Assembly: GCF_030145145.1 (NCBI RefSeq)
Contig: NZ_JAQYWD010000003.1
Coordinates: forward strand, 124,001-188,000
Length of the DNA: 64,000 nt
Direction of reading: 5' to 3'
Source of the DNA: Desulfobacula sp.
GTDB lineage: Bacteria; Desulfobacterota; Desulfobacteria; Desulfobacterales; Desulfobacteraceae
A program made the translations under genes and the position numbers. Positions 1-64,000 of the stretch are shown here, piece after piece (position 1 is the stretch's first letter; every line of letters starts with the position of its first letter). The notes beneath the pieces are model-generated. The model did no database searches and was not told where the DNA came from. It worked only from the letters and a program-made list of their open reading frames with translations.

Positions 1-152
1 GGTTTAATGTGAACCCCATAGGAACAGAGGTCGGCACATTTTCCGCAGGAGATACAGTTTGAATTTCGTTTAATGATATATTTGCCGATGGTATTGCGAA
101 ACCGGGAAGGGGTTTCGCGGGTTTCAGGCAAGGGGTTTTTTTTCGGGCTCAT
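1..152 (-). CDS. 4Fe-4S protein, N-terminal part only (runs off the window)
   Basis: The first 50 codons of a protein can be read from an ATG at 152-150 down to the window edge. The visible part has a basic N-terminus and then a C-x2-C-x2-C-x3-C motif (C33, C36, C39, C43) typical of a 4Fe-4S ferredoxin site. It starts 3 bp after the stop of the FMN/Fe-S protein gene, so it is the next gene of the same operon. The remainder could be another glutamate-synthase-like flavoprotein or an Hdr-type electron carrier; the visible part cannot decide. Confidence 0.7.
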   Translation of the reverse strand, partial: MSPKKNPLPETRETPSRFRNTIGKYIIKRNSNCISCGKCADLCSYGVHIK

Positions 153-155
153 AAC

Positions 156-1574
156 TTATCCTACGTCTATAGATACGTTTCGTTCACCAAAAATCGGTGC
201 AAAATTTTCTCGTTCAAGGTCCTCAAACCACATGGAGCGACCGACTTCACCTCTCAGCCGCCGGGCTTCCCTTAAGCCCATGGCGCCCAGCATTTCCAGC
301 ATCTGGTTGCGCCAGGCCCCCATGAGATTGGTGATCCGGTTGCAGCCATACGCCGCATCAAGGGTTTCAAATGCCACCGGGCAGGGCAGCCCTTTTTTAC
401 ACCGGTCGCACAGGCGGCATTCCATGGCAATGAGCAGGGGCAGGTCAATGACCACCCCGTCGGCACCGCAGATAATGCTCTTGTTCACATGCTCAGCCAT
501 GCTGATCCCGCCCGATGCCAGAATGTTGATCTGCTGCCGCGTGGCAGCATCGATCAATGCCAGATGGATATCCCTTAACATATCTTTGATAAATCTCGGA
601 TGGTCAGATTCAAACGCTCTACCCTTGGCGTTGGCATAGACATGGAGGGTGTCGATATCGGTTTTGGAAAGGTCAACGCAAATTCCGGCATAATCAAGAT
701 CTGCACTGAGCTTGACGCCCACGCTGATACACAGTGTTTCGTTCATGGCCTTTAAATCGCTCAATACGGTTTCAATCCCCGGTTCCCATTCAATTTCAAC
801 CATGTCAACAAGGGTCAAAAGTTTTGGATAGTGGTGATAATTTTTTTTTGTCACCAGCGGGATGATGGTGGGTCCATACGAAAGGAGATCTTCTCCCACA
901 TCGGCTGCAGGCATAAACAGTTTTGTCCCGATATCCTGTGCTGCATTGAGCATGGAGAGGCGGACGTTTTTGCTTAAGAGGCCAAAATCAGGCTGCTGGA
1001 ACAAGATGGGGAGCGGAACCTCGAGAATGGGTCGAACGTCAGTGGCAAGGGAGCCGTCCGTATTAAAGGCCAGTCTTTCAGGCCGCCTTGACAGTTCGAT
1101 GCAGGTATTGATATATTCCCGGCCATGGATGCCGTCCCGGGTGGGCCGGACAATTTCAGACATATCCGTCCACATGGAATCAAATCCTTTTCCCACAAAA
1201 GGCCCCCGGTATCCGGCCCCGGATACGGGGACGCTTCCGGTATGGGCCTGGTACCAGGTCCGGCCCAGGACGTCCGGTGTCCAATAGTCATCTCCGATTT
1301 CCCGATATTCCGGGTTGACCACCCGGGAAAAAATTCCCTTGGTGCATTCTTGAATACACCGGAAACATGAATTGCAGGTGTAGAGATATTCAGGCTCCTC
1401 CATTTTACTCATATGCAGGTAATTGTCCTTGAAGATGTCATACACACATTTTTTCTTTACACACGCTTTGCAGCTTCCGGCACAGTCTTCCCTGAACTCT
1501 ATGGTGGCATATTTACCCACAGGATAAAATCTTGGCAAAGCCGCCTTTGTGTGGATATTGTATTTTTGAGGCAT
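156..1574 (-). CDS. Fe-S/FMN glutamate-synthase-like oxidoreductase
   Basis: 472 residues. The N-terminal 100 residues carry two cysteine clusters, CAGSCKACVKKKC and CNSCFRCIQEC, that fit 4Fe-4S binding. The rest resembles the FMN (alpha/beta barrel) domain of glutamate synthase, with the glycine-rich ILASGGISMAEHV segment and a late CRLCDRCKKGLPC motif in the place where glutamate synthases hold their 3Fe-4S cluster. No glutamine amidotransferase domain is attached. A real split glutamate synthase exists at 5587-10659, so this protein probably does another job. Its position behind metV-metF suggests electron transfer linked to methylene-tetrahydrofolate reduction (inference). Substrate unknown. 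Confidence 0.8.
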   Translation of the reverse strand: MPQKYNIHTKAALPRFYPVGKYATIEFREDCAGSCKACVKKKCVYDIFKDNYLHMSKMEEPEYLYTCNSCFRCIQECTKGIFSRVVNPEYREIGDDYWTPDVLGRTWYQAHTGSVPVSGAGYRGPFVGKGFDSMWTDMSEIVRPTRDGIHGREYINTCIELSRRPERLAFNTDGSLATDVRPILEVPLPILFQQPDFGLLSKNVRLSMLNAAQDIGTKLFMPAADVGEDLLSYGPTIIPLVTKKNYHHYPKLLTLVDMVEIEWEPGIETVLSDLKAMNETLCISVGVKLSADLDYAGICVDLSKTDIDTLHVYANAKGRAFESDHPRFIKDMLRDIHLALIDAATRQQINILASGGISMAEHVNKSIICGADGVVIDLPLLIAMECRLCDRCKKGLPCPVAFETLDAAYGCNRITNLMGAWRNQMLEMLGAMGLREARRLRGEVGRSMWFEDLERENFAPIFGERNVSIDVG

Positions 1575-1593
1575 ACGCTTACATCCTTGTTTT

Positions 1594-2502
1594 TTATTTC
1601 AACCCAGCCTGCGTCACAAGCTGTTCCACAACCGCTTCCCATTCAATGGCCATAATATGAACCCCGTGGACTCCGGTGAGTTCTTTGAGCGTTTCAATGG
1701 TTTCAAGGCAAATTTTGATGCCTTCATCGGCCTGGTATTGTTTGTCAACGCCGTCCATGCGTTTGATGATCTCATCGGGCACATCCATGCCGGCCACTTT
1801 TTTGTTCATATACCTGGCCATACCTGCGGATCGTAACGGGGTGACCCCCCCGAGGATGTATACCTTCTCTGTCAGTCCTTCATCATTGGCCCGCCTGATC
1901 CATTCTTTAAACCGGTCCATATTGTAGATACACTGGGTCTGGATAAAATCCGCCCCGGCATCAATTTTTTTGGCCAGTCGAATCACCCGGTAGTCAAAGG
2001 GGTCGGCAAACGGGTTGGCTGCTGCACCAATAAACATCTGTGGCGCCACATCCAGATCAAACCCGCTCATGTCTTTTCCGGTGTTCCGCATGTCTCTCAC
2101 TGTCCGGATCAGATTCACCGAGTCGATGTCAAAGACATTCATGGCATCCGGCTGACTGCCGAATTTCTGATGGTCGCCGGACAGGCATAAAATATTTTTG
2201 ATGCCCAGGGAATAGGCGCCCATGATATCCGATTGAATGGCAATCCGGTTCCGGTCCCTGACCACCATCTGCATTACCGGTTCCAGACCTGCGGCAACCA
2301 CATGGGCAGCGGCGGCAATACTGGACATCCTGACAATGGCGGTCTGGTTGTCAGTGACATTTACCGCATCCACAAACCCATTCAGCAGGGTTATTTTGTT
2401 GTCAATGACGTCTTTGTTGGAACCCCTTGGGGGGCCACATTCTCCTGTTATGGCAAATTTACCCTGGGAAAGTTTCTCATGAAGTCGGCTAAGGGGTTTC
2501 AT
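1594..2502 (-). CDS. metF: Methylenetetrahydrofolate reductase, MetF
   Basis: 302 residues with the full-length MTHFR barrel: an early GECGPPRG segment, NVTDNQ, ILCLSGDH and the late FIQTQCIYN and ILGGVTPLRSAG segments. The enzyme interconverts 5,10-methylene- and 5-methyl-tetrahydrofolate in the methyl branch of the Wood-Ljungdahl pathway. The start codon overlaps the end of metV by 4 bp (ATGA), which indicates translational coupling. MetF with MetV is the two-subunit type known from acetogens, where electrons may come through Hdr/MvhD-type partners. The neighbouring mvhD-like gene fits that model. Confidence 0.92.
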   Translation of the reverse strand: MKPLSRLHEKLSQGKFAITGECGPPRGSNKDVIDNKITLLNGFVDAVNVTDNQTAIVRMSSIAAAAHVVAAGLEPVMQMVVRDRNRIAIQSDIMGAYSLGIKNILCLSGDHQKFGSQPDAMNVFDIDSVNLIRTVRDMRNTGKDMSGFDLDVAPQMFIGAAANPFADPFDYRVIRLAKKIDAGADFIQTQCIYNMDRFKEWIRRANDEGLTEKVYILGGVTPLRSAGMARYMNKKVAGMDVPDEIIKRMDGVDKQYQADEGIKICLETIETLKELTGVHGVHIMAIEWEAVVEQLVTQAGLK

Positions 2503-3167
2503 ATGATATGGTCCTCCCTGATCAGTTTTCTGGGTCCGCCGGAAAGACTGGTATTCCAGTTCTTTGGGGGGATATAAGTTTTCAGGTTATCCAATTGCCC
2601 TAAAGTGGTCAGTCGTTCAATAATCAGGTGCCAGGCGCAGGGGGTATCCGGATCAATTTCACACACGCCGTTCTGGGAGCCGCCGCAGGGACCATTGAGT
2701 AATTTTTTGGCACATCGGGTGACCGGACAGACCCCGCCAAATATGGCCAGGCTGCAATTGCCACACCCGGAGCATTCTTCGGTGAAAATGCCGGGACTTT
2801 CCTGAATGCCGATAAAAGTGGTATTCACCCCGGGCAATACCACCTCTTTTGCAAAGCGCTTTGCCATGGCCTGAACACCGGCACCACAGGCAAGGGAAAG
2901 GATGGCCTCATTTCTGGCAATCCCGGGGGATGCTTCCTGAATAAATTCGTTTTCACACTGGCGTTCAATGGTCAGTTCTTCTATGTCAATGGATTTTGCC
3001 ATTTGTTTAAAACTGAGTCGTAGGGCAGACGCGAGGACGGCCACTTCGTCTTCGCCACCGGCAAAACATGTTTTTACACAGGTGCCGCAGCCAAGGATGA
3101 GAACCTTTTTATAGGGTTCTACAAGTTTGATAATCTCATTAATGGGTTTTTGACTACCGGTTATCAT
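2499..3167 (-). CDS. metV: MetV, zinc/Fe-S partner of methylenetetrahydrofolate reductase
   Basis: 222 residues, the MetV family (often annotated as methylene-tetrahydrofolate reductase C-terminal domain protein). Visible features are the N-terminal CGTCVKTC motif, the central CSGCGNCSLAIFGGVCPVTRC cysteine cluster and the LNGPCGG segment that is highly conserved in this family. It forms a complex with MetF and is thought to relay electrons to its flavin. It overlaps metF by 4 bp. A 176-bp gap holding a long inverted repeat separates it from the mvhD-like gene upstream. Confidence 0.9.
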   Translation of the reverse strand: MITGSQKPINEIIKLVEPYKKVLILGCGTCVKTCFAGGEDEVAVLASALRLSFKQMAKSIDIEELTIERQCENEFIQEASPGIARNEAILSLACGAGVQAMAKRFAKEVVLPGVNTTFIGIQESPGIFTEECSGCGNCSLAIFGGVCPVTRCAKKLLNGPCGGSQNGVCEIDPDTPCAWHLIIERLTTLGQLDNLKTYIPPKNWNTSLSGGPRKLIREDHII

Positions 3168-3204
3168 TATTGTACTCCATTTCTTGGATAGGTTGGGTAA
3201 AAAC

Positions 3205-3311
3205 CAGATTAAAGCAAGGCATGGGCTTCATACAGTTTGGGCTTCATTTAATCGGGGAGTGATCAAACAATGGACCCCAGATATAGAAACCAGGAACTTG
3301 CTTTAAATCTG
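3205..3311 (-). terminator. Long-range inverted repeat between mvhD-like gene and metV
   Basis: The arms are 3205-3218 (CAGATTAAAGCAAG) and 3297-3311 (its complement with one bulged base). On the minus strand the distal arm is followed by GTTTTT. The 78-base loop is unusually long for a terminator. It may be a partial terminator, an mRNA processing or stability element, or a site that separates mvhD expression from metVF. Seen in sequence; function inferred. Confidence 0.4.
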
Positions 3312-3343
3312 ATTTTTTTATCATACCCTCTTTGGGGATGGTA

Positions 3344-3748
3344 TTAATTCAAATGATTTAAAGCGGGATTCGGGCCAATCGTTTCAAGCGCCACTAATGT
3401 TTTTTGGATGATATCTGTAATCGCCCTGCTGTCTTTTGCAGTGGTGTTGAATATGCTCAAGCGCCTGCCATCCATTCCAATATCATCTAAAATGGTTTTT
3501 ACATAATCGACCCGTTTTTTTGCCCGTATGCTGCCCTGGGCATATCGACAGCCTTTATCCGGGCAGACCAGCACTAGGACGGCGTCTGAACCGGCTTCAA
3601 ATGCTCTTAAGAGGTGGATATCTTTTGTCATTGAAGCGCATGCCATCTTAACGGTTTTGACCTGGCAATTGTCAAACATTGAAGGGGTTTCTTCAAAAGA
3701 ATTGATACAATGAAACAGCGTAAGTTTTGGTGTGTTATGGATTTCCAT
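3344..3748 (-). CDS. MvhD-type hydrogenase/heterodisulfide reductase iron-sulfur subunit
   Basis: 134 residues of the FrhD/MvhD delta-subunit family (hydrogenase iron-sulfur subunit), which normally passes electrons between a dehydrogenase or hydrogenase and HdrA. The family pattern is visible in KMACASMTKDIHLLRAFEAGSDAVLVLVCPDKGCRY and in the KKRVDYVKTILDDIGMDGRRL segment. The N-terminal cysteine pair usual in the family (CNWC-like) is reduced to a single Cys at FHCINSF, so the cluster may be altered. It is the first gene behind the promoter and ANTAR-type leader, and the metV, metF and FMN/Fe-S genes follow. Confidence 0.85.
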   Translation of the reverse strand: MEIHNTPKLTLFHCINSFEETPSMFDNCQVKTVKMACASMTKDIHLLRAFEAGSDAVLVLVCPDKGCRYAQGSIRAKKRVDYVKTILDDIGMDGRRLSIFNTTAKDSRAITDIIQKTLVALETIGPNPALNHLN

Positions 3749-3770
3749 TTTTTCTTCCCAAAATTAAAAT

Positions 3771-3814
3771 AAAAAAAGGCCTTCGCCCAAGTCATAATTT
3801 GGGAAAACGCCTTT
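3771..3814 (-). terminator. Intrinsic terminator inside the mvhD operon leader (attenuator)
   Basis: Read on the minus strand from 3814: AAAGGC, GTTTT, CCCAA, an 8-base loop, TTGGG, CGAAG, GCCTTT, then a run of T residues. The outer 6 bp and inner 5 bp pair perfectly, with a partly paired middle. It lies after the promoter and before the mvhD-like start codon, so by default it should stop transcription of the whole operon. Its 5' arm is shared with the second ANTAR-type hairpin, making the two structures mutually exclusive. Confidence 0.85.
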
Positions 3815-3849
3815 GTTTTCTTCTAACCTTGCCAATACGCCATTGTATT
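3803..3849 (-). promoter_or_regulatory. Two-hairpin ANTAR-type antiterminator RNA
   Basis: On the minus-strand transcript, hairpin P1 (3849-3834) is AAUAC, loop AAUGGC, GUAUU. Hairpin P2 (3820-3803) is GAAAAC, loop AAAGGC, GUUUUC. Both loops are six bases with A at position 1 and G at position 4, the signature recognised by ANTAR proteins. P1 begins only a few bases after the predicted transcription start. P2 uses the bases that form the 5' arm of the following terminator. A GAF-ANTAR protein bound to P1/P2 would block the terminator. Hairpins are seen; recognition by the protein at 4780-5511 is inferred. Confidence 0.82.
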
Positions 3850-3860
3850 CAGCAATAAAC

Positions 3861-3889
3861 AGATTAAAGGGTATTGTTTGAAATGTCAA
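3861..3889 (-). promoter_or_regulatory. Sigma70-type promoter of the mvhD-metV-metF operon
   Basis: On the minus strand TTGACA (3889-3884), a 17-bp spacer, and TAATCT (3866-3861). The -35 is a perfect match and the -10 a good one. Transcription would begin near 3854, immediately ahead of the P1 hairpin. Confidence 0.8.
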
Positions 3890-4007
3890 TCTTTTTTTAT
3901 TGGCCTGGCCGATGATGTAAAAAAATCTGTCTTTACGAATTTAATTTTGTTATGAGGTCTATCAGTCGTATGGTATTTTTACTGATAAAATACGAAATCA
4001 AAGAAAA

Positions 4008-4742
4008 GTGGGGCCTGTTGATATGGTAAAGGAAAAAACAATTGCAGTATCAAAAAAAACAGTGAATCGGGACCTGCTCATTCCGTATGGGGTCCCTTAT
4101 TTTGCGTATGTTGGCATTGCCTCATTGACCCAGGACAGGCTCCCTGTTGAAGTCGGTTATCTGTTGAAAATCATTATTGTCCCTTTGCTGTTATACTGGG
4201 CATGGAAATGGTATGTCCCCGTTACCGGGCCAAAAAAACCATGGGTCTCCGTGGTTTATGGCGTTGTTTTCGGAATATTGGGTCTGGCCATCTGGTGTCT
4301 GTTGATGGCCCCTTTCATAGCGGTTTCCGGCGAACCCTGGGGCAACACAGGTTTTTTTTTAAGACTCTTTTCAGCGGCATTGATTGTGCCGGTTTTTGAA
4401 GAATTGTTTATTCGGGGGTATATATTGCGGGTGGCGCTTCAATGGGATATCAACCGGCAAAACCATAAAATTGACTCCCCTTTAAATGAAACATTGGATC
4501 ATGACCGTCTCGATGATGTCAACCCTGGTGCCTGGAGCATTATGGCGATCGGCATCTCAACGATTGCATTTGCAGCCGGGCACCTGCCGGTTGAATGGCT
4601 GGCTGCTGTGGCGTATAGCATCCTGATATCCATTTTATGGGTTATCAGAAAAGATCTTTTGTCCTGCATGGTGGCCCATGGGACAACCAATTTAGCCCTG
4701 GGGGGATATGTATATTTTACCGGCCAGTGGGGATTTTGGTAG
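4008..4742 (+). CDS. CPBP-family intramembrane glutamic protease (CAAX protease-like)
   Basis: 244 residues from a GTG at 4008, or 239 from an ATG at 4023; neither has a strong ribosome site. Several hydrophobic segments indicate an integral membrane protein. The family motif EE-x3-R is present as EELFIRG (E131, E132, R136), followed by AAGHLPVEW and VAHGTTN, which supply the two later conserved histidine regions. These place it in the CPBP (Abi/CAAX) protease family. Substrate unknown. It could belong to the subgroup linked to exosortase systems, but no exosortase is in view. It is transcribed away from the mvhD operon. Confidence 0.85.
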   Translation: MGPVDMVKEKTIAVSKKTVNRDLLIPYGVPYFAYVGIASLTQDRLPVEVGYLLKIIIVPLLLYWAWKWYVPVTGPKKPWVSVVYGVVFGILGLAIWCLLMAPFIAVSGEPWGNTGFFLRLFSAALIVPVFEELFIRGYILRVALQWDINRQNHKIDSPLNETLDHDRLDDVNPGAWSIMAIGISTIAFAAGHLPVEWLAAVAYSILISILWVIRKDLLSCMVAHGTTNLALGGYVYFTGQWGFW

Positions 4743-4779
4743 AAAAAAGGGCAAGGGAAGTTAAAATCGGGTTACCCGG

Positions 4780-5511
4780 TTAAGGCGACTCATTATTGAA
4801 GATTTCATTGGAAAGAATCACGGCTTCTGCCACTTCTCGAATGGATTTTCTTGAATCCATGCTTCTTTTCCGGATCCAGCCATAGGCTTCATCACCAGTC
4901 ATCTGTCGATTGTGCATGAGAACCTCTTTGGCTTGTTCGATTTTTTTACGGGCTTCCAATTCTTCCTGGATGACCTTTGTTTTTACCATGAGTTCCGTGT
5001 TGACGATGGCAATGGCCGACTGATTGGCAACCGCTCTTAACAGGTTGACTTCTGTATCGGAAAAGTCATGGGGTGTGGCGGTAAAACAATTTAACACCCC
5101 AATGACTTTTTCTTCTTTTGCAACTAAAGGGATACCCACCATGGAAACAAGGCCCAATTTTTTGGCCATTTCTTTTTCTTTAAAGAGATCGGATTCCAAT
5201 ACATCCAAAAGGACTAAGGGCTTTTTGTGTGTTACCACAAACCCGACAACGCCTTCATCCAGACCCAGGGCCCGGTCGATGATATAATCCGGAGAAATGG
5301 ACTGGGTTGCTTTCAGGCGGATTTTAGGCGGTTTTTCTTCTTCATTGACAATCCATAAAGAACAAATTTCAACACCGGTCACTTTTGCGGTTACCATCAC
5401 AATCAATTTTAGCAGATCTTCAATAAAAAGGTCCGAAGTGATTGCCCGGCTGATATCGGTCAACGCTTTTATGTAACCGTCATATGTCTGGTCATCATTA
5501 TTTTCCATCAT
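4780..5511 (-). CDS. GAF-ANTAR RNA-binding antiterminator
   Basis: 243 residues. A GAF sensor domain occupies about residues 22-172 (VTGVEICSLWIVNEEE, LGLDEGVVGFVVTHKKPLVL, VSMVGIPLVAKEEKVIGVLN). A coiled linker and a C-terminal ANTAR domain, about 186-236, follow (RKKIEQAKEVLMHNRQM, DEAYGWIRKRSMDSRKS). ANTAR proteins bind paired hexaloop RNA hairpins and prevent termination. The gene is the last of the split glutamate synthase operon, 75 bp after it. A matching RNA target lies about 1 kb away in the mvhD-metVF leader. The GAF ligand is unknown; nitrogen or redox status is a guess from context. Confidence 0.9.
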   Translation of the reverse strand: MMENNDDQTYDGYIKALTDISRAITSDLFIEDLLKLIVMVTAKVTGVEICSLWIVNEEEKPPKIRLKATQSISPDYIIDRALGLDEGVVGFVVTHKKPLVLLDVLESDLFKEKEMAKKLGLVSMVGIPLVAKEEKVIGVLNCFTATPHDFSDTEVNLLRAVANQSAIAIVNTELMVKTKVIQEELEARKKIEQAKEVLMHNRQMTGDEAYGWIRKRSMDSRKSIREVAEAVILSNEIFNNESP

Positions 5512-5586
5512 ATCCCTATATTAATCAGAAATCAGTGATTCTCGTCAATAGGAAAAAATAATTTAGTCCCTATCCCTTTGTCTTTT

Positions 5587-7917
5587 CTACATGGCTGTGT
5601 TGGGGATTAAATCCCATATCCCGCAGGGACAGGCCCCTTTACAGAATCCACAGCCAATACACAGATCTGAATTTACCCGATATTCAAATGCTTCCTTGTC
5701 GAATTCAATTCTTTCAATAGCCCCTTCCGGGCAAATGGCCACACAGATGCCACAATCCTTACAATTGCCACAGGAGGCGCAATCCGCACCGCAATCGCTG
5801 AGATTGTCAGCCTGTTTCTTTGGATTGTAATATTCAAGATGGATCCGCTGCTTGTCGATCCGGGGCAACGTTTCTGCAACATCAGGACGGTTGCCTTTTA
5901 TGATTTGATCAATACTCAGGGCTGCTTTTCTTCCAGCCCCAATGGCATCCGTGATAAGCCCCGGGCCCACCACATCTCCAATGGCGAACACCCGTGGGTC
6001 TGACGTCCGGTTGAATGGGTCCACGTCAATAAATCCGTTGTTAACGGTAATCGCATCATCAAGGAAGTCAAGGTCCGGAACATCCCCAATGGAGATCACC
6101 ACTGTATCTGCTTTCAGGATTTCACCATCCTGGAGCACCACCCCTTTTTTTGTGATTTTCTTTGTAAAGCAGGGCCATCTGAAAGTGGCACCAATGGCCT
6201 GGGCATCTTCTTTTTCTTTTCCAAAGGCTGCCGGTTTTTGAACGTCAATCAGGGTGATGGTTTCAGCTCCCAGGCGATGGGCTTCTGTTGCCACATCGCA
6301 TCCAACATTTCCCGCGCCGATGATCACCACATGTTTTCCTGGCTTTGCAATGTCTTTTTTTGATTGTTCAAGAAACGCATTGGCAAAGACGGCGGTTTCA
6401 ATGCCGGGGATTGGCAGGGACCTTGGTTTTTGTGACCCGGCTGCAACAATGGTAAAATCATAGTCATACTTGATTTTTGAAAATTCCTTGCTGTCAATGA
6501 CCTGGTTTAATTTTATATCCGATATCAATTCCCTGACCCGGTTGAGTTCTGCATCAAAGGTTTCTCCGGGCATTCTTGAACCGGGAATCACCGACGCTAT
6601 TTTTCCGCCAATGGCGCTGCCGGTATCAAACAAAGTAGGGGTATGGCCTTTCAGCGTTAAATGCCAGGCAGCCGAGATACCACCGGGTCCGGCACCGATG
6701 ACGGCAATTTTCTTTTTGCTCTTTTTAGCCGGTTTCGGCAGTTTGACGCGTTCTCCGGACTTTCCCAGGAGTCTCACATCAATGGGGGACATATACTGTT
6801 GATGCCGGGTGCAGGATGCCATACAGGGGCTGGGGCAGAGGTATCCGCAGACGGTTGCGGGAAACGGGGTGTATTCAAGACCCATACTGATGGCTTCGTC
6901 AATATTGTCCAGCCGCACCATCTTCCATCTTTCCCGGACAGGAATCCCTGTGGGGCAGGCTGCCTCACAAGGTGCCATATATTTTCCCTGTTCCCATACC
7001 GGAATGTACCGTCTTAAATCGCCCCGGGTAATCAGGGGAAGGATTTCTTTTTCCGTTTCCTGGAGATCTCCGATAAGGCCGCCCCGGCCAAGTTCTTTGT
7101 CCCAGACCTGTTCTCTGAACCAGGACATGGACGGTTTCTCCGGTTCATCGGTTTTTTCCAGGGCCGATTTTGCTTCAATGAGCTGCCATTGGGAGCGGTT
7201 GGAGAACGCGGGTAATTGATCGCTGTGATGGATTTTTTCCAGGAAAGCCGCCAGGTTGGTGAGAAGCCAGTTCCATTGTTCATCTGACACGTCAGACAAT
7301 TTGGCATCTTTTTTAGAAAATCCTTCCACACTGCCCCGGACAAAGACTTTGCCCCCCACCATTCCGATAAGGGGTCTGTACCCTAAGATCTGATCTTCCG
7401 GGGCTGCCGTGTGACCGCAGATAACCGCAATTCCACCGGCCATGAATTCTCCAAAATAATCCCCGGCAGATCCCAGTACCCAGAGTTCCGGCGGTTCAAA
7501 TCTCGGGTTTCGCTTGGTCATGGTCATGCCCCGGGCACCAATGGAACCGCCAATATAGACCTTGCCCTGGGCCGCACCATTCATGACACCATTGGAGGCA
7601 TTGCCGTGGACGATAATTTCGGCACCGGCATTCAGCCAGCCAATATCATCCGAGGCCGGTCCCATGATTTCGATCCGGGTATTTGCATGGCCGAAAGATC
7701 CCGCTCTCTGCCCGGATTGGCCGATGATCCGGATATAGGTTTTTTCTGTCCCTGCATCCCAGAGTCTTCCGCCGATACCGTGTTGTCCAAATCCTTCTAC
7801 TTCAATGTTTCTGCGACCGTTTTTTATATGGCGATGAATGATCTCTTCCAAAACCCTGGAAGAAATTCGATGGCCTTCTTTTTTGCCGGATATTTTAATA
7901 AATGCATCTTTTTTCAT
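5587..7917 (-). CDS. Glutamate synthase: GXGXG domain fused to NAD(P)-dependent small subunit and ferredoxin
   Basis: 776 residues, a fusion in this order: a GXGXG beta-helix domain (about 1-210; repeated G-x-G-x-G, GGSIGARGMTM), the GltD-like Fe-S N-terminal domain (CEAACPTGIPVRE near 317, CGYLCPSPC), a flavoprotein with two nucleotide-binding motifs (VIGAGPGGISAAW near 405, VIIGAGNVGCDVA near 533) and a GDV-type FAD end, then a two-cluster ferredoxin (last about 70 residues, CGNCKDCGICVAICP and CIGCGFCKGACP). It supplies electrons for glutamate formation and the domain that links the other subunits. The start is 13 bp after the FMN-subunit stop. Confidence 0.92.
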   Translation of the reverse strand: MKKDAFIKISGKKEGHRISSRVLEEIIHRHIKNGRRNIEVEGFGQHGIGGRLWDAGTEKTYIRIIGQSGQRAGSFGHANTRIEIMGPASDDIGWLNAGAEIIVHGNASNGVMNGAAQGKVYIGGSIGARGMTMTKRNPRFEPPELWVLGSAGDYFGEFMAGGIAVICGHTAAPEDQILGYRPLIGMVGGKVFVRGSVEGFSKKDAKLSDVSDEQWNWLLTNLAAFLEKIHHSDQLPAFSNRSQWQLIEAKSALEKTDEPEKPSMSWFREQVWDKELGRGGLIGDLQETEKEILPLITRGDLRRYIPVWEQGKYMAPCEAACPTGIPVRERWKMVRLDNIDEAISMGLEYTPFPATVCGYLCPSPCMASCTRHQQYMSPIDVRLLGKSGERVKLPKPAKKSKKKIAVIGAGPGGISAAWHLTLKGHTPTLFDTGSAIGGKIASVIPGSRMPGETFDAELNRVRELISDIKLNQVIDSKEFSKIKYDYDFTIVAAGSQKPRSLPIPGIETAVFANAFLEQSKKDIAKPGKHVVIIGAGNVGCDVATEAHRLGAETITLIDVQKPAAFGKEKEDAQAIGATFRWPCFTKKITKKGVVLQDGEILKADTVVISIGDVPDLDFLDDAITVNNGFIDVDPFNRTSDPRVFAIGDVVGPGLITDAIGAGRKAALSIDQIIKGNRPDVAETLPRIDKQRIHLEYYNPKKQADNLSDCGADCASCGNCKDCGICVAICPEGAIERIEFDKEAFEYRVNSDLCIGCGFCKGACPCGIWDLIPNTAM

Positions 7918-7930
7918 TGTTCACCCCTCC

Positions 7931-9565
7931 TTACACCACATACTTTATACTGAGGCGTTGCGCTGCAGCATGATCATCAATTCCAAGGGCATCGGACATA
8001 CCTATGGGAAGGGATGTTGAGCGACCCAGTGGGGCCACGATCTTTTTAAGCTCCGTATCAAAGGAGATAAACAGATCAACGATTCTCTGGGCAACATCCT
8101 CAGGGTCAAGCCGTCTGTAAAGTCTCGGGTCCTGGGAGGTGATGCCCTTTGGGCAAATGCCCACATTGCATACATTGCACCGGTCTTCTTCCGTTCCCAC
8201 ACAACCGGCCGCCGCCTGCATGACATATTTTCCAATTTGAACCCCACTGGCCCCCATCATGATCAATGCTGCGGCATTGGCTGCAAGATTCCCATTTTTC
8301 CCGATCCCGCCCCCGGCAAAGATGGGGATTTCATTCTGCTTTCCAATTTTGATCAGGTTCAGGTAATTGTCTCTGATGCAGGAGGCAATGGGGTGACCCA
8401 TGTGGTCCATGGAAACCGTATAGGCGGCTCCCGTGCCCCCGTCCTCACCGTCAATGGCAAGCCCGGATGCAAAATCATTACGGGTCAGGTTGTTCAATAC
8501 GGCCAGGGATGTGGAAGAGGCGGATATCTTTGGATATACCGGTACCCTGAACCCCCAGGCCATGGACATGGACTGGAGCATTTTTGCCACAGACTCTTCT
8601 ATGGAGTACTGGGTCTGATGGGTCGGCGGGCTGGGCAGGCTGATCCCCGGGGGAACGCCCCGGATGGCGGCAATCAGTTTATTGACCTTATGCCACATCA
8701 ACAATCCGCCATCGCCCGGTTTTGCCCCCTGGCCATATTTTATTTCAATGGCACAGGGGTCTTCTTTCATGTGGGGAATGGCATGGATGATTTCATCCCA
8801 TCCAAAATACCCCGAGGCAATCTGGAGAATGACATATTTTAAAAACCTGGACCGTAACAGCCGTGGCGGGCAACCGCCTTCCCCGGTGCAGATCCGGACC
8901 GGCATCCCCATCTCCTCATTCAGATAGGCCACCCCCATCTGAAGGCCTTCCCACATGCTGGGAGACAGCGCACCAAAAGACATTCCACCAATGATTAACG
9001 GATAGATTTCTCTGACCGGCGGAATCCAGCCTTTTTCTTTTAACCGTTTCATGTTTTCCCTGGGGGAGAGGACCCGTCCCAGAAGGGTTCTCATTTCAAA
9101 TTCATGGCGGCCGGCATCCAGAGCCGGATCAGTGAGCATGGAGATCCGGGTAAATTTGATCCGGTCCAGTATGGATTGGGAAGAATTCCTTCTGCCGCCT
9201 CGTCTTCGGGGAATACCCTTTTGGTTGATATGGAATTTGAGCCGGTCCAGTCCTGGGTTTTTCACCGGGGCAATGGCATCATTGGGACAGACCATGGTAC
9301 ACATGGCGCACCCGATACAGGCGTTTTCCACCCGGGTTTTCTGGCGGATGCCGTAAAACGTGTCATATTGGTTGGAATGGGGGGTGTCTTGTTGAATGGA
9401 TATTTTAACCATCCTTTTTTGAAACACCTTCAGTTCAATGGCCTGGACAGGGCAGACAGCGGTACATTGGCCGCACAGGGTGCACCGATCATTGCTGTAA
9501 CGGATCTGCCAGGGCAGATCATTCAGGCTTAAAGAGGAAGGTTCAAGGCTTCTGTTTGACGACAT
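7931..9565 (-). CDS. gltB: Glutamate synthase, ferredoxin-FMN central subunit
   Basis: 544 residues. The N-terminus holds a two-cluster ferredoxin (CTLCGQCTAVCP and CIGCAMCTMVCP, within residues 28-110). The remainder is the FMN barrel of archaeal-type glutamate synthase (IIGGMSFGALSPSMWEGLQ, GEGGCPPRLLRSRF, KYGQGAKPGDGGLL, IDGEDGGTGAAY, AGGGIGKNGNLAANAA), ending in a CNVCNVGICPKGITSQDP cluster. It makes two glutamates from 2-oxoglutarate with ammonia delivered by the amidotransferase subunit. It overlaps the preceding gene by 37 bp, implying tight coupling. Confidence 0.93.
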   Translation of the reverse strand: MSSNRSLEPSSLSLNDLPWQIRYSNDRCTLCGQCTAVCPVQAIELKVFQKRMVKISIQQDTPHSNQYDTFYGIRQKTRVENACIGCAMCTMVCPNDAIAPVKNPGLDRLKFHINQKGIPRRRGGRRNSSQSILDRIKFTRISMLTDPALDAGRHEFEMRTLLGRVLSPRENMKRLKEKGWIPPVREIYPLIIGGMSFGALSPSMWEGLQMGVAYLNEEMGMPVRICTGEGGCPPRLLRSRFLKYVILQIASGYFGWDEIIHAIPHMKEDPCAIEIKYGQGAKPGDGGLLMWHKVNKLIAAIRGVPPGISLPSPPTHQTQYSIEESVAKMLQSMSMAWGFRVPVYPKISASSTSLAVLNNLTRNDFASGLAIDGEDGGTGAAYTVSMDHMGHPIASCIRDNYLNLIKIGKQNEIPIFAGGGIGKNGNLAANAAALIMMGASGVQIGKYVMQAAAGCVGTEEDRCNVCNVGICPKGITSQDPRLYRRLDPEDVAQRIVDLFISFDTELKKIVAPLGRSTSLPIGMSDALGIDDHAAAQRLSIKYVV

Positions 9566-10659
9566 ATTTTTACCTCCTGGCGGTCAGGGCTGACAATTGC
9601 TGTATCAATGTGCATGGGTTGTATATCTTTTGTTGTATCCCGGTCCGGGATGACGGCATCAAGGCCGCAGATTTCAGAGGAAAATCCAAACAAACCGGCT
9701 TTTCCGCCAACAACACCCGGGCGAAGTTTTTTCCTGTCCTGGACCATGAAAAGGGAATGATCCGGCAGCGTACCGATGACGCAGTTGGGTCCATCAATAA
9801 TAAGGGGTCTGCACGTTCTTTTAAGATGGGCGAGAAATGGTGCATCCGGGTGTTGCTGAAGATCTTTTTCCTGCAAAGGGGTAATCACATGCTTGTACGC
9901 ATCAATCCCCATATCAAGGCCCACCATGGCATAATGAAGAATATGGGCAAACACCTCGGAATCGGACTGATATCCCATGTAGCCGGGGAAATCCCTTGAT
10001 GACAAAAAGTCCTTGATGGGGATAAATGCGGTGTTTTCTCCATTGGTCATGGTGCAGTAGCCATTGATAAAAAACGGGTGACAGGCATATAAATTGATGG
10101 CGTAATTCGTGTTTTGCCGGCCCTGGGCCATAATGATACGGGCATTCAGCTCTTTTCGATCCAGGCCCAGATAATCGGCCAGTTGCATGGGATCACCGAT
10201 TTCCTTGATCATGATGGTGTCCGGCCAGAAGGAAAAGACCATCATATCTTTTTTTTCTTCCCCCATTTCACGGATTTTCAACAGGATCATCATCAGTCTC
10301 TGGGAAATTTCGTCCGGTTCAAGAGTGTCCCAGTCCTCGGGTAGTTCATAGGCCCTGATCAGGTAAAGGTCCCGTTTGGGTATGCCCGGAACCGATTTTT
10401 TGGGCACTTTTAAAGTGATTTTGTATTTGGTAAGAAACCCCTTGTCCATCATAAAAAGGTCCAGGCGCCGAATCCCTTCTTCACTGAAGATACCGGATAA
10501 AATCGGTGCCTCTTTCATCTCTTCAAAGGGGCCGCCCAGATCCTGGAGCAAAAGCCCCATACCTGATCCGTCATGGCCTTCTTTCATCACATCAAGGGCT
10601 TTGATGGCAAGCATGGGAGACACGGGGTCCTTGCTGGTAAGCGCAAACAGACGACACAT
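9529..10659 (-). CDS. Glutamate synthase, class II glutamine amidotransferase subunit
   Basis: 376 residues beginning MCRLFAL. The cysteine after the initiator Met is the N-terminal nucleophile of class II glutamine amidotransferases once Met is removed. EGHDGSGMG, YAINLYACHPFFINGYCTMTNGEN and GYQSDSEVFAH match the family. It splits glutamine and channels ammonia to the FMN subunit. It is the first gene of the glutamate synthase operon; the ribosome site AAGGAG precedes the ATG. The leader holds a promoter and a degenerate copy of a MITE-like repeat. Confidence 0.92.
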   Translation of the reverse strand: MCRLFALTSKDPVSPMLAIKALDVMKEGHDGSGMGLLLQDLGGPFEEMKEAPILSGIFSEEGIRRLDLFMMDKGFLTKYKITLKVPKKSVPGIPKRDLYLIRAYELPEDWDTLEPDEISQRLMMILLKIREMGEEKKDMMVFSFWPDTIMIKEIGDPMQLADYLGLDRKELNARIIMAQGRQNTNYAINLYACHPFFINGYCTMTNGENTAFIPIKDFLSSRDFPGYMGYQSDSEVFAHILHYAMVGLDMGIDAYKHVITPLQEKDLQQHPDAPFLAHLKRTCRPLIIDGPNCVIGTLPDHSLFMVQDRKKLRPGVVGGKAGLFGFSSEICGLDAVIPDRDTTKDIQPMHIDTAIVSPDRQEVKICRQTEALNLPL

Positions 10660-10683
10660 TAGTTCTCTTCTCCTTATCTTTAA

Positions 10684-10752
10684 CTCAACTTTCGGACTTG
10701 GCCATTTTACATGGGGTCAGGCGTTCTTTAAAACGAATGACCAAAAGCTGGG
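10684..10752. repeat. MITE-like hairpin repeat, copy 1 (short, degenerate)
   Basis: It begins CTCAACTTTCGG and ends CCAAAAGCTGGG, a decayed complement of the left end. The internal ACATGGGGTCAGGC and CGAATGACC segments match copies 2 and 3. The middle hairpin half is missing, leaving 69 bp. It sits between the promoter of the glutamate synthase operon and its first gene, so it forms most of the leader RNA. Confidence 0.7.
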
Positions 10753-10824
10753 TCTTTAAAATATCGCAGCATTCTGCTTGATTCTTTGGAAAATGGGGTT
10801 TTATTGCCTGTTTTCCAAAACTTC

Positions 10825-10853
10825 AGTATAAAGAACAAGACGGGTAATGTCAA
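10825..10853 (-). promoter_or_regulatory. Sigma70-type promoter of the glutamate synthase operon
   Basis: Minus strand TTGACA (10853-10848), 17-bp spacer, TATACT (10830-10825). The leader to the first start codon is about 155 bases and includes the repeat at 10684-10752 and several weak hairpins. No clear pair of ANTAR hexaloop hairpins was found in this leader. Confidence 0.78.
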
Positions 10854-10905
10854 TAAATTAAACAGCTTTTCAATGGGTTACATAAATTGAGACGTGCGAA
10901 TATGT

Positions 10906-11511
10906 TCAGTCCTTAAGAGGGGGTAACGGTATTGAAAATCCAACATTATCATACAATTTTTGAATTTTTAATAAATCTTCTTCAAGGCTTTCTCCCGGGT
11001 TGATTTTGCCGATCCACCGGGTTCGTTTTGCCTGATTGTCAAGATACCAGCAGAGGATCGGGACAGTGGCCCCTTTTGCAATATACCAGAAACCTGTCTT
11101 TATAGCGGCCACATTTTTTCTTGTGCCTTCCGGAACAAGGGCCAGGACAAGCGCCTCCCTTTGATTGAATTCCGCCACCACACTTCCGACAAACCCCTGG
11201 GTTTTATCCCTTTTCACCGGCATGCCGCCAAGGCTTTTAAGGAGAAGTGACATGGGAAAGAAAAACCATTCCGCCTTCACCAGCAGGCGCACGTTGACTT
11301 TAGCGATTTTCATATAGGTCAGTGCCCGCACCGTATCCATGTTTGCTGTATGGGGAAATCCGATCACCACGCTTTTGTCGGTCCAATAGTTTGGCAACGC
11401 ATCATAGGACCATCCCATGAGCGTATACAACATCTTTCCCACTATGCTCAACAGGGTTTTCAATGGTGATGTCCGCAACCGCCTTCTTTTTTGTTCTTTT
11501 TTGTCTGACAA
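10906..11511 (-). CDS. PlsC-like 1-acylglycerol-3-phosphate acyltransferase family protein
   Basis: Up to 201 residues. The acyltransferase HX4D motif is present as HTANMD, followed by the conserved block VPEGTRK. A hydrophobic stretch near residues 65-95 could contact the membrane. It probably acylates a glycerophosphate-type lipid. The ATG at 11511 would overlap the upstream NifX-like gene by 52 bp. A TTG at 11463 overlaps that gene's stop as TTGA and would give a 185-residue protein by coupling, so the true start is uncertain. Confidence 0.75.
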   Translation of the reverse strand: MSDKKEQKRRRLRTSPLKTLLSIVGKMLYTLMGWSYDALPNYWTDKSVVIGFPHTANMDTVRALTYMKIAKVNVRLLVKAEWFFFPMSLLLKSLGGMPVKRDKTQGFVGSVVAEFNQREALVLALVPEGTRKNVAAIKTGFWYIAKGATVPILCWYLDNQAKRTRWIGKINPGESLEEDLLKIQKLYDNVGFSIPLPPLKD

Positions 11512-11852
11512 AAGTCAAACATATGGAACATTTTGAGTTCGTCTTTCTCCAGAAGTTCCAGATTTTCCAGGACGGTATCTTTCAGTGCCTGATAGACTTT
11601 AATATCTGATGATGCCAGGCTTCTTTGAGACCCATCCCCCATGCATTTGGTTACCACCGCATCCACGTTATCCTCTTGTTTGAACAAACCGGTTTTGCAT
11701 GTGGATCCTTCACCTGAAAGTTTTTGGTTTCCTATAAGCTCAACCTCCCGGGTTTCCAGGTCCACGATCAAAAATTTTTCAGCCACACCAAAATGATCAT
11801 CAATGATACTTTCCAGCCCTTTGTTCTCCTTAACGGGAAAGGCTATTTTCAT
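11460..11852 (-). CDS. NifX/NifB-C-like dinitrogenase cofactor-type protein
   Basis: 130 residues of the NifX/NafY/NifB C-terminal fold (MKIAFPVKENKGLESIIDDHFGVAEKF at the start, VDAVVTKCMGDGSQRSL in the middle). Such small stand-alone proteins bind iron-sulfur or metal cofactors and are common in sulfate reducers; most do not act in nitrogen fixation. The C-terminus ends in a cysteine-histidine tail (GGCGHHH), a likely metal site. A good GGAGG ribosome site precedes the ATG. It is co-transcribed with the acyltransferase gene. Confidence 0.82.
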   Translation of the reverse strand: MKIAFPVKENKGLESIIDDHFGVAEKFLIVDLETREVELIGNQKLSGEGSTCKTGLFKQEDNVDAVVTKCMGDGSQRSLASSDIKVYQALKDTVLENLELLEKDELKMFHMFDFCQTKKNKKEGGCGHHH

Positions 11853-11887
11853 TACATACCTCCAAAAAAAACGTTGTTTATTGCTGT

Positions 11888-12055
11888 CTCAACTTTCGGA
11901 ATTGGCCATTTTACATGGTGTCAGGCTTTTTTTATGCTACTTTTTACCTGTCTGGTCATGGGATAATGATAAAAAGCATGGAACCTGAGAAAAGATTCAG
12001 CCTCCAATAAAAAAAGCCTGACACCGTCCATTGAAGCGAATGACCGAAAGTTGAG
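11888..12055. repeat. MITE-like hairpin repeat, copy 2 (168 bp)
   Basis: The terminal inverted repeats are perfect: CTCAACTTTCGG at the left and CCGAAAGTTGAG at the right. A second pair inside (GTGTCAGGCTTTTTTTATG against AAAAAAAGCCTGACAC) folds most of the element into one hairpin. It encodes no protein. It fills the gap between the NifX-like gene and the divergent DUF3047 gene and contributes T-runs that could act as a terminator in either direction. Confidence 0.82.
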
Positions 12056-12163
12056 TTACCTCTATCATACCAAAAGAACGGCCTAAAAGATAAGGGTTTT
12101 TTTTGTGATGACAAGAGTGTGGTTCTTGAATTTCCTTGGAAAACAGGCCATAATTGCCGACAT

Positions 12164-12829
12164 ATGACACGATATCTGAAATACCTTTTGATGGTGGCCG
12201 TTTTCGTTTTTTCAGGCCTGTTTGCCGGGGCAGATGAACAGGGCCTTCTTTTTGTGGGGGCATTTTCCCAGCAAACGCTGGATCAATGGACGTCCAAAAA
12301 ATTTGTCAAGGAAACCGCTTACTCACTGACCGTGGTTGACGGAGACTGGTCATTGAAGGCTGTCAGCGAAAGTGCGGCATCAGGATTGATCAAAAAAATT
12401 CGGGTCGATCTTGAAAAATTTCCGGTCCTGAACTGGCGATGGCGAATTGAAAACCGGTTGCCAGGCACCTTTGATGAACGACAAAAAACCGGGGATGACT
12501 ATGCTGCCCGGATTTATGTCGTGGTCTCCGGTGGCATCGCCATCTGGAATACCCGGGCACTGAATTATGTATGGGCCAAAACCTCTCCAAAAGGAGATGT
12601 CTGGCCCAATGCTTTTGCTAAAAAAAATGCCGTCATGGTGGCGTTGAGATCATCTGAAGCCCCGGTATCGGTCTGGCATACGGAAAAAAGAAATATCCGT
12701 GAGGATTTTAAAACCCTGTTCCACAAAGAGGTTAGATGGATTGATGCTGTTGTATTGATGAGCGATACCGATAACACCCAACAAGCGGTAACGGCATATT
12801 ACGGCGACATCTATTTTTCAAGCCAATGA
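12164..12829 (+). CDS. Exported DUF3047-family protein
   Basis: 221 residues from the ATG at 12164, chosen because it begins a clean signal peptide (MTRYLKYLLMVAVFVFSGLFAGA); upstream in-frame codons do not look coding. The mature part matches the DUF3047 pattern (WRWRIENRLPG, DDYAARIYVVVSGG, LNYVWAK, RNIREDFKTLFHKE, VVLMSDTDNT). The family is periplasmic with no established function. The downstream gene starts about 70 bp later on the same strand. Confidence 0.82.
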   Translation: MTRYLKYLLMVAVFVFSGLFAGADEQGLLFVGAFSQQTLDQWTSKKFVKETAYSLTVVDGDWSLKAVSESAASGLIKKIRVDLEKFPVLNWRWRIENRLPGTFDERQKTGDDYAARIYVVVSGGIAIWNTRALNYVWAKTSPKGDVWPNAFAKKNAVMVALRSSEAPVSVWHTEKRNIREDFKTLFHKEVRWIDAVVLMSDTDNTQQAVTAYYGDIYFSSQ

Positions 12830-12900
12830 TGCCCATCATATGGATAGGTCATGGATGGGCGGGCTTTTAATGGTAGGAAAAAACAAGTTAAAGGGAAGTT

Positions 12901-14199
12901 ATGAAAAATTTTTTCAAGGGAGTTGTTTTTCTGCTGACAATCGGAATACTGGCGCTTCCGATTGTTTTAGTGTTGTTGACCATTGAAAACACACCATTGG
13001 TTTCACACCATCAAAAACTGTCCTTTGAAAATGTTAAAAAAGTAAAGACCTTGATACGGGATATCACGCCTGACCACTTAAAGAAAAGACAAATTAAGGA
13101 TGTCAGAATCACTGAAAAAGAGTTAACTCTTTTGCTTAATTATGGATTTTCCCAAGGGCTGAAACTTGAAACTATTTTTTCAGAGATCAAGTTATCCCAT
13201 CAAATGATCAACACGTTTATTACGGTTGGCCTCCCTTCTAATCCGGTGGGAGAATATGTAAATCTTTCTGTCCGCATGAAGAATACCGGCTCATCTCTTG
13301 ATGTCGACACGTTTAAAGCGGGAAATCTTACCCTGCCGGGTGTCCTTATTCATCCGGTTGTTCAGTTCTTCAATGGGTTGCTGTTGAAAGTTGACCTGTA
13401 CCATCATTTTATGGAAAATGCCCGTTCCATAAAAGACATGTCAATAACCAGCAAAGATTTAAAGATAAGATATGAGTGGGACCCGGATTCTCTGGACAAA
13501 CTTCATGAAAGCGGGAAAACCTTCCTGGTATCAAGAGATCATCAGGAAAGGCTTGTGCGCTATCACAATCAACTGGCAGATATTTTATCCACCGTTAAGA
13601 ATCCGCACATTCCACTGGTCAATATGATACGGCCCATGTTCAAATTTGCGGCCCGGCAATCAAAACTACATAACCGGCCGGTTTTGGAGAATACGGCATT
13701 GCTGCAGGTTCTGTCCCTTTATGCCGTCAACAGGGGGGTGAAACATTTTATCAATACAGATATCCAGCGACAGATTAAACCTGCTGTTAAAAAGAGGGTA
13801 ACACTTCATGGTCGAAGTGACTTGCCCCAGCATTTCCTTGTTTCCGGCGGTCTTGCGGTTTCTGCCGGAAGCCAGCTGGCCAATTTTATTGGACTGGCAA
13901 AGGAAGTTGAAGATGCTGACGGGGGGTCTGGTTTCAGTTTTGCTGACCTTGCTGCGGATAAAGCCGGTGTAAAAATGGGGGATATGGCCATTGCCTCCCC
14001 AGAACAGGCGCTTTTGTTCCAGGACAAAATGGCGGCAATAAAAACGGAAACTGAGTTTATGCCCCCCATAGATCGTTTACCGGAAGGTATCATGGAACTT
14101 GAATTCAAAAAGAAATATACGGATCTGGATTCTGATGCATATACCCTGATCAATAATGAAATAGACAAACGGATAAGAAATTGTCAGGTTTATAGATGA
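12901..14199 (+). CDS. Membrane-anchored conserved hypothetical protein
   Basis: 432 residues with one N-terminal hydrophobic segment (about 5-27), so it is anchored with the bulk outside the cytoplasm. I do not recognise the family with certainty. The C-terminal third has a well-formed conserved-looking block, LPQHFLVSGGLAVSAGSQ followed by GLAKEVEDADGGSGFSF and DLAADKAG, which resembles a histidine- and acid-containing motif seen in small YfiM/DUF2279-like lipoproteins. That similarity is from memory and weak. It may share a transcript with the DUF3047 gene. It converges on the tetR gene with a 12-bp gap. Confidence 0.7.
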   Translation: MKNFFKGVVFLLTIGILALPIVLVLLTIENTPLVSHHQKLSFENVKKVKTLIRDITPDHLKKRQIKDVRITEKELTLLLNYGFSQGLKLETIFSEIKLSHQMINTFITVGLPSNPVGEYVNLSVRMKNTGSSLDVDTFKAGNLTLPGVLIHPVVQFFNGLLLKVDLYHHFMENARSIKDMSITSKDLKIRYEWDPDSLDKLHESGKTFLVSRDHQERLVRYHNQLADILSTVKNPHIPLVNMIRPMFKFAARQSKLHNRPVLENTALLQVLSLYAVNRGVKHFINTDIQRQIKPAVKKRVTLHGRSDLPQHFLVSGGLAVSAGSQLANFIGLAKEVEDADGGSGFSFADLAADKAGVKMGDMAIASPEQALLFQDKMAAIKTETEFMPPIDRLPEGIMELEFKKKYTDLDSDAYTLINNEIDKRIRNCQVYR

Positions 14200-14211
14200 A
14201 TCCGGATGCCA

Positions 14212-14802
14212 TTATTTTGTTATCCCTTTCATGAATATGGTTCGGAACGTTCTCACGTATTCCCTGCCATCCAGATGCTCGCGGTTGAGCACCCATTGGT
14301 GAAGGCTTCCATCGTGTATGGCCATAAAGGTGAGCGCTGCTAGGTCCGGATCGAGGTCATTTTTAATAATCCCCTGGCGAATTCCCTGGGAAATCAAACT
14401 GCTGATGAAATTCATATAGGTTCGATAAACTGCTTTAAGGGCATATTGAAAATCAATATTACTATTCAATTCTGTTGTCATAAAGGTTAAAAACACACAG
14501 AGGTCTGGATTTTTAAGGGCGAACTCGGAATTAAAACTTAGTGCATAATTCAGTTTTTCTATGGTATCCCCTTTGTGTTCAGTAGTGGTTTTAATCAGTT
14601 GATCAATATATTTTGTTTTAAATTCTTCTATGATTTTAAACAGCAATTCACTCTTGCTTTTGAAATGAGCGTAAAGCGCACCTTTGGTAAAGTTTACCTT
14701 TTTCATAATGTCATTGATGGAGGTGCCGTGATATCCTTTTCGGACAAAGAGTTCAAGCGCAGCCTGAAGAATGATTGTTTCGGTTTTTTTGCTTTGTTTC
14801 AT
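14212..14802 (-). CDS. TetR-family regulator of the beta-oxidation operon (probable)
   Basis: 196 residues. The N-terminal helix-turn-helix is typical (ILQAALELFVRKGYHGTSINDIMKKVNFTKGALYAHFKSKSELL). The C-terminal domain resembles acyl-CoA-responsive TetR proteins. It is divergent from the acyl-CoA dehydrogenase operon, and two similar palindromes lie in the shared 335-bp gap, one next to the operon promoter. It is probably a repressor relieved by an acyl-CoA (inference from context). Confidence 0.85.
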   Translation of the reverse strand: MKQSKKTETIILQAALELFVRKGYHGTSINDIMKKVNFTKGALYAHFKSKSELLFKIIEEFKTKYIDQLIKTTTEHKGDTIEKLNYALSFNSEFALKNPDLCVFLTFMTTELNSNIDFQYALKAVYRTYMNFISSLISQGIRQGIIKNDLDPDLAALTFMAIHDGSLHQWVLNREHLDGREYVRTFRTIFMKGITK

Positions 14803-14825
14803 GACGATATGATATCCATATTTTT

Positions 14826-14839
14826 CCTAATCGGTTGGT
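14826..14839. promoter_or_regulatory. Putative TetR operator O1 near the tetR start
   Basis: CCTAATCGGTTGGT lies 24 bp ahead of the tetR start codon. It shares 11 of 14 bases with the site at 14967-14980. This placement suits autorepression of tetR. Confidence 0.5.
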
Positions 14840-14966
14840 ATTTAATGTATTATAAATTAAACCCAATCCATTATCAATAAAATAAAATTATTTATCTATC
14901 ATACCAATATAATTTATTATTTTCAATAAATTTAAATTTATTGGAAATATCCTGTTTTAAAAAAAT

Positions 14967-14980
14967 ACTGATCGGTTAGT
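14967..14980. promoter_or_regulatory. Putative TetR operator O2 at the beta-oxidation promoter
   Basis: ACTGATCGGTTAGT is an imperfect palindrome of the AC(C/T)-CG-GT type used by many TetR regulators. It ends 6 bp before the -35 element of the operon promoter, so a bound repressor could block RNA polymerase. Confidence 0.55.
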
Positions 14981-14986
14981 TTTTTC

Positions 14987-15015
14987 TTGACATTCATTTT
15001 TTTTTTAAATATGAT
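14987..15015 (+). promoter_or_regulatory. Sigma70-type promoter of the beta-oxidation/TRAP operon
   Basis: TTGACA (14987-14992), 17-bp spacer, TATGAT (15010-15015). The leader to the start codon is about 115 bases. The surrounding gap from 14803 to 15137 is AT-rich and otherwise holds only the two operator-like palindromes. Confidence 0.78.
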
Positions 15016-15137
15016 TTTTACTCAAACAAAAATGGTGAGTGACAAGCTGTAAATATCAAAAAGATCGTGGGTTGATAGCCCTATGCCATAAAGTAAACGT
15101 CCGTTAATACATATCTTAGGAAGGAGAAGTGGATACC

Positions 15138-16922
15138 ATGACAGAAAAACGGCTGCCTTTAGGAGGCGAATTTCTGATTACTGAGACGGCACCACACAAT
15201 ATTTTCATCCCGGAAGATTTTACAAAACTCCATAAGATGATTCATGCTGCCACAACTGATTTCGTACAAAAAGAAGTTTTTCCCAATACGGAACAGATTG
15301 AAACAAAAGATGAAGCAATCTCCCGGGAGCTGTTGCTCAAAACAGGTGAACTGGGACTGAATGGGACAGATATTCCGGAAATCTATGGTGGTGAGGAAAT
15401 GGATAAAATAAGCACCTGTCTTGTAACAGAAGCCATGGGTGCTGCCGGTTCTTTCAGTATCACGCACTCAATTCATACGGGTATTGGGTCGCTTCCCATT
15501 GTTTATTTTGGTACTGAAGACCAAAAGAAGAAATACCTGCCAAAACTTTGCAGCGGTGATTGGGTGGGCGCTTATTGCCTCACTGAACCGGGGGCCGGAT
15601 CTGACGCACTGAACTCCTTGACAACGGCTGTATTATCTGAAGACGGGAAAAATTATATTTTAAATGGGGAAAAAATATATATCACAAATGGGTCCTGGGC
15701 AGATTGCTATACGGTTTATGCAAAGGTGGACGGAGAAAAATTTACCGGATTTATTGTTGAGAAGGCGTTTGCCGGTATTGAAAGAGGCGCGGAAGAAAAA
15801 AAAATGGGCCTTACCGGATCTTCCACCTGTACGATTCTTTTAAAGGACTGCATTGTTCCTGTGGAGAATGTGTTGTACGAAATCGGCAAGGGTCATAAAA
15901 TCGCTTTTAATATTCTTAACATGGGAAGATACAAGATAGGTGCCAACGCAGTTGGTGGTTCAAAAACAGCCATTAGTGACGCAGCCAAACATGCAGCCAC
16001 CAGAATCCAGTTTGGTCAGCCGATAGGATCCTTTGGAATGGTCCGGAACAAACTTGCGGACATGGTAATCCGAACCTATATGACCGAATCAATGATTTAC
16101 CGGCTTGCCTTCATGATTGACAGCAGGTTGGAAAACCAGGGTGAAAAAAAAGAAAGGCCTGCTAGAGATACGGCAAACGTTATTGAAGAATATGCTGTGG
16201 AATGTTCCATGATAAAGGTCTATGGCAGTGAATGCCTTGATTTTTGTGTGGATGAATGGGTTCAAATTTTAGGTGGTGCTGGTTTGATCGCTGATTACCC
16301 GGCTGAACGGGCTTATCGGGGTTCCCGCATTAATCGTATTGTGGAAGGGACCAATGAGATCAATCGTCTTTTAGTGCCCCAGACCCTTTTTAAAAGAAGC
16401 CTGCAGGGACGATTGAATTTAAAGGCTGCTGTTGAGGCGGTTACAAAAGAGCTCAATTCCTGGGAAACAAGTCGTAACGATATGGCTGATGAACCCCTGG
16501 CGTTAGAGGAATATATGGTTCGAATGTGCAAAAAAATGATCCTTTTGGCGTTTGGGGTTACCGTCCAGAAATTAGGAAAATCATTTTTAAATGAACAATC
16601 GGTCCTGGGAATTCTGGCAGATATGAGTATTGAGGTGTTTGCCATGGAGAGCGGCCTGCTTCGAGCCATTAAAATTATAGAAAAAAATGGTATAAAAAAA
16701 GCCGAATACCATATTGCTGCAGTTAAGACCTATGTGGGTGAGACACTACACAAAATGGAATTTTGGGCAAACCAGATTTTGGTATTTTCAGATCCGGAAG
16801 AAACCCTGAATAAATATCTTGATGATATTAAAAAATTATCATCTTGCCATCCGATTCCTACGATTGTTTTGAAAGAAAAAATCGCAGAACGGGTGATTAA
16901 ACTGAAAAAATATATTTTTTAA
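15138..16922 (+). CDS. Acyl-CoA dehydrogenase with C-terminal extension
   Basis: 594 residues from the ATG at 15138, which has AAGGAG about 11 bases upstream; a GTG at 15129 is too close to that site. It has the acyl-CoA dehydrogenase core: AYCLTEPGAGSDA (substrate/FAD loop), GSWADCYTVYAK, and RINRIVEGTNEINR, whose Glu is the usual catalytic base. About 200 extra C-terminal residues (beyond the 380-residue core) make it the long very-long-chain/AcdA-like type. It performs the first oxidation of acyl-CoA, passing electrons to ETF. First gene of the operon. Confidence 0.9.
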   Translation: MTEKRLPLGGEFLITETAPHNIFIPEDFTKLHKMIHAATTDFVQKEVFPNTEQIETKDEAISRELLLKTGELGLNGTDIPEIYGGEEMDKISTCLVTEAMGAAGSFSITHSIHTGIGSLPIVYFGTEDQKKKYLPKLCSGDWVGAYCLTEPGAGSDALNSLTTAVLSEDGKNYILNGEKIYITNGSWADCYTVYAKVDGEKFTGFIVEKAFAGIERGAEEKKMGLTGSSTCTILLKDCIVPVENVLYEIGKGHKIAFNILNMGRYKIGANAVGGSKTAISDAAKHAATRIQFGQPIGSFGMVRNKLADMVIRTYMTESMIYRLAFMIDSRLENQGEKKERPARDTANVIEEYAVECSMIKVYGSECLDFCVDEWVQILGGAGLIADYPAERAYRGSRINRIVEGTNEINRLLVPQTLFKRSLQGRLNLKAAVEAVTKELNSWETSRNDMADEPLALEEYMVRMCKKMILLAFGVTVQKLGKSFLNEQSVLGILADMSIEVFAMESGLLRAIKIIEKNGIKKAEYHIAAVKTYVGETLHKMEFWANQILVFSDPEETLNKYLDDIKKLSSCHPIPTIVLKEKIAERVIKLKKYIF

Positions 16923-16973
16923 AGACCTGAATTTCTAATTTGTGAATCAAGGATAAAATTTTAGGAGATAGTA

Positions 16974-17861
16974 ATGACCATTAAAAAAGTTGGCATCATT
17001 GGGTGTGGGGCCATGGGTTCCGGAATTGCCCAGGTTGTACTTCAGGCGGGATACAAAGTCATTGTGCAGGATTCCGGACAGCAATTTCTGGATACGGGTC
17101 TTAAAAGGATTAAAACGTCCCTGGATAAGCTTGAAAAAAAAGATGCCATCACATCTGGGAAAAATCAGGAAATACAAAACTTGCTTTCAGGTACAATCGT
17201 TCTTGAGGATTTGTCAGATTGTGATCTTGTCATTGAAGCTGTTTTTGAGGAGATCAACATTAAACAAGACGTGTTTAGTTCCCTGGACAGCATTTGTAAA
17301 AAAGAGACCATCTTCGCAAGTAACACCTCTTCTTTGTCCATTACCCAGATGGCTGCATTCACAAATAGGCCCAGTCAATTCGTGGGGCTTCATTTCTTTA
17401 ATCCCGTACCCGTCATGCAACTTGTTGAAGTTGTCAAAACAATGTCAACCCAGGCTGAAGTATTAAAGACGATATTAGACTTTGCAGCATCTCTGGGCAA
17501 GGTTTCAGTTGTCGCTGTGGATACTGCGGGGTTTCTTGTCAACCGGCTGTTAACTCCTTTTTTGCTCGATGCCATGCAGGCCGCGGAAAATGGCGTGGCC
17601 AGTGTCCGGGATATTGATGCTGCCATGAAATTAGGGTGCAATCACGCCATGGGGCCTTTGATGCTGGCCGATTTTATCGGTCTGGATGTTCTTTATAATG
17701 CAAGCAGCATCATGTTTGATGAATACAAGGACAGCCGCTATGCGTCACCGCCTATCCTGAGAAAAATGGTATTGAGCGGAAATTTTGGGCAAAAATCCGG
17801 CAAAGGGTTTTATGACTGGTCTGATGGCAGAAACCCTGTCCCTTCCACACTGAATAATTAA
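16974..17861 (+). CDS. 3-hydroxyacyl-CoA (3-hydroxybutyryl-CoA) dehydrogenase
   Basis: 295 residues of the stand-alone family. It has the NAD fold at the start (IIGCGAMGSGIAQ), FASNTSSLSITQMA, the catalytic His in GLHFFNPVPVMQLVE, and NRLLTPFLLDA followed by the C-terminal dimerisation domain ending KSGKGFYDW. It oxidises 3-hydroxyacyl-CoA to 3-ketoacyl-CoA. The GGAG ribosome site is well placed. It lies between the acyl-CoA dehydrogenase and thiolase genes, as expected for beta-oxidation. Confidence 0.92.
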   Translation: MTIKKVGIIGCGAMGSGIAQVVLQAGYKVIVQDSGQQFLDTGLKRIKTSLDKLEKKDAITSGKNQEIQNLLSGTIVLEDLSDCDLVIEAVFEEINIKQDVFSSLDSICKKETIFASNTSSLSITQMAAFTNRPSQFVGLHFFNPVPVMQLVEVVKTMSTQAEVLKTILDFAASLGKVSVVAVDTAGFLVNRLLTPFLLDAMQAAENGVASVRDIDAAMKLGCNHAMGPLMLADFIGLDVLYNASSIMFDEYKDSRYASPPILRKMVLSGNFGQKSGKGFYDWSDGRNPVPSTLNN

Positions 17862-17891
17862 ACCAGCGAGACTTAAGATAAGGGGGTTATA

Positions 17892-19070
17892 ATGGAAAAA
17901 GAGGTGTATATCGTCAGCGCAACGCGAACACCCATTGGAGATTTTGGTGGGTCCTTAAAAGGTGCATCTGCAACCGAACTTGCCATGCAGATCATGGATG
18001 CTGCCCTTGGCAGGGTTGGCATTGAAAAAGGTGCACTGGATCTGGTGACCATGGGGAATTGTTTTGATCCCATTGCCAATAATATTGCCCGTATTGCGGC
18101 GGTAAATCTTGGAATCCCTTTGGAAACTCCGGCATTTTCGGTTTCATGCACCTGCGGATCAGGCTTACAGGCAATTATCAGCGGATGTCAGGCACTCCAG
18201 CAAAAGGATGTTGGCGTCGTCCTGTCAGGTGGCGTGGAAAGCATGAGTAATGCGCCGTATATCTCCACCAGTAACCGATGGGGAAGCCGTCTCCAGCACA
18301 CGCAATTGTTTGATCTGGTTTGGAAATCCATGCAGGAATACCCTGTGGGGGTGGGCATGGGGCTTACAGCAGAAAATTTGGCAGAAAAAGATCATATCTC
18401 AAGACAGGAACAGGACGAATTATCTTTGATAAGCCAGAATAGGGCATGCAAGGCAATCAAAGACGGTCGGTTTAAAGAAGAAATTACCCCGGTAACAATT
18501 TCCAGGAAAGGCCGCGATCCTCTATTCATTGAAACCGATGAGCATCCCAGACCGGGCCTGGCCATTGAAAACCTGGCCAAATTGCCTGCCGCTTTCAAAA
18601 AGGGGGGGACCGTCACAGCCGGCAACTCTTCAGGGATAAACGATGGGGCGGCAGCGGTGATTCTCATGGATGGGGATAAACTCAGGGAATTTGGTATTCA
18701 GCCGTTGGCCAGGATACTTGATTATGCCGTGGTCGGTGTTGATCCGGATTATATGGGAATCGGCCCGGTTCCGGCAACCCGGAAGGTCCTTGAAAAGACA
18801 GGTCTGTCTTTGGATGATATTGGACTGATTGAACTGAACGAAGCATTTGCTGCACAATACCTTTCTTGTGAAAAAGCCCTGGGCCTGAATAGAGACATTA
18901 CCAATGTTAATGGCAGTGGCATCGCATTGGGTCACCCTGTGGGCTGCACAGGCGCCCGAATGATCGTCAGTCTTGTCCATGAAATGAAAAAAAGAGGTGT
19001 AAGCAAAGGGATTTCAACCCTTTGCGCTGGAGGCGGTCAGGGGTTTGCCATGGTGGTTGAAAGTTTATAA
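17892..19070 (+). CDS. Acetyl-CoA C-acyltransferase (thiolase)
   Basis: 392 residues, a full-length thiolase. The acyl-accepting cysteine is in SCTCGSGLQAI (near residue 88). The catalytic His and second Cys are in GSGIALGHPVGCTGARM and STLCAGGGQGFAM. GGVESMSNAPY and NEAFAAQYLSCEKALG are also typical. It cleaves 3-ketoacyl-CoA to acetyl-CoA and a shortened acyl-CoA. It follows the dehydrogenase gene by 30 bp. Confidence 0.93.
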   Translation: MEKEVYIVSATRTPIGDFGGSLKGASATELAMQIMDAALGRVGIEKGALDLVTMGNCFDPIANNIARIAAVNLGIPLETPAFSVSCTCGSGLQAIISGCQALQQKDVGVVLSGGVESMSNAPYISTSNRWGSRLQHTQLFDLVWKSMQEYPVGVGMGLTAENLAEKDHISRQEQDELSLISQNRACKAIKDGRFKEEITPVTISRKGRDPLFIETDEHPRPGLAIENLAKLPAAFKKGGTVTAGNSSGINDGAAAVILMDGDKLREFGIQPLARILDYAVVGVDPDYMGIGPVPATRKVLEKTGLSLDDIGLIELNEAFAAQYLSCEKALGLNRDITNVNGSGIALGHPVGCTGARMIVSLVHEMKKRGVSKGISTLCAGGGQGFAMVVESL

Positions 19071-19153
19071 AATTTTAATCCGAATTCAGTATTCGTTTAT
19101 GTCAGGTAATCGAAAAGAGATAATGGATTATACAAACTAAAGGGAGGGTAAAG

Positions 19154-20692
19154 GTGATAAATTTAGCAACTTATTTGGAAAATTCTACTATCGCTCATCC
19201 GGACAAAACTGCAGTAATCTTTGATGATGAAAAATGGACATTTAGACAGATTAACGAAAGGGCCAATGCTGTTGCAAACGGGCTGCGAGAAATGGGAGTG
19301 ACAAAAGGTGATCGGGTTACCTTGTTTTTGCCAAACTGCACCGAGTTTTTTTTCTGGTATTTCGGAATCTTAAAAATAGGCGCCATTGTGAACCCTCTTA
19401 ATGTAATGCTCAGGGAGAAAGAGCTGGATTACCTGATTGATGATTGCAAACCCAAAGTCGTTGTAACAACCCGTGAATTGTCGCCGGAACCCTTGAAAAT
19501 TTTTTCCAGGGACGATTGTTCTGTTGACAAGATGGTTATCCTGGGGGGTGATACTGGGGAGAATATTTTATCTTTTGAAGCGTTTTTGAAAAATCAGTCC
19601 CCGGAATTCGATTCTGTTCCGGTTGAAGCGGATGATGTTGCAGCTATTTTGTATACATCAGGAACCACAGGCCTGCCCAAAGGGGTCATGCTGACCCATA
19701 CCAATTTATGGGTAAATGGTCGGCATTGCGCAGACTGGGCTGAAACAACCTACAAGGATATTACGGTTTGTGCGCTGCCGTTGTTTCATTCTTATGCCAT
19801 AACCCATGTTGTTGCTGAACTATTGATGGTTGGGGGTACCGTTGTATGGCTCAGTCGCTTTGATCCAACCGATTGTTTTGAAGCCATGGCAAAATATCAG
19901 GCAACGGCATTTCATGGTGTGGGAACAATTTATTATGCGTTGGTGAATCATCCGAAACTGGATGAATATGCAAAAAAAATCAATCTTCGTTATTGTGTTA
20001 CCGGTGCTGCAGCAACACCGGAACCCATATTAAAAGCGTGGAATGAAAAATTTGCAAACTTAAGTGAAGGCTATGGAACAACAGAAGCTTCTCCTGTGGT
20101 CTTCATGAATCCGCTGATGGGAAAGGGGGTGCAAAAAGCAAATTCATGCGGGGTGCCAATTGTTGAGGAAATAGAAGTAGCAGCGGTGGATGTTGACAAC
20201 AATCCTGTTAAGACCGGTGAAATAGGAGAGTTGGTGGTCAGGGGCAGCAATATCATGAAAGCATATTGGAATAAACCAAAAGCAACAGCAGAAACAATTA
20301 TTGATGGCTGGCTGCATACAGGTGATCTGGTTTATTTTGATGCGGACGGATATTGTTTTGTCAAAGATCGAATCAAAGACATGATTATCACAGGCGGCTT
20401 TAATATTTACCCCAAGGAAATTGAAGATTTCCTGTATACACACCCGGCTGTCGGTGAAGCCCAGGTCGTTGGCATGAAAGACAAGGTAAAGGGTGAACTG
20501 GCAGTGGCATGTATTGCTCTAAAACCAGGAATGAGTGCCACACAGGATGAAATTATTACCTTTTGTAAAAATAATATTGCGGCTTACAAAACACCCAGAA
20601 AAGTTGTCTTTTTTGACGAATTACCTAAAACAGCTACTGGAAAACTGGAAAAATTAAGCTTGAAAAAAATGCTGGAAACCAAAACTGTTTAA
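19154..20692 (+). CDS. Fatty-acid (carboxylate) CoA ligase, AMP-binding family
   Basis: 512 residues from a GTG preceded by AAAGGGAGGG. The adenylate-forming motifs are all present: YTSGTTGLPKGVMLTH (P-loop), EGYGTTEASPV, WLHTGDLVYFDADGY, KDRIKDMIITGGFNIYP and the final catalytic Lys in PKTATGKLEK. It activates a carboxylic acid to acyl-CoA and so feeds the beta-oxidation genes. The transporter genes downstream suggest the acid is taken up by the TRAP system. Chain length or ring content cannot be told from the sequence. Confidence 0.92.
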   Translation: MINLATYLENSTIAHPDKTAVIFDDEKWTFRQINERANAVANGLREMGVTKGDRVTLFLPNCTEFFFWYFGILKIGAIVNPLNVMLREKELDYLIDDCKPKVVVTTRELSPEPLKIFSRDDCSVDKMVILGGDTGENILSFEAFLKNQSPEFDSVPVEADDVAAILYTSGTTGLPKGVMLTHTNLWVNGRHCADWAETTYKDITVCALPLFHSYAITHVVAELLMVGGTVVWLSRFDPTDCFEAMAKYQATAFHGVGTIYYALVNHPKLDEYAKKINLRYCVTGAAATPEPILKAWNEKFANLSEGYGTTEASPVVFMNPLMGKGVQKANSCGVPIVEEIEVAAVDVDNNPVKTGEIGELVVRGSNIMKAYWNKPKATAETIIDGWLHTGDLVYFDADGYCFVKDRIKDMIITGGFNIYPKEIEDFLYTHPAVGEAQVVGMKDKVKGELAVACIALKPGMSATQDEIITFCKNNIAAYKTPRKVVFFDELPKTATGKLEKLSLKKMLETKTV

Positions 20693-20713
20693 AAAAAATT
20701 AAGGAGTTTGATT

Positions 20714-21730
20714 ATGGGTATGCAAAGAGTGCTTTCAACGATAACATTATTTTTTGTCCTAGTAACATGTGGTTTTATTCAAGAAGCAGGGGCCGGCTCA
20801 AAACAGGTAATGAAATATTATTGTGTGGCCCCGCCTTTTTCACCGGTGAACACCAGTATGGAAAAAATGAATGAATTCCTGAAAAAAGAGAGTGGCGGTG
20901 ATTTGGAAATGGCTTTATTCCCATCCGGTCAACTCGGACCCGAGAGCCAGGGGCTGAACAGTCTGAAGATGGGTGCCGTTCAGTCTGCGGCCATTACAGG
21001 GGTTGCCATATCCGTGCTGGAACCCAAAGCCAATATAATGATGCTCCCCTATGCCTTTAAAACATGGGAAGATATTGAAACCTTTGCCAACAGTGCCACC
21101 ATGGCTGATATAGGCAAATCCCTTGATAAAAAGGGCTTAAAATTAATGGGTGTTGGCGGATATGGGTTTTTTAATGTGTTGTCAAAAAAGAATTTTTGTA
21201 CGGACATAAGCGATTATAAAGGCTCGAAAATAAGGGTTTATCCGACTCCCATCCTGATAGATCTTTACAAAACCCTTGGTGCGTCACCCACGCCCATTGC
21301 CTTTCCTGAAATTTATACCGGTCTGCAGCAGGGTGTTATAGATGCAACAGACGGCACTCTGGACAGTTCCTATGCCAGCAAGCAGTATGAGATAGCCAAA
21401 TATTTAACGCGGACCGACCACCTTTACGGCTGGTTTCTTTATCTGGTGAATAAGCGTTGGTATGGTAAATTATCCGAAAAAAATCAGATCCTTGTGCGGG
21501 ATGGGTTTGAAAAGTATTCAGTGATTGCCAGACAGGAGACAAAAAAATATGATGCTAAAGTGATGAAAATTTATGCTGAAAACGGCGTCAATGTAATGCG
21601 GCTTTCTGATGAAAAACGAAATGCTTTGCTTAAAAACACTTACAGCATCCATGAAAAATATAGGGATATTATCGGTGCTGATCTCTTGGATCAGTTTTAT
21701 GGTGAGTTGAATTTTAAGGCACCCCTCTAA
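20714..21730 (+). CDS. dctP: TRAP transporter 1, periplasmic substrate-binding protein (DctP)
   Basis: 338 residues from the ATG at 20714, which is 7 bp from AAGGAG; an upstream TTG is in frame but less likely. It has an N-terminal signal peptide cleaved near AGAGS. The DctP family pattern is visible in FPSGQLGPESQGLNSLKMG, KIRVYPTPILIDLYKTLGASP, and FPEIYTGLQQGVIDATDG. The binding-site Arg is probably in SKIRVYP. It is followed by a strong hairpin that may stabilise its mRNA. Confidence 0.92.
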   Translation: MGMQRVLSTITLFFVLVTCGFIQEAGAGSKQVMKYYCVAPPFSPVNTSMEKMNEFLKKESGGDLEMALFPSGQLGPESQGLNSLKMGAVQSAAITGVAISVLEPKANIMMLPYAFKTWEDIETFANSATMADIGKSLDKKGLKLMGVGGYGFFNVLSKKNFCTDISDYKGSKIRVYPTPILIDLYKTLGASPTPIAFPEIYTGLQQGVIDATDGTLDSSYASKQYEIAKYLTRTDHLYGWFLYLVNKRWYGKLSEKNQILVRDGFEKYSVIARQETKKYDAKVMKIYAENGVNVMRLSDEKRNALLKNTYSIHEKYRDIIGADLLDQFYGELNFKAPL

Positions 21731-21748
21731 AGATAGAACACGTCAAGT

Positions 21749-21779
21749 CGTGGAAAGGGGGGAAACCCCCCTTTCCACG
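21749..21779 (+). terminator. Perfect 14-bp hairpin between dctP and dctQ
   Basis: CGTGGAAAGGGGGG, loop AAA, and its exact complement. No T-run follows, so it is more likely an mRNA stabiliser or partial terminator that lets the binding protein be made in excess over the membrane subunits, as reported for binding-protein transporter operons. Confidence 0.7.
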
Positions 21780-21797
21780 GATTAAAGGGAGAGTTTT

Positions 21798-22283
21798 ATG
21801 GTGAAGCAAATTTTGATTTTTTTATCAAAACTGGAAAAAAATATAATTGCCGGGCTGCTTTTTTTTAACGTGGCCATTTTGTTTATTACGGTTGTCCTCA
21901 GATATCTGTTTAATAATCCGCCGGTATGGCCGGAAGAAGCCAGCAGGTATGTAATGATATGGATTGTTTACCTTGGGGTTTCCCAGTCCATTGAAAATGA
22001 TACAGAGATAAAAATAGATATATTGACCCAGGTGACAAATTCGGCTGTCATAAAAAAAACGGCGCCTTTTATTGCCGCAATTGTTGGGATGCTGATAGCT
22101 GTCTTTATGTTGATCTACGGTATTCAGTTTACACAAATGCTCATGGAAAGCCAGGAAGTGGCTGCATCTTTCCCCTTACAAAAGGGATATATTTACTCAA
22201 TCATACCCATTGCCGGTATGCTCATGACCATAAAATACATGATACGGCTGGCAGCTCACATCACAGGGCTTAAACTGTCTTGA
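21798..22283 (+). CDS. dctQ: TRAP transporter 1, small membrane subunit (DctQ)
   Basis: 161 residues with four predicted membrane segments. Family features are NPPVWPEEASRYVMIWIVYLGVSQSI near residue 40 and KGYIYSIIPIAGMLM near 130. It pairs with DctM to form the sodium-driven transporter. The ATG is preceded by AAAGGGAGAG. A 112-bp gap separates it from dctM. Confidence 0.9.
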   Translation: MVKQILIFLSKLEKNIIAGLLFFNVAILFITVVLRYLFNNPPVWPEEASRYVMIWIVYLGVSQSIENDTEIKIDILTQVTNSAVIKKTAPFIAAIVGMLIAVFMLIYGIQFTQMLMESQEVAASFPLQKGYIYSIIPIAGMLMTIKYMIRLAAHITGLKLS

Positions 22284-22395
22284 TAATGGCCATGGCAGAT
22301 CTCTCTGCCACAACAAACCATGAAAGAGATTTAATTCCAACAGGTTAAACGTTTTTTCGTGTAAAACGGATACTGCAGTTGATTATTGCTGCTCA

Positions 22396-23703
22396 ATGCC
22401 AATACAGGGTGATAAAATGGAAAATATTATTATAGGTGTTCTTTTAATCTCTTTTTTTCTGTCAACAACCTCCATCGCCATATCATTTGTTGCCACCGCC
22501 ACCATTCTTTTTGTTCTATATATGGATGTGCCGATGATGTATATTGTTGCAGGACTTTTTTCCAAGCTGGATTCATTCCCTCTGGAAGCCATTCTTTTCT
22601 TTATCCTTTTGGGCAATATCATGCGCAAGGGCAATTCTTCAATGCACTTGATTGGGTTTATCCGGTTACTTGTCAGTAAAATTTCCGGCGGTCTCGGTAT
22701 TGCCGGTATCATTGCGTCTGCCGTATTTGGAGCCATTTCCGGTTCTGCAACAGCCACAGTTGTTGCCATCATGCCCATAGTGTTGCCGGAAATGATTGCT
22801 TCAGGATATAAAAAGGAATTTTCTTATGGTGTATTAACCACTGCAGGTATACTCGGGGTCATTATTCCGCCGAGTATCCTGATGATTTTATATTCAGTGG
22901 TCGCAAATGTTTCCATGGGAAAATTGTTTTTAGGGGGATTCATTCCAGGGATAATGATTGCCATAGGGCTTTCCTTGTACGTGATGATTGTATCAAAAAA
23001 AAATCAATACGGGGTTGAAGAAAAACAGGTGAACAATGGTTTAGGTGATATCATCAAAGCCGGTCGAAAAGCCATCTGGGCCCTGATGCTTCCCTTCATT
23101 ATTCTGGGGGGGATTTACGGCGGCTTGTTTACACCCACCGAAGCGGCTGTGGTGGGCAGTGTGTATGCTTTTTTTGTGGAAATGACGATATTTAAAACCA
23201 TTGATTTTAAAAGTTTCAAAGAAATTTTGAGCACCTCGGGAATCAGTACGGGCGCATTATTATTTACACTGGCAGGTGCCACTGTTTTTTGTGATTATCT
23301 TACGATGAAGCAGATTCCCCAGGAATTATCCTCATTTGTGGTATCCAATATTACATCCCCCATCGTATTTTTAATTTGTATTAACCTGCTTTTTTTGTTT
23401 CTCGGAACATTCCTGGACCCTTTATCGGCAATAATTGTCGTTGCCCCACTATTGTTGCCCACGGTTATCGCATTAAATATTGATCCCATTTTTCTGGGCG
23501 TTATTCTGACCATTAACTTAGGTGTGGGGTATGTGACACCCCCACTGGGTGCCAATCTTTTTGTGGCATCCATGATTCTCAAAGAATCCTATGCAAAAAT
23601 TGCTGTTGCAGTTATTCCAACGCTGGTGATTTATGTCATCATTCTAATACTGCTCAATATCTTTCCATCAATTATCATGTTTTTACCGAATCTTTTGATG
23701 TAA
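22396..23703 (+). CDS. dctM: TRAP transporter 1, large membrane subunit (DctM)
   Basis: 435 residues (428 if the ATG at 22417 is used). About 11-12 hydrophobic helices. Typical segments are AVFGAISGSATATVVAIMPIVLPEM, GILGVIIPPSILMILYSVV, FTPTEAAVVGSVYAFFVE and GVGYVTPPLGANLFVAS. This is the sodium-coupled transport channel. It is 31 bp before the beta-oxidation fusion gene, so the operon mixes uptake and catabolism. Confidence 0.92.
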   Translation: MPIQGDKMENIIIGVLLISFFLSTTSIAISFVATATILFVLYMDVPMMYIVAGLFSKLDSFPLEAILFFILLGNIMRKGNSSMHLIGFIRLLVSKISGGLGIAGIIASAVFGAISGSATATVVAIMPIVLPEMIASGYKKEFSYGVLTTAGILGVIIPPSILMILYSVVANVSMGKLFLGGFIPGIMIAIGLSLYVMIVSKKNQYGVEEKQVNNGLGDIIKAGRKAIWALMLPFIILGGIYGGLFTPTEAAVVGSVYAFFVEMTIFKTIDFKSFKEILSTSGISTGALLFTLAGATVFCDYLTMKQIPQELSSFVVSNITSPIVFLICINLLFLFLGTFLDPLSAIIVVAPLLLPTVIALNIDPIFLGVILTINLGVGYVTPPLGANLFVASMILKESYAKIAVAVIPTLVIYVIILILLNIFPSIIMFLPNLLM

Positions 23704-23734
23704 GTCATTTGTAAAAACACAGCAGGAGCTTTTC

Positions 23735-25795
23735 ATGGCAAAATATATAACAGAGTGTAAATTAACAGTTTACAAGAGTGAAAGAGCAGGCAGGATTGCC
23801 ATTGTTACAATGGATAACGGCCAGATGAATAAAAAGCCGATTACATGGAGTGATGAGGCTTTGGATTCCCTGGGAGGGGTGCTGGATCAGGTTGAAGCAG
23901 ATCCTGATTTTACCGGCTGGATTTTAACCGGGAATGCATGGTTTTTTAATGCCGGGGCTGATATTATGAGTGTTAACCTTTCCGCCACATGGGAAGAGGC
24001 ATTAATGGAAGGACAAAAAGGGCATACGGTTTTTAAAAGGATCATGGATCTTGATATACCAACTGTTGCCGCCATTAATGGCATCGCCCTGGGCGGGGGG
24101 CTGGAATCGACGCTTTACCATGACTACCGAACCGTCTCCGGCACCCAGGGCAGCCGGGGTAAATTTGCTTTTCCAGAGTGCTATATGGGACTGATCCCCG
24201 GTTGGGGGGGGACCCAGCTGGTTCCTAGAATTGCCGGGCCGGAAGCTGCTGTTGAACTGATCATTAAAAATCCGTTAATGGGAAACCGAATGGTCAAGCC
24301 GGATCGACTATTGGAAATAGGGCTTGTAGATCAATTGTATGCACCGGAAAAATTTCTGGAAGACACCATAAATTTTCTGGAAGATATTATCACCGGCAAA
24401 GGCGATATAAAAAAGCAAATTGCAAATCCCAGGATGAGTGAGGCCCAATACAATGACGCCCTTGAGTTTATAAAAAAAATAGTCCACTCCGGTGCTAAAG
24501 CACCCTATGACGCGCTGGCATTAATTGAAGAAGCGGATAAAACAACTTTGGAGCAGGGTTTTGTTAAAGAAAATGAGGCCCTTGCCAGAATGCTGATATC
24601 CCCACAATTTAAAGCCAGCATATACTCGTTTGATCTGATTCAACGAAGATCTAAAAAAATGTCCGGCCGGTTCAGTCATCTCGAGACCAGGAAAATTAAT
24701 AAAATAGGCGTTGTCGGTTCTGGTTCAGAGGGCTGTGACCTGGCCCTGTTGTTTCTTCAACGGTTCAAGGTGACAGTGGTGCTGCAGGATATGGATCAGG
24801 TGGGTATTGAAAAGGCAGTACAATATATCCAGGGACAATTATTCAAAAACAAGGAAAAGGGGCTTTTGTCGTTGACGGAAGTTAACAAGCTGGCCAATGA
24901 TTGTTTGAAGGGGACCCTGTCTTTTGACACCCTTAAAGATTGTGATGTCGTAATAGAAACTGTTTCAGAAAACATGAGTAAAAAACAGGAATTATTTCAT
25001 CAATTAGAATCCGTGTGCAGCCCTGATTGCCTGTTTCTGACCACCACCTCTTTTTTGGATATTACTCAAATGGCCTCTGTGCTCCAGTATCCTTCAAGAT
25101 TGGCAGGGTTTCATCCGATACCACCCCTTTTTGCAAGGCCTCTGGTTGAAATTGTCAAATCAAAAGAGACAAGCCAGCTGGCCTTGGCAACAAGTTTTTC
25201 AATTGCCAATAACGTCAAAAAAGTCCCTGTTCTGGTTGAAGACTCACCTGGGTTTCTTGTGGGTCGTTTATTGAGTGCCATGGTAGAAGGGGGAATGACC
25301 TGTCTGGAAAAAGGGGCTTGTTTTGAGCAGGTTGAGAAAGCCAATCTTGATTTGGGTTTCCCCATTGGCAGTATGGGGGTATGGCAATCTTCAGGCGCAT
25401 CAGCCATGCTGAATATGCTAAAAACGATGGCGGACGTCTGGCCTGAAAGGTTTAATGGTCGTGAAGGACTGCAACGTATCGTTGCCCAAAAGAAAAATAT
25501 GATTTTCATTCCCTCGGACAGGCAGATAACTTTAGACCCTGAAGTTGCCGATATCTGGCCCCGGGGAAACGTTTGTCTGACTGACAATGAGATAAATGAA
25601 ATTGTTATGACCCGTCTTGCCGTTGAGATAGACTGCCTTCTCAATGAAGGGGTTGTTGAGAGCTATAAAGATGTTGACACAGCCATGCTTTTGGGAGCAG
25701 GTTGGCCATTTTTCAATGGAGGAATTACCGGTTTACTAGATCATAACGGATACTCGGAAAAAGTTTTGGGCCGGAAATTTATGGTCATGAATTAA
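23735..25795 (+). CDS. FadJ/FadB-like enoyl-CoA hydratase/3-hydroxyacyl-CoA dehydrogenase
   Basis: 686 residues. The N-terminal crotonase domain shows AINGIALGGGLESTLYHDYR and FPECYMGLIPGWGGTQLVPR. The central NAD-binding 3-hydroxyacyl-CoA dehydrogenase domain starts at KIGVVGSGSEGCDLALLF, followed by DCDVVIETVSE and AGFHPIPPLFARPLVEIV. In the NAD motif the usual G-x-M-G is GSEG, and the catalytic region reads FHPIPP rather than FHFFNP (the His is kept), so the dehydrogenase half may be divergent. It hydrates enoyl-CoA and probably oxidises the product. Last gene of the operon. Confidence 0.85.
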   Translation: MAKYITECKLTVYKSERAGRIAIVTMDNGQMNKKPITWSDEALDSLGGVLDQVEADPDFTGWILTGNAWFFNAGADIMSVNLSATWEEALMEGQKGHTVFKRIMDLDIPTVAAINGIALGGGLESTLYHDYRTVSGTQGSRGKFAFPECYMGLIPGWGGTQLVPRIAGPEAAVELIIKNPLMGNRMVKPDRLLEIGLVDQLYAPEKFLEDTINFLEDIITGKGDIKKQIANPRMSEAQYNDALEFIKKIVHSGAKAPYDALALIEEADKTTLEQGFVKENEALARMLISPQFKASIYSFDLIQRRSKKMSGRFSHLETRKINKIGVVGSGSEGCDLALLFLQRFKVTVVLQDMDQVGIEKAVQYIQGQLFKNKEKGLLSLTEVNKLANDCLKGTLSFDTLKDCDVVIETVSENMSKKQELFHQLESVCSPDCLFLTTTSFLDITQMASVLQYPSRLAGFHPIPPLFARPLVEIVKSKETSQLALATSFSIANNVKKVPVLVEDSPGFLVGRLLSAMVEGGMTCLEKGACFEQVEKANLDLGFPIGSMGVWQSSGASAMLNMLKTMADVWPERFNGREGLQRIVAQKKNMIFIPSDRQITLDPEVADIWPRGNVCLTDNEINEIVMTRLAVEIDCLLNEGVVESYKDVDTAMLLGAGWPFFNGGITGLLDHNGYSEKVLGRKFMVMN

Positions 25796-25876
25796 ATCGT
25801 GCCTGAACGGAAACACTAAATGCCGGGGTCTTTTTCGAGCAACCGTTAAACAGCGCAACAATTTCAACAAATAAAG

Positions 25877-25905
25877 TTGACAAACAGTAAATAATTGGTT
25901 TATTG
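25877..25905 (+). promoter_or_regulatory. Possible promoter of the lactate-oxidation operon
   Basis: TTGACA at 25877-25882 is followed after 17 bp by TTATTG, a poor -10. The element lies in the 154-bp gap before glcD, where a new transcription unit is expected because the previous operon ends at 25795. Confidence 0.4.
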
Positions 25906-25949
25906 CCGTCATATATTAAATCTTTATCTCATATGAGGATGGCAATAGC

Positions 25950-27323
25950 ATGCTGGACACCCAAGTCAAAAACGAATTAATGACAATCGTCGATACCGGC
26001 AGATACCTTGACCGGCCCGAAGAACTGGCCTGTTATGCCTATGATGCCTTTGTGGTGGAGGCCCTTCCGGATGCGGTGATATTTCCTGAAACAACCCAGG
26101 AGGTATCGGATATTGTAAAAATCGCCTCCCGGTATAAGGTTCCCGTTACCTGCCGGGGGGCCGGTACCAGTGTCTGCGGTGCACCGATTCCGTTAAGACA
26201 CGGGATTGTGATCTGTTTTTCAAAAATGGACAAGATTATCGACGTGAATACCCGGGACCGGTATATCATTGTTCAGCCTGGCGTTGTCAATGTCGATGTC
26301 CAGAAAGCCCTGGCACCGTTCGGGTTCTTTTATCCACCGGATCCGGGTTCCATGAACACCGCCACCATTGGGGGGAATATGGCCATGAACGCCGGCGGTC
26401 CCCGATGCCTGAAATACGGCGTCACCATTGATTATGTTTTAGGGATGGAAGTGGTCCTGGCATCCGGGGACATCATCCGGTTCGGCAGTAAAAATATCAA
26501 GGATGTTACTGGATATAAACTGTCGTCACTTTTTTGCGGTTCAGAAGGGACCCTGGGAATTATTACGGAAGCGATTTTAAAGGTCCGGCCGTTGCCTGAG
26601 ACGGTAAAGACCCTCATGGTGACCTTTGATGATCTGGATAACACCGCAAAGGCCGTCACCGATATTATCGGGTCGGGCATCATACCGGTTGCCATGGAAC
26701 TGATGGACAAACTAACCTTGAATACCATTGAAGACGTGGCAAACCTGGGACTGGACAGGGAGGCGCAAGGGTCATTGCTCATTGAAATCGACGGGGTGAA
26801 AGAAGCCTGCGAAAGAGAGATGACCCTCATCATTGAAAAGGTGAAAGAAAACGGGGCAATCCATGTCCAGGAAGCTAAATCAGAGGTTGAACGGGAAAGG
26901 CTCTGGACAGCAAGGCGGTCCGCCTATGGGGTCTTTGCTAAACTGGCACCGGATATTGTTTCGGAAGATGTGACCGTTCCTGTGAGCAAAGTCCCGGCGA
27001 TGATCCGTAAAATCATAGAAATTACAGAAAAATATGGACTCAAAGTCGGTGTTCTGGCCCATGCCGGGGACGGCAACATGCATCCCATGATTCCGGCCAA
27101 CAAAGCAGACAAGGAAGAATGGCAGCGGGTTGAACGCGCATTTGATGAGATTTTTCAGGCGGCAGCAGCGCTGGATGGAACCCTGTCCGGTGAACATGGC
27201 ATCGGGCTTGCCAAATCCGATTATCTTCCCCTTGTGATGAACAAACAGACCATTGATTTTATGAAAAAAATCAAGCAGGCGGTTGATCCTGACGGTATCC
27301 TGAATCCTGGAAAATTTGTATGA
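25950..27323 (+). CDS. glcD: FAD-linked lactate/glycolate oxidase subunit GlcD
   Basis: 457 residues of the GlcD/D-lactate dehydrogenase family. The FAD-binding PCMH domain shows VTCRGAGTSVCGAPIP, YPPDPGSMNTATIGGNMAMNAGG and GSEGTLGIITEAILKV. The C-terminal domain ends with HAGDGNMHPMI, TLSGEHGIGLAK and PDGILNPGKFV. It oxidises a 2-hydroxyacid, most likely D-lactate from the neighbouring racemase gene. It overlaps glcF by 4 bp. Confidence 0.92.
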   Translation: MLDTQVKNELMTIVDTGRYLDRPEELACYAYDAFVVEALPDAVIFPETTQEVSDIVKIASRYKVPVTCRGAGTSVCGAPIPLRHGIVICFSKMDKIIDVNTRDRYIIVQPGVVNVDVQKALAPFGFFYPPDPGSMNTATIGGNMAMNAGGPRCLKYGVTIDYVLGMEVVLASGDIIRFGSKNIKDVTGYKLSSLFCGSEGTLGIITEAILKVRPLPETVKTLMVTFDDLDNTAKAVTDIIGSGIIPVAMELMDKLTLNTIEDVANLGLDREAQGSLLIEIDGVKEACEREMTLIIEKVKENGAIHVQEAKSEVERERLWTARRSAYGVFAKLAPDIVSEDVTVPVSKVPAMIRKIIEITEKYGLKVGVLAHAGDGNMHPMIPANKADKEEWQRVERAFDEIFQAAAALDGTLSGEHGIGLAKSDYLPLVMNKQTIDFMKKIKQAVDPDGILNPGKFV

Positions 27324-28555
27324 AAAAAAAAACACCTCAAAATTGCGGGAAATGCGGGCTATGCCTGAATGTCTGCCCGGTATATAAAGTCTTAAAAGAA
27401 GAGCCGGCATCTCCCCGGGCCAAGCTTCAACTGATAAAAGCCTATGAGAATGATACCCTTTCGTCGTCTCCCCTGTTAAAGGAAATTATGTCTAAGTGCC
27501 TGATGTGCGGATCATGCACCACCAATTGTCCTTCCGGGATAGATCATTATTCAACGTTCATGGAAATGAGAAGAAAAATGGTGGAAGACCAGGGGGAAAC
27601 GCCGGCCATAAAAAGTCTGACATATCTTCTGGCCCGGGAATACCGGTTAAAATTTGGTGCCGGTCTGGCCAGAACCGGGCAGAAATTTGTGCCGGACCTT
27701 TTTGCCCGGAACTATAAACTGGGTAACATCCCGTTAAAAAATTTTCCAACACTCAATGCCACCCCCTTTAGAAAAGCCCATGATGTCATTATACATCCCG
27801 ATAAAAAACCAGTGGGAAAAGTGGTTTACTTTACCGGGTGTGCAACCAATTATTTATATGATGACACCGGCGTTGCCACCATTGGGATTTTAAAACACAT
27901 GGGGTATGAAATTTTAATTCCCCGGGACCAGACCTGCTGCGCTATCCCATTGTTGTTTCATGGGGCAGCAGACAGGGCATCCAAAAATATTACCACCAAT
28001 ATCAATGCGTTAAAAGGCCATGATGTGGATGCCATTATTGTGGACTGCTCCACCTGCGGAGAGGCATTGACAAATGAATATCCGCGGTTTATCGAACAAC
28101 AGGGTCAAAATCCTTCCGAAGCAAATGCTATTGCCGAAAAGGTGATGAATATTCTTTCGTTTATTGATCAACAGTTTGATCGTCTGGAATTTGATCCGAA
28201 TATCACTGAAAAACTTTCTGTCACCTATCATGCGCCCTGCCACACAAAAAACAATTTTAACGCCCACATCATTGTTGAACGTTTGATTGAACGACTGCCT
28301 TTTGTGGATTACAAAAGGGCGGTTGATGCGGATGAATGCTGTGGCGGTGGGGGGACCTTTTTTTATGAATATCCCGAGGTTTCAAAAAAAATGGTTGACA
28401 AAAAAATTGAAAACGCAAAAGCTGTAAACGCATCGCAATGGCTTACAGATTGCCCGGTCTGCAGGATGAACCTTGCCGGCAATCTGGATACGGATGATCC
28501 GTTGAAGGTTTTACACCCGGTAACCCTTATTTATTCGGCATTGAAAGACATATGA
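27320..28555 (+). CDS. glcF: Iron-sulfur subunit GlcF/LldE-type with CCG domains
   Basis: 411 residues. Two N-terminal 4Fe-4S motifs (CGKCGLCLNVCP and CLMCGSCTTNCP) are followed by two CCG-type domains (CCAIPLLFHGAAD and DECCGGGGTFFYEYP, ending CPVCRMN). It takes electrons from GlcD and passes them to the membrane pool or to confurcating partners. It overlaps both neighbours by 4 bp, giving a tight glcD-glcF-larA unit. Confidence 0.92.
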   Translation: MKKKTPQNCGKCGLCLNVCPVYKVLKEEPASPRAKLQLIKAYENDTLSSSPLLKEIMSKCLMCGSCTTNCPSGIDHYSTFMEMRRKMVEDQGETPAIKSLTYLLAREYRLKFGAGLARTGQKFVPDLFARNYKLGNIPLKNFPTLNATPFRKAHDVIIHPDKKPVGKVVYFTGCATNYLYDDTGVATIGILKHMGYEILIPRDQTCCAIPLLFHGAADRASKNITTNINALKGHDVDAIIVDCSTCGEALTNEYPRFIEQQGQNPSEANAIAEKVMNILSFIDQQFDRLEFDPNITEKLSVTYHAPCHTKNNFNAHIIVERLIERLPFVDYKRAVDADECCGGGGTFFYEYPEVSKKMVDKKIENAKAVNASQWLTDCPVCRMNLAGNLDTDDPLKVLHPVTLIYSALKDI

Positions 28556-29817
28556 AAATTAAATTAGAGCAAGGTCAAATCCACCTGGACATCACTCTCC
28601 CGGATGATAAAGTACTGGATATTATTATGGGAAAAGATGTCCCGGCCCTGGGCCATGATAAGATCAAACAGATCATTTCAAAGGGGATAAAAGCGCATAC
28701 GCCGGCAGATATCATCCATCAAAAGATTGCCATTATCATTCCGGATAATACACGGCTCTGGGCCCGGGGGGATGTTTTCGTTCCTCAAATCGTCCGAACC
28801 CTTTTTGAGTTGGGTGTTGCCCGGGAGAACATCAAGATCATCATTGCCCTCGGGACCCATGAGGATATGGAAAAGGACCAGTTTGCCGAGCTTGCCGGAA
28901 ATTATTGCACACAACGCGTTAACATCCTCAATTCAGCGAATAAAGATCAGGACCGGTTGGTCCATCTCGGTAAAACATATAAAAATACCCACCTCACTTT
29001 CACAAGGGAGGCTGTTGAAGCCGATCATATCATCATTTTCGGCGGGATCCTCCATCACATGATTGCCGGATTCGGGGGCGGCAGAAAATATATATTGCCG
29101 GGTATCGCAGGGTATGACACCATCCAGGAGAATCATTCGCTTGCCATTCGGAAAGACGGTTCCCCCCACCCACTGGCCCGGCAGGCAAAATTGTGGGGAA
29201 ATCCCATCAATGAAGACCTCAATGAGGCCGCTGATTTGTTTCTGGAAAATAAAACCTGCACCTATGTTGCGATTGCCGCAAATGGTACCGGGGACATTTT
29301 TCACGCCGGGGTGGGACCTTTGCATACGACGTTTATGAACGGCTGCAAAGAACTTGACCGGGCCTGTTGTATCCATGTCCCTGAAAAAGGAGATTTTGCA
29401 CTGATTTCAGCCGGGGGATACAGGGTGGACGGCCAATTGTATCAAGCCACCAAAGCCCTTTTCAATGCCGTCAATATTGTGAAGGAAGGCGGAAGCCTCC
29501 TTTTTGTGGCCGGGTGTTCCCAGGGAGCGGGAAATGAAACATTTTCATCTGTTTTAAAAACGTTTAAGGAGGATCCCCAAAAAATCGGCAAAGAACTGGC
29601 CATCCGTTTTAACATGCCCGCTTATGTTGCGTTCAGGGTCATCGATGTCCTTAACCGATTTGATGTAACCCTTTTTTCAGCGTTTTCAAAATCACAGACA
29701 ACGGCATTGGGATTTGGCTATACCGATACCATTGACGACTATATTAAACAATTAAAGGGAAAAGGCTATATTATCCCATTTGCTGAAAATATTCTGCCGG
29801 TTATCAGTCGCCCTTAA
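28552..29817 (+). CDS. larA: LarA-family nickel-pincer lactate (2-hydroxyacid) racemase
   Basis: 421 residues, the usual LarA length. The residues known in LarA for cofactor and catalysis are present with the same spacing: His in GTHE (103), His in ILHHMIAGFGGGRK (169), the cofactor-linking Lys (179) and His in QENH (195). It would interconvert the enantiomers of lactate or a related 2-hydroxyacid so that the GlcD enzyme can use both. No larB, larC or larE maturation genes are in the window, so the cofactor must be made by genes elsewhere. Confidence 0.9.
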   Translation: MKIKLEQGQIHLDITLPDDKVLDIIMGKDVPALGHDKIKQIISKGIKAHTPADIIHQKIAIIIPDNTRLWARGDVFVPQIVRTLFELGVARENIKIIIALGTHEDMEKDQFAELAGNYCTQRVNILNSANKDQDRLVHLGKTYKNTHLTFTREAVEADHIIIFGGILHHMIAGFGGGRKYILPGIAGYDTIQENHSLAIRKDGSPHPLARQAKLWGNPINEDLNEAADLFLENKTCTYVAIAANGTGDIFHAGVGPLHTTFMNGCKELDRACCIHVPEKGDFALISAGGYRVDGQLYQATKALFNAVNIVKEGGSLLFVAGCSQGAGNETFSSVLKTFKEDPQKIGKELAIRFNMPAYVAFRVIDVLNRFDVTLFSAFSKSQTTALGFGYTDTIDDYIKQLKGKGYIIPFAENILPVISRP

Positions 29818-29901
29818 CCGGTAACGATGTTATATCAATTGACATTGAATATTTAAAAAAAAGAAGTCTCATTAGCTCATATCAACTTTAAAGGAGGCAT
29901 T

Positions 29902-30984
29902 ATGGAAAGACGGACATTTTTAAAAAAAGCAGGTATTGGAACCGCCACAGCCGCAGCGGCATTAACCGTTGGCGCACCGGCAGTCATTGCCGCGCCAAAA
30001 ATCAGATGGACAGCCACGTCATTCTGGAATCCAAAAATAAGAATCATGTTCGACAAGGTTAAGGACTTTTGCGAGAATGTAAAAGAGATGACCGACGGCC
30101 AGTTTGAAATCAAACTCTATGGCGGCGGCGAGCTGGTCCCTCCTCCGGGTGCCTTTGATGCCGTATCCAAGGGAACGGTGCAAATGGGTACCGGGTCTCC
30201 GTATTTCTGGGCAGGCAAATCAACCGCATTCAACTGGTTTGGGTCCATCCCCTTTGGCATGAATGCCCAGTCCATCAATTCCTGGTTCTATGAAGGAAAT
30301 GGCCAGACACTGATGAATGAATTGTATGACCGGTTTGATCTTGTCCCCAGGATTATTGGAAATTCCGGTATGCAGATGGGGGGCTGGTATGCCAAAAAAA
30401 TCAACTCCCTGGAGGATTTCAAGGGCTTAAAAATGCGGATTGGCAGTATTGCCGGCAAGGTTCTTTCCGAAGTTGGCGTTACAACTGTTTTTGTGCCGCC
30501 GGCTGAAATTTTTCCGGCCCTGGAAAGAGGCGTGGTGGATGCAGCGGAATTTGTCGGCCCGGTTCATGATATCCTGCTGGGGCTGTATAAAGTCGCCAAA
30601 TATTACTACACCCCGGGATGGCATGAGCCGGGACCGACCCTGGATATTTTCTTCAATAAAAAAGCCTACAATGATCTGCCCAAACATTTTCAGCGCGTCC
30701 TGGATATTGCAGCAGGCGATATAAATATTAAAACCCTGGCCGCTTTTGATGCCCAGAGCGGAGCAGCCCTGGACACGCTGGTCAAGGAGCATAATGTGAA
30801 CGTACAGGTCTATCCCGAAGATGTATTGAAAAAATTAAAACAGATATCCAAACAGGTCATAGCGGCTGAAGCGGAAAAAGATCCGTTTGCCTTGAAAGTC
30901 CATGAAGATTATGTGGCCTTCCAGGCCAAAACAGCTGTCTGGGGAAAGATGTCTGAAAAAGTTTATTGGAATACAATGGCTTAA
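29902..30984 (+). CDS. dctP: TRAP transporter 2, substrate-binding protein with Tat-type signal
   Basis: 360 residues. The N-terminus MERRTFLKKAGIGTATAAAA has a twin-arginine motif (RRTFLK) and a hydrophobic stretch ending at APAVIAA, so it is likely exported folded by the Tat system or is a membrane-anchored form. The DctP fold is clear (YGGGELVPPPGAFDAVSKG, LKMRIGSIAGKVLSEVG, FPALERGVVDAAEFVGP). It belongs to the family used for 2-hydroxy- and 2-keto-acids, in keeping with the neighbouring lactate genes. AAAGGAGG precedes the ATG. Confidence 0.92.
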   Translation: MERRTFLKKAGIGTATAAAALTVGAPAVIAAPKIRWTATSFWNPKIRIMFDKVKDFCENVKEMTDGQFEIKLYGGGELVPPPGAFDAVSKGTVQMGTGSPYFWAGKSTAFNWFGSIPFGMNAQSINSWFYEGNGQTLMNELYDRFDLVPRIIGNSGMQMGGWYAKKINSLEDFKGLKMRIGSIAGKVLSEVGVTTVFVPPAEIFPALERGVVDAAEFVGPVHDILLGLYKVAKYYYTPGWHEPGPTLDIFFNKKAYNDLPKHFQRVLDIAAGDINIKTLAAFDAQSGAALDTLVKEHNVNVQVYPEDVLKKLKQISKQVIAAEAEKDPFALKVHEDYVAFQAKTAVWGKMSEKVYWNTMA

Positions 30985-30988
30985 TTTT

Positions 30989-31516
30989 ATGCAGACCGTT
31001 AAAAAAGCGATTCTTTTGTGTGATAAAATCAATGAATGGATTGGCAGTGTTATTGTTACCTCTGCTGTTTTTTTCTTCATTCTGGTGATCTTTTCCAATG
31101 TGATTATGCGGTATGTGTTTAATACCAGTTTTGTGTTTATGGCGGAACTGGAATGGCATGTGTTTGCGTTTATTTTCCTGGTAGGTGCCGGGTATACCCT
31201 GTTGCATGATGGACATGTCCGCGTGGATATCTTTTATTCAACGATGGACAGAAAAAAACAGGCCCTAATTAATTTTTTGGGCGTCCTTTTTTTTCTGATT
31301 CCCTCCTGCTATGTTGTTTTGACCACCACCATTCCCTGGGTTATCGTCGCATATGAAATCGGAGAAGTTTCCATTGATGGCGGTATTCCTGCACGGTTTT
31401 TAATAAAGGCAGCCTTGCCCGTGGGTTATTTTTTAATGCTGATTCAAGGCCTCTCGCTTTGCGTAAAAAGTGCGTTTATTCTTTTGGGAAAACCGTTGGA
31501 TCTGGATCATTCATGA
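30989..31516 (+). CDS. dctQ: TRAP transporter 2, small membrane subunit (DctQ)
   Basis: 175 residues from the ATG at 30989, four bases after the dctP stop. An open reading frame extends further upstream inside dctP but does not look coding. Four hydrophobic helices; FVFMAELEWHVFAFIFLVGAGYTL and HVRVDIFY are typical of DctQ. It continues directly to the dctM gene. Confidence 0.88.
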   Translation: MQTVKKAILLCDKINEWIGSVIVTSAVFFFILVIFSNVIMRYVFNTSFVFMAELEWHVFAFIFLVGAGYTLLHDGHVRVDIFYSTMDRKKQALINFLGVLFFLIPSCYVVLTTTIPWVIVAYEIGEVSIDGGIPARFLIKAALPVGYFLMLIQGLSLCVKSAFILLGKPLDLDHS

Positions 31517-31540
31517 TTGTGTCGCTGACGGGGAGATAAC

Positions 31541-32884
31541 ATGCTGATTGAGTATTTGCCATTTTGGATTGCGGATTACCTGGCTGCCTGGCTTTTTGTG
31601 GTATTGACCATTGCCTTAATGGGAGGATTCCCCGTCACCTTTACCATGATGGGGGCGTCCTTCCTTTTTGGCCTTATCGGATTAACGCCTGGTTTTTTTG
31701 ATCTGCTGCCCCTGCGGATGTGGGGGATTATGAACAATACCATGTTAATGGCCGTTCCCCTGTTTATTTTCATGGGTCTTGCCCTGGAGAGATCCGGGCT
31801 GGCCAAAGCCTTGCTGGAAACAATGGAGGAGCTGTTTCAAAATGTCCGGGGCGGCCTGGCCATCTCCGTTGTTATTGTCGGCGCATTACTGGGGGCATCC
31901 ACCGGCATTGTCGGGGCCACGGTGGTGACCATGGGATTGATGTCCCTGCCCACCATGCTCAAGCACAACTACTCCAACTCTTTTGCTTCGGGCACGGTTG
32001 CCGCCTCGGGAACCCTGGGTCAGATTATTCCTCCCAGCATTGTTCTGCTGCTTCTGGGGCCGGTGATGGATGTGCCCATAGGCGATATGTTTATTGGGGC
32101 CGTGATACCGGGAATGATTCTCGTGTCCCTGTATTGTCTGTTCATCTGGCTGTCTACATTTTTTGGAACAGCAAATGTTCCGGCAGCCCAGGAAAAAGGC
32201 GTTGAGTTTGATGTCGTCTTTATCCTGAAAATTTTAAAAGCCCTTTTACCCCCTTTGTTTCTCATTCTGGCAGTTCTGGGCACCATATTTGCCGGCATTG
32301 CCACACCAACTGAATCCGGCGCCATGGGCGCTGTGGGTGCCGTTATCCTCACGGCCATGAATCGAAAGCTGTCTTTTGGATTACTGCATGACGTTGCAAA
32401 GGGCACCATTCGCATGACCTGTATGGTGTTTATTATCATTATGGGGGCCACCTGCTTTGCCCTTGTGTTTAGAGGTCTTGGGGGGGATGACCTGCTTCGG
32501 GAATTTATCGACAGCATGCATCTGTCCGGGTGGCAACTGGTGACCATGGTCATGATTTTTATTTTTATCCTGGGGTTTTTCCTCGATTTTATTGAAATTA
32601 CCTATATCCATATTCCCATCATTGCCCCCATTGTGGTGGATTACGGGTATGACCCCCTCTGGTTCGGCATTCTGTTTGCCGTAAACCTGCAGACATCGTT
32701 TATGACGCCTCCCTTTGGGCCCTCGCTGTTTTATCTGAAAGGGGTTTGTCCGCCGGAAATCAAAACAATGGATCTGTATAAAGGCATTATTCCTTTTGTG
32801 ATATTACAGCTTATCGGATTAATGATTATTGCCGTCTGGCCCAGCCTTGTTACCTGGCTTCCGGGAATCGTTTACGGCAATTAA
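31541..32884 (+). CDS. dctM: TRAP transporter 2, large membrane subunit (DctM)
   Basis: 447 residues. About 12 hydrophobic helices with the family segments GALLGASTGIVGATVVTMG, LGQIIPPSIVLLLLG, GIATPTESGAMGAVGAV and NLQTSFMTPPFGPSLFYLKG. It forms the transport channel for the operon's hydroxyacid substrate. It appears to be the last gene of the unit; no clear terminator follows. Confidence 0.92.
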   Translation: MLIEYLPFWIADYLAAWLFVVLTIALMGGFPVTFTMMGASFLFGLIGLTPGFFDLLPLRMWGIMNNTMLMAVPLFIFMGLALERSGLAKALLETMEELFQNVRGGLAISVVIVGALLGASTGIVGATVVTMGLMSLPTMLKHNYSNSFASGTVAASGTLGQIIPPSIVLLLLGPVMDVPIGDMFIGAVIPGMILVSLYCLFIWLSTFFGTANVPAAQEKGVEFDVVFILKILKALLPPLFLILAVLGTIFAGIATPTESGAMGAVGAVILTAMNRKLSFGLLHDVAKGTIRMTCMVFIIIMGATCFALVFRGLGGDDLLREFIDSMHLSGWQLVTMVMIFIFILGFFLDFIEITYIHIPIIAPIVVDYGYDPLWFGILFAVNLQTSFMTPPFGPSLFYLKGVCPPEIKTMDLYKGIIPFVILQLIGLMIIAVWPSLVTWLPGIVYGN

Positions 32885-33167
32885 TGTGTTGATGTATGGA
32901 AAGCAGCTGGAATGGAATGTATATTTTGACTCGTGTGTGCCCCATAGTGGAAAAAGTATCGGCGATAAACAGGCAAAGCTCATGGTCATCATCTATTTCT
33001 ACAAACGAAATCGTCAATGATCCCAGCGGTAACCCCGGACGATTGCCATCCCCTTTAATCATGATTATATTCGAATAATAAAAGAAGATGTTTGTTCAAA
33101 TGTTCAGTGGTTGAACCAACGTCAGATATAAGAAATGTGGTTGTTTGTTTGCAAAAGGAGACCTGCC

Positions 33168-33422
33168 ATGACAAAAGGGAAAAGATTTCCAGAAAATGTA
33201 ATCCCGGTTAATTTCAAAAGGAAAAATCCCCGGCAACGCTCTATGAGGGAATTATATCCTGATGCCTTTGCCATGTATGTTGATACGGATTCTGACCACC
33301 CGGATAAATTCAGTCAGGCCCTGTTGGACACGCTGCAGGAACAAGAAGATCTCATTGCCGGCAGGGGGCTGGAGCGTCTTGATAACAAGTCGCTGCCAGA
33401 TGATGACGAGCCGCATGAATAA
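33168..33422 (+). CDS. Small hypothetical protein
   Basis: 84 residues from the ATG at 33168, chosen because AAAAGGAGA is 7 bases upstream. The N-terminus is basic (KRFPENVIPVNFKRKNPRQR) and the C-terminus acidic (DNKSLPDDDEPHE). No known domain recognised. It stands alone between the TRAP operon and a MITE-like repeat. The 283 bp before it contain no gene I can support. Confidence 0.55.
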   Translation: MTKGKRFPENVIPVNFKRKNPRQRSMRELYPDAFAMYVDTDSDHPDKFSQALLDTLQEQEDLIAGRGLERLDNKSLPDDDEPHE

Positions 33423-33450
33423 AACCCTATCCGGTTGTTGCTTTATATCA

Positions 33451-33591
33451 CTCAACTTTCGGGTTTGGCCATTTATGCCTGGAGTCAGGCTTTTTTATGG
33501 CGTTTTTTACCCGTATAGTAATGAAATAGTGATAAAAAGCACCATAAAAAAGCCTGACCCCATCGATTAAAACTAACGTCCGAAAGTTGCG
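33451..33591. repeat. MITE-like hairpin repeat, copy 3 (141 bp)
   Basis: The ends are CTCAACTTTCGG and CCGAAAGTTGCG, with the internal inverted repeat GAGTCAGGCTTTTTTATGG against CCATAAAAAAGCCTGAC. The whole element folds to one long hairpin. TCA flanks it on both sides and may be a target-site duplication. It contains no gene. Confidence 0.8.
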
Positions 33592-33626
33592 TCAAATTAT
33601 AATCAAATAGTTGAGGGAGACAAGAA

Positions 33627-34004
33627 ATGGGTATTTTTAACGGGTTGTTGGGCAATGCAACTGAAGTGAAGGTGGAGGATCTGCAGCAGGAACTGAATCC
33701 AATATTAGCGGATGGTGAATCCATAGAAATGGCCTATAAAGTGCTCAGGGACATGTATATTTTTACAAACAAAAGATTGTTGCTTATTGATAAGCAGGGG
33801 TTTACGGGAAAAAAAGTCGACTATCACACGATTCCTTATAAATCAATATCGCATTTTGCTGTAGAGGCAGCCGGACATTTTGATATGGAAGCGGAATTGA
33901 AAATCTGGATATCCAGTTCAAAAGAGCCAATTGTAAAAACATTGAAAAAAGGAACCGATGTTGTTGGCATCCAAAAAACAATCGCTAATTTTATGTTCAA
34001 TTAA
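33627..34004 (+). CDS. Bacterial PH-domain protein (bPH/YvbH-like)
   Basis: 125 residues, almost entirely one bacterial pleckstrin-homology domain. It opens MGIFNGLLGNATEV, with IEMAYKVLRDMYIFTNKRLLLIDKQG and VDYHTIPYKSISHFAVE as the diagnostic strand pattern. Such proteins are usually cytosolic and form rings; function unknown. GAGGGAGA precedes the start. Confidence 0.85.
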   Translation: MGIFNGLLGNATEVKVEDLQQELNPILADGESIEMAYKVLRDMYIFTNKRLLLIDKQGFTGKKVDYHTIPYKSISHFAVEAAGHFDMEAELKIWISSSKEPIVKTLKKGTDVVGIQKTIANFMFN

Positions 34005-34142
34005 TGTTAGCGGTTTCGTTTTTTTCTTTGTAGAAAAGGCCCATAAGGCAATACCTCTGTTATACAGGAGAATTCCAGTGCATCCACTTTCTTCCTGCAC
34101 CAAAGTATTGCCAGGCTGCTTATTTCTCCATCGCCATTTTAG

Positions 34143-34952
34143 TCAATACATAAACGGCCTCCTGTAAACCGATCCTGTCACCTCCTCGATGACAGTCTGG
34201 TCCGGGCCTGCCAGCAGAATGGTTTCACCTGAGGCAGAGAGTTTGAAATTCGTATGCAGTCCCTCCTGATCTTCATCTTTGTCAGCCCAGACGATCAGAT
34301 ATCCGCCTGCTGGTATGGACACGTCCGGGAAAGTCCATTGGGCGATATCCGCGCTGTTATCTGTGAGAGAATACCCTTCAAGGGAAATATCGCTGTTGCT
34401 TTTGCTCCCAAAATGATTGTTAAGGAAAAACTTGTCAACACTTTGAACGTTCGTATAAAGTCCCATGCAGGTTCCGTTGATGGTCACGTTGATAAAATTC
34501 GCCTGGCTTGCGGGCATGTATTTGCCGGCGATTTCATAGCTGACCACTTCCCGCACAAAACTTGGGTCTTTATATACATTGGCAAGTTTAAGGGTTCCGT
34601 AGCCGTCCAGGTTCTGATCCTCAATAAGATGATCCAGTTTAATATTCAGCGGATTTTTTATATTTTGCGGGCTGTAACTGCTGTTCCCCTTATACCGGAC
34701 ACCGACGTTTTCATAAGTAACGCCTTTAATGACCGCTGTTCCCACAAGTCGTTCTTCTTCCCCAGCCGCGTATAAGTCGTCAAGCAATTGATCCCAGTTT
34801 GATTCCACAAAAGTGATGGAAATCGTGTTGACCGTATTGATGTCGTAAAAATCCTGTGCCTGTGCCTTGGGAAAAGCAGCGGTTAAAAAAATAAAAATTG
34901 ACAGGAAAAAAAATGGTGTTGCGCATGACCGACGTTTGTTGGTGATCATCAT
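34143..34952 (-). pseudogene. CotH-kinase/lamin-tail protein with an internal deletion
   Basis: A 269-codon reading frame remains. It has a signal peptide (to about residue 32) and the first part of a CotH-type domain (ISITFVESNWDQLLDDL, GVRYKGNSS, YTNVQSVDKFFLNNHFGSK). At SNSD it jumps into the second half of a lamin-tail domain (LEGYSLTDNSADIAQWTFP, YLIVWADKDED, HTNFKLSASGETILL). The catalytic half of CotH and the start of the lamin-tail domain are missing, so it is probably non-functional as a kinase. Its promoter block matches that of the baeS-like gene. A functional short protein cannot be excluded. Confidence 0.7.
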
Positions 34953-35017
34953 TTGATAGTCTCCTTTTCATAGTATTGCCACCTGCATGTGTTTGTTGAA
35001 GGAACAACTGTAAAATG

Positions 35018-35085
35018 ATTATCGGACGAAAATAAACCAATTTCAATAGGCCGCTAACCCCTCTATTTTTCCACACATTTTCATC
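35018..35085 (-). promoter_or_regulatory. Promoter and operator of the cotH remnant (BaeR-type box)
   Basis: Minus strand: the box 35085-35060 (GATGAAAATGTGTGGAAAAA, then TAGAGG), a 13-bp gap, TTGAAA (35046-35041), 17-bp spacer, GATAAT (35023-35018). The same layout occurs at 37497-37565 before the baeS-like gene. The 34953-35267 interval contains no other feature. Confidence 0.75.
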
Positions 35086-35267
35086 TAATTGTCCCCTTAA
35101 TTATTGCGTATACGGTCATACAGATGGTTTCGAAATTTTATCGCCATTTTTAAATACGAATCAAAGGAGGTTAGATAGGGTTGGAAGCATTGTGTAACCG
35201 AACCGGATTATGATTTTCATCATCGTGTTCGGTTATACCGGGTCAGGTTGGGGGAATATCGTCCTTG

Positions 35268-35948
35268 CTACAAAACCATTTTATATCCATATCCATAAGC
35301 TGATTGAATGATTTTTTCTCCGGGAAGATACCCGGCAATTTTTTTCCGTAAATTCTTGATGTGAAAATCTATGGTTCGCTCATATCCGTCAAAACTGTAT
35401 CCCTGGACCTTTTCAATCAATTGAGTCCGGGTAAAAACCCGGTTGGGGCTGCCCATTAAAACCGATAATATGTCAAATTCACTGGGTGTCAGGTTTAACT
35501 CATTTCCTTTCACCGTCGTGATACGGGATGTTTTGTTTAACTGGATGGGGCCGGATGACAGCAGTTCATCATCCGTTTTTTTAAGGGTTCTGCGCAGCAC
35601 GGCATTTACCCGGGCAACCACTTCTCTGGGGCTGAAGGGCTTACAAATATAATCATCGGCACCCAGTTCAAACCCGATAATCCGGTCCACTTCCTCCACC
35701 CTTGCTGTGATCATGATAACCGGAATGTCTGAAAATTTTCTCAGCTCCCTGCAAATGGTTTTTCCATCCACATAGGGAATCATGATATCCAGAAGGATCA
35801 GGGCTGGAGGGTTTTTTTTGACCAAAGGAATGACTGTATCGCCCCGGTCCAGCAAAGAGACCTGATAGCCCTCCCGAACAAGATAATCTCTCAGAATCTG
35901 GGCGATATCCGGTTCGTCTTCCACAATTAGCAAGTGTTCATTGGACAT
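35268..35948 (-). CDS. baeR: OmpR-family response regulator, BaeR-like
   Basis: 226 residues. The receiver domain has the phosphoacceptor Asp at 54 (LILLDIMIPYVDG), the acidic pair near 11-12 and Lys at 103 (DDYICKPFSPREVV). The C-terminal winged helix is of the OmpR/PhoB type (LTPSEFDILSVLMGSPNRVFTRTQLI). The receiver closely resembles E. coli BaeR (FSDIPV, GADDYICKP, SPREVVARV). It lies 9 bp after the sensor kinase gene. It probably binds the shared box before baeS and before the cotH remnant. Confidence 0.88.
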   Translation of the reverse strand: MSNEHLLIVEDEPDIAQILRDYLVREGYQVSLLDRGDTVIPLVKKNPPALILLDIMIPYVDGKTICRELRKFSDIPVIMITARVEEVDRIIGFELGADDYICKPFSPREVVARVNAVLRRTLKKTDDELLSSGPIQLNKTSRITTVKGNELNLTPSEFDILSVLMGSPNRVFTRTQLIEKVQGYSFDGYERTIDFHIKNLRKKIAGYLPGEKIIQSAYGYGYKMVL

Positions 35949-35957
35949 GATTCATCC

Positions 35958-37433
35958 TTAAATTATTTTTTTTTGCAATGGCAATTCAATCTTTATCTTT
36001 AGTCCACCCAAAGAAGAAGGGGATGCCTGAATCGTCCCCTCGTGTTTTGTGATGATCTGCCTGGCAATACTCAATCCAAGGCCGCTGCCGCCAAGAGCCC
36101 GGTTCCTGGATTGTTCCACCCGATAAAGACGATCAAAAATATATGCCAGGGAATCGGCCGGTACTCCGGGTGAAGAATCTTCAACACAAAGGATTATCCG
36201 GTTTTCTTGTATGTCATGGGAAATTTTAATGCTGCCGGGAGAATCGGTATATCGAAGGCAATTTTCAAGCAGATTGCTGAAAACACGGCTTAAAAGGATG
36301 GCATCTCCTTTGATTTCCAGCCGGTCTTCCTTTTTCCAGTCTGTGTGAATTTTTATCTGCTGCTGCTCAAGGCGGATAAGAAATGTTTCAAGGCATTGGT
36401 TGATCAGTTCAAAAAGGTTGACGGATTTCAGGTTACACGGCAGAGTCTTTGAATCGGCAAGGGAAATCAGGTGCAGATCATTGACCAGTTTGCCCAATCC
36501 CATGATATCATTGTGCAGTGAATTCAATAATGTCGGTGTCATCACGCGGATACCGTCCTGCAATGCTTCTATTTTACTTCTGATGACCGCAACCGGTGTG
36601 CGTAATTCATGGGAAATATCTGAAATCCAGTTTTTCCTCAGTGTTTCATACTGCTTCAGGGTTTGGGCCATGAGATTAAAATCATCGGCAAGCCCGCCGA
36701 GTTCATCGGTTGAATGGACTTTTATTTTTGTATTAAAATCGAAATTCATCATGGCTCTTGTCCCCCGGACAAGTTCCTGGATGGGGGACAGCAGATGTTT
36801 TGACATCAGATAAGAGATAATGATGGCCAGGACAAAGATGCCCGCACCGATAATATAAAAAGATTGTGTCTGTTTTTCCAGAAATTCAAGTTCAATGGGT
36901 TTAATCATTTCTGCCTGATTTTTCAGCCCCAGCCAGCCGATGGTCTGGTTTGAAAGGACAATGGCCCTGAAATTGAACTTATCCCCGGGTTGATACTCTC
37001 CTGCGACATATTGCTTGTCCTCATCAAAGAGGCAGAGCCGTCGGTGAAGCGTAAATGGATCCATGGGTTTTAAAACGCCCCGGGATGGCGGACCGCCCAA
37101 TGGATTAAAATGGTGAGGGGGAGGCACGTTGCTGTTTTTATGGTGCTCCGGCGGTCCGGGATGAAACCGATCTTGATCCGGATTGTCCGGGTGGGATTCA
37201 GATAACAGTTTTTCCCATCCAGTCTTGTTGTCATGGAAATCATCCCACCCTGCGGTTAACTGATATCTTTTTTTGAGCAGGCCCGCCAGTTTATCCAATT
37301 TTTCAAACTCCACATTATTTACAAATCGAATAAAATTTTTCCGGACATTGATTTGGGTGACACCGACAACCATAAATACAATTAAAAAAGAGGTAACAAT
37401 AAATGCGATAAAAAATTTATACTTAAGTTTCAT
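35958..37433 (-). CDS. baeS: Membrane sensor histidine kinase, BaeS-like
   Basis: 491 residues. A first membrane helix (about 7-27), an outer sensor region, a second helix (about 190-212), HAMP, the phosphoacceptor His in WISDISHELRTPVAV, and a catalytic domain with NLLENCLRYTDSPGS and GGSGLGLSIARQII. The kinase core resembles E. coli BaeS. The sensor region carries a Pro/His-rich stretch with many histidines, which suggests binding of a metal or a cationic ligand. It is the first gene of the two-gene operon. Confidence 0.88.
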   Translation of the reverse strand: MKLKYKFFIAFIVTSFLIVFMVVGVTQINVRKNFIRFVNNVEFEKLDKLAGLLKKRYQLTAGWDDFHDNKTGWEKLLSESHPDNPDQDRFHPGPPEHHKNSNVPPPHHFNPLGGPPSRGVLKPMDPFTLHRRLCLFDEDKQYVAGEYQPGDKFNFRAIVLSNQTIGWLGLKNQAEMIKPIELEFLEKQTQSFYIIGAGIFVLAIIISYLMSKHLLSPIQELVRGTRAMMNFDFNTKIKVHSTDELGGLADDFNLMAQTLKQYETLRKNWISDISHELRTPVAVIRSKIEALQDGIRVMTPTLLNSLHNDIMGLGKLVNDLHLISLADSKTLPCNLKSVNLFELINQCLETFLIRLEQQQIKIHTDWKKEDRLEIKGDAILLSRVFSNLLENCLRYTDSPGSIKISHDIQENRIILCVEDSSPGVPADSLAYIFDRLYRVEQSRNRALGGSGLGLSIARQIITKHEGTIQASPSSLGGLKIKIELPLQKKII

Positions 37434-37496
37434 CTACGACTCTTTTTGTTGATTACTGCATTATTTTTTTAAAGGGTTTAATTTTTCAACACCCCA

Positions 37497-37565
37497 ATTA
37501 TCAAACGAAAACAAAGTAATTTCAAGATCCCAGGGCGATCCTCTATTTATCCACACATTTTGATC
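37497..37565 (-). promoter_or_regulatory. Promoter and operator of baeS-baeR
   Basis: Minus strand: the box 37565-37540 (GATCAAAATGTGTGGATAAA, then TAGAGG), a 14-bp gap, TTGAAA (37525-37520), 17-bp spacer, GATAAT (37502-37497). The distance from the box to the start codon, 107 bp, is almost the same as at the cotH remnant (108 bp). Confidence 0.78.
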
Positions 37566-37629
37566 ATCAGGCACACATCTTTGGGTGGTATCATATCATC
37601 TTAGCGTTTTGTGTCCGGAAATATGGCGC

Positions 37630-38532
37630 TTATTCTGAAGCGCTGTTGTCAGCGACATCCAGATATTCAGCCATAAACGATTGTATTGCAGCATTGTATC
37701 CTTTTGTCAGGCTTGCATCGCTGTGACCGGCATCCTTGGCCAAATAGCAGGCGACCTTGTCATGGAGAAAACTTTGTTTCAGTTGCAGGGCAAAGGAGAC
37801 TGGAAAACGCTGGTCTTTCATGCCGTGGATAATCATCACCGGCATTTTAATCTGTTTAGCCAGTCGAGCCGGGCTGTATTTTTCAAGCTCACCTTTGTAG
37901 AAAAGGCTCATCCAGAGGATAATCATTGGACCAAAAAGGTTTCCGAAAACAGGATTGACCCAGCGGTATAAACTCATCAGCGCTTCTTTGGTATGGGCAT
38001 AGGACGCTTCGAGAAAAAGCAGTTGAACCGTGGATGGGTTCCGTGAGGCAGCTAGGATGGCCCCGGCAGACCCTGCTGAGTGGCCATATAAAAGGACAGG
38101 GGCATTCACCCATTTCAGTACCGCTTCAATATCTTCAGCAAACTTAACGGCATTCATGAATCTTTTAGGACTGGAATTGCCGTGGTCTCTTGCGCTGTGG
38201 ATAACGGTCGTAAATCCCCATTCGGCAAATTGCCGGGCTCTTTTTACCATCCGGTCACGATTCCGGCCCCATCCGTGGGCAAATACCACAATGCCGCGTG
38301 ACGGCGCCTCCGGGTCGATTCGCCACACTTCCAGGGAACCGCCGTCAATGGCCGGAATAATGGTGTCGACAACAGATCCCCAGTCAGGGGCATCGGTTAC
38401 GGGATGTCTGGGAATTTCCTGTACCAGATACGTTAAAAAAAGACTGATCACCAGATAACCCAAAACGAGACCAGCCAAACCATAAAAAATTATTGGCATA
38501 AACAAGAGTAGATCAGCGCTGTTAAACTCCAT
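37630..38532 (-). CDS. Membrane-anchored alpha/beta hydrolase
   Basis: 300 residues. One N-terminal membrane helix (about 9-35), then an alpha/beta hydrolase fold. The nucleophile elbow is GHSAG, the oxyanion region is VVFAHGWGRNRDRM, the acid is probably in HGMKDQRFP, and the catalytic His in KDAGHSDASL. It is likely an esterase or serine aminopeptidase-like enzyme with unknown substrate. It is transcribed toward the baeS promoter and ends about 65 bp before that promoter's box. Confidence 0.85.
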   Translation of the reverse strand: MEFNSADLLLFMPIIFYGLAGLVLGYLVISLFLTYLVQEIPRHPVTDAPDWGSVVDTIIPAIDGGSLEVWRIDPEAPSRGIVVFAHGWGRNRDRMVKRARQFAEWGFTTVIHSARDHGNSSPKRFMNAVKFAEDIEAVLKWVNAPVLLYGHSAGSAGAILAASRNPSTVQLLFLEASYAHTKEALMSLYRWVNPVFGNLFGPMIILWMSLFYKGELEKYSPARLAKQIKMPVMIIHGMKDQRFPVSFALQLKQSFLHDKVACYLAKDAGHSDASLTKGYNAAIQSFMAEYLDVADNSASE

Positions 38533-38806
38533 CGAATATCTTTCCTTTTCATGTTTTTAATCGTTAACCAGGGCATTATGCAAAATATAATTATAATTAT
38601 CCAGCCTAAGTTTTAAAACATCTGCCCAAAACAGGCCTCATTACAATGGCAGGCCTATAAACTGCCCGGCATGGCCCATGACTAGCCTGTCATCAATATA
38701 TTCATGATGAGTTGGGAATCCCTGATCTAATGAAATTGACAAAGAAATACATAAGTGCTAATTTTTCAGTAAATACACAACCGATTGCAGAAAAAATTAT
38801 TTTAAC

Positions 38807-40435
38807 ATGTCTATGAAACCATTTTGTATCCAGGCCGTATTGTTCGATTTTGACGGCACATTGACCCAACCCGGCGCCATTGATTTTAATGCCATTCGCA
38901 GGGAAATCGGGTGCCCCGGGAGAACCCCGGTGCTGGAATTTATTGAAGCGCTGGCCGATTCCCAAAAAAAGGCCGATGCCTGGCAGGTGGTCCAGCGATT
39001 TGAGATGGCTGCGGCGGCAGTGTCCGAGCCCAATCGGGGGGCAGAGGAGATCATCGGCCATATTCGAAAATCCGGGCTTCGTCTGGGTATCCTGAGCCGA
39101 AACGGCCTGGCTTCCATTCGGCGGGCCCTGGATAATTTTAAATACGTTGGGGAAACCGACTTTGATTATGTGGGATCCCGAGATCTTCCCCTAAAACCCA
39201 AACCGCATCCGGAAGGCGTTTATCATGCGGCCCGTTCCATGGGCGTTGATGCCGAACAGGTTCTGGTTGTGGGAGATTATGTATTCGATATTCAGGCCGG
39301 GCAGGCCGCCGGGGCGGTGACGGTGTTTCTGGAAAACGGAACCGCCGGTGAATCCGGGTCCAGTGATTTTTCAATTGCCCATCTTGAAGATCTCAGGGCG
39401 GTTCTGCGGATGGGCCTTCCCCTGCCTGCCGGAAAACTGCCCAATGATCTATTGCAGCGGTTTATGGCTGATTTTAAGCTGGATGATCCAAGCATCATCA
39501 TGGGGCCGGGGGTGGGGGAAGATGTGGCGGCCATTCGACCGGTTGAAAATCAGCTCCTGATTTTGAAATCAGATCCCATCACCTTTGCCACCTCGGCCAT
39601 TGACCAGTATACCATTCTGGTCAATGCCAATGATATCGCCACTGCCGGGGCCACGCCGCGCTGGTTGCTAGTCACCTTGCTGTTCCCCTGCGGGACCACG
39701 CCTTCTCAAATTGGCCATGTCATGGGCGGTATTCAGGAAAGGGGAGCCCGACTGGGCATCAGTCTGTGTGGCGGCCATACGGAAATCACCGATGCGGTGA
39801 CCCGACCGGTAGTGTCGGGGATGATGCTGGGAACCGTACCGGAGGCGGACCTCGTGGACAAGCGCCGGATGAGACCCGGAGACCACGTGCTGCTGACCAA
39901 AAAGGTTGCCGTGGAGGGTACGGCCATCCTTGCCCGGGAGTTTGGCGACCGGTTGGTGGCTATGGGAATGAGCCGGCGCGATCTTGACGAGGCCAACGCG
40001 TACCTGTCTCGAATCGGCATTCTCACTGAAGCCCGGATTGCTGCTGCTACCGATGGAATTCATGGCATGCATGATGTCACCGAAGGGGGTATTGCTACGG
40101 CACTTACCGAGTTAAGCGCCGCAGGTGGTTGGCGCATTGAGGTGAACACGGATGCCGTTCCCGTCTATACGCACACCCGGCGCATGTGCCGTCTGCTTGG
40201 CCTGGATCCTTTGGGGCTCATTGGTTCCGGAAGTCTGCTCATCTGCTGTTCACCGGATACCAGCCGGCAGCTGATGGCGCAGATCGAATCCGCAGGCATT
40301 GCCGTCAGCCGTATCGGTCGCGTGACGCCGGGCATTGCCGGGATTGATGCACTGTCCGGCGGTGAACCCGTCGGCTGGCCGGTTTTTGAAAGGGATGAGC
40401 TGGCACGACTGTATGATGGCGGTGCCCTTCCATAA
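38807..40435 (+). CDS. HAD phosphatase fused to PurM/AIR-synthase-like domain
   Basis: 542 residues from the ATG at 38807 (another ATG is at 38813). Residues 1 to about 205 are a HAD hydrolase (VLFDFDGTLTQPG with the nucleophile Asp, GILSRNG, KPKPHPEGVYHA, VVGDYVFDIQAGQAAG). Residues about 220-535 are a PurM/HypE/SelD/ThiL-like ATP-binding domain (GPGVGEDVAAIR, ILVNANDIATAGATPRWLLV, GGHTEITDAV, HDVTEGGIATAL). The GC content looks higher than in neighbours. The fusion suggests a two-step phosphate reaction, but the substrate is unknown. Confidence 0.85.
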   Translation: MSMKPFCIQAVLFDFDGTLTQPGAIDFNAIRREIGCPGRTPVLEFIEALADSQKKADAWQVVQRFEMAAAAVSEPNRGAEEIIGHIRKSGLRLGILSRNGLASIRRALDNFKYVGETDFDYVGSRDLPLKPKPHPEGVYHAARSMGVDAEQVLVVGDYVFDIQAGQAAGAVTVFLENGTAGESGSSDFSIAHLEDLRAVLRMGLPLPAGKLPNDLLQRFMADFKLDDPSIIMGPGVGEDVAAIRPVENQLLILKSDPITFATSAIDQYTILVNANDIATAGATPRWLLVTLLFPCGTTPSQIGHVMGGIQERGARLGISLCGGHTEITDAVTRPVVSGMMLGTVPEADLVDKRRMRPGDHVLLTKKVAVEGTAILAREFGDRLVAMGMSRRDLDEANAYLSRIGILTEARIAAATDGIHGMHDVTEGGIATALTELSAAGGWRIEVNTDAVPVYTHTRRMCRLLGLDPLGLIGSGSLLICCSPDTSRQLMAQIESAGIAVSRIGRVTPGIAGIDALSGGEPVGWPVFERDELARLYDGGALP

Positions 40436-40778
40436 ATGTCTTTCTTTTCCTGAAATCAGTTTGAATGTATAACTAGTCATGCAAAAAATACACAAATTCA
40501 AACCTTTTACCTGGATGTATTCTTTTTTAGTGCTGTTCAGCAGCGCTTTTTAATGATATTAATACAAAAAAAATGCATTTAAGCAGAAGTGATATTTTGT
40601 ATTTACTACTCCCTTTAATGGGTCCCTTGAATTGTCATTATCTGTAAAAATAAGATAATTAAATCTCAACTGCACGCAATTAAAGGAATTGTCGACCCAT
40701 CCCATGTTAGATTTTTTGCAGTCCTTAATCAATTAAAACAAACCCGTTTTTAACAAACCATTTTATCAGGAGAAGTGG
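40436..40778 (+). promoter_or_regulatory. Upstream region of the giant secreted protein with a possible promoter
   Basis: A 343-bp AT-rich gap. TTGAAT at 40627-40632 is followed by an 18-bp spacer and TAAGAT at 40651-40656, a plausible weak promoter. AGGAGAAG lies just before the start codon. No gene or other repeat seen here. Confidence 0.4.
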
Positions 40779-43700
40779 ATGTCTATTTCAAAAGCAGCAG
40801 TATTTAACAGGTTCCTTTTACCCTTTGCCCTCTCAATTCTGATTTACAGTTGCCCCGGTATTTTTGCAATCTCTACTGCTTTTGCAACCATTGACATAGA
40901 CGAAGACGGAAAAACAGGCTTTTCTGAAGTTGTATATGCGCTCAAAGCCAGTGCGGGAATAGAAGACAGCGATCTCATAGACATTGACGGAGACGGGCAG
41001 ACCGGGATCAATGAAGTGGTTCACATATTAAAAATTTTGTGTGGTGTACCCTCTGTTCCCCTGGCGGATACAGAAGGCCTCCTGGCCTCAATCAGTATTT
41101 CCTCCATCCATGAACTGAAAGAAAAAACATCCACAAAGGGGGCCCTTGCCTTAACCGTAGAAATAGGCAATTCAGATACCGGTACGTCCACCGAAAAAAT
41201 CATTAAACTGCTCAAAGAAAACAACCGGAACATCGAGTATCAAAAATTCATAGATGATGGTTTTGCCACTGAGGTGATTGATAAATTAAAACAACTGCCC
41301 TACTCGCCTGTTGCGGTGGAACAATTTGTTCAACTGCCTGATCCGGATATTTTTCCGATACAGGCAACCGACAATGCGCTGGCCATACTGAATCAGGAAA
41401 AATTAAAAAAATTAAATCGGAAATTGAGATTAAGCGGCCAGACAGCCCTGGGTCTGGCGGAATTTCTTGCCTTGCAAAATGCCTTTCGCCGGATACCCAT
41501 TATCAATAATTTCGGCAATCTTGATCAGCAGTTTCAAAATGTTATCGTCCGGGATACAATTCCTGCAACGACCCGTGAAACCAAGTCCTTTGGAATGTCT
41601 ACCCCCCTGGCAGACGCGACACCGCAAGGCTATGCGCTGGTGAATGCCGTGGATGAACTGAGGCAAAGCGGTGGTATCGGCGAGGTTCCTTTGGGTGAAG
41701 AGGTCTGTTTTATTTCAAGGTTGCCCAATTTGCCCATGCAGATTGCCAACCCCAATGAGCCTATTGATACGGCCCTGGTCAGTTCCGAGGGAAACGATGC
41801 CCTTGTTTCTTTCCCTGAAACCGGCATAGCTGTTATTGTGGCAAGCCGACAGGCCACCATCGTTGACAGTGACGGCCTGACGCTGAGTTCCGGCGAGTCA
41901 ACAGATACCCTGGTTTATTACCTGCCCATAACAAACAGCAACCGCTGTCTGCCCTATCGATTTGTGGGCGCCAGTGCGTCATACAGTATCACGCTGGTGG
42001 ATATGATAAAACCGGCGCGTCTGACAAACCATGTCATTTCAGACGGTATGGAATACCTGAGCAATGGCCCGGCAGCAGAATTGTTTAATTCAAACACCAT
42101 ATTTAATGCAAAATCCTATACCTTCAGCACCCTCAACTCCCAGCTGTCCGATTTGACGGTAACCTTTGATCTGGATTACAATGATGCGGCCCATGCATCG
42201 TTTAATTTTGTCCTTTATTCCCCATCCGGCACGGTCTACGCAGGCACTAAAGATCAACTGCCCGAAAATATCAGCAGGGATTCGGGCATCTGGCGGCTGG
42301 ATATATTGCCGGCCGGCAGCATTTCCATTGCTTCAAACCAGATATCGGGTTTGAACCCCGCGGGTGTGGATTTTTTTAGTAATGAAAAAACACTCGATTT
42401 GACCACCCTAATCAATACAGACCCCCAGGTTCAAACCAAAGAATTCATGCTCGGTACGCTTAAAAATATTTCTCTAAAGACCCAGGGTGAAGACGGCACC
42501 TTTGATGAAGGTGAAGTGACCATTGATCTGAATACCAATATGGCCCCTAAACTGCTTATTCCCTCCTATATTGATGACATCATCGAAAGTGGTGATGAAA
42601 TGAACGATACCATTGCCCTCTGGCAATGTTGGAAAAATTCGGAAAAAACCGGTCTTGAATTTGAAACCGGCGGCAGTTGTTTCAGCTTCAGAGCAGAATT
42701 TTTGCGCCGCCGGGAACTCTATGAAAGCTCTCACACCTTTGATTATCAGAATGATCCGGAGACATACCAGTGCCGTGACGAAAATGGTGAAGAAGCGGTA
42801 TGTGTCCGGGGGGAACTGGGGCCTTACAATATGCCGGAACCGGTCTCCGACATCTTCAAGGTCCAGGCGGTCATGAACGATTTTTCAAAAGATATGCAGC
42901 GCCAGTATCAGGATGTCGAGTATTTAAATTTATTGTCCAATTACTATGATTTGTATCAAAACTGGAAAGACCGGACCGTTCAGGTGGACACGGCCCAGTT
43001 TCCCTATGATGGTCTGCCCTATAAAACACATGAATTTTCAGGGTGTGAGGCCGGAGATGCGGACTGCCTGGCATCGGCATTAGAAGGGAATTATCCCCGC
43101 ATACCGGTGATTATCCAGACCAACCGGCCCATATTTGGTGTTCCCCTGGACCGGCTGAAAGAGAGCACCTTGCCCATCACCTTTGATTACACGGCAAGCG
43201 ACCAGGATGTATACGATATCAATGCTGCGAACTGGGCCTTTTTAAGCTATCTGGCCAGCCAGACCTTCAATGTTGTGACGGGTAATTTTATCGGCCTGAT
43301 ATGTGACAGTGTTGATCTGGTGGATGATCTTCATGATGTGGAACTGGCCGCCGAAGATGATCCCCTGGGAAGTGCCAGGGCCAGCATCAATCGTTATTCC
43401 AGCAGTGATCCGTTCTATGGCCTGCATGGTCAGGACGCATTCAAATTTTTCATGTCAGGTGTTCCCGAACAAAATACCCAGATTGATACCTATGGTCAGA
43501 AATTAAGTTATGCGCAAATTACCTGTGATTGTGCCAATCTCTCCAGTTCAGGACTGCAGTTTGCACAAAATGCAGATGCTGTTTTGAATCTTGATTATGA
43601 GCAGTTGGGAACGGCTGCTGATGTGTATAAAATCATTGGGGGAACATCGACTGCCATCAACGGTGCCCTTATTATGGCAGAAGCGGAAGAGATTGTTCAA

Positions 43701-46700
43701 AAGATTAAAGCAGGCGATATTGACGGGGCCAGAGACCTGATGAAAACTAGCAGCAATATCAATGCGCTGAATCAGGGACAGGACCTGTTTGATGATCTCG
43801 ACAGTCTGTTAGCCGGCTATGCGGATGTGGGCTCTGCCGGAAATGGGAATAATGTTTTAAAATCAAGTGCCGGCTATTTATTGGGTACCGGTAAAAAAAC
43901 CCGGGCGGAAGTCGAATTTGAACGCGTTGGCTCTGTTCCGGTTACCAGCATATCTGTTTTACTCGATCGGGTTAAGATCATATCCAATTATGAAGAAGAT
44001 GATAAGGCGGAGATCCGCTTAATACCCTTTGTCGGCGTTATCAGCGACAAACCCAGGGTGGGAGACGAATTACAGACGTTGTTTACAGACAGTGAAGATC
44101 TCAATGACGGCAACCACCCATGGAATTATCTTCGCTTTAACGATGTGGCGGACGGTCAGACACTGGACACCCCCGATACCGTTCTGTATTCAGGTGGCGG
44201 GTACAATACGGCCGCACTCTATGTGGAGCTGGCCGTCATTGAAGATGATGCCTTAAGTATCGAAGATGATGACATGATTGGTATCTTCAGCCAGACCATC
44301 AAACTTGAAGAAATATTCAATGAAAATGCCGAATTCAAATGGACGTTCCTGGGGGGCAGCAACTACGAGCTGAAGATCACTGAGTATCCGATCTACAACT
44401 CAAGCAACCAGCTCTGCCTGGAGAACCCCCTCAGTGATGATTTTGAACGTCAGAAAGCACATAATCTCAACAGAAGACCCAGTGCCCTTGTCTCCATGAC
44501 CGTCAAGTTGACACTGGGCGATATCAGCGTCCTTCATCCGGTGGTGGATACCTCCCTTGATGTCGGCGTCATGGGGGCTGGCCGGGATACCTATTCCATG
44601 GAGATGAAAGCAGTCAAAGAAATCGACACCAGCGGGTATAACCGTATTTTTGACGTATTCCAGGGCAACGCCATTGTGGGCAGCCTTTATGATCAATTGT
44701 TGACAGCGACGATTGTCGCCTATGGTGTGGACCCCTATTATTTAACAAACCGGTTTACATATGATGTAAATGACTTCTCAGGAGACCTGTTGCCCATAAA
44801 AGAGGCCATGACCGCATCACGCTCCCTGGCAACGGGTTTTCGCAATGCCGGCAATGAGATTGTCAAGGAATTGCCCCTGGTCCAGCTTCTTCCGGACAAT
44901 CGACTGCTCTTTGCCATATCCCATGATCAAGGCGCCCGATTAATGATTGTCCATTATACCGATGCGGGGGAGATGACTCTTGAAAGCAGCGTTCTGGTTA
45001 AAGATGTAAACGAGAACCCGGTCTACAGCCTGTTGAATGCAACACTGTCACCGAATCGAACGCGCTTGCTGGTACCTTATGTGCCGGCAGATTATGGGGC
45101 TGCCTCGGACAAAACCGTCCCTGCCTACCCAAAATTGAATGTATATGAGATCAATGGCGATACCATAACACGTCTGTCGGCCAATTCCTTTGGAAATGGC
45201 GTTCCCTTGACAAATGTCGAATTTATTGATGAATCACATGTGGCCATGCTCACCCGAACACTCGTCTTCGGCAGTGACGGTGACGCCTGGTGGCCGGACT
45301 GGGAAACCGTTCAAAATAATTGCACCGGCGACGATTTAGATTGTCTGTTCGAAACAGTGGGCAGAAATATATTATTGTTTACCATCAATGCCAGTAACCG
45401 GCTGGAACTGACGGATTCCCGGGACATTTTTTATACACCGTCCTATGAAATATATCAAAAGGATTTCTATCCGCTTAAAATGCTGCTCTCCATGGATAGC
45501 AGTAACAATGACCTGCAGCTTGTCTCAACCATTGAAGGCGATTCATCCATATTGCGGTTGGGGCAGAAAATTTACCAGTTGAATTTTGAACCAACTACAG
45601 AAGATTATTATTTTGGAAACAGTTCCGCCTATCAGAATGTAAAATCACTGAGATATAATGCCGATGGTGACTATTACTGTGCCGGCAGCATCACCTGTTC
45701 CGGCTTTCTCCGGTCGGCATTGAACCCGTCAAGGGACGATACCAATGTGTTTAAAAGCGAAGATAAGATCTGGACGTTTGAATTTGCCGATACGGATCGG
45801 GACATGGCCCTGGGCATATATGGTGACAAACTTCAACTGCTGAGTTTATACAACGGGGCCGCCTATAAAGGCCCGCAAATCAGCAGTGACATGTTTGATA
45901 CACAAATACAAATCAATGATACCGGTGTCATCAATTTTTCTTTCACCGTAACGGATCGGGACACACCGGCAGACCAGCTGGCAATGACGGTTACCGCAAT
46001 AACGGTAGAGGGCCCTGACGGTTACAGCGGAACCCATATCTCGGAAATAACCGCTGTGACAGATAGCGAGGGTGTCATCCATTGTTCCGGTACCATTACC
46101 ATAGATAATGTTACCGGCATCAATCTTAACCAGAAAATCCTGGTCAGTGTCACTGACGGTGTCTATACATCAGAGCAATGGTTCTGGATATTCCATGAGG
46201 TCATAACGATTATCGTTCCTTTTGCGGATCATGATCATGGCGGTGAGCCATGGGTGACCGATGGCACACCATCGGGGACCCGTATGGTGAGTGATGTAAA
46301 AGAGGGAATGGGGAGTTCCATCTATTTAGAAGCGGGTGAATTTTATAAACTCAAGGATGCCTACTATTACGGCTTCTGGTATGTGCCCCCCGGTTATAAC
46401 AGTTGGGACGGGTATGGAAGGTTCTATAAGGTCACTCAGAACGGTATTGATTTGGTTAAAGATCATTTTTCTGTAGATAAGTTTACGTCTTTAAATGACA
46501 CCCTGTATTTCTCGGGGAATACAGATCCTTTTGCGGACTGTGACGGCAAACTTTTGTGGACGAGTGACGGTACGCCTGCTGGAACACAGTTGGTTAAAGA
46601 TATGGTTACCGATACACGCCTGGACCAGATCTCAAGCGGGCTTTTTACCCTTGATAACCGGATATTTTATTCCGCGGCGACAAATAATGGCGACAATGAC

Positions 46701-47456
46701 AATGCCATCTGGAAGAGCGACGGCACCGAGGGGGGCACGGAGAGACTGCTCGATATTTTCGGTTGGGACCCCTTTGGAGACGGCGGTGAAGTAAACAGTA
46801 TGGTCCCCATGGGCGGTCATCTATACTTCCAGGGAACTGATCAGCGGTATAACGACAGTCTCTGGTCCAGTGACGGCACCACTGCCGGCACACAGAAACT
46901 GAAAACCATCTGCAGCGAAGGGTGTGATATCCGCAATTTCACCGCTGTTAACGATACCTTGTTTTTTGATACCTGGAGTGATCTGTGGAAATCGGATGGA
47001 ACAGCGGCCGGGACAGAGAAGATACCCCTTACAGCAGCCGGTACCGTTGACAACTTAATTGCCTGTAACCATACCCTGTATCTAACCATCAGCCAACGTC
47101 TGTACGCCAGTGACGGAACAACAGACGGGACGGCCAGGGTAGATGGCTTTTCAGGCATTATCGGGTATTTTACCCCGGGTCCCAATATCTTTGTCCACAG
47201 TATGTTCTGCTTTAATGACATTCTGTATATTAAAACCGTTAATAATGACACCAATCAATACTCGCTTTATGCCTTGAATCCGGCGGAAAGCAATGATGCC
47301 ATCATCGTGAACAGTTTGTCATATAACACATTGAATGTGACACCTTACCTGTTGGATGATTCATTAATCTACACCACTGACGACGGTGTCAATACAGAAT
47401 TGTGGAAATACAATATCACCGATGGCAATGTTTTAATTAAATCAAACAGCAAGTAA
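40779..47456 (+). CDS. Giant secreted protein with EF-hand-like motifs and ELWxxDGT repeats
   Basis: 2,225 residues with a signal peptide (to about residue 36). Directly after it come two calcium-loop motifs of dockerin/EF-hand type (DIDEDGKTGFSE at 39-50, DIDGDGQTGINE at 68-79). The long middle is not assignable. About residues 1700-1810 look like a cadherin/Ig-type beta domain. The last 400 residues contain at least six ELWxxDGTxxGT-type repeats (near 1822, 1925, 1977, 2028, 2069 and 2107). It is probably an extracellular adhesin or a sensor-type surface protein. It stands alone. Confidence 0.88.
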   Translation: MSISKAAVFNRFLLPFALSILIYSCPGIFAISTAFATIDIDEDGKTGFSEVVYALKASAGIEDSDLIDIDGDGQTGINEVVHILKILCGVPSVPLADTEGLLASISISSIHELKEKTSTKGALALTVEIGNSDTGTSTEKIIKLLKENNRNIEYQKFIDDGFATEVIDKLKQLPYSPVAVEQFVQLPDPDIFPIQATDNALAILNQEKLKKLNRKLRLSGQTALGLAEFLALQNAFRRIPIINNFGNLDQQFQNVIVRDTIPATTRETKSFGMSTPLADATPQGYALVNAVDELRQSGGIGEVPLGEEVCFISRLPNLPMQIANPNEPIDTALVSSEGNDALVSFPETGIAVIVASRQATIVDSDGLTLSSGESTDTLVYYLPITNSNRCLPYRFVGASASYSITLVDMIKPARLTNHVISDGMEYLSNGPAAELFNSNTIFNAKSYTFSTLNSQLSDLTVTFDLDYNDAAHASFNFVLYSPSGTVYAGTKDQLPENISRDSGIWRLDILPAGSISIASNQISGLNPAGVDFFSNEKTLDLTTLINTDPQVQTKEFMLGTLKNISLKTQGEDGTFDEGEVTIDLNTNMAPKLLIPSYIDDIIESGDEMNDTIALWQCWKNSEKTGLEFETGGSCFSFRAEFLRRRELYESSHTFDYQNDPETYQCRDENGEEAVCVRGELGPYNMPEPVSDIFKVQAVMNDFSKDMQRQYQDVEYLNLLSNYYDLYQNWKDRTVQVDTAQFPYDGLPYKTHEFSGCEAGDADCLASALEGNYPRIPVIIQTNRPIFGVPLDRLKESTLPITFDYTASDQDVYDINAANWAFLSYLASQTFNVVTGNFIGLICDSVDLVDDLHDVELAAEDDPLGSARASINRYSSSDPFYGLHGQDAFKFFMSGVPEQNTQIDTYGQKLSYAQITCDCANLSSSGLQFAQNADAVLNLDYEQLGTAADVYKIIGGTSTAINGALIMAEAEEIVQKIKAGDIDGARDLMKTSSNINALNQGQDLFDDLDSLLAGYADVGSAGNGNNVLKSSAGYLLGTGKKTRAEVEFERVGSVPVTSISVLLDRVKIISNYEEDDKAEIRLIPFVGVISDKPRVGDELQTLFTDSEDLNDGNHPWNYLRFNDVADGQTLDTPDTVLYSGGGYNTAALYVELAVIEDDALSIEDDDMIGIFSQTIKLEEIFNENAEFKWTFLGGSNYELKITEYPIYNSSNQLCLENPLSDDFERQKAHNLNRRPSALVSMTVKLTLGDISVLHPVVDTSLDVGVMGAGRDTYSMEMKAVKEIDTSGYNRIFDVFQGNAIVGSLYDQLLTATIVAYGVDPYYLTNRFTYDVNDFSGDLLPIKEAMTASRSLATGFRNAGNEIVKELPLVQLLPDNRLLFAISHDQGARLMIVHYTDAGEMTLESSVLVKDVNENPVYSLLNATLSPNRTRLLVPYVPADYGAASDKTVPAYPKLNVYEINGDTITRLSANSFGNGVPLTNVEFIDESHVAMLTRTLVFGSDGDAWWPDWETVQNNCTGDDLDCLFETVGRNILLFTINASNRLELTDSRDIFYTPSYEIYQKDFYPLKMLLSMDSSNNDLQLVSTIEGDSSILRLGQKIYQLNFEPTTEDYYFGNSSAYQNVKSLRYNADGDYYCAGSITCSGFLRSALNPSRDDTNVFKSEDKIWTFEFADTDRDMALGIYGDKLQLLSLYNGAAYKGPQISSDMFDTQIQINDTGVINFSFTVTDRDTPADQLAMTVTAITVEGPDGYSGTHISEITAVTDSEGVIHCSGTITIDNVTGINLNQKILVSVTDGVYTSEQWFWIFHEVITIIVPFADHDHGGEPWVTDGTPSGTRMVSDVKEGMGSSIYLEAGEFYKLKDAYYYGFWYVPPGYNSWDGYGRFYKVTQNGIDLVKDHFSVDKFTSLNDTLYFSGNTDPFADCDGKLLWTSDGTPAGTQLVKDMVTDTRLDQISSGLFTLDNRIFYSAATNNGDNDNAIWKSDGTEGGTERLLDIFGWDPFGDGGEVNSMVPMGGHLYFQGTDQRYNDSLWSSDGTTAGTQKLKTICSEGCDIRNFTAVNDTLFFDTWSDLWKSDGTAAGTEKIPLTAAGTVDNLIACNHTLYLTISQRLYASDGTTDGTARVDGFSGIIGYFTPGPNIFVHSMFCFNDILYIKTVNNDTNQYSLYALNPAESNDAIIVNSLSYNTLNVTPYLLDDSLIYTTDDGVNTELWKYNITDGNVLIKSNSK

Positions 47457-47679
47457 ATAAATACATATAAACATGTTTCAGTTAACGCATGAGATTAAGC
47501 GCATAATGCATTGTCAGCAAGCCCTCTCTCCAGTTTTTTGGGGGGAGGACGAATCAAAGTAAAAACGCTATTTGAACAAGGCACTTACGCTTTCTCCAGT
47601 GTGTATTCGCAAAAGATGGGCTGGGAAAACAAAGACCCCATCGAAAGCACCTTTAACTTTGGAAATTGTTTTTACCTGG

Positions 47680-48447
47680 TCACCGTTTTTTTACCTTTCC
47701 CACTGGAGCAAGGTATACCGCAAATTCGTCTTCTCCATCAAGGCCGAGTAGGTCATCTAATTCTTCCTGATCATAGGCTGCAATGGCACAGGTTCCTGCA
47801 TCAATAGCCTCGCAGGCGAGATAGAGGTTTTGACAAACATGACCCGCGTCCAGGGCAATGACCTTATGAGCTGCTAATCCATACCGCCATTCCATCCTGT
47901 AGGGTATAGCGGTCCAGATGAAGGTGACGGCTGATTTGCCCGGATAAGATTGACTAAGGGAGGCAATGATCATTTTTTCTGACAGCATATCATCTTTGAA
48001 TTCAAATACAAGCTGATGAGAAAGAGGTAAATATCTGTAAACGCCGGGATCAAGATTATCCACATTAAAAACGGCAAGATAGGTTTCAAGGGCATGGCGG
48101 CAGCCAGCAGAAGGAACATTCCTATATGCATGACCGCTAAATTCTTTTCCCCGCATGCCCTGGGTACACCACAGAAGATATGTCAGTTCTTCTAAAGAAA
48201 GGCTCTGGTTCAGATAAACCCGGTGGCTTTTTCTATTCCCTATGGCGAGTGTGATATCCGTTTGGGGAATATGTGTCCAATCATCAGGGCCTGGAAGATT
48301 AATTAAAATTGAGTCATCAGGATACGTCTTTTCAATTGGAGGGGCTGGAACGCCTTGGTTTTGATCCGTAAATTTGAAAGCAATCTTTTTTCGAATACTG
48401 TCTTTGAGAAAATACCGATACATTTTAAGTGACTCATTATTCATCAC
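47680..48447 (-). CDS. SagB/ThcOx-type nitroreductase-family oxidoreductase
   Basis: 255 residues. The family pattern is NRKSHRVYLNQSLSLEELTYLLWCTQG near 70, RNVPSAGCRHALETYLAVFNV, GVYRYLPLSHQL, and GHVCQNLYLACEAIDAGTCAIAAY. Members are FMN enzymes; some oxidise azolines in peptide natural products, but many stand-alone ones have unknown roles. No cyclodehydratase or precursor peptide gene is near, so a natural-product role is not supported. The 223 bp between it and the giant gene hold no feature. Confidence 0.85.
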   Translation of the reverse strand: MMNNESLKMYRYFLKDSIRKKIAFKFTDQNQGVPAPPIEKTYPDDSILINLPGPDDWTHIPQTDITLAIGNRKSHRVYLNQSLSLEELTYLLWCTQGMRGKEFSGHAYRNVPSAGCRHALETYLAVFNVDNLDPGVYRYLPLSHQLVFEFKDDMLSEKMIIASLSQSYPGKSAVTFIWTAIPYRMEWRYGLAAHKVIALDAGHVCQNLYLACEAIDAGTCAIAAYDQEELDDLLGLDGEDEFAVYLAPVGKVKKR

Positions 48448-48583
48448 ATCCCTCCTGAAAATCTGGTTTGGAAGTTATGGGGCTTCCGGCTTTACCGATA
48501 GTTTACAATATTATTCTCTGATTTCATATTTTAAACTTTATTTCAGATTTGGTGTTTGTAAATATACCAACACATACCAAGAC

Positions 48584-48619
48584 AAAAAAAGAATCCCGTC
48601 TGTAACAGGTGGGATTCTT
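48584..48619 (-). terminator. Intrinsic terminator of the decayed arsenic-type operon
   Basis: On the minus strand AAGAATCCC, a 13-base loop, GGGATTCTT, then a T-run. It lies directly after the arsG-like fragment, so the original end of the operon is retained. Confidence 0.85.
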
Positions 48620-48838
48620 GGTTTGCCAGGCGGTATTTTCCATTAGTCTTCTGACTGCTGCGGCCGAGCTGCCGGCAATGACGATGGGCAGACAATGACC
48701 AAGACCAATCATGGTTGCCAGACCCTTAACAGGAAGAATTGAAAAATCCTCTGCAAAAGCACTTATCACAGAAAACTGCATCAAAATTACAATCAGAACA
48801 CTCAATTTTTTAAAGGCTATTTTCTTCAGATCCACCTG
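48620..48838 (-). pseudogene. ArsF signal-peptide fragment joined to ArsG/CcdA-like fragment
   Basis: One reading frame joins two remnants. First is a basic, hydrophobic export signal (KKLSVLIVILMQFSVISAFAED), as expected for the periplasmic ArsF-type protein. Then, without transition, comes a CcdA-like segment (GLATMIGLGHCLPIVIAGSSA, RRLMENTAWQ) that fits the ArsG-type efflux permease. After that the frame runs into the terminator. The ArsF body and most of ArsG are missing. The arsEFG assignment is from memory of that family and should be checked. Confidence 0.6.
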
Positions 48839-48890
48839 AACAGGCAAGTATCATTATCTTCTGAGCACAATTGCAGTTAGTCTTGGACAT
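48810..48890 (-). pseudogene. ArsE/DGC zinc-binding protein, N-terminal fragment
   Basis: An ATG at 48890 begins MSKTNCNCAQKIMILACSGG, which looks like the start of the DGC-type putative zinc-binding (ArsE-like) family: N-terminal CxC, then the conserved CSGG. After 21 residues the sequence switches into the next gene's start and stops. The fragment is in the same frame as the truncated MFS gene upstream and would be translated as its tail. Confidence 0.6.
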
Positions 48891-49679
48891 GAGCTTTCCG
48901 CCCAGACGACCGCCCACAAGGGACATAAAACCAAAAGCGGTCATGATTGCCCCAATGGTAAGATAATTAAAATGATAAGTTTTTGAAATATAGGCACCAA
49001 GATAAGAAAAACTGCCAACGATGAACAACCCTTCAAGGAAGACAAGGATATATGTATAAAGGCTTTTGGTATCGGATAAAAGCGTGATGTATGGTTTTAC
49101 AAATTGGCTGTCAGGATTTCGGGTGTCCGGTATGCTTTTATACTTTTTAAGTAACAGCAGCATGGGAACAAAAGACAGGATTGCATATACGGCGAAAACT
49201 CCCCTCCAATTTAGAAAATAGGATATAGCCCCCCCTGTAATCATGCTCAAACCCTGACCTAAAAAGGCGATTCCCATGAAAGTACCAATGGCCATCTGGC
49301 GTTTTTCAACCGGAAACAGATCTCCGATAAGCGCAAGAGAAATCGGCATGACAGAGGCGGCAAAAATACCAGTTAATGCCCGATAGATTGAAAGCCCGTT
49401 AAGACTTCCTGCGACTGCGCATAAACCGGTTGCAAGTGTGAAGAAAATGATGGAAAAAGTGATGATCTGTTTTTTCCCAAATCGGTCGGCCAAGGGGCCA
49501 AAAAGTATCTGAAAAAGACCAAAAGGAATCATATACGCTGTGATAAGGATTCCTGCATTTTCAACTCGGATGCCGAGACTCTCTGAGATTGCAGGCAGTA
49601 TGGGAGATACCACCCAGTTGTCTGCCATGACAATAAAGCCAAGCAGTCCCAGTATCAAAATAATTTTGTTGTTGTTCAT
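48891..49679 (-). pseudogene. Major facilitator transporter, C-terminally truncated
   Basis: About 263 residues of a normal 390-400-residue MFS drug/metal transporter remain: MNNNKIILILGLLGFIVMAD, FGPLADRFGKKQ, LPVEKRQMAIGTFMG-like and GGRLGGKL. About eight of twelve helices are present. At GGKL the frame runs into the ArsE-like start, so the last helices are lost. The ATG at 49679 is chosen because AAGAAAGGA precedes it. It could still be made as a 289-residue chimera. Confidence 0.7.
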
Positions 49680-49696
49680 GTGCTTACAGTCCTTTC

Positions 49697-49930
49697 TTAT
49701 TTTCCTATCCATTTTTTAATATCATCTTTTTTAGGCACTTTGCCTGGGCATTTCACTTCTCCGTCCACGATAACAGAGGGGGTACCGAAGACACCATATG
49801 AAGCGATCTGCATCATATCACTTATCTTTTCAACGGTAGCATCAACACCGGTTTCCTTGATCACTTCCTGAACCAGTTGTTCGGTCTTTTTGCATTTTGA
49901 ACAACCAGGGCCTAAAACTTTAATTTCCAT
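49697..49930 (-). CDS. Small thioredoxin-family (redox-active disulfide) protein
   Basis: 77 residues, a complete TM0996/MTH895-type small thioredoxin with the redox pair in GPGCSKCKK (C10, C13) and the cis-Pro in GTPSVIVDGE. AAGGAGTT precedes the ATG. Such proteins accompany DUF318 permeases and ars genes. It is the only gene of the decayed operon that looks whole. Confidence 0.82.
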   Translation of the reverse strand: MEIKVLGPGCSKCKKTEQLVQEVIKETGVDATVEKISDMMQIASYGVFGTPSVIVDGEVKCPGKVPKKDDIKKWIGK

Positions 49931-49966
49931 GATAACTCCTTTAAGGTTTAATGGCTTTTTGTATTT

Positions 49967-50286
49967 TTAAATAATCATATTAAATAAATAGCCGGCGGAA
50001 ATCGCAATAAAAAGGCCGGTCCCCATATAAATGGCGGCCACTTTCCAGCCCAGAAGTCCGTATAAAAGGCCAAGAGCGATCTCATTGACCATGGGAGCTG
50101 AAATCAGGGGTGAGATCCTTCTTGAATGGGTAAAAGTTTATATGTAAGCCACTTTGATAGATTTGGTAGCACTCGGTAAACCGTCCACCACAGATACACA
50201 CCAATGGCTGCCATCAATAAATTTAAGGCCATCATCTTGTTTATTTTCCCCTCACCTTGAACGGGTTGGGTTGTTTTTGGTTCCAT
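49967..50286 (-). pseudogene. DUF318-family permease (ArsP/SaoE-like) with internal deletion and frameshift
   Basis: The first 60 codons read as a permease N-terminus with one membrane helix (LLMAAIGVYLWWTVY) and stop at a TGA. In the next frame, from about 50110 to the stop at 49967, a further 45 residues continue as a typical later part of the same family (PLISAPMVNEIALGLLYG, GTGLFIAISAGYLF). The middle of the gene is missing and the junction is out of frame. The protein would have been an organometal/arsenical-type efflux permease. Confidence 0.72.
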
Positions 50287-50321
50287 GACTTCTCCGGGTT
50301 TTACTTATATATGGTCACTTA

Positions 50322-50336
50322 ACGATGTTATATCGT
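50322..50336. promoter_or_regulatory. Second ArsR-type operator candidate, before the permease remnant
   Basis: ACGATGTTATATCGT, an inverted repeat whose half-sites (ACGAT/ATCGT) match those of the operator at 50951-50978. It lies 36 bp before the permease start codon. Confidence 0.5.
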
Positions 50337-50353
50337 GTTTTTTTTGTTTTCTA

Positions 50354-50539
50354 TTATTTTCCAACAATAACATGACGATTAATGCCTGGAAGGATCTGAT
50401 TCAACTCAAGGATTTCCGATTCATTATCCAGCCAGTGTTTCAGGTTTCCAATGCAAAGGGGGCGAGTTTGAAGCATCTTCATCATTTTGACACGTTTAGG
50501 ATCGGACAACGCTTTCATCACTCGAATAAATACTTTCAT
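50354..50539 (-). pseudogene. ArsR-family repressor remnant
   Basis: 61 codons. The start is a clear ArsR N-terminus (MKVFIRVMKALSDPKRVKMMKMLQTRPLCIG). After about residue 38 the DNA-recognition helix is replaced by an unrelated-looking tail that stops early. GAGGAA precedes the ATG. The operators it would have bound are probably those at 50322 and 50951. Confidence 0.65.
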
Positions 50540-50623
50540 ATTTTCCTCATATTACAGCTACTGCTGTTTCGTTAATTGTACTTGTGCTTCTCGAATAAAA
50601 TCTTTAGGTCGAGCTTTGGATAT

Positions 50624-50929
50624 TTAACCAACCGCTTTGACTTTGCCGTTAATTACCAAGGCAGGTGACCCCATCACCCCATATTTGCTGATTTCCTTAA
50701 AATCCCTGACATGTTCAAGAGGCACTTCAACACCGGTTTCTTCAATTAATATCATCAGATCCTGCTCCAATCTATCACAACTCGGACATCCAGCACCTAA
50801 GACCTTAATCTCAATTCCATCAATTGGTAGTTCAGGTATTGGTTCACCAATAAACTTTTTATATTTACGTACAAATGCATATGTATAAAGATCAACAACA
50901 GTTGATGGGATATGATTTTTCTTGGACAA
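50624..50929 (-). CDS. Thioredoxin-family protein, C-terminus shortened
   Basis: 101 residues. The thioredoxin-like domain begins at EIKVLGAGCPSCDRLEQ (redox pair CxxC) and has GSPALVINGKVKAVG. The usual last helix after GKVKAVG is missing, so it may be truncated. A 38-residue N-terminal extension precedes the domain. It is the first gene after the operator/promoter at 50951-50994. Confidence 0.65.
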   Translation of the reverse strand: MSKKNHIPSTVVDLYTYAFVRKYKKFIGEPIPELPIDGIEIKVLGAGCPSCDRLEQDLMILIEETGVEVPLEHVRDFKEISKYGVMGSPALVINGKVKAVG

Positions 50930-50950
50930 TTTTTGTCATTTCCTTTATCT

Positions 50951-50994
50951 GTATCGTTAAAACGGAATATAACGATACGAAAACAAATTGTCAA
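50951..50994 (-). promoter_or_regulatory. Promoter with embedded ArsR operator, decayed operon
   Basis: Minus strand TTGACA (50994-50989), 17-bp spacer, TATATT (50971-50966). A perfect palindrome GTATCGTTA-N10-TAACGATAC (50951-50978) overlaps the -10, as expected for ArsR-type repression. Confidence 0.8.
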
Positions 50995-51049
50995 GCCTCT
51001 AAATGAAAATAACGGGATAGATTAAGTTATCTGTTCAGTTTGAAAGATA

Positions 51050-51100
51050 TTGACTGAATCAAACCATACAGTATAGTATGTTTGGTTAATTAGCTAATTA
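51050..51100 (+). promoter_or_regulatory. Promoter and operator-like palindromes of arsR-arsC-acr3
   Basis: TTGACT (51050-51055), 16-bp spacer, TATAGT (51072-51077). An imperfect inverted repeat ACCATAC/GTATG flanks the -10, and a perfect 14-bp palindrome TAATTAGCTAATTA sits at 51087-51100. These differ from the operator of the decayed operon, so the two ArsR proteins probably do not cross-bind. Confidence 0.65.
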
Positions 51101-51105
51101 TATAA

Positions 51106-51516
51106 ATGGTGCTATTTATGAACGACCTTCTCTTAATATTAAAAGCAATATCTGATAAGAATAGGCTCAGGATACTTAGTGCATTGTTGTCACACCAAGA
51201 ACTCTGTGCATGCCAGATAACAGAACTTCTACAGGTGGCAGGTGCAACCGCCTCTCGCCACTTGAGCCTCATGGTCAATGCTGGGATTTTAAAAAATCGT
51301 AAAAATGGACGATGGATTTATTTTCGTATAAACACCGAAGACATTTCACTTGATCCTATTCTAAAATGGTTAACGCATAAACTCAAAGGATCGGGTCAAG
51401 TAATAAAAGATGAGGATGCGCTGAATAAAATCCTGCTTGTATCTTGTGAAGATCTTTGCCGAAAACAGCGTGGAGAAACGACTTGTTCTAAAAACCAGAC
51501 AGGAGTAAATGGGTGA
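51106..51516 (+). CDS. arsR: ArsR-family arsenic-responsive repressor
   Basis: 136 residues (132 if the ATG at 51118 is the start). A winged helix is visible ([43 protein letters not shown]). The CxC in ELCACQI is the metalloid-binding pair of classical ArsR. The C-terminus has extra cysteines. It is autoregulated in known systems through a site at its promoter. It overlaps arsC by 4 bp (GTGA). Confidence 0.92.
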
Positions 51517-51962
51517 ACGCTAAACTAAAAATATTATTTTTGTGTACAGGCAACTCATGCAGAAGCCAAATGGCAGAAGGATGGGCAAGAATTTTGAAAG
51601 GAGACACGATTGAGGCATATTCAGCTGGTGTTGAGGTTCACGATTTGAATTCCAATGCCGTTAAAGTGATGGCTGAAGCAGGAGTTGATATTTCAGGCCA
51701 AAAATCAAAACATGTTAATGACTTTAAAGAAATGAAACTTGATGTAGTGGTAACATTATGTGGAAATGCCCATGAAACATGTCCATATTTTCCTCCCCGC
51801 TGCGAGGTCGTCCATGTTGGTTTTGATGACCCACCCAAAATGGCTGAAGAACTTTCTCAAAAAGGTTTTGAAAAAGAAAAGCAATTGGACTGTTACCGCA
51901 AGGTAAGGGATGAAATAAAGACTTTTGTTGAGGGATTGCCGGACAATTTAAAGGAGGAATAG
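51513..51962 (+). CDS. arsC: Thioredoxin-coupled arsenate reductase ArsC
   Basis: 149 residues of the low-molecular-weight phosphatase fold. The P-loop [11 protein letters not shown] carries the catalytic Cys at residue 11, and the second and third cysteines are in [14 protein letters not shown], six residues apart, as in the staphylococcal type. It reduces arsenate to arsenite for export by Acr3. The start is a GTG overlapping the arsR stop. Confidence 0.93.
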
Positions 51963-51966
51963 GAGA

Positions 51967-53151
51967 ATGGATCAAGAAAATATTGCTGCAAACGATCGAA
52001 AAATGACCAGTATATTTGAACGGTATCTGACAGTCTGGGTTGGGTTGTGTATCCTTGGCGGTATCTTGTTAGGTAAAATTGCACCAAATTTTGCTAAAAC
52101 TCTGGATAGCATGTCGATCAATGTCGGTGGCGCACCCGTTGTTTCCATACCCATTGCCGTATGCCTTTTCTTCATGATGTATCCCATCATGGTTAAAATT
52201 GATTTTGCCTCAGTTATTAAGGCCGGAAAACGCGGAAAACCGGTCTTTTTAACTCTCTTTATCAACTGGTGCATCAAGCCGTTTACCATGTATGCCATTT
52301 CAATATTTTTCCTTGGATTTCTGCTTAAATCCTTTATCGGAGCAGATGCCATTGATCTTGTCAAAATACCGTTCGGCCTTGATCTTCCTGTGGGAGCCCA
52401 GCATGGTGCAGGGATCGTTGTTTTGCAGGAAGGCGTTAAAATGCTGCAGATCCCCTTATGGCGAAGCTACTTTGCCGGATGTATTCTCCTGGGGATTGCG
52501 CCGTGTACTGCCATGGTCCTGGTCTGGGGATATCTTTCCCGCGGGAATGATGGCCTGACACTGGTCATGGTGGCCGTCAACTCCCTTACCATGCTTGTCC
52601 TATACGGCATTTTAGGCGGTTTTCTGCTTGGTGTTGGAAAACTTCCCATTCCCTGGCAGGCATTGCTTTTATCTGTTGCCATCTATGTAGCCCTTCCTTT
52701 GGTTGCAGGGTATTTTTCCCGGAAATGGATCATTGACGTCAAGGGCGAAACCTGGTTCAAGGAAAAATTTTTAGGCGTCCTGACACCGGTTACCATTGGT
52801 GCGCTTCTTTTAACCCTGGTCCTGTTATTCAGCTTTAAGGGTGAAGTAATAACAGCCAACCCCCTGACAATTTTATGGATTGCCATCCCGTTGTTTATCC
52901 AGACGATCTTTATTTTTTCCCTTGGTTATGGTGCCGCACGACTCTTAAAGTTTAAATATGAAGATGCCGCGCCTGCTGCAATGATAGGCGCCTCCAACCA
53001 TTTCGAAGTTGCCATTGCAACAGCTGTAATGCTCTTTGGTCTTTCTTCCGGTGCAGCTTTGGCAACGGTAGTAGGGGTACTCATAGAAGTCCCGCTAATG
53101 CTTATGCTGGTGGGTTTCTGCAAACGAACTACATCCTGGTTCGAAAATTAA
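51967..53151 (+). CDS. acr3: Acr3-family arsenite efflux transporter
   Basis: 394 residues and about ten membrane helices. Family segments are [36 protein letters not shown] (conserved Cys), and [20 protein letters not shown]. It exports arsenite using the proton gradient. It starts 5 bp after arsC; the three genes form a complete minimal arsenic resistance operon. Confidence 0.93.
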
Positions 53152-53169
53152 ACAAGAAAGGATAAATTT

Positions 53170-53247
53170 ATGGCCGAACTTGTTTGTTATTGTTTTCAGT
53201 ACACCGTTGATGATATTTAAACTGACTACAAAAAGATTTTATCGTGA
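53170..53247 (+). pseudogene. CopZ-N/BFD-like Fe-S metallochaperone remnant
   Basis: An ATG at 53170 starts MAELVCYCFQYTVDDI, typical of the start of small CxC iron-sulfur metallochaperones found with ars genes. TAA at 53218-53220 stops it; the next codons (TDYKK) continue the expected sequence, so a single base change made the stop. The rest of the gene has been replaced by the glycosyltransferase gene. Confidence 0.6.
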
Positions 53248-54458
53248 GAATTGTTCTTGCCACCTCAGGCTCCAGAGGAGATGTACAACCCATGATAGCC
53301 CTGTCGTTAGGATTAAAAAACACGGGTCATGATGTGTTGTTGATAGGCCCTCCGGAAAAAAAACAATGGGCACTGCAATTGGGGTGTCCATATAAAGGTC
53401 TTGGCAGGGATGTTACCGCCTTTTTAGATACCATTAAAAATCCGATCAGCATACCAACAGCTATTTCTTTTGTTAAATATGTCAGGCAAGAAATTCATAA
53501 TCAGTTCAAAGTGCTCCCAAAATTTATAGAAGGCGCAGATATTGTCATTGGTTCCTCACTTATGTTTGGCTTATCTTCGCTTGCCGAATCTTTAAACATT
53601 CGCTACCGATATGTTGCATTTACCCCGCAATTGTTTCAATCGTCCTGCCACCCTTTTGTGGCCATACAAACCCAAACCCTTCCCAAATGGTGCAATTATC
53701 TGACATGGAAATTTGCTCAATTTGGAGATAAAATTAACAGCATTTTTTTGGTAAATCACTATAGAAGAAAAATGGGCCTGTCACCGGTTAAAGCTGCATG
53801 GCCACATATCTTTGGAAAAAATACAATCCTGGCATGTGATTCCCAGATCGCAAGCGTTCCTTTGGATGTTACTCAAACACATATTCAAACCGGTTATCTG
53901 CATCTTAAAATGCCTGCTTTGTGTTATCCGGAATTAGAACGTTTTCTTGAACAGGGGCCCCCACCCATTTATGTTGGATTTGGAAGTATGCCACCCCAGG
54001 ATCAGGCAAAGCATATGCCTATGCTGATTCATGTGGCAAATCAGTTAAAAAAGAGAATTGTGATTTCAAAATTCTGGAAACAATCCTTAGAAATTAAAAT
54101 TCCAAAGGAAATCTTTTTTATTAAAAACTATCCCCATGAATATCTGTTTCCTAGAATGTCTGTGATTGTTCATCATGGTGGAGCTGGGACAACCGCCGCC
54201 GCTGCCCTTTCAGGTAAACCCCAAGTGATTGTACCGCATATTCTTGATCAATATTATCATGGATACAAAATTTTTCAATCAGGTTTAGGTGCCCCACCTA
54301 TTAAGCGATCAAAGTTCAATGCAAAAAGATTGATTAATGCCCTGTCCGTTTGCTTCTCAAATCCAAGCATCCGCCACAAGGCTGAAATCATTGCTCAATC
54401 CATTAAACCAAAGGGTTCTTTAGATAAAACAATTAAATCCATTGAGGAGACTATTTAG
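53244..54458 (+). CDS. GT1-type glycosyltransferase (UDP-sugar: sterol/lipid-like)
   Basis: 404 residues from a GTG. It starts with the GT1 nucleotide-sugar pattern (IVLATSGSRGDVQPMIALSLGLKNTGHDVLLI) and has the C-terminal UDP-binding motif HHGGAGTTAAAALSGKPQVIVP followed by DQYYHGYKI. The closest types are sterol 3-beta-glucosyltransferase-like enzymes. Acceptor unknown. It has no functional link to the ars genes. Confidence 0.88.
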   Translation: MRIVLATSGSRGDVQPMIALSLGLKNTGHDVLLIGPPEKKQWALQLGCPYKGLGRDVTAFLDTIKNPISIPTAISFVKYVRQEIHNQFKVLPKFIEGADIVIGSSLMFGLSSLAESLNIRYRYVAFTPQLFQSSCHPFVAIQTQTLPKWCNYLTWKFAQFGDKINSIFLVNHYRRKMGLSPVKAAWPHIFGKNTILACDSQIASVPLDVTQTHIQTGYLHLKMPALCYPELERFLEQGPPPIYVGFGSMPPQDQAKHMPMLIHVANQLKKRIVISKFWKQSLEIKIPKEIFFIKNYPHEYLFPRMSVIVHHGGAGTTAAAALSGKPQVIVPHILDQYYHGYKIFQSGLGAPPIKRSKFNAKRLINALSVCFSNPSIRHKAEIIAQSIKPKGSLDKTIKSIEETI

Positions 54459-54497
54459 AAAAAAAACAGGATATGGTCCTCCTTAGGATAATTAATC

Positions 54498-55311
54498 ATG
54501 CATTTACTGAATCCATACATCTTCATCTTCTTTTTTGTTTTAATAATATCATCTTATGCGATAGGTTCACAGGGATTAAACAAAAACATGAAGATAATGG
54601 TTTTTCGCAATATGACTCTTGTTCCCATGTTAAATGATGATACTGATTGAAAATCAAACGGTCATTGTAATAGGGAATAAAATCAAAAAAATAGCGCTTT
54701 CAAATCAAATAACCATACCAAAGCAAGCAGAAGTGATCGATGGTGATGGCGCGTATCTGATGCCAGGGTTGTGTGACATGTATATCCATACCGCATTTAA
54801 TTGGAATGATGGATCTGATGTCTGGAGAACCTCACCCCTTCATCTTTATCTTTTCAATGGTGTGACAACGATACGGTGTTTTGGCCCTGACGGCGGGGAC
54901 CAAAAATATGCGCTCGAATAGAGAAAGGAAATAAATAAAGGTCAGCTCACCGGGCCGAGTATTTATACCTGTGGCCCCATATTATTCGGTCTCGTGGATA
55001 ATCCAGGTGAAATAGTTCTGGATCAAGCCTTTGCAGGTTTTGATTTTATCAAACTTTATTCTTATCTGACAAAAACAGAATTTCATGAGGCCGTTGCGGC
55101 TGCGAAACATAACGGCATATATACTGCCGGGCACATACCGTTCCCTGTGGGCTTGAAAGATGCCCTTGCTGAAGGGATGAATGAAATAGCCCATATAGAG
55201 GAACTGGCATGGGAATTGTTCTCTTTTGACAGAAATAAAAACCTGAAAGGCAGAAAATGGATATCCTATGTTAGTGTTAGTTTGCTTAATCCTTTAATTT
55301 TTGTTGTTTAA
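54498..55311 (+). pseudogene. Amidohydrolase (imidazolonepropionase-like) with frameshift and nonsense mutation
   Basis: The ATG at 54498 opens a signal-peptide-like leader (NPYIFIFFFVLIISSYAIG) and the first amidohydrolase strand (MVFRNMTLVPMLNDDT). At about 54640 the frame shifts by one. It continues as IENQTVIVIGNKIKKI, then YLMPGLCDMYIHT, where the usual metal-binding HxH of DxHxH is altered to MYIH. An in-frame TAG at 54919 interrupts a stretch that goes on as GQLTGPSIYTCGPILFG and AGHIPFPVGLKDALAEGMNEIAHIEEL. The C-terminal third is missing. Confidence 0.75.
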
Positions 55312-55786
55312 CCTGTATTCTATATGTATGGATTCTGCAATTAAATATATAAGGCAAACCATAGAGGCTATCAGCATAAAAACAGGCTCAACAATCGAAG
55401 ATGTTAAAGCTGAGTTTCTACAATACCTTGATACTCCGGAAGCGTTTGACCCTTTCTTTAAATATCCTTATTCACAATTACCAGAGTGCGCAAAAAGAGT
55501 TCGGATGCAAATATTAATTTCTGCATTACTCTTCTAAAAATTAATGTTTCTACATCAGTCCTACTGAGCTATGCATGATAGATTCGATTTTATGCTTTGA
55601 AACGGTCTCTTGGAAATAGAGCAATGCTTGTGTCGTCATGACATGACTTATTTTACCAGGCGGAGGAAAAGTGTTTGAACACTCCCGTGGAAAATTTGCC
55701 TTGCAGCACACCCTCTTTGATGCGGTGCAGGGCATCAAAGGGTTTTTTCTTTTTGCAAGGGTCAAGTGTTTACCTACTCTTACTTT
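55312..55786. other. Gap without a supported gene
   Basis: A short frame at 55301-55537 (plus) encodes DVKAEFLQYLDTPEAFDPF and similar text that I do not recognise. The rest looks non-coding. It lies between two pseudogenes, so it is probably decayed DNA. Confidence 0.4.
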
Positions 55787-55978
55787 TTACCGTATGTTAT
55801 CCAGGACTTCTCTGATAAAGGTCTCATGGCTCCATGAATTATCATGGGTAACACCAAGACGCATGACTACAATGTCTTTGGATGGGATAACTGCCACGAT
55901 TTGACCGTTAAAACCGCCGCAATAATAGAGATCATTGGGTAGAGACGGAAATTTGCGGTTTTTTGGGTTGTCTTTATC
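55787..55978 (-). pseudogene. Serine hydrolase (beta-lactamase family), C-terminal fragment
   Basis: About 63 codons before TAA at 55789-55787: DKDNPKNRKFPSLPNDLYYC, GGFNGQIVAVIPSKDIVVMR, LGVTHDNSW, and FIREVLDNIR. This is the typical last part of class-C beta-lactamase-like serine hydrolases (GGFNGQ-type KTG-region end). The rest is absent; upstream the sequence runs into the stop of another gene. Confidence 0.65.
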
Positions 55979-56923
55979 TCAGACCTTTTGCCGAAATCCT
56001 GAAGGTTTGAACATGGACAACCGGGCCATATCCAGGCTTCCCAAGGTGATCTGAAGCGCTGATTTTTCCCTGTTCACCAATTTGAACCAGTTGAGGAGTT
56101 CCGCTTCCAGATCTTCTTCGCCCACAGCCTTTTTTCCGTTTTCCCCAGACAGATTGTTGTCCATTTGACCTGAGTTGACAAAGGTCCATTGGTCCTTCAT
56201 TTGAGAAATAACGCCGGTATGTCCCCTGTTTTTCATGGAAAAGGAAAGGATCTGCCCTTGTTCAAGCCTTAATTTCAGGTCAGCCATGATTTCATCCACA
56301 GTACCGGCCGGATCCGTTATCCTGTAATAGGTTTTCTTAAACACATCCTTCCCCGAGGCAGACACTATACCTTCGCCGTTAAGGTAATGATTTCGCGCAA
56401 GGCCCTGTTGGCTGGCCCGGCTTACCAGGTGTTCATGAAGTCCGCCTTTTCCGTTGTATTGAACCCCAAGTTCCCGCAATCCCCCCACCACAAGTTCATA
56501 GCAATCCATCTGGTCATAGTCTCGACCGATAAACTGTTTGGCAGAATCGGACAGGTCCATGGGTAGTTCAGAATTCATATGGACAGCAGGGGCCTGGGTT
56601 AGGTTCTCTCCTCTGGAAGGTTGAGGGGCTTTGGCCAGCATAGCAGAAAGTTCTTCTCCCCAGACCAGTTCACGGGTGTCTGGATTATAATGTATTTCGG
56701 TACCGGGTCGAATCCGGTGAAACGCCTTGTTGCTGTTGATTTTGTCATGTATGATCTGCCAGCATTCTTCTTTTAACGGGCTTTTATAGAGAAGCTGGGA
56801 AATTGTAGGGGTTTCCCGGGTGATGGTACCCAATAATACAGGCGGGGTTTCCTGACTCTTATGGCCCATTTGAGACCCCAGCAGGGTATTAAATGGGCTG
56901 GCGGTTTCAGACCGAGACCACAC
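55979..56923 (-). CDS. Hypothetical protein with LysM-like and papain-like features
   Basis: 314 residues from a GTG; in-frame sequence continues upstream to about 57013 without a better start. Residues about 35-80 have a LysM-like look (TPTISQLLYKSP, IRPGTEIHYNP). A Cys in YDQMDCYELVVGGLRELG and a His in MKNRGHTGVIS are spaced as in NlpC/P60 or CHAP-type cysteine peptidases, which suggests cell-wall hydrolase activity. The family itself is not recognised with certainty. Confidence 0.6.
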   Translation of the reverse strand: MWSRSETASPFNTLLGSQMGHKSQETPPVLLGTITRETPTISQLLYKSPLKEECWQIIHDKINSNKAFHRIRPGTEIHYNPDTRELVWGEELSAMLAKAPQPSRGENLTQAPAVHMNSELPMDLSDSAKQFIGRDYDQMDCYELVVGGLRELGVQYNGKGGLHEHLVSRASQQGLARNHYLNGEGIVSASGKDVFKKTYYRITDPAGTVDEIMADLKLRLEQGQILSFSMKNRGHTGVISQMKDQWTFVNSGQMDNNLSGENGKKAVGEEDLEAELLNWFKLVNREKSALQITLGSLDMARLSMFKPSGFRQKV

Positions 56924-58182
56924 AACTTTTTGCGGAAGCTTGGGAGCTGAGAAACCGGTATCTAAAATTTTTACAACACACCTCTCTTTTCCAATGGGTT
57001 GACCTTTTCATGGCTTATTCGACATGATATTTCACCACGTTTCCAAAAGAGAAAGCAGGATCTGTGCCAGAAAACATAAAAAATGCAAAGACCCTTTTCA
57101 ATAAAGGTTTTATGATTTTAGGGCCATATACACTACTGGAGCTATCCATTGTTTCGCCAAAGTATTGACAGCGCCGTTGACGGATTCACACGGCCTATGG
57201 GGAAGAGCTCCCATTGGAGAGATGTTCTATGGGAGACAAACCATTTTTGATTCCGAGAACTTCCCTGTAAAAGCCCTTAGCCCGGGTATCATTATAATCA
57301 TTGGCGTTCAAGCCCAAACGGCCTTGCGACTGGTGCTCCTGTATGTATTCGAGTCCGGCATCCTCTTTGAACGTCTGCCCCAACTGCAGGAATGCCGCAG
57401 GAAGCACGGATATGGAAAGGACTCCCGACTGCAGCCCGGGTGGTACGGGGACGAACGCCGATACTTCTCCATCATCGTCCCCATATCCGCCGCATGCCTT
57501 TCCAGTAAGGAGGCCACTACCTGATCGCAGAAAAGTGGGAGGATGATAAGTTTTCCAGAACCCACGGGCCAGGGAACGGTAATGCCGGTGAGGGTCGCTG
57601 ATCTTTGTCTCCAATTATGTAGCGACCTTTTGAAATTTGGATTGAGGCTATCCCATATCTTGTAATTTCAAATCTGAAACTCAAAAATCCATCCATACCA
57701 TATCTTGTATCAGGGCAAATCTTAAAAAGCCCGGACTGGAAAAAGAAGCTCTCGGTAAATTGGGGGATTTGACTCCTGTTTGATAATACCATCAAGGCTC
57801 TCCTCACAAAAATTCAATTTGTTAGGAATTGTTAATGGTGTGATATACAGTTTAGGGTTTATGTGGAAATGGTATCCACAATCTTGACATAACTAAAAAT
57901 TAAAATAAAATGTCTTGACATAACTTAAATACATAATGTATTTTGAAAAAAACAGAGTGACTTGGGTGCCGAATTTCCTTTTGAAAAATATGCTCATATT
58001 ATTTAATAACCCTCATGTAATACTTCTCTGTAATAAACGTTTCAATCGAGTGAATATAAATTGGAGAAACCCTGATGAGATAATTTCAGTTGAACAATGT
58101 TTTGCTGACGAATTTATTCGTGAAAATAATGTCACAGCTGAATCGTATAATAGCCACAACAGTAGATAAAGGAAATTGTATT
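56924..58182. promoter_or_regulatory. Long gap upstream of the TAXI-TRAP operon, with direct repeats and a palindrome
   Basis: No convincing gene; a 139-codon minus frame at 57195-57614 is possible but unrecognised. TCTTGACATAACT occurs twice, at 57882-57894 and 57913-57925, 31 bp (three helical turns) apart; each contains a TTGACA -35 element. A perfect palindrome ACGAATTTATTCGT lies at 58108-58121. These are good candidates for promoters and binding sites of the GntR regulator at 62281. Confidence 0.5.
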
Positions 58183-59976
58183 ATGAGGGACCTAACTGGA
58201 TTCAACAAGCATGCCGTCATCGCTTTACTGACATTTTGCGCAGTATTCCACCTATATACAGCGGCCTTCGGGGTCTTTACCACTCTTCTCCAGCGCTCCA
58301 TTCACCTGTTCCTTCTGGTGCCGGTTTCGTTTTTTTTCTATCCTGCATTTCCCACTTCTCCTAAAGACCGGCCTTCGAGTTTCGATTGGGTCTGGGCCGG
58401 ACTGGCCACTGCCGCAGAGTTGTTTGTTGTCATTGACCATGCCCGAATTTATACCCGTATGGAGCATCTAACCCAGCTCCTTAACAGTGAACTGATTCTG
58501 GGCAGTATTGCCGTCATTGTTATCATAGAGGCCACCCGCCGATGCGTCAGCCGTGTCCTGGCCATGATTACCACAGTCAGTCTTTTGTATATGCTTATTG
58601 GCCACTGGCCTGTTTTCGGTTATTTTCAGCATCCTCATATTCAATTTCAGCGGGTGGTGGAACAGCTGTACCTTCTGGGGGAACAAGGGATTCACGGCGT
58701 GGTGGTAGGTGTATCTGCCACCTATGTATTTCTCTTTGTTTTGTTTGGGGCTTTTTTGATCCACACTGATGTGGGCACCTATATTATTGACCTGGCTTCC
58801 CGGCTTTTTGGACGGTCAAAAGGGGGGCCCGCCAAGGTGGCCGTGGCCAGTTCCTGCCTGTTTGGCAGCATCAGCGGGTCCGGACCGGCCAATGTATATG
58901 CCACGGGAAGCTTCACCATCCCCTTGATGAAGAAAATGGGCTACCGACCCCATTTTGCCGCGGCTGTAGAATCCGCTGCATCCACCGGGGGACAGTACAT
59001 GCCGCCGGTCATGGGGGCTGTGGGCTTTATCATTGCCGAGGTGACCGGGACCCCCTATTATGAAGTCTGCCGCCAAGCCATCGTCAGCGCCATGCTCTAC
59101 TACTTTGCCATCATGTGCATGGTCCAGTTTGAAGCCAACAAGCTTGGACTGAAGGGCATACCAAGTGATGACCTGCGATCCTGGAATCATTTGTGGAAAA
59201 ATTTTTATTTGATCAGCCCGATCTTGTTGATCCTGGGTATGATCATTCTTAAATACACGCCTTTTATGGCCGCCTTTACCGGCATTTGCCTGACTTTTCT
59301 CCTCAGCTTTGCTTCAAAGGAAACCCGGCTGACGCCCCGACGGCTGATCAAGGTCCTGTCTGAAGGCAGCAAGAATGCCATCATGATTGCCGTGGCCTGC
59401 TCCTCGGTTGGTATCGTAGCTGCCTCGGTGATTTACACAGGTGTGGGGCTTCAGATGACTTCCATGGTCATGGCTGTGGCCGAAAAAAGCATTTATCTGG
59501 CACCATTGCTGACTATGATTATCTGTATTGCCCTTGGTATGGGGGTTCCCTGCGTTCCGGCCTATGTGGTCACCGGGGTCATCACTCTGCCCATCATGAC
59601 CAAGCTGGGCTTTACAGGATTAGGGCCCCACCTGTTTATCCTCTATTATGCTGTCATTGCCAGTGTAACTCCACCCGTGGCCGTGAGCGCCTATGCCGCT
59701 GCCAGTATCGCAGGTTCCAATCCCATGACCACGGCCTTCACTGCCGCCCGAGTCGCCTTTGTGGGGTTTGTGATTCCCTTTTTGTTCCTGTTCAATGATT
59801 CCCTGCTTCTCCTTGGCGACCTGAAGGGGATTGTCGTGGCGATTTTTCTGGCCTGCGTGGTGGTGGTCCTGGGTTCCATGGGGATGATTGGATATTATAA
59901 AACCAAACTCAACCCTCTGATGAGAACCCTTTGTTTTGCCGTCTGCCTGGCCTGTGTTTATTTTATTGTGTCCTGA
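58183..59976 (+). CDS. TRAP transporter fused permease (TAXI type, DctQM fusion)
   Basis: 597 residues from the ATG at 58183, chosen for AAAGGAAAT upstream and because the earlier codons do not look coding. Membrane helices run throughout. Typical segments are FGSISGSGPANVYATGSFTIPLMKKMGY, AAASTGGQYMPPVMGAVGFI-like, GMGVPCVPAYVVTGVITLPIM and VTPPVAVSAYAAASIAGSNP. It forms the whole membrane part of the transporter, used with a TAXI binding protein (61168-62142). Confidence 0.92.
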   Translation: MRDLTGFNKHAVIALLTFCAVFHLYTAAFGVFTTLLQRSIHLFLLVPVSFFFYPAFPTSPKDRPSSFDWVWAGLATAAELFVVIDHARIYTRMEHLTQLLNSELILGSIAVIVIIEATRRCVSRVLAMITTVSLLYMLIGHWPVFGYFQHPHIQFQRVVEQLYLLGEQGIHGVVVGVSATYVFLFVLFGAFLIHTDVGTYIIDLASRLFGRSKGGPAKVAVASSCLFGSISGSGPANVYATGSFTIPLMKKMGYRPHFAAAVESAASTGGQYMPPVMGAVGFIIAEVTGTPYYEVCRQAIVSAMLYYFAIMCMVQFEANKLGLKGIPSDDLRSWNHLWKNFYLISPILLILGMIILKYTPFMAAFTGICLTFLLSFASKETRLTPRRLIKVLSEGSKNAIMIAVACSSVGIVAASVIYTGVGLQMTSMVMAVAEKSIYLAPLLTMIICIALGMGVPCVPAYVVTGVITLPIMTKLGFTGLGPHLFILYYAVIASVTPPVAVSAYAAASIAGSNPMTTAFTAARVAFVGFVIPFLFLFNDSLLLLGDLKGIVVAIFLACVVVVLGSMGMIGYYKTKLNPLMRTLCFAVCLACVYFIVS

Positions 59977-60012
59977 AAAACCATAATTAATCTTTTTCAA
60001 AAGGAAATCGAT

Positions 60013-61131
60013 ATGAGTAAGCCATTAACCGTCGTTGAGTGCACCACATATCTGATAGACGTCCCGTTGATCCGCCCCCATGTGATGTCTTTTGGCGCAA
60101 CCCATACCGTAAACTACGTCCTGGTAAAAATAAAAACCCAGGAGGGACTGATCGGCTGGGGAGAGGCTGCCACCTTCCACGGTCCAACCTGGTCCGAAGA
60201 ATCCAGCGAAAGCATCCAGGCAACTGTTGACCATTATTTTGCCCCCCGTCTCATGGGAACAAGCCTTCTCAATTACCAGGTAGCTCTGAACCATGTTTTT
60301 GCCCCCTACCAGGGAAACAATTTTGCCAAGGCCGCTGTGGAATTTGCTGTATTGGACATCATTGGCAAATACTATGACCAGCCCGTCTCTGTCCTGCTGG
60401 GGGGGCCATACAGGGACAGCATTAGACTCAGTTGGTCTCTGGCCATAGGTGACTTGGAGGGGGATTTAAAAGAGGCCCGGGAAAAATATGAAGAGGGATA
60501 CCGCATCTTTAAATTCAAATTCGGAGCAGACAGTTGGAAAAAAGATATTGACCGCCTGGCAGCCGTGAGACAAGAATTGGGCGATGGTGTCAGTCTACGG
60601 GTGGACGTGAACCAGGGATGGGATTACAACACAGCTAAAAAAGCCCTGAAAGCCCTTAGTGACCTGGACGTTGATTTTCTGGAACAACCCCTTCCCAGGT
60701 GGGACACCAAAGGCATGGTTGCAATCACGGCAAACAGCCCCTTTCCTATCATGGCCGATGAAAGCCTGTGCGGTGGCCATGCAGCCCTGGAAATGATTGT
60801 GAGGGGGGCCGCGGACATTTTTGCCTACAAGTTGACCAAGCTGGGGGGATTGCTGAATGCTATGAACACATATCATATGGCCAGAATGGCTGGTCTGGGT
60901 GCCTATATCGGATGTATGATCGAAACTAGTATCGGTACTGCCGCTTACCTTCAGTTTGCAGCAGCCATCCCGGAACTGACCTGGGGATGCGAACTCTGGG
61001 GACCAGCCATGCTCAAAGGCGATGTGGTAGTCCGGCCTGTCCAGATAGAAAACGGCAGGGTCTACCTACCCCAGGGACCGGGGCTGGGTATTGACGTAGA
61101 TATGGAAAAGGTCAAACTCTTTCAGAGATGA
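60013..61131 (+). CDS. Enolase-superfamily enzyme (muconate cycloisomerase/racemase group)
   Basis: 372 residues. N-terminal capping domain, then the barrel with KFKFG (KxK catalytic lysine pair), DVNQGW (metal Asp), EQPL (metal Glu), ADES (metal Asp) and YKLTKLGG (second catalytic Lys). This set fits the muconate-lactonizing/N-succinylamino acid racemase/dipeptide epimerase subgroup. It lies between the transporter genes, so it likely acts on the imported substrate. The actual reaction cannot be fixed from the sequence. Confidence 0.88.
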   Translation: MSKPLTVVECTTYLIDVPLIRPHVMSFGATHTVNYVLVKIKTQEGLIGWGEAATFHGPTWSEESSESIQATVDHYFAPRLMGTSLLNYQVALNHVFAPYQGNNFAKAAVEFAVLDIIGKYYDQPVSVLLGGPYRDSIRLSWSLAIGDLEGDLKEAREKYEEGYRIFKFKFGADSWKKDIDRLAAVRQELGDGVSLRVDVNQGWDYNTAKKALKALSDLDVDFLEQPLPRWDTKGMVAITANSPFPIMADESLCGGHAALEMIVRGAADIFAYKLTKLGGLLNAMNTYHMARMAGLGAYIGCMIETSIGTAAYLQFAAAIPELTWGCELWGPAMLKGDVVVRPVQIENGRVYLPQGPGLGIDVDMEKVKLFQR

Positions 61132-61167
61132 CCCTTAAAATACAACCCAATAAAAAGGAGTGAGAAA

Positions 61168-62142
61168 ATGAAAAAGAAAGTATTAGCCCTTTGTCTATTA
61201 GTAGGATTTTTGTCAATGTTCAATGGCTCTGCCCTTGCAAAACAGACCTTAAAAGCTGCCGGGGGTCAGATCGGCGGTGGCTGGTACACCATTGTATCGG
61301 GTCTTGCTGAAATCATAAATACAGAACTCAAGGACCAGATTAGCCTGGTGGTGGTGCCCGGATCAGGGGTCTCCAATGTGGCCACCTGCAGCCTGGGTGA
61401 CACCCCTATAACCATGAGCTTCCCTCCTTTTATTATGGCGGCCCGCCAGGGCATGGATCCCTATGACACCAAATACCCGGATACCCTTGTCATTGCCACC
61501 AATTTCGGGTTTTCGGCCCAGCATTTTGTGACCACCCGGGATGACATGGTCACTTACAAAGACATGGCCGACAAAAAACTGCCCATCAAAATTACCCTGA
61601 ATAAACCCGGTGCCACTGATGAATTTATTTGGCGCAAGGTCATGGGAGTCTTTGACTTAAGTTATGAAAAAATAAAAAAAAATGACGGCAAAATTTTCCA
61701 CGTGGGCCATGGAGAGGCAGTCCAATTGACCAAAGACGGACATGCTGACACCCATTTTTCTTATATTTCAGTCCCTTCGGCCAGCATCACCGAAATGGCC
61801 ATTTCCCGTCCCCTGGTCTTTGTGGAACTTCCTAAAGAAGCCAGAGATACCCTTCAAAAGGATTGGTCCTTGGCCCCTTATACTATTCCAGCCGGCACCT
61901 ATAAGGGTCAGACCGAAGACCTTGAGACCCTGTCCATGGCCAATACCTTGATGATTAACGCAAAAACTGATGAAGGCCTGGTTTACAACATAACTAAAAC
62001 CCTGTGTGAGCATGCCCAAGAAGTTCAGAACGTCCACAAGTCTGCCCAAAACTGGATCCCGGAAGTCGCCACCAAGGGCGTGGAGACCCTTCTTCACCCG
62101 GGTGCTGAAAAATACTACCGAGAAAAAGGTTATCTTAAATAG
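61168..62142 (+). CDS. TAXI-family TRAP solute-binding protein
   Basis: 324 residues with a signal peptide ending near SALA. The TAXI pattern is present at the N-terminus of the mature protein (AAGGQIGGGWYTIVSGLAEIIN) and later (GVSNVATCSLGDTPITMSF, NKPGATDEFIWRKV). It delivers the substrate to the fused permease. AAAAAGGAG precedes the ATG. A strong terminator follows. Confidence 0.92.
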   Translation: MKKKVLALCLLVGFLSMFNGSALAKQTLKAAGGQIGGGWYTIVSGLAEIINTELKDQISLVVVPGSGVSNVATCSLGDTPITMSFPPFIMAARQGMDPYDTKYPDTLVIATNFGFSAQHFVTTRDDMVTYKDMADKKLPIKITLNKPGATDEFIWRKVMGVFDLSYEKIKKNDGKIFHVGHGEAVQLTKDGHADTHFSYISVPSASITEMAISRPLVFVELPKEARDTLQKDWSLAPYTIPAGTYKGQTEDLETLSMANTLMINAKTDEGLVYNITKTLCEHAQEVQNVHKSAQNWIPEVATKGVETLLHPGAEKYYREKGYLK

Positions 62143-62167
62143 TAAGTTATTCCTCTTTAAGTGACTC

Positions 62168-62200
62168 ATCTCCCCGCACAAAATGCGGGGAGATATTTTC
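62168..62200 (+). terminator. Intrinsic terminator after the TAXI-TRAP operon
   Basis: ATCTCCCCGCA, a 5-base loop (CAAAA), and the exact complement TGCGGGGAGAT, followed by ATTTTC. It ends the permease-enzyme-binding protein operon before the regulator gene. Confidence 0.88.
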
Positions 62201-62280
62201 TGTATACGGTAACGGTTTTTTAGTGTATTTATGTTGTCATAATATGAATGGCACCTAATAACTCTATTTAAGGGAAATCT

Positions 62281-62964
62281 ATGTCAGCCAAAGGGTCAAA
62301 AGTTTTCCGTCAAATCAAAAAAAGAATCATTGAAGGATTTTACCGCCAGGGGTCTACCCTGGTGGAAAAAGACATATGCAAGGAATTTGAAATCAGCCGT
62401 ACTCCATACCGGGAAACACTTATTATGCTTGAAATGGAGGGCCTAGTGGAAATTCATCCCAAAAAGGGGGTGGTGGTCACCAGTTTTGATCTCAATGATT
62501 TAAGGGATATTTTTGAGATGCGATCCATATTAGAAAAGGCTGCAGGTGAACTGGCCCTCCAGAGAATCAAGCCCTACCATTTAAAAATCTTTGATGAAAT
62601 CGTCCAGAACCTCCATGGCCTATCCCTTGATGATTATGAGGGTTATAAAAAGCTGGATGCCCTTTTCCATAAAACCTTTAATGAGGTTCATGGCAACCGA
62701 CTGCTAAAGGAATTTCTTTCCAGAGTCCAGGACAAATGCATCCGGCTCTGGAACTCCATTGATGAAAACGATGATACCATCAAAACCCTGAGGCGGGATT
62801 CAGTCCTGTCCCTGGAAATGGTCTGTGAAGCCATGGTCAAAGAGGACAAGCAGGGTGTGATCAAAGGCCTGAACCAACATTTCAACGCCTATCTCCAAAT
62901 CATGATCTCGCACCTCATCGGAGGGTATGGCATGGCTGATTCTTTAAAGAATCCGCTCGATTAA
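62281..62964 (+). CDS. GntR-family (FCD) transcription regulator
   Basis: 227 residues. The N-terminal winged helix reads RQIKKRIIEGFYRQGSTLVEKDICKEFEISRTPYRETLIMLEMEGLVEIHPKKGVVV-type FadR/GntR sequence. The C-terminal FCD domain has the metal/ligand pattern (DIFEMRSILEKAAGELA, HKTFNEVHGNRLL, and a late HFNAYLQIMI). It probably controls the adjacent transport and enolase-superfamily genes, as in other TRAP operons. Ligand unknown. Confidence 0.9.
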   Translation: MSAKGSKVFRQIKKRIIEGFYRQGSTLVEKDICKEFEISRTPYRETLIMLEMEGLVEIHPKKGVVVTSFDLNDLRDIFEMRSILEKAAGELALQRIKPYHLKIFDEIVQNLHGLSLDDYEGYKKLDALFHKTFNEVHGNRLLKEFLSRVQDKCIRLWNSIDENDDTIKTLRRDSVLSLEMVCEAMVKEDKQGVIKGLNQHFNAYLQIMISHLIGGYGMADSLKNPLD

Positions 62965-64000
62965 CCCGCAAACTGATTTCAGCTGCATAGTTTTCGCAAA
63001 GGGTTTTCGTGCTACCTAAAAGACTATTCAGTTATTGATATGAAATTAAGGGAATTATTATAATCGGTGCTTAAGTCATTGTTGAAATGCTTAAGAAGTA
63101 TCAGGTTACTCTTTTGATTCCAAAGTGTACCCATGGGATAGGCAAAGATTTGTCCTGTCTCCTTGCATGGATGTGGGATATCCCTTCCCACCCGAATCAT
63201 ATCAAATACCGGTGTCGGCCTGCAGGGCCAGATTTCACTGGTGCTCTATATGCGAACCTCGTTTTTTTTGGGACACCCAAACGGCTATGCTGTAAATCGA
63301 ATACAGGCTTGATATCCCTTTACAATAAATGCTGATAGACATTATAGGGGGATATTATGTCACTGCAAGAGATTAGATCATTGGGGATATGACAGGGGCC
63401 TTGCTATGTTAGTCCTATGAGGCATAGCAGGCCCGGGAAAGACCCATTAAGAATCCAAATACCATCTGGCTCAAGGCACCGGCATAAAGGTCAAAGAATG
63501 CAATGCCTTCCAGCACTCCCTGGCCCTCAGGTCCTGATTCCCGGGGATGAAATGGATTTGCCCCGGCAGGAGGTGGTCCATAAAAATGTTGGGAGACCTG
63601 ATGGGGCAAGCTAATTAGATAGATGATCCAGTATCAACCCGGGCTTTTTTAAATATAAAACTGAATGTCCGGATAACGGCCATTATATAGGCCCCATACC
63701 CGTTAATAACGTAGTGATAAAACCGCTGCCTATCGGGCCGTAAAGGCCTTTATTTAAAGTATTTTTCAGATGCACAAAATATATTTCAGACATATACAAT
63801 GGCGACGCATTTACCCCCAAAGGAATAAGCTGTGACACTGGCGGCTGATCTATTCCGGGAATTCGAGGTCGGCATTTTCTATGGGACCCATCGGATCCTG
63901 GCAGAAGCTTTGAATGAATGGGGACCATGGTGATCGATTTTCAACGAAATATATTGAGTTGAATTTGGAAGGATTGATTTTATTCAGCTTGTCAGGAAAT
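62965..64000. other. Terminal kilobase without a supported gene
   Basis: Several short frames exist on both strands but none has a ribosome site with recognisable protein sequence. Scattered short stretches (for example near 63220-63300 and 63440-63620) look like possible protein remnants, so this may be decayed coding DNA. No repeat or terminator stands out. Confidence 0.4.

Follow-up and report, generated by a model that had tools for sequence, protein, structure and literature searches.

The leader RNA that precedes an mvhD-headed operon of Desulfobacula sp. is, with high probability, an ANTAR-target RNA that would gate a glutamate-synthase operon by transcription antitermination, with a neighbouring GAF-ANTAR protein as its regulator; this reading is drawn from sequence comparison and folding. 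All positions refer to the window, i.e., the whole 64,000-nt stretch of DNA that was analysed (Table 1). A preliminary description of the window had proposed an ANTAR-type leader, and the comparison with relatives strengthened this proposal, as the predicted RNA is conserved, its two loops keep A at position 1 (A1) and G at position 4 (G4), and its stems covary over 63 RNAs. The class of target genes named there, Wood-Ljungdahl and electron-transfer genes, had to be revised: mvhD, metV, and metF head an operon with three glutamate-synthase-like genes. The leader is best read as an element of glutamate/nitrogen control and not of Wood-Ljungdahl carbon metabolism, because the operon continues into glutamate-synthase-like genes and the other copies of the RNA mostly precede such genes; the target, first seen as a departure from the nitrogen theme of ANTAR control, is thus no exception to it.

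The leader and its operon

Table 1. Features of the leader, of the operon behind it and of the GAF-ANTAR gene run, in window positions
Feature	Position	Strand	Evidence or remark
-35 element TTGACA	3884..3889	-	sequence; position near-constant in family leaders
-10 element TAATCT	3861..3866	-	sequence; 17-nt spacer from TTGACA
P1 hairpin	3830..3854	-	hexaloop AAUGGC (3844-3839), A1, G4; closing pairs A-U, C-G
Linker P1-P2, 9 nt	3821..3829	-	counted from fold of extended P1
P2 hairpin (predicted antiterminator)	3803..3820	-	hexaloop AAAGGC (3814-3809), A1, G4
Intrinsic terminator	3771..3814	-	stem 3814-3775 plus U tract to about 3771; mutually exclusive with P2
mvhD-like gene (FlpD/MvhD family), first of the operon	3344..3748	-	PF02662, 72 bits
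metV-like gene (methylene-THF reductase C-terminal family)	2499..3167	-	PF12225, 125.7 bits
metF-like gene, methylene-THF reductase	1594..2502	-	PF02219, 137.6 bits
Fe-S / glutamate-synthase-like protein, 472 aa	156..1574	-	PF01645, 52.5 bits
GAF-ANTAR protein, proposed cognate antiterminator	4780..5511	-	PF03861, 68.7 bits (cut-off 27.3); PF13185, 67 bits
Glutamate synthase GXGXG domain plus pyridine-nucleotide oxidoreductase	5587..7917	-	same run as GAF-ANTAR gene
Glutamate synthase FMN domain protein	7931..9565	-	PF01645, 198.2 bits; same run
376-aa protein, heads the run	9529..10659	-	no Pfam or NCBIfam match

The promoter and the two hexaloop hairpins were present as first described, the hairpins being recovered in the sequence, in the fold and by a motif scan. 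The promoter lies 34-37 nt 5' of the modelled RNA in 15 of the 16 leaders of the family, where it reads TTGACA (14 leaders) or TTGACT (one), 17 nt, and TANNNT; the single family leader without this placement belongs to genome G060 (locus L019). P1 has the form AAUAC-AAUGGC-GUAUU and is lengthened by UGCU/GGCA, with one bulged G, to 9 bp overall, and P2 (GAAAAC-AAAGGC-GUUUUC) has 6 bp, where an ANTAR-target RNA needs no fewer than 3 bp per hairpin; the closing base pairs AC...GU are present in both. The inner 5-bp stems are 14 nt apart in the window leader and up to 26 nt apart in relatives. As had also been noted early on, P2 shares bases with the terminator, whose 5' arm begins at base 1 of the P2 loop and uses this loop and the P2 3' arm. 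Every computable feature of an ANTAR-target RNA, as defined in excerpts of PMC3369931, is found in this leader.

Left unconstrained, the leader folds into the terminator (MFE -27.0 kcal/mol, z -2.75; 3 of 200 shuffled sequences do as well), whereas P2 forms when pairing of the terminator 3' arm is forbidden, at -13.4 kcal/mol; the terminator by itself reaches -17.2 kcal/mol. On the strength of this difference between -27.0 and -13.4, termination is the predicted default, and P2 would need help to form. Both strands of the window were scanned for pairs of A1/G4 hexaloop hairpins with stems of 5 bp or more and a spacing of 3-30 nt; the one site returned was this leader. A slightly stricter rule gave 2.2 sites per 0.97 Mb of Markov-shuffled DNA of other loci. 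A scanner for consensus promoters and terminators reported neither at the leader, because it needs at least four of six matches per hexamer (TAATCT has three) and an uninterrupted stem. With Rfam release 15, no match was obtained in the window at the gathering score; seven matches of a relaxed-E search fell in unrelated families (best E 0.31) and were set aside.

The operon does not end with the window. On the contig, past window base 1, it runs on with a 514-aa glutamate synthase FMN domain protein and an 874-aa GATase-GXGXG protein, so that its order is mvhD-metV-metF-gltX-gltFMN-gltGAT, with three glutamate-synthase-like genes. The same gene order is found in 16 other loci of the family, as far as contigs extend. 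The Fe-S nature of the 472-aa protein was read by eye from its cysteine motifs. Pfam scans detected no pyridine-nucleotide oxidoreductase domain in the three glutamate-synthase-like proteins of this operon, while the separate glutamate synthase set at 5587-10659 does have one, and no hdrABC genes are found in the mvhD operon. MvhD and MetV may provide the electron input for the glutamate synthase.

The distribution of the operon outside the family was followed with the 514-aa protein as query, which has matches in 69 of 291 genomes of the order; 40 loci from outside the family, of 70-80% identity, were taken, and mvhD is present in 30 of these. Between metV and the glutamate-synthase-like genes, metF is missing in 5 of the 30 (G267, G182, G167, G134, and G216, three of which represent one genus), and mvhD-metV-gltX-gltFMN are retained there. 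The core is therefore mvhD-metV-glt, which makes the Wood-Ljungdahl label a weak one for this operon. These observations bear on the possibility that the leader governs one-carbon (Wood-Ljungdahl) flux, with the methylene-THF reductase as its real target and the glutamate synthase genes as passengers. Three of the genes concerned do head the operon, and Moorella thermoacetica is reported, in excerpts of PMC9012536, to have a MetFV-HdrABC-MvhD complex. Yet the absence of metF from 5 of the 30 loci, the other metV paralogs of this genome (five MetV matches, this one included), and the placement of the other RNAs mostly before glutamate-synthase-like genes all argue the other way, and we regard control of one-carbon flux as unlikely.

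Conservation of the RNA and its targets

A search of 86 family genomes with MetV as the query gave 17 close orthologs (76-100% identity, own included), and dual A1/G4 hairpins precede mvhD in 16 of the 17 loci (again with its own), the terminators below these 16 leaders being judged by eye. A covariance model, R1, was built on 15 leaders and found more copies in the family; a wider model, R2, comprises 35 RNAs. The one locus without the hairpins is that of G085 (88% complete), a genome that is also without an ANTAR gene and in which R1 gave no RNA. The comparison of relatives for covarying A1/G4 hairpins, which the preliminary description had proposed as a check, came out in favour of an ANTAR-type RNA, though the 15 closest leaders show little covariation, because P2 hardly varies: one pair changed on both sides, which 245 of 500 shuffles also reached. 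In the set of 35 RNAs, pairing is kept in 95.2% of cells, and changes on both sides are seen in 80 cells, versus 26.7 (sd 4.3) after shuffling, and over 63 RNAs the figures are 186 versus 52.3 (sd 8.7), where cells count sequences and not events.

The loops could be parsed in 62 of the 63 RNAs. P1 has A1 in 62/62 and G4 in 61/62; P2 has A1 and G4 in 59/62 each, a conservation that is confounded for the P2 loop because it pairs in the terminator, P1 being free of this. The parser left L163 unread and misread L142 (both hairpins) as well as L212 and L227 (P2); with wrong parses removed, the counts become 61/61 (A1) and 60/61 (G4) for P1 and 58/59 and 59/59 for P2. Loop counts among model matches are biased because the models contain A1/G4, while the position of the RNA beside the GAF-ANTAR gene is an unbiased observation. 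As parsed, the closing pairs are kept to a similar extent (C-G in 61/62 and A-U in 61/62 for P1; 60/62 and 61/62 for P2). Deviants include L212, whose P1 loop is without G4, L142, where P1 has no clean hexaloop, and L163, with a mismatch in P1. The overlap of P2 with the terminator extends to relatives as well: by an exact-pairing rule, 50/62 RNAs have a terminator arm paired to the loop or the 3' arm of P2, versus 121/3150 control positions.

In the 86 family genomes, R2 gave 47 matches at E <= 1e-3, in 26 genomes. Their targets are a 552-aa glutamate-synthase-like gene (PF01645) in 23 of the 47, the mvhD operon in 15, a gene for a small protein (146-167 aa, no Pfam match) in four, glutamate dehydrogenase in two (PF00208 seen for one of the two), and, in one case each, an aminotransferase IV/alanine racemase gene run, a TRAP transporter run (DctM, DctP), and a contig end. 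The genome of the window itself (G000) has three RNAs, i.e., the mvhD leader, the one before the aminotransferase, and one before the 552-aa gene. The aminotransferase RNA (L128, 5672-5725, plus strand) lies before a run of aminotransferase class IV, alanine racemase, PGA_cap, and D-Ala-D-Ala ligase-like genes, a surprising target for an ANTAR RNA. Before the TRAP transporter run of G081 stands an ANTAR-like RNA (L142, 7032-6976, minus strand) whose terminator is very strong. In L129-L132, the RNA before the small-protein gene is much like the mvhD leader (68-81 bits) and may be a recent duplication of it; in L129, the small-protein gene is followed by an ABC transporter run of the branched-chain amino acid type. 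Before glutamate dehydrogenase, dual A1/G4 hairpins are seen at L120 (1551-1501, minus strand) and L166 (509-460, minus strand) with no evident terminator, so that control may differ there. Judged by eye, the R1 matches L119, L121, L122, L123, L126, and L144 are unrelated, neither a leader nor a target gene being in place, and they were dropped; R2 matches L169, L170, L171, L174, and L175 were excluded likewise, as was a second match in L224.

Among the 30 mvhD loci from outside the family, the dual motif precedes mvhD in 18, of which 14 were found by a script, whose rule is also passed by 41 of 4000 stretches taken at random from these loci, and four by reading (L302, L314, L323, and L330). 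L302 and L330 have G instead of A at P1 loop position 1. An evident terminator, judged by eye, follows the motif in 17 of the 18, L318 being without a T run, and R2 at E <= 1 has matches before mvhD in only part of these loci. Ten of the other 12 loci have no leader, L298 is ambiguous, and L294 has too little upstream DNA. In L298, a P2-like hairpin just upstream of mvhD is immediately followed by a T run, so that P2 might act as a terminator there, and the first hairpin is degenerate. In L291, two complete modules of dual hairpins plus terminator stand in tandem, 235 and 139 nt upstream of mvhD, which resembles a double attenuator. A hand-made table of 28 of the 30 genomes (L294 and L298 excluded for upstream DNA and ambiguity, respectively) gives an ANTAR gene in 11/18 genomes with the mvhD leader versus 2/10 without it (Fisher p 0.055), which is no more than suggestive.

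The GAF-ANTAR protein as proposed regulator

The GAF-ANTAR gene pointed out in the preliminary description is well above the Pfam cut-off (Table 1). It is the last gene of a run on the same strand as the glutamate synthase set, headed by a 376-aa protein that, from its start, we take to be class II amidotransferase-like; a whole-genome RNA search detected no ANTAR RNA before this gene run. The ANTAR domain aligns without gaps to EutV, and 7 of the 11 RNA-contact residues given in excerpts of PMC8934654 are kept by hand comparison (R142, K143, K149, Y164, R168, M172, and R175), the differences being K147Q, E160G, N173D, and R177S. Among the contact residues kept are, by the description in those excerpts, the Met plug and the Tyr stacking on G4. 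In an AlphaFold model (8-row alignment, mean pLDDT 80.5), the GAF domain is accompanied by a long helix and by the helices of ANTAR; the best 50 PDB matches listed for it are domains of GAF type whose ligands are diverse, so that no ligand is indicated.

Co-occurrence and linkage both connect this protein to the RNA. With orthologs called at E below 1e-40, fragments included, GAF-ANTAR is found in 31 of the 86 family genomes. It is present in 23 of the 26 family genomes with the RNA, those without being G033 (81% complete), G034 (56%), and G074 (81%), and it is the sole ANTAR domain found in 17 of these 23 (RNA at E <= 1e-3). Eight of the 31 have no RNA at E <= 1e-3, three of which (G058, G059, and G060) have an RNA by weaker score or by eye. 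A wider set was formed from the best 80 GAF-ANTAR loci of named records, more of which exist; these belong to Desulfobacula, Desulfosarcina, Desulfobulbus, Desulfatitalea, Desulfosudis, and kin. R2 was applied to 64 loci, i.e., 63 of the best 80 (close kin excluded) plus L089, and matched at E <= 1 in 47, always on the strand of the GAF-ANTAR gene, with the RNA within 700 nt downstream of that gene in 43 of the 64; in the remaining 17 loci R2 gave no RNA. The largest ORF starting within 900 nt was taken as the target and compared with 12 reference proteins, and the closest reference is the 552-aa glutamate-synthase-like protein in 38 of the 47 (28 at 75-86% and 10 at 44-51% identity). The others are one glutamate dehydrogenase and one 1520-aa glutamate synthase, both Pfam-confirmed, and seven with none or another target.

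On the scale of the order, R2 matches at E <= 0.01 in 94 of 291 genomes and PF03861 in 166 of 291; an ANTAR gene is present in 80 of the 94 RNA genomes versus 86 of the 197 others (Fisher p 7e-12, kinship ignored). Among the matches listed, at least 37 RNAs share the strand of an ANTAR gene and stand 71-3276 nt downstream of it. When the 14 RNA genomes without an ANTAR gene in the assembly were searched directly, together with G241, 14 of these 15 had matches to the GAF domain, and no match covered an ANTAR domain; an assembly gap or another regulator may account for the missing domain. Linkage and co-occurrence strongly support the early suggestion of GAF-ANTAR as partner, and the protein is very probably the regulator of the leader.

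The window's genome encodes a second ANTAR protein, a REC-ANTAR protein on contig 51 (PF00072 105.7 bits, PF03861 79.1 bits). About 20 nt before the start of its gene, a scan paired two hairpins with A1/G4 hexaloops, the stem of one being weak (L001, 761-706, minus strand); they may be incidental, since a TTGACA sits between them, autoregulation being the alternative possibility. The leader could in principle be an ANTAR RNA that answers to this protein instead of GAF-ANTAR, all the more as EutV, a known antiterminator, is itself a response regulator. We hold this for very unlikely: the gene lies on a different contig from all three RNAs, the 17 RNA-bearing family genomes in which GAF-ANTAR is the only ANTAR domain found offer no such protein, and the RNA follows the GAF-ANTAR gene closely in the 43 loci counted above. 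As partner in most genomes, REC-ANTAR was rejected, GAF-ANTAR often being the sole ANTAR domain.

A further reading, likewise very unlikely, is an attenuator of another type in which the hexaloops would be incidental and the response would be to a small molecule, to translation of the leader, or to a different RNA-binding protein. The terminator is strong on its own and constrains the bases of P2, and the 14 RNA genomes without an ANTAR gene would fit such a mechanism. P1, however, is not part of the terminator and still shows a covarying stem and a loop with A1 and G4 preserved; the RNA is widely linked to an ANTAR gene, and the Rfam search described above provided no family at gathering score and nothing better than E 0.31 below it.

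Control by the GAF-ANTAR protein would then proceed as follows. Transcription would begin at the sigma-70-like promoter. As long as no active regulator is present, the loop and 3' arm of P2 are predicted by sequence and folding to pair downstream and form the terminator, with transcription stopping near 3771. A signal, likely nitrogen or glutamate status, would be sensed by the neighbouring GAF-ANTAR protein through its GAF domain, and the active ANTAR protein, by analogy with EutV, would hold P1 and then P2, thereby blocking the terminator and allowing the operon to be read. Other genes are probably gated by this protein as well, by way of similar RNAs; with the leader, this genome has three of them.

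Known systems and biological meaning

Desulfotomaculum reducens and D. acetoxidans belong to the Firmicutes. Excerpts of PMC3369931 (Ramesh et al., 2012) predict ANTAR RNAs at glutamate synthase genes of D. reducens, ANTAR control of nitrogen genes in D. acetoxidans, and such control of nitrogen genes widely; because of these predictions, both the kind of RNA described here and its nitrogen/glutamate theme are already known. The regulon proposed here resembles the one predicted for the two Desulfotomaculum species in having RNAs at glutamate synthase genes and several operons per genome, and section 10 of PMC3369931, where that regulon is treated, names no GAF-ANTAR partner. The leader is also like the Enterococcus faecalis eut/EutV system, as presented in parts of PMC3369931 and PMC8934654, in its two A1/G4 hexaloop hairpins with conserved closing pairs, in the overlap of P2 with an intrinsic terminator, and in its short linker (9 nt here, 5-12 nt in eut). 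It differs in its proposed regulator, a one-component GAF-ANTAR protein, whereas EutV is a REC-ANTAR protein working with a histidine kinase. Unlike in eut, the targets here are mostly glutamate-synthase-like genes.

NasR of Klebsiella oxytoca senses nitrate with another sensor domain. The proposed regulator is like NasR (PDB 4akk) in combining a sensor and an ANTAR output in one protein and in its nitrogen theme, and unlike it in having a single GAF domain. The operon, for its part, recalls two systems described in parts of PMC9012536: the MetFV-HdrABC-MvhD genes of M. thermoacetica, where mvhD is found together with metVF, and the FrhB-glutamate synthase clusters of ANME archaea, in which glutamate synthase subunits stand beside a foreign electron-input protein. 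It is distinguished from both by the joining of mvhD-metV(-metF) to a domain-split glutamate synthase and by the absence of hdrABC from the operon.

Among the matches listed in a search of the open-access literature, neither ANTAR control in Desulfobacterales nor a MetV/MvhD glutamate synthase was found; a single 'antar' match in the searched part of PMC11887813 was the word Antarctic and was discarded. Table S2 of PMC3369931, with matches from 1902 genomes, stands outside this comparison and may include some of these RNAs. As far as the open-access matches listed show, the one-component GAF-ANTAR partner, the order-wide conservation, and the mvhD-metV(-metF)-glutamate synthase target are new.

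A broader picture can be drawn tentatively, and we consider it possible rather than likely: throughout an order of sulfate reducers, a one-component GAF-ANTAR regulon would control the synthesis of glutamate, and its targets would include an unusual glutamate synthase fed via MvhD-MetV(-MetF). This module would replace the usual NAD(P)H-oxidising subunit, and ammonium assimilation would be fed directly by the oxidation of one-carbon units or by some other donor of low potential. The controlled operon points to a glutamate synthase whose electron source may be unusual. If antitermination by the GAF-ANTAR protein is true, an uncharacterised protein of sulfate reducers would gain an RNA target and a metabolic role, and the ligand of its GAF domain, probably a nitrogen-status signal, would become directly testable. 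ANTAR control of glutamate synthesis would then be widely conserved in sulfate-reducing Desulfobacterota.
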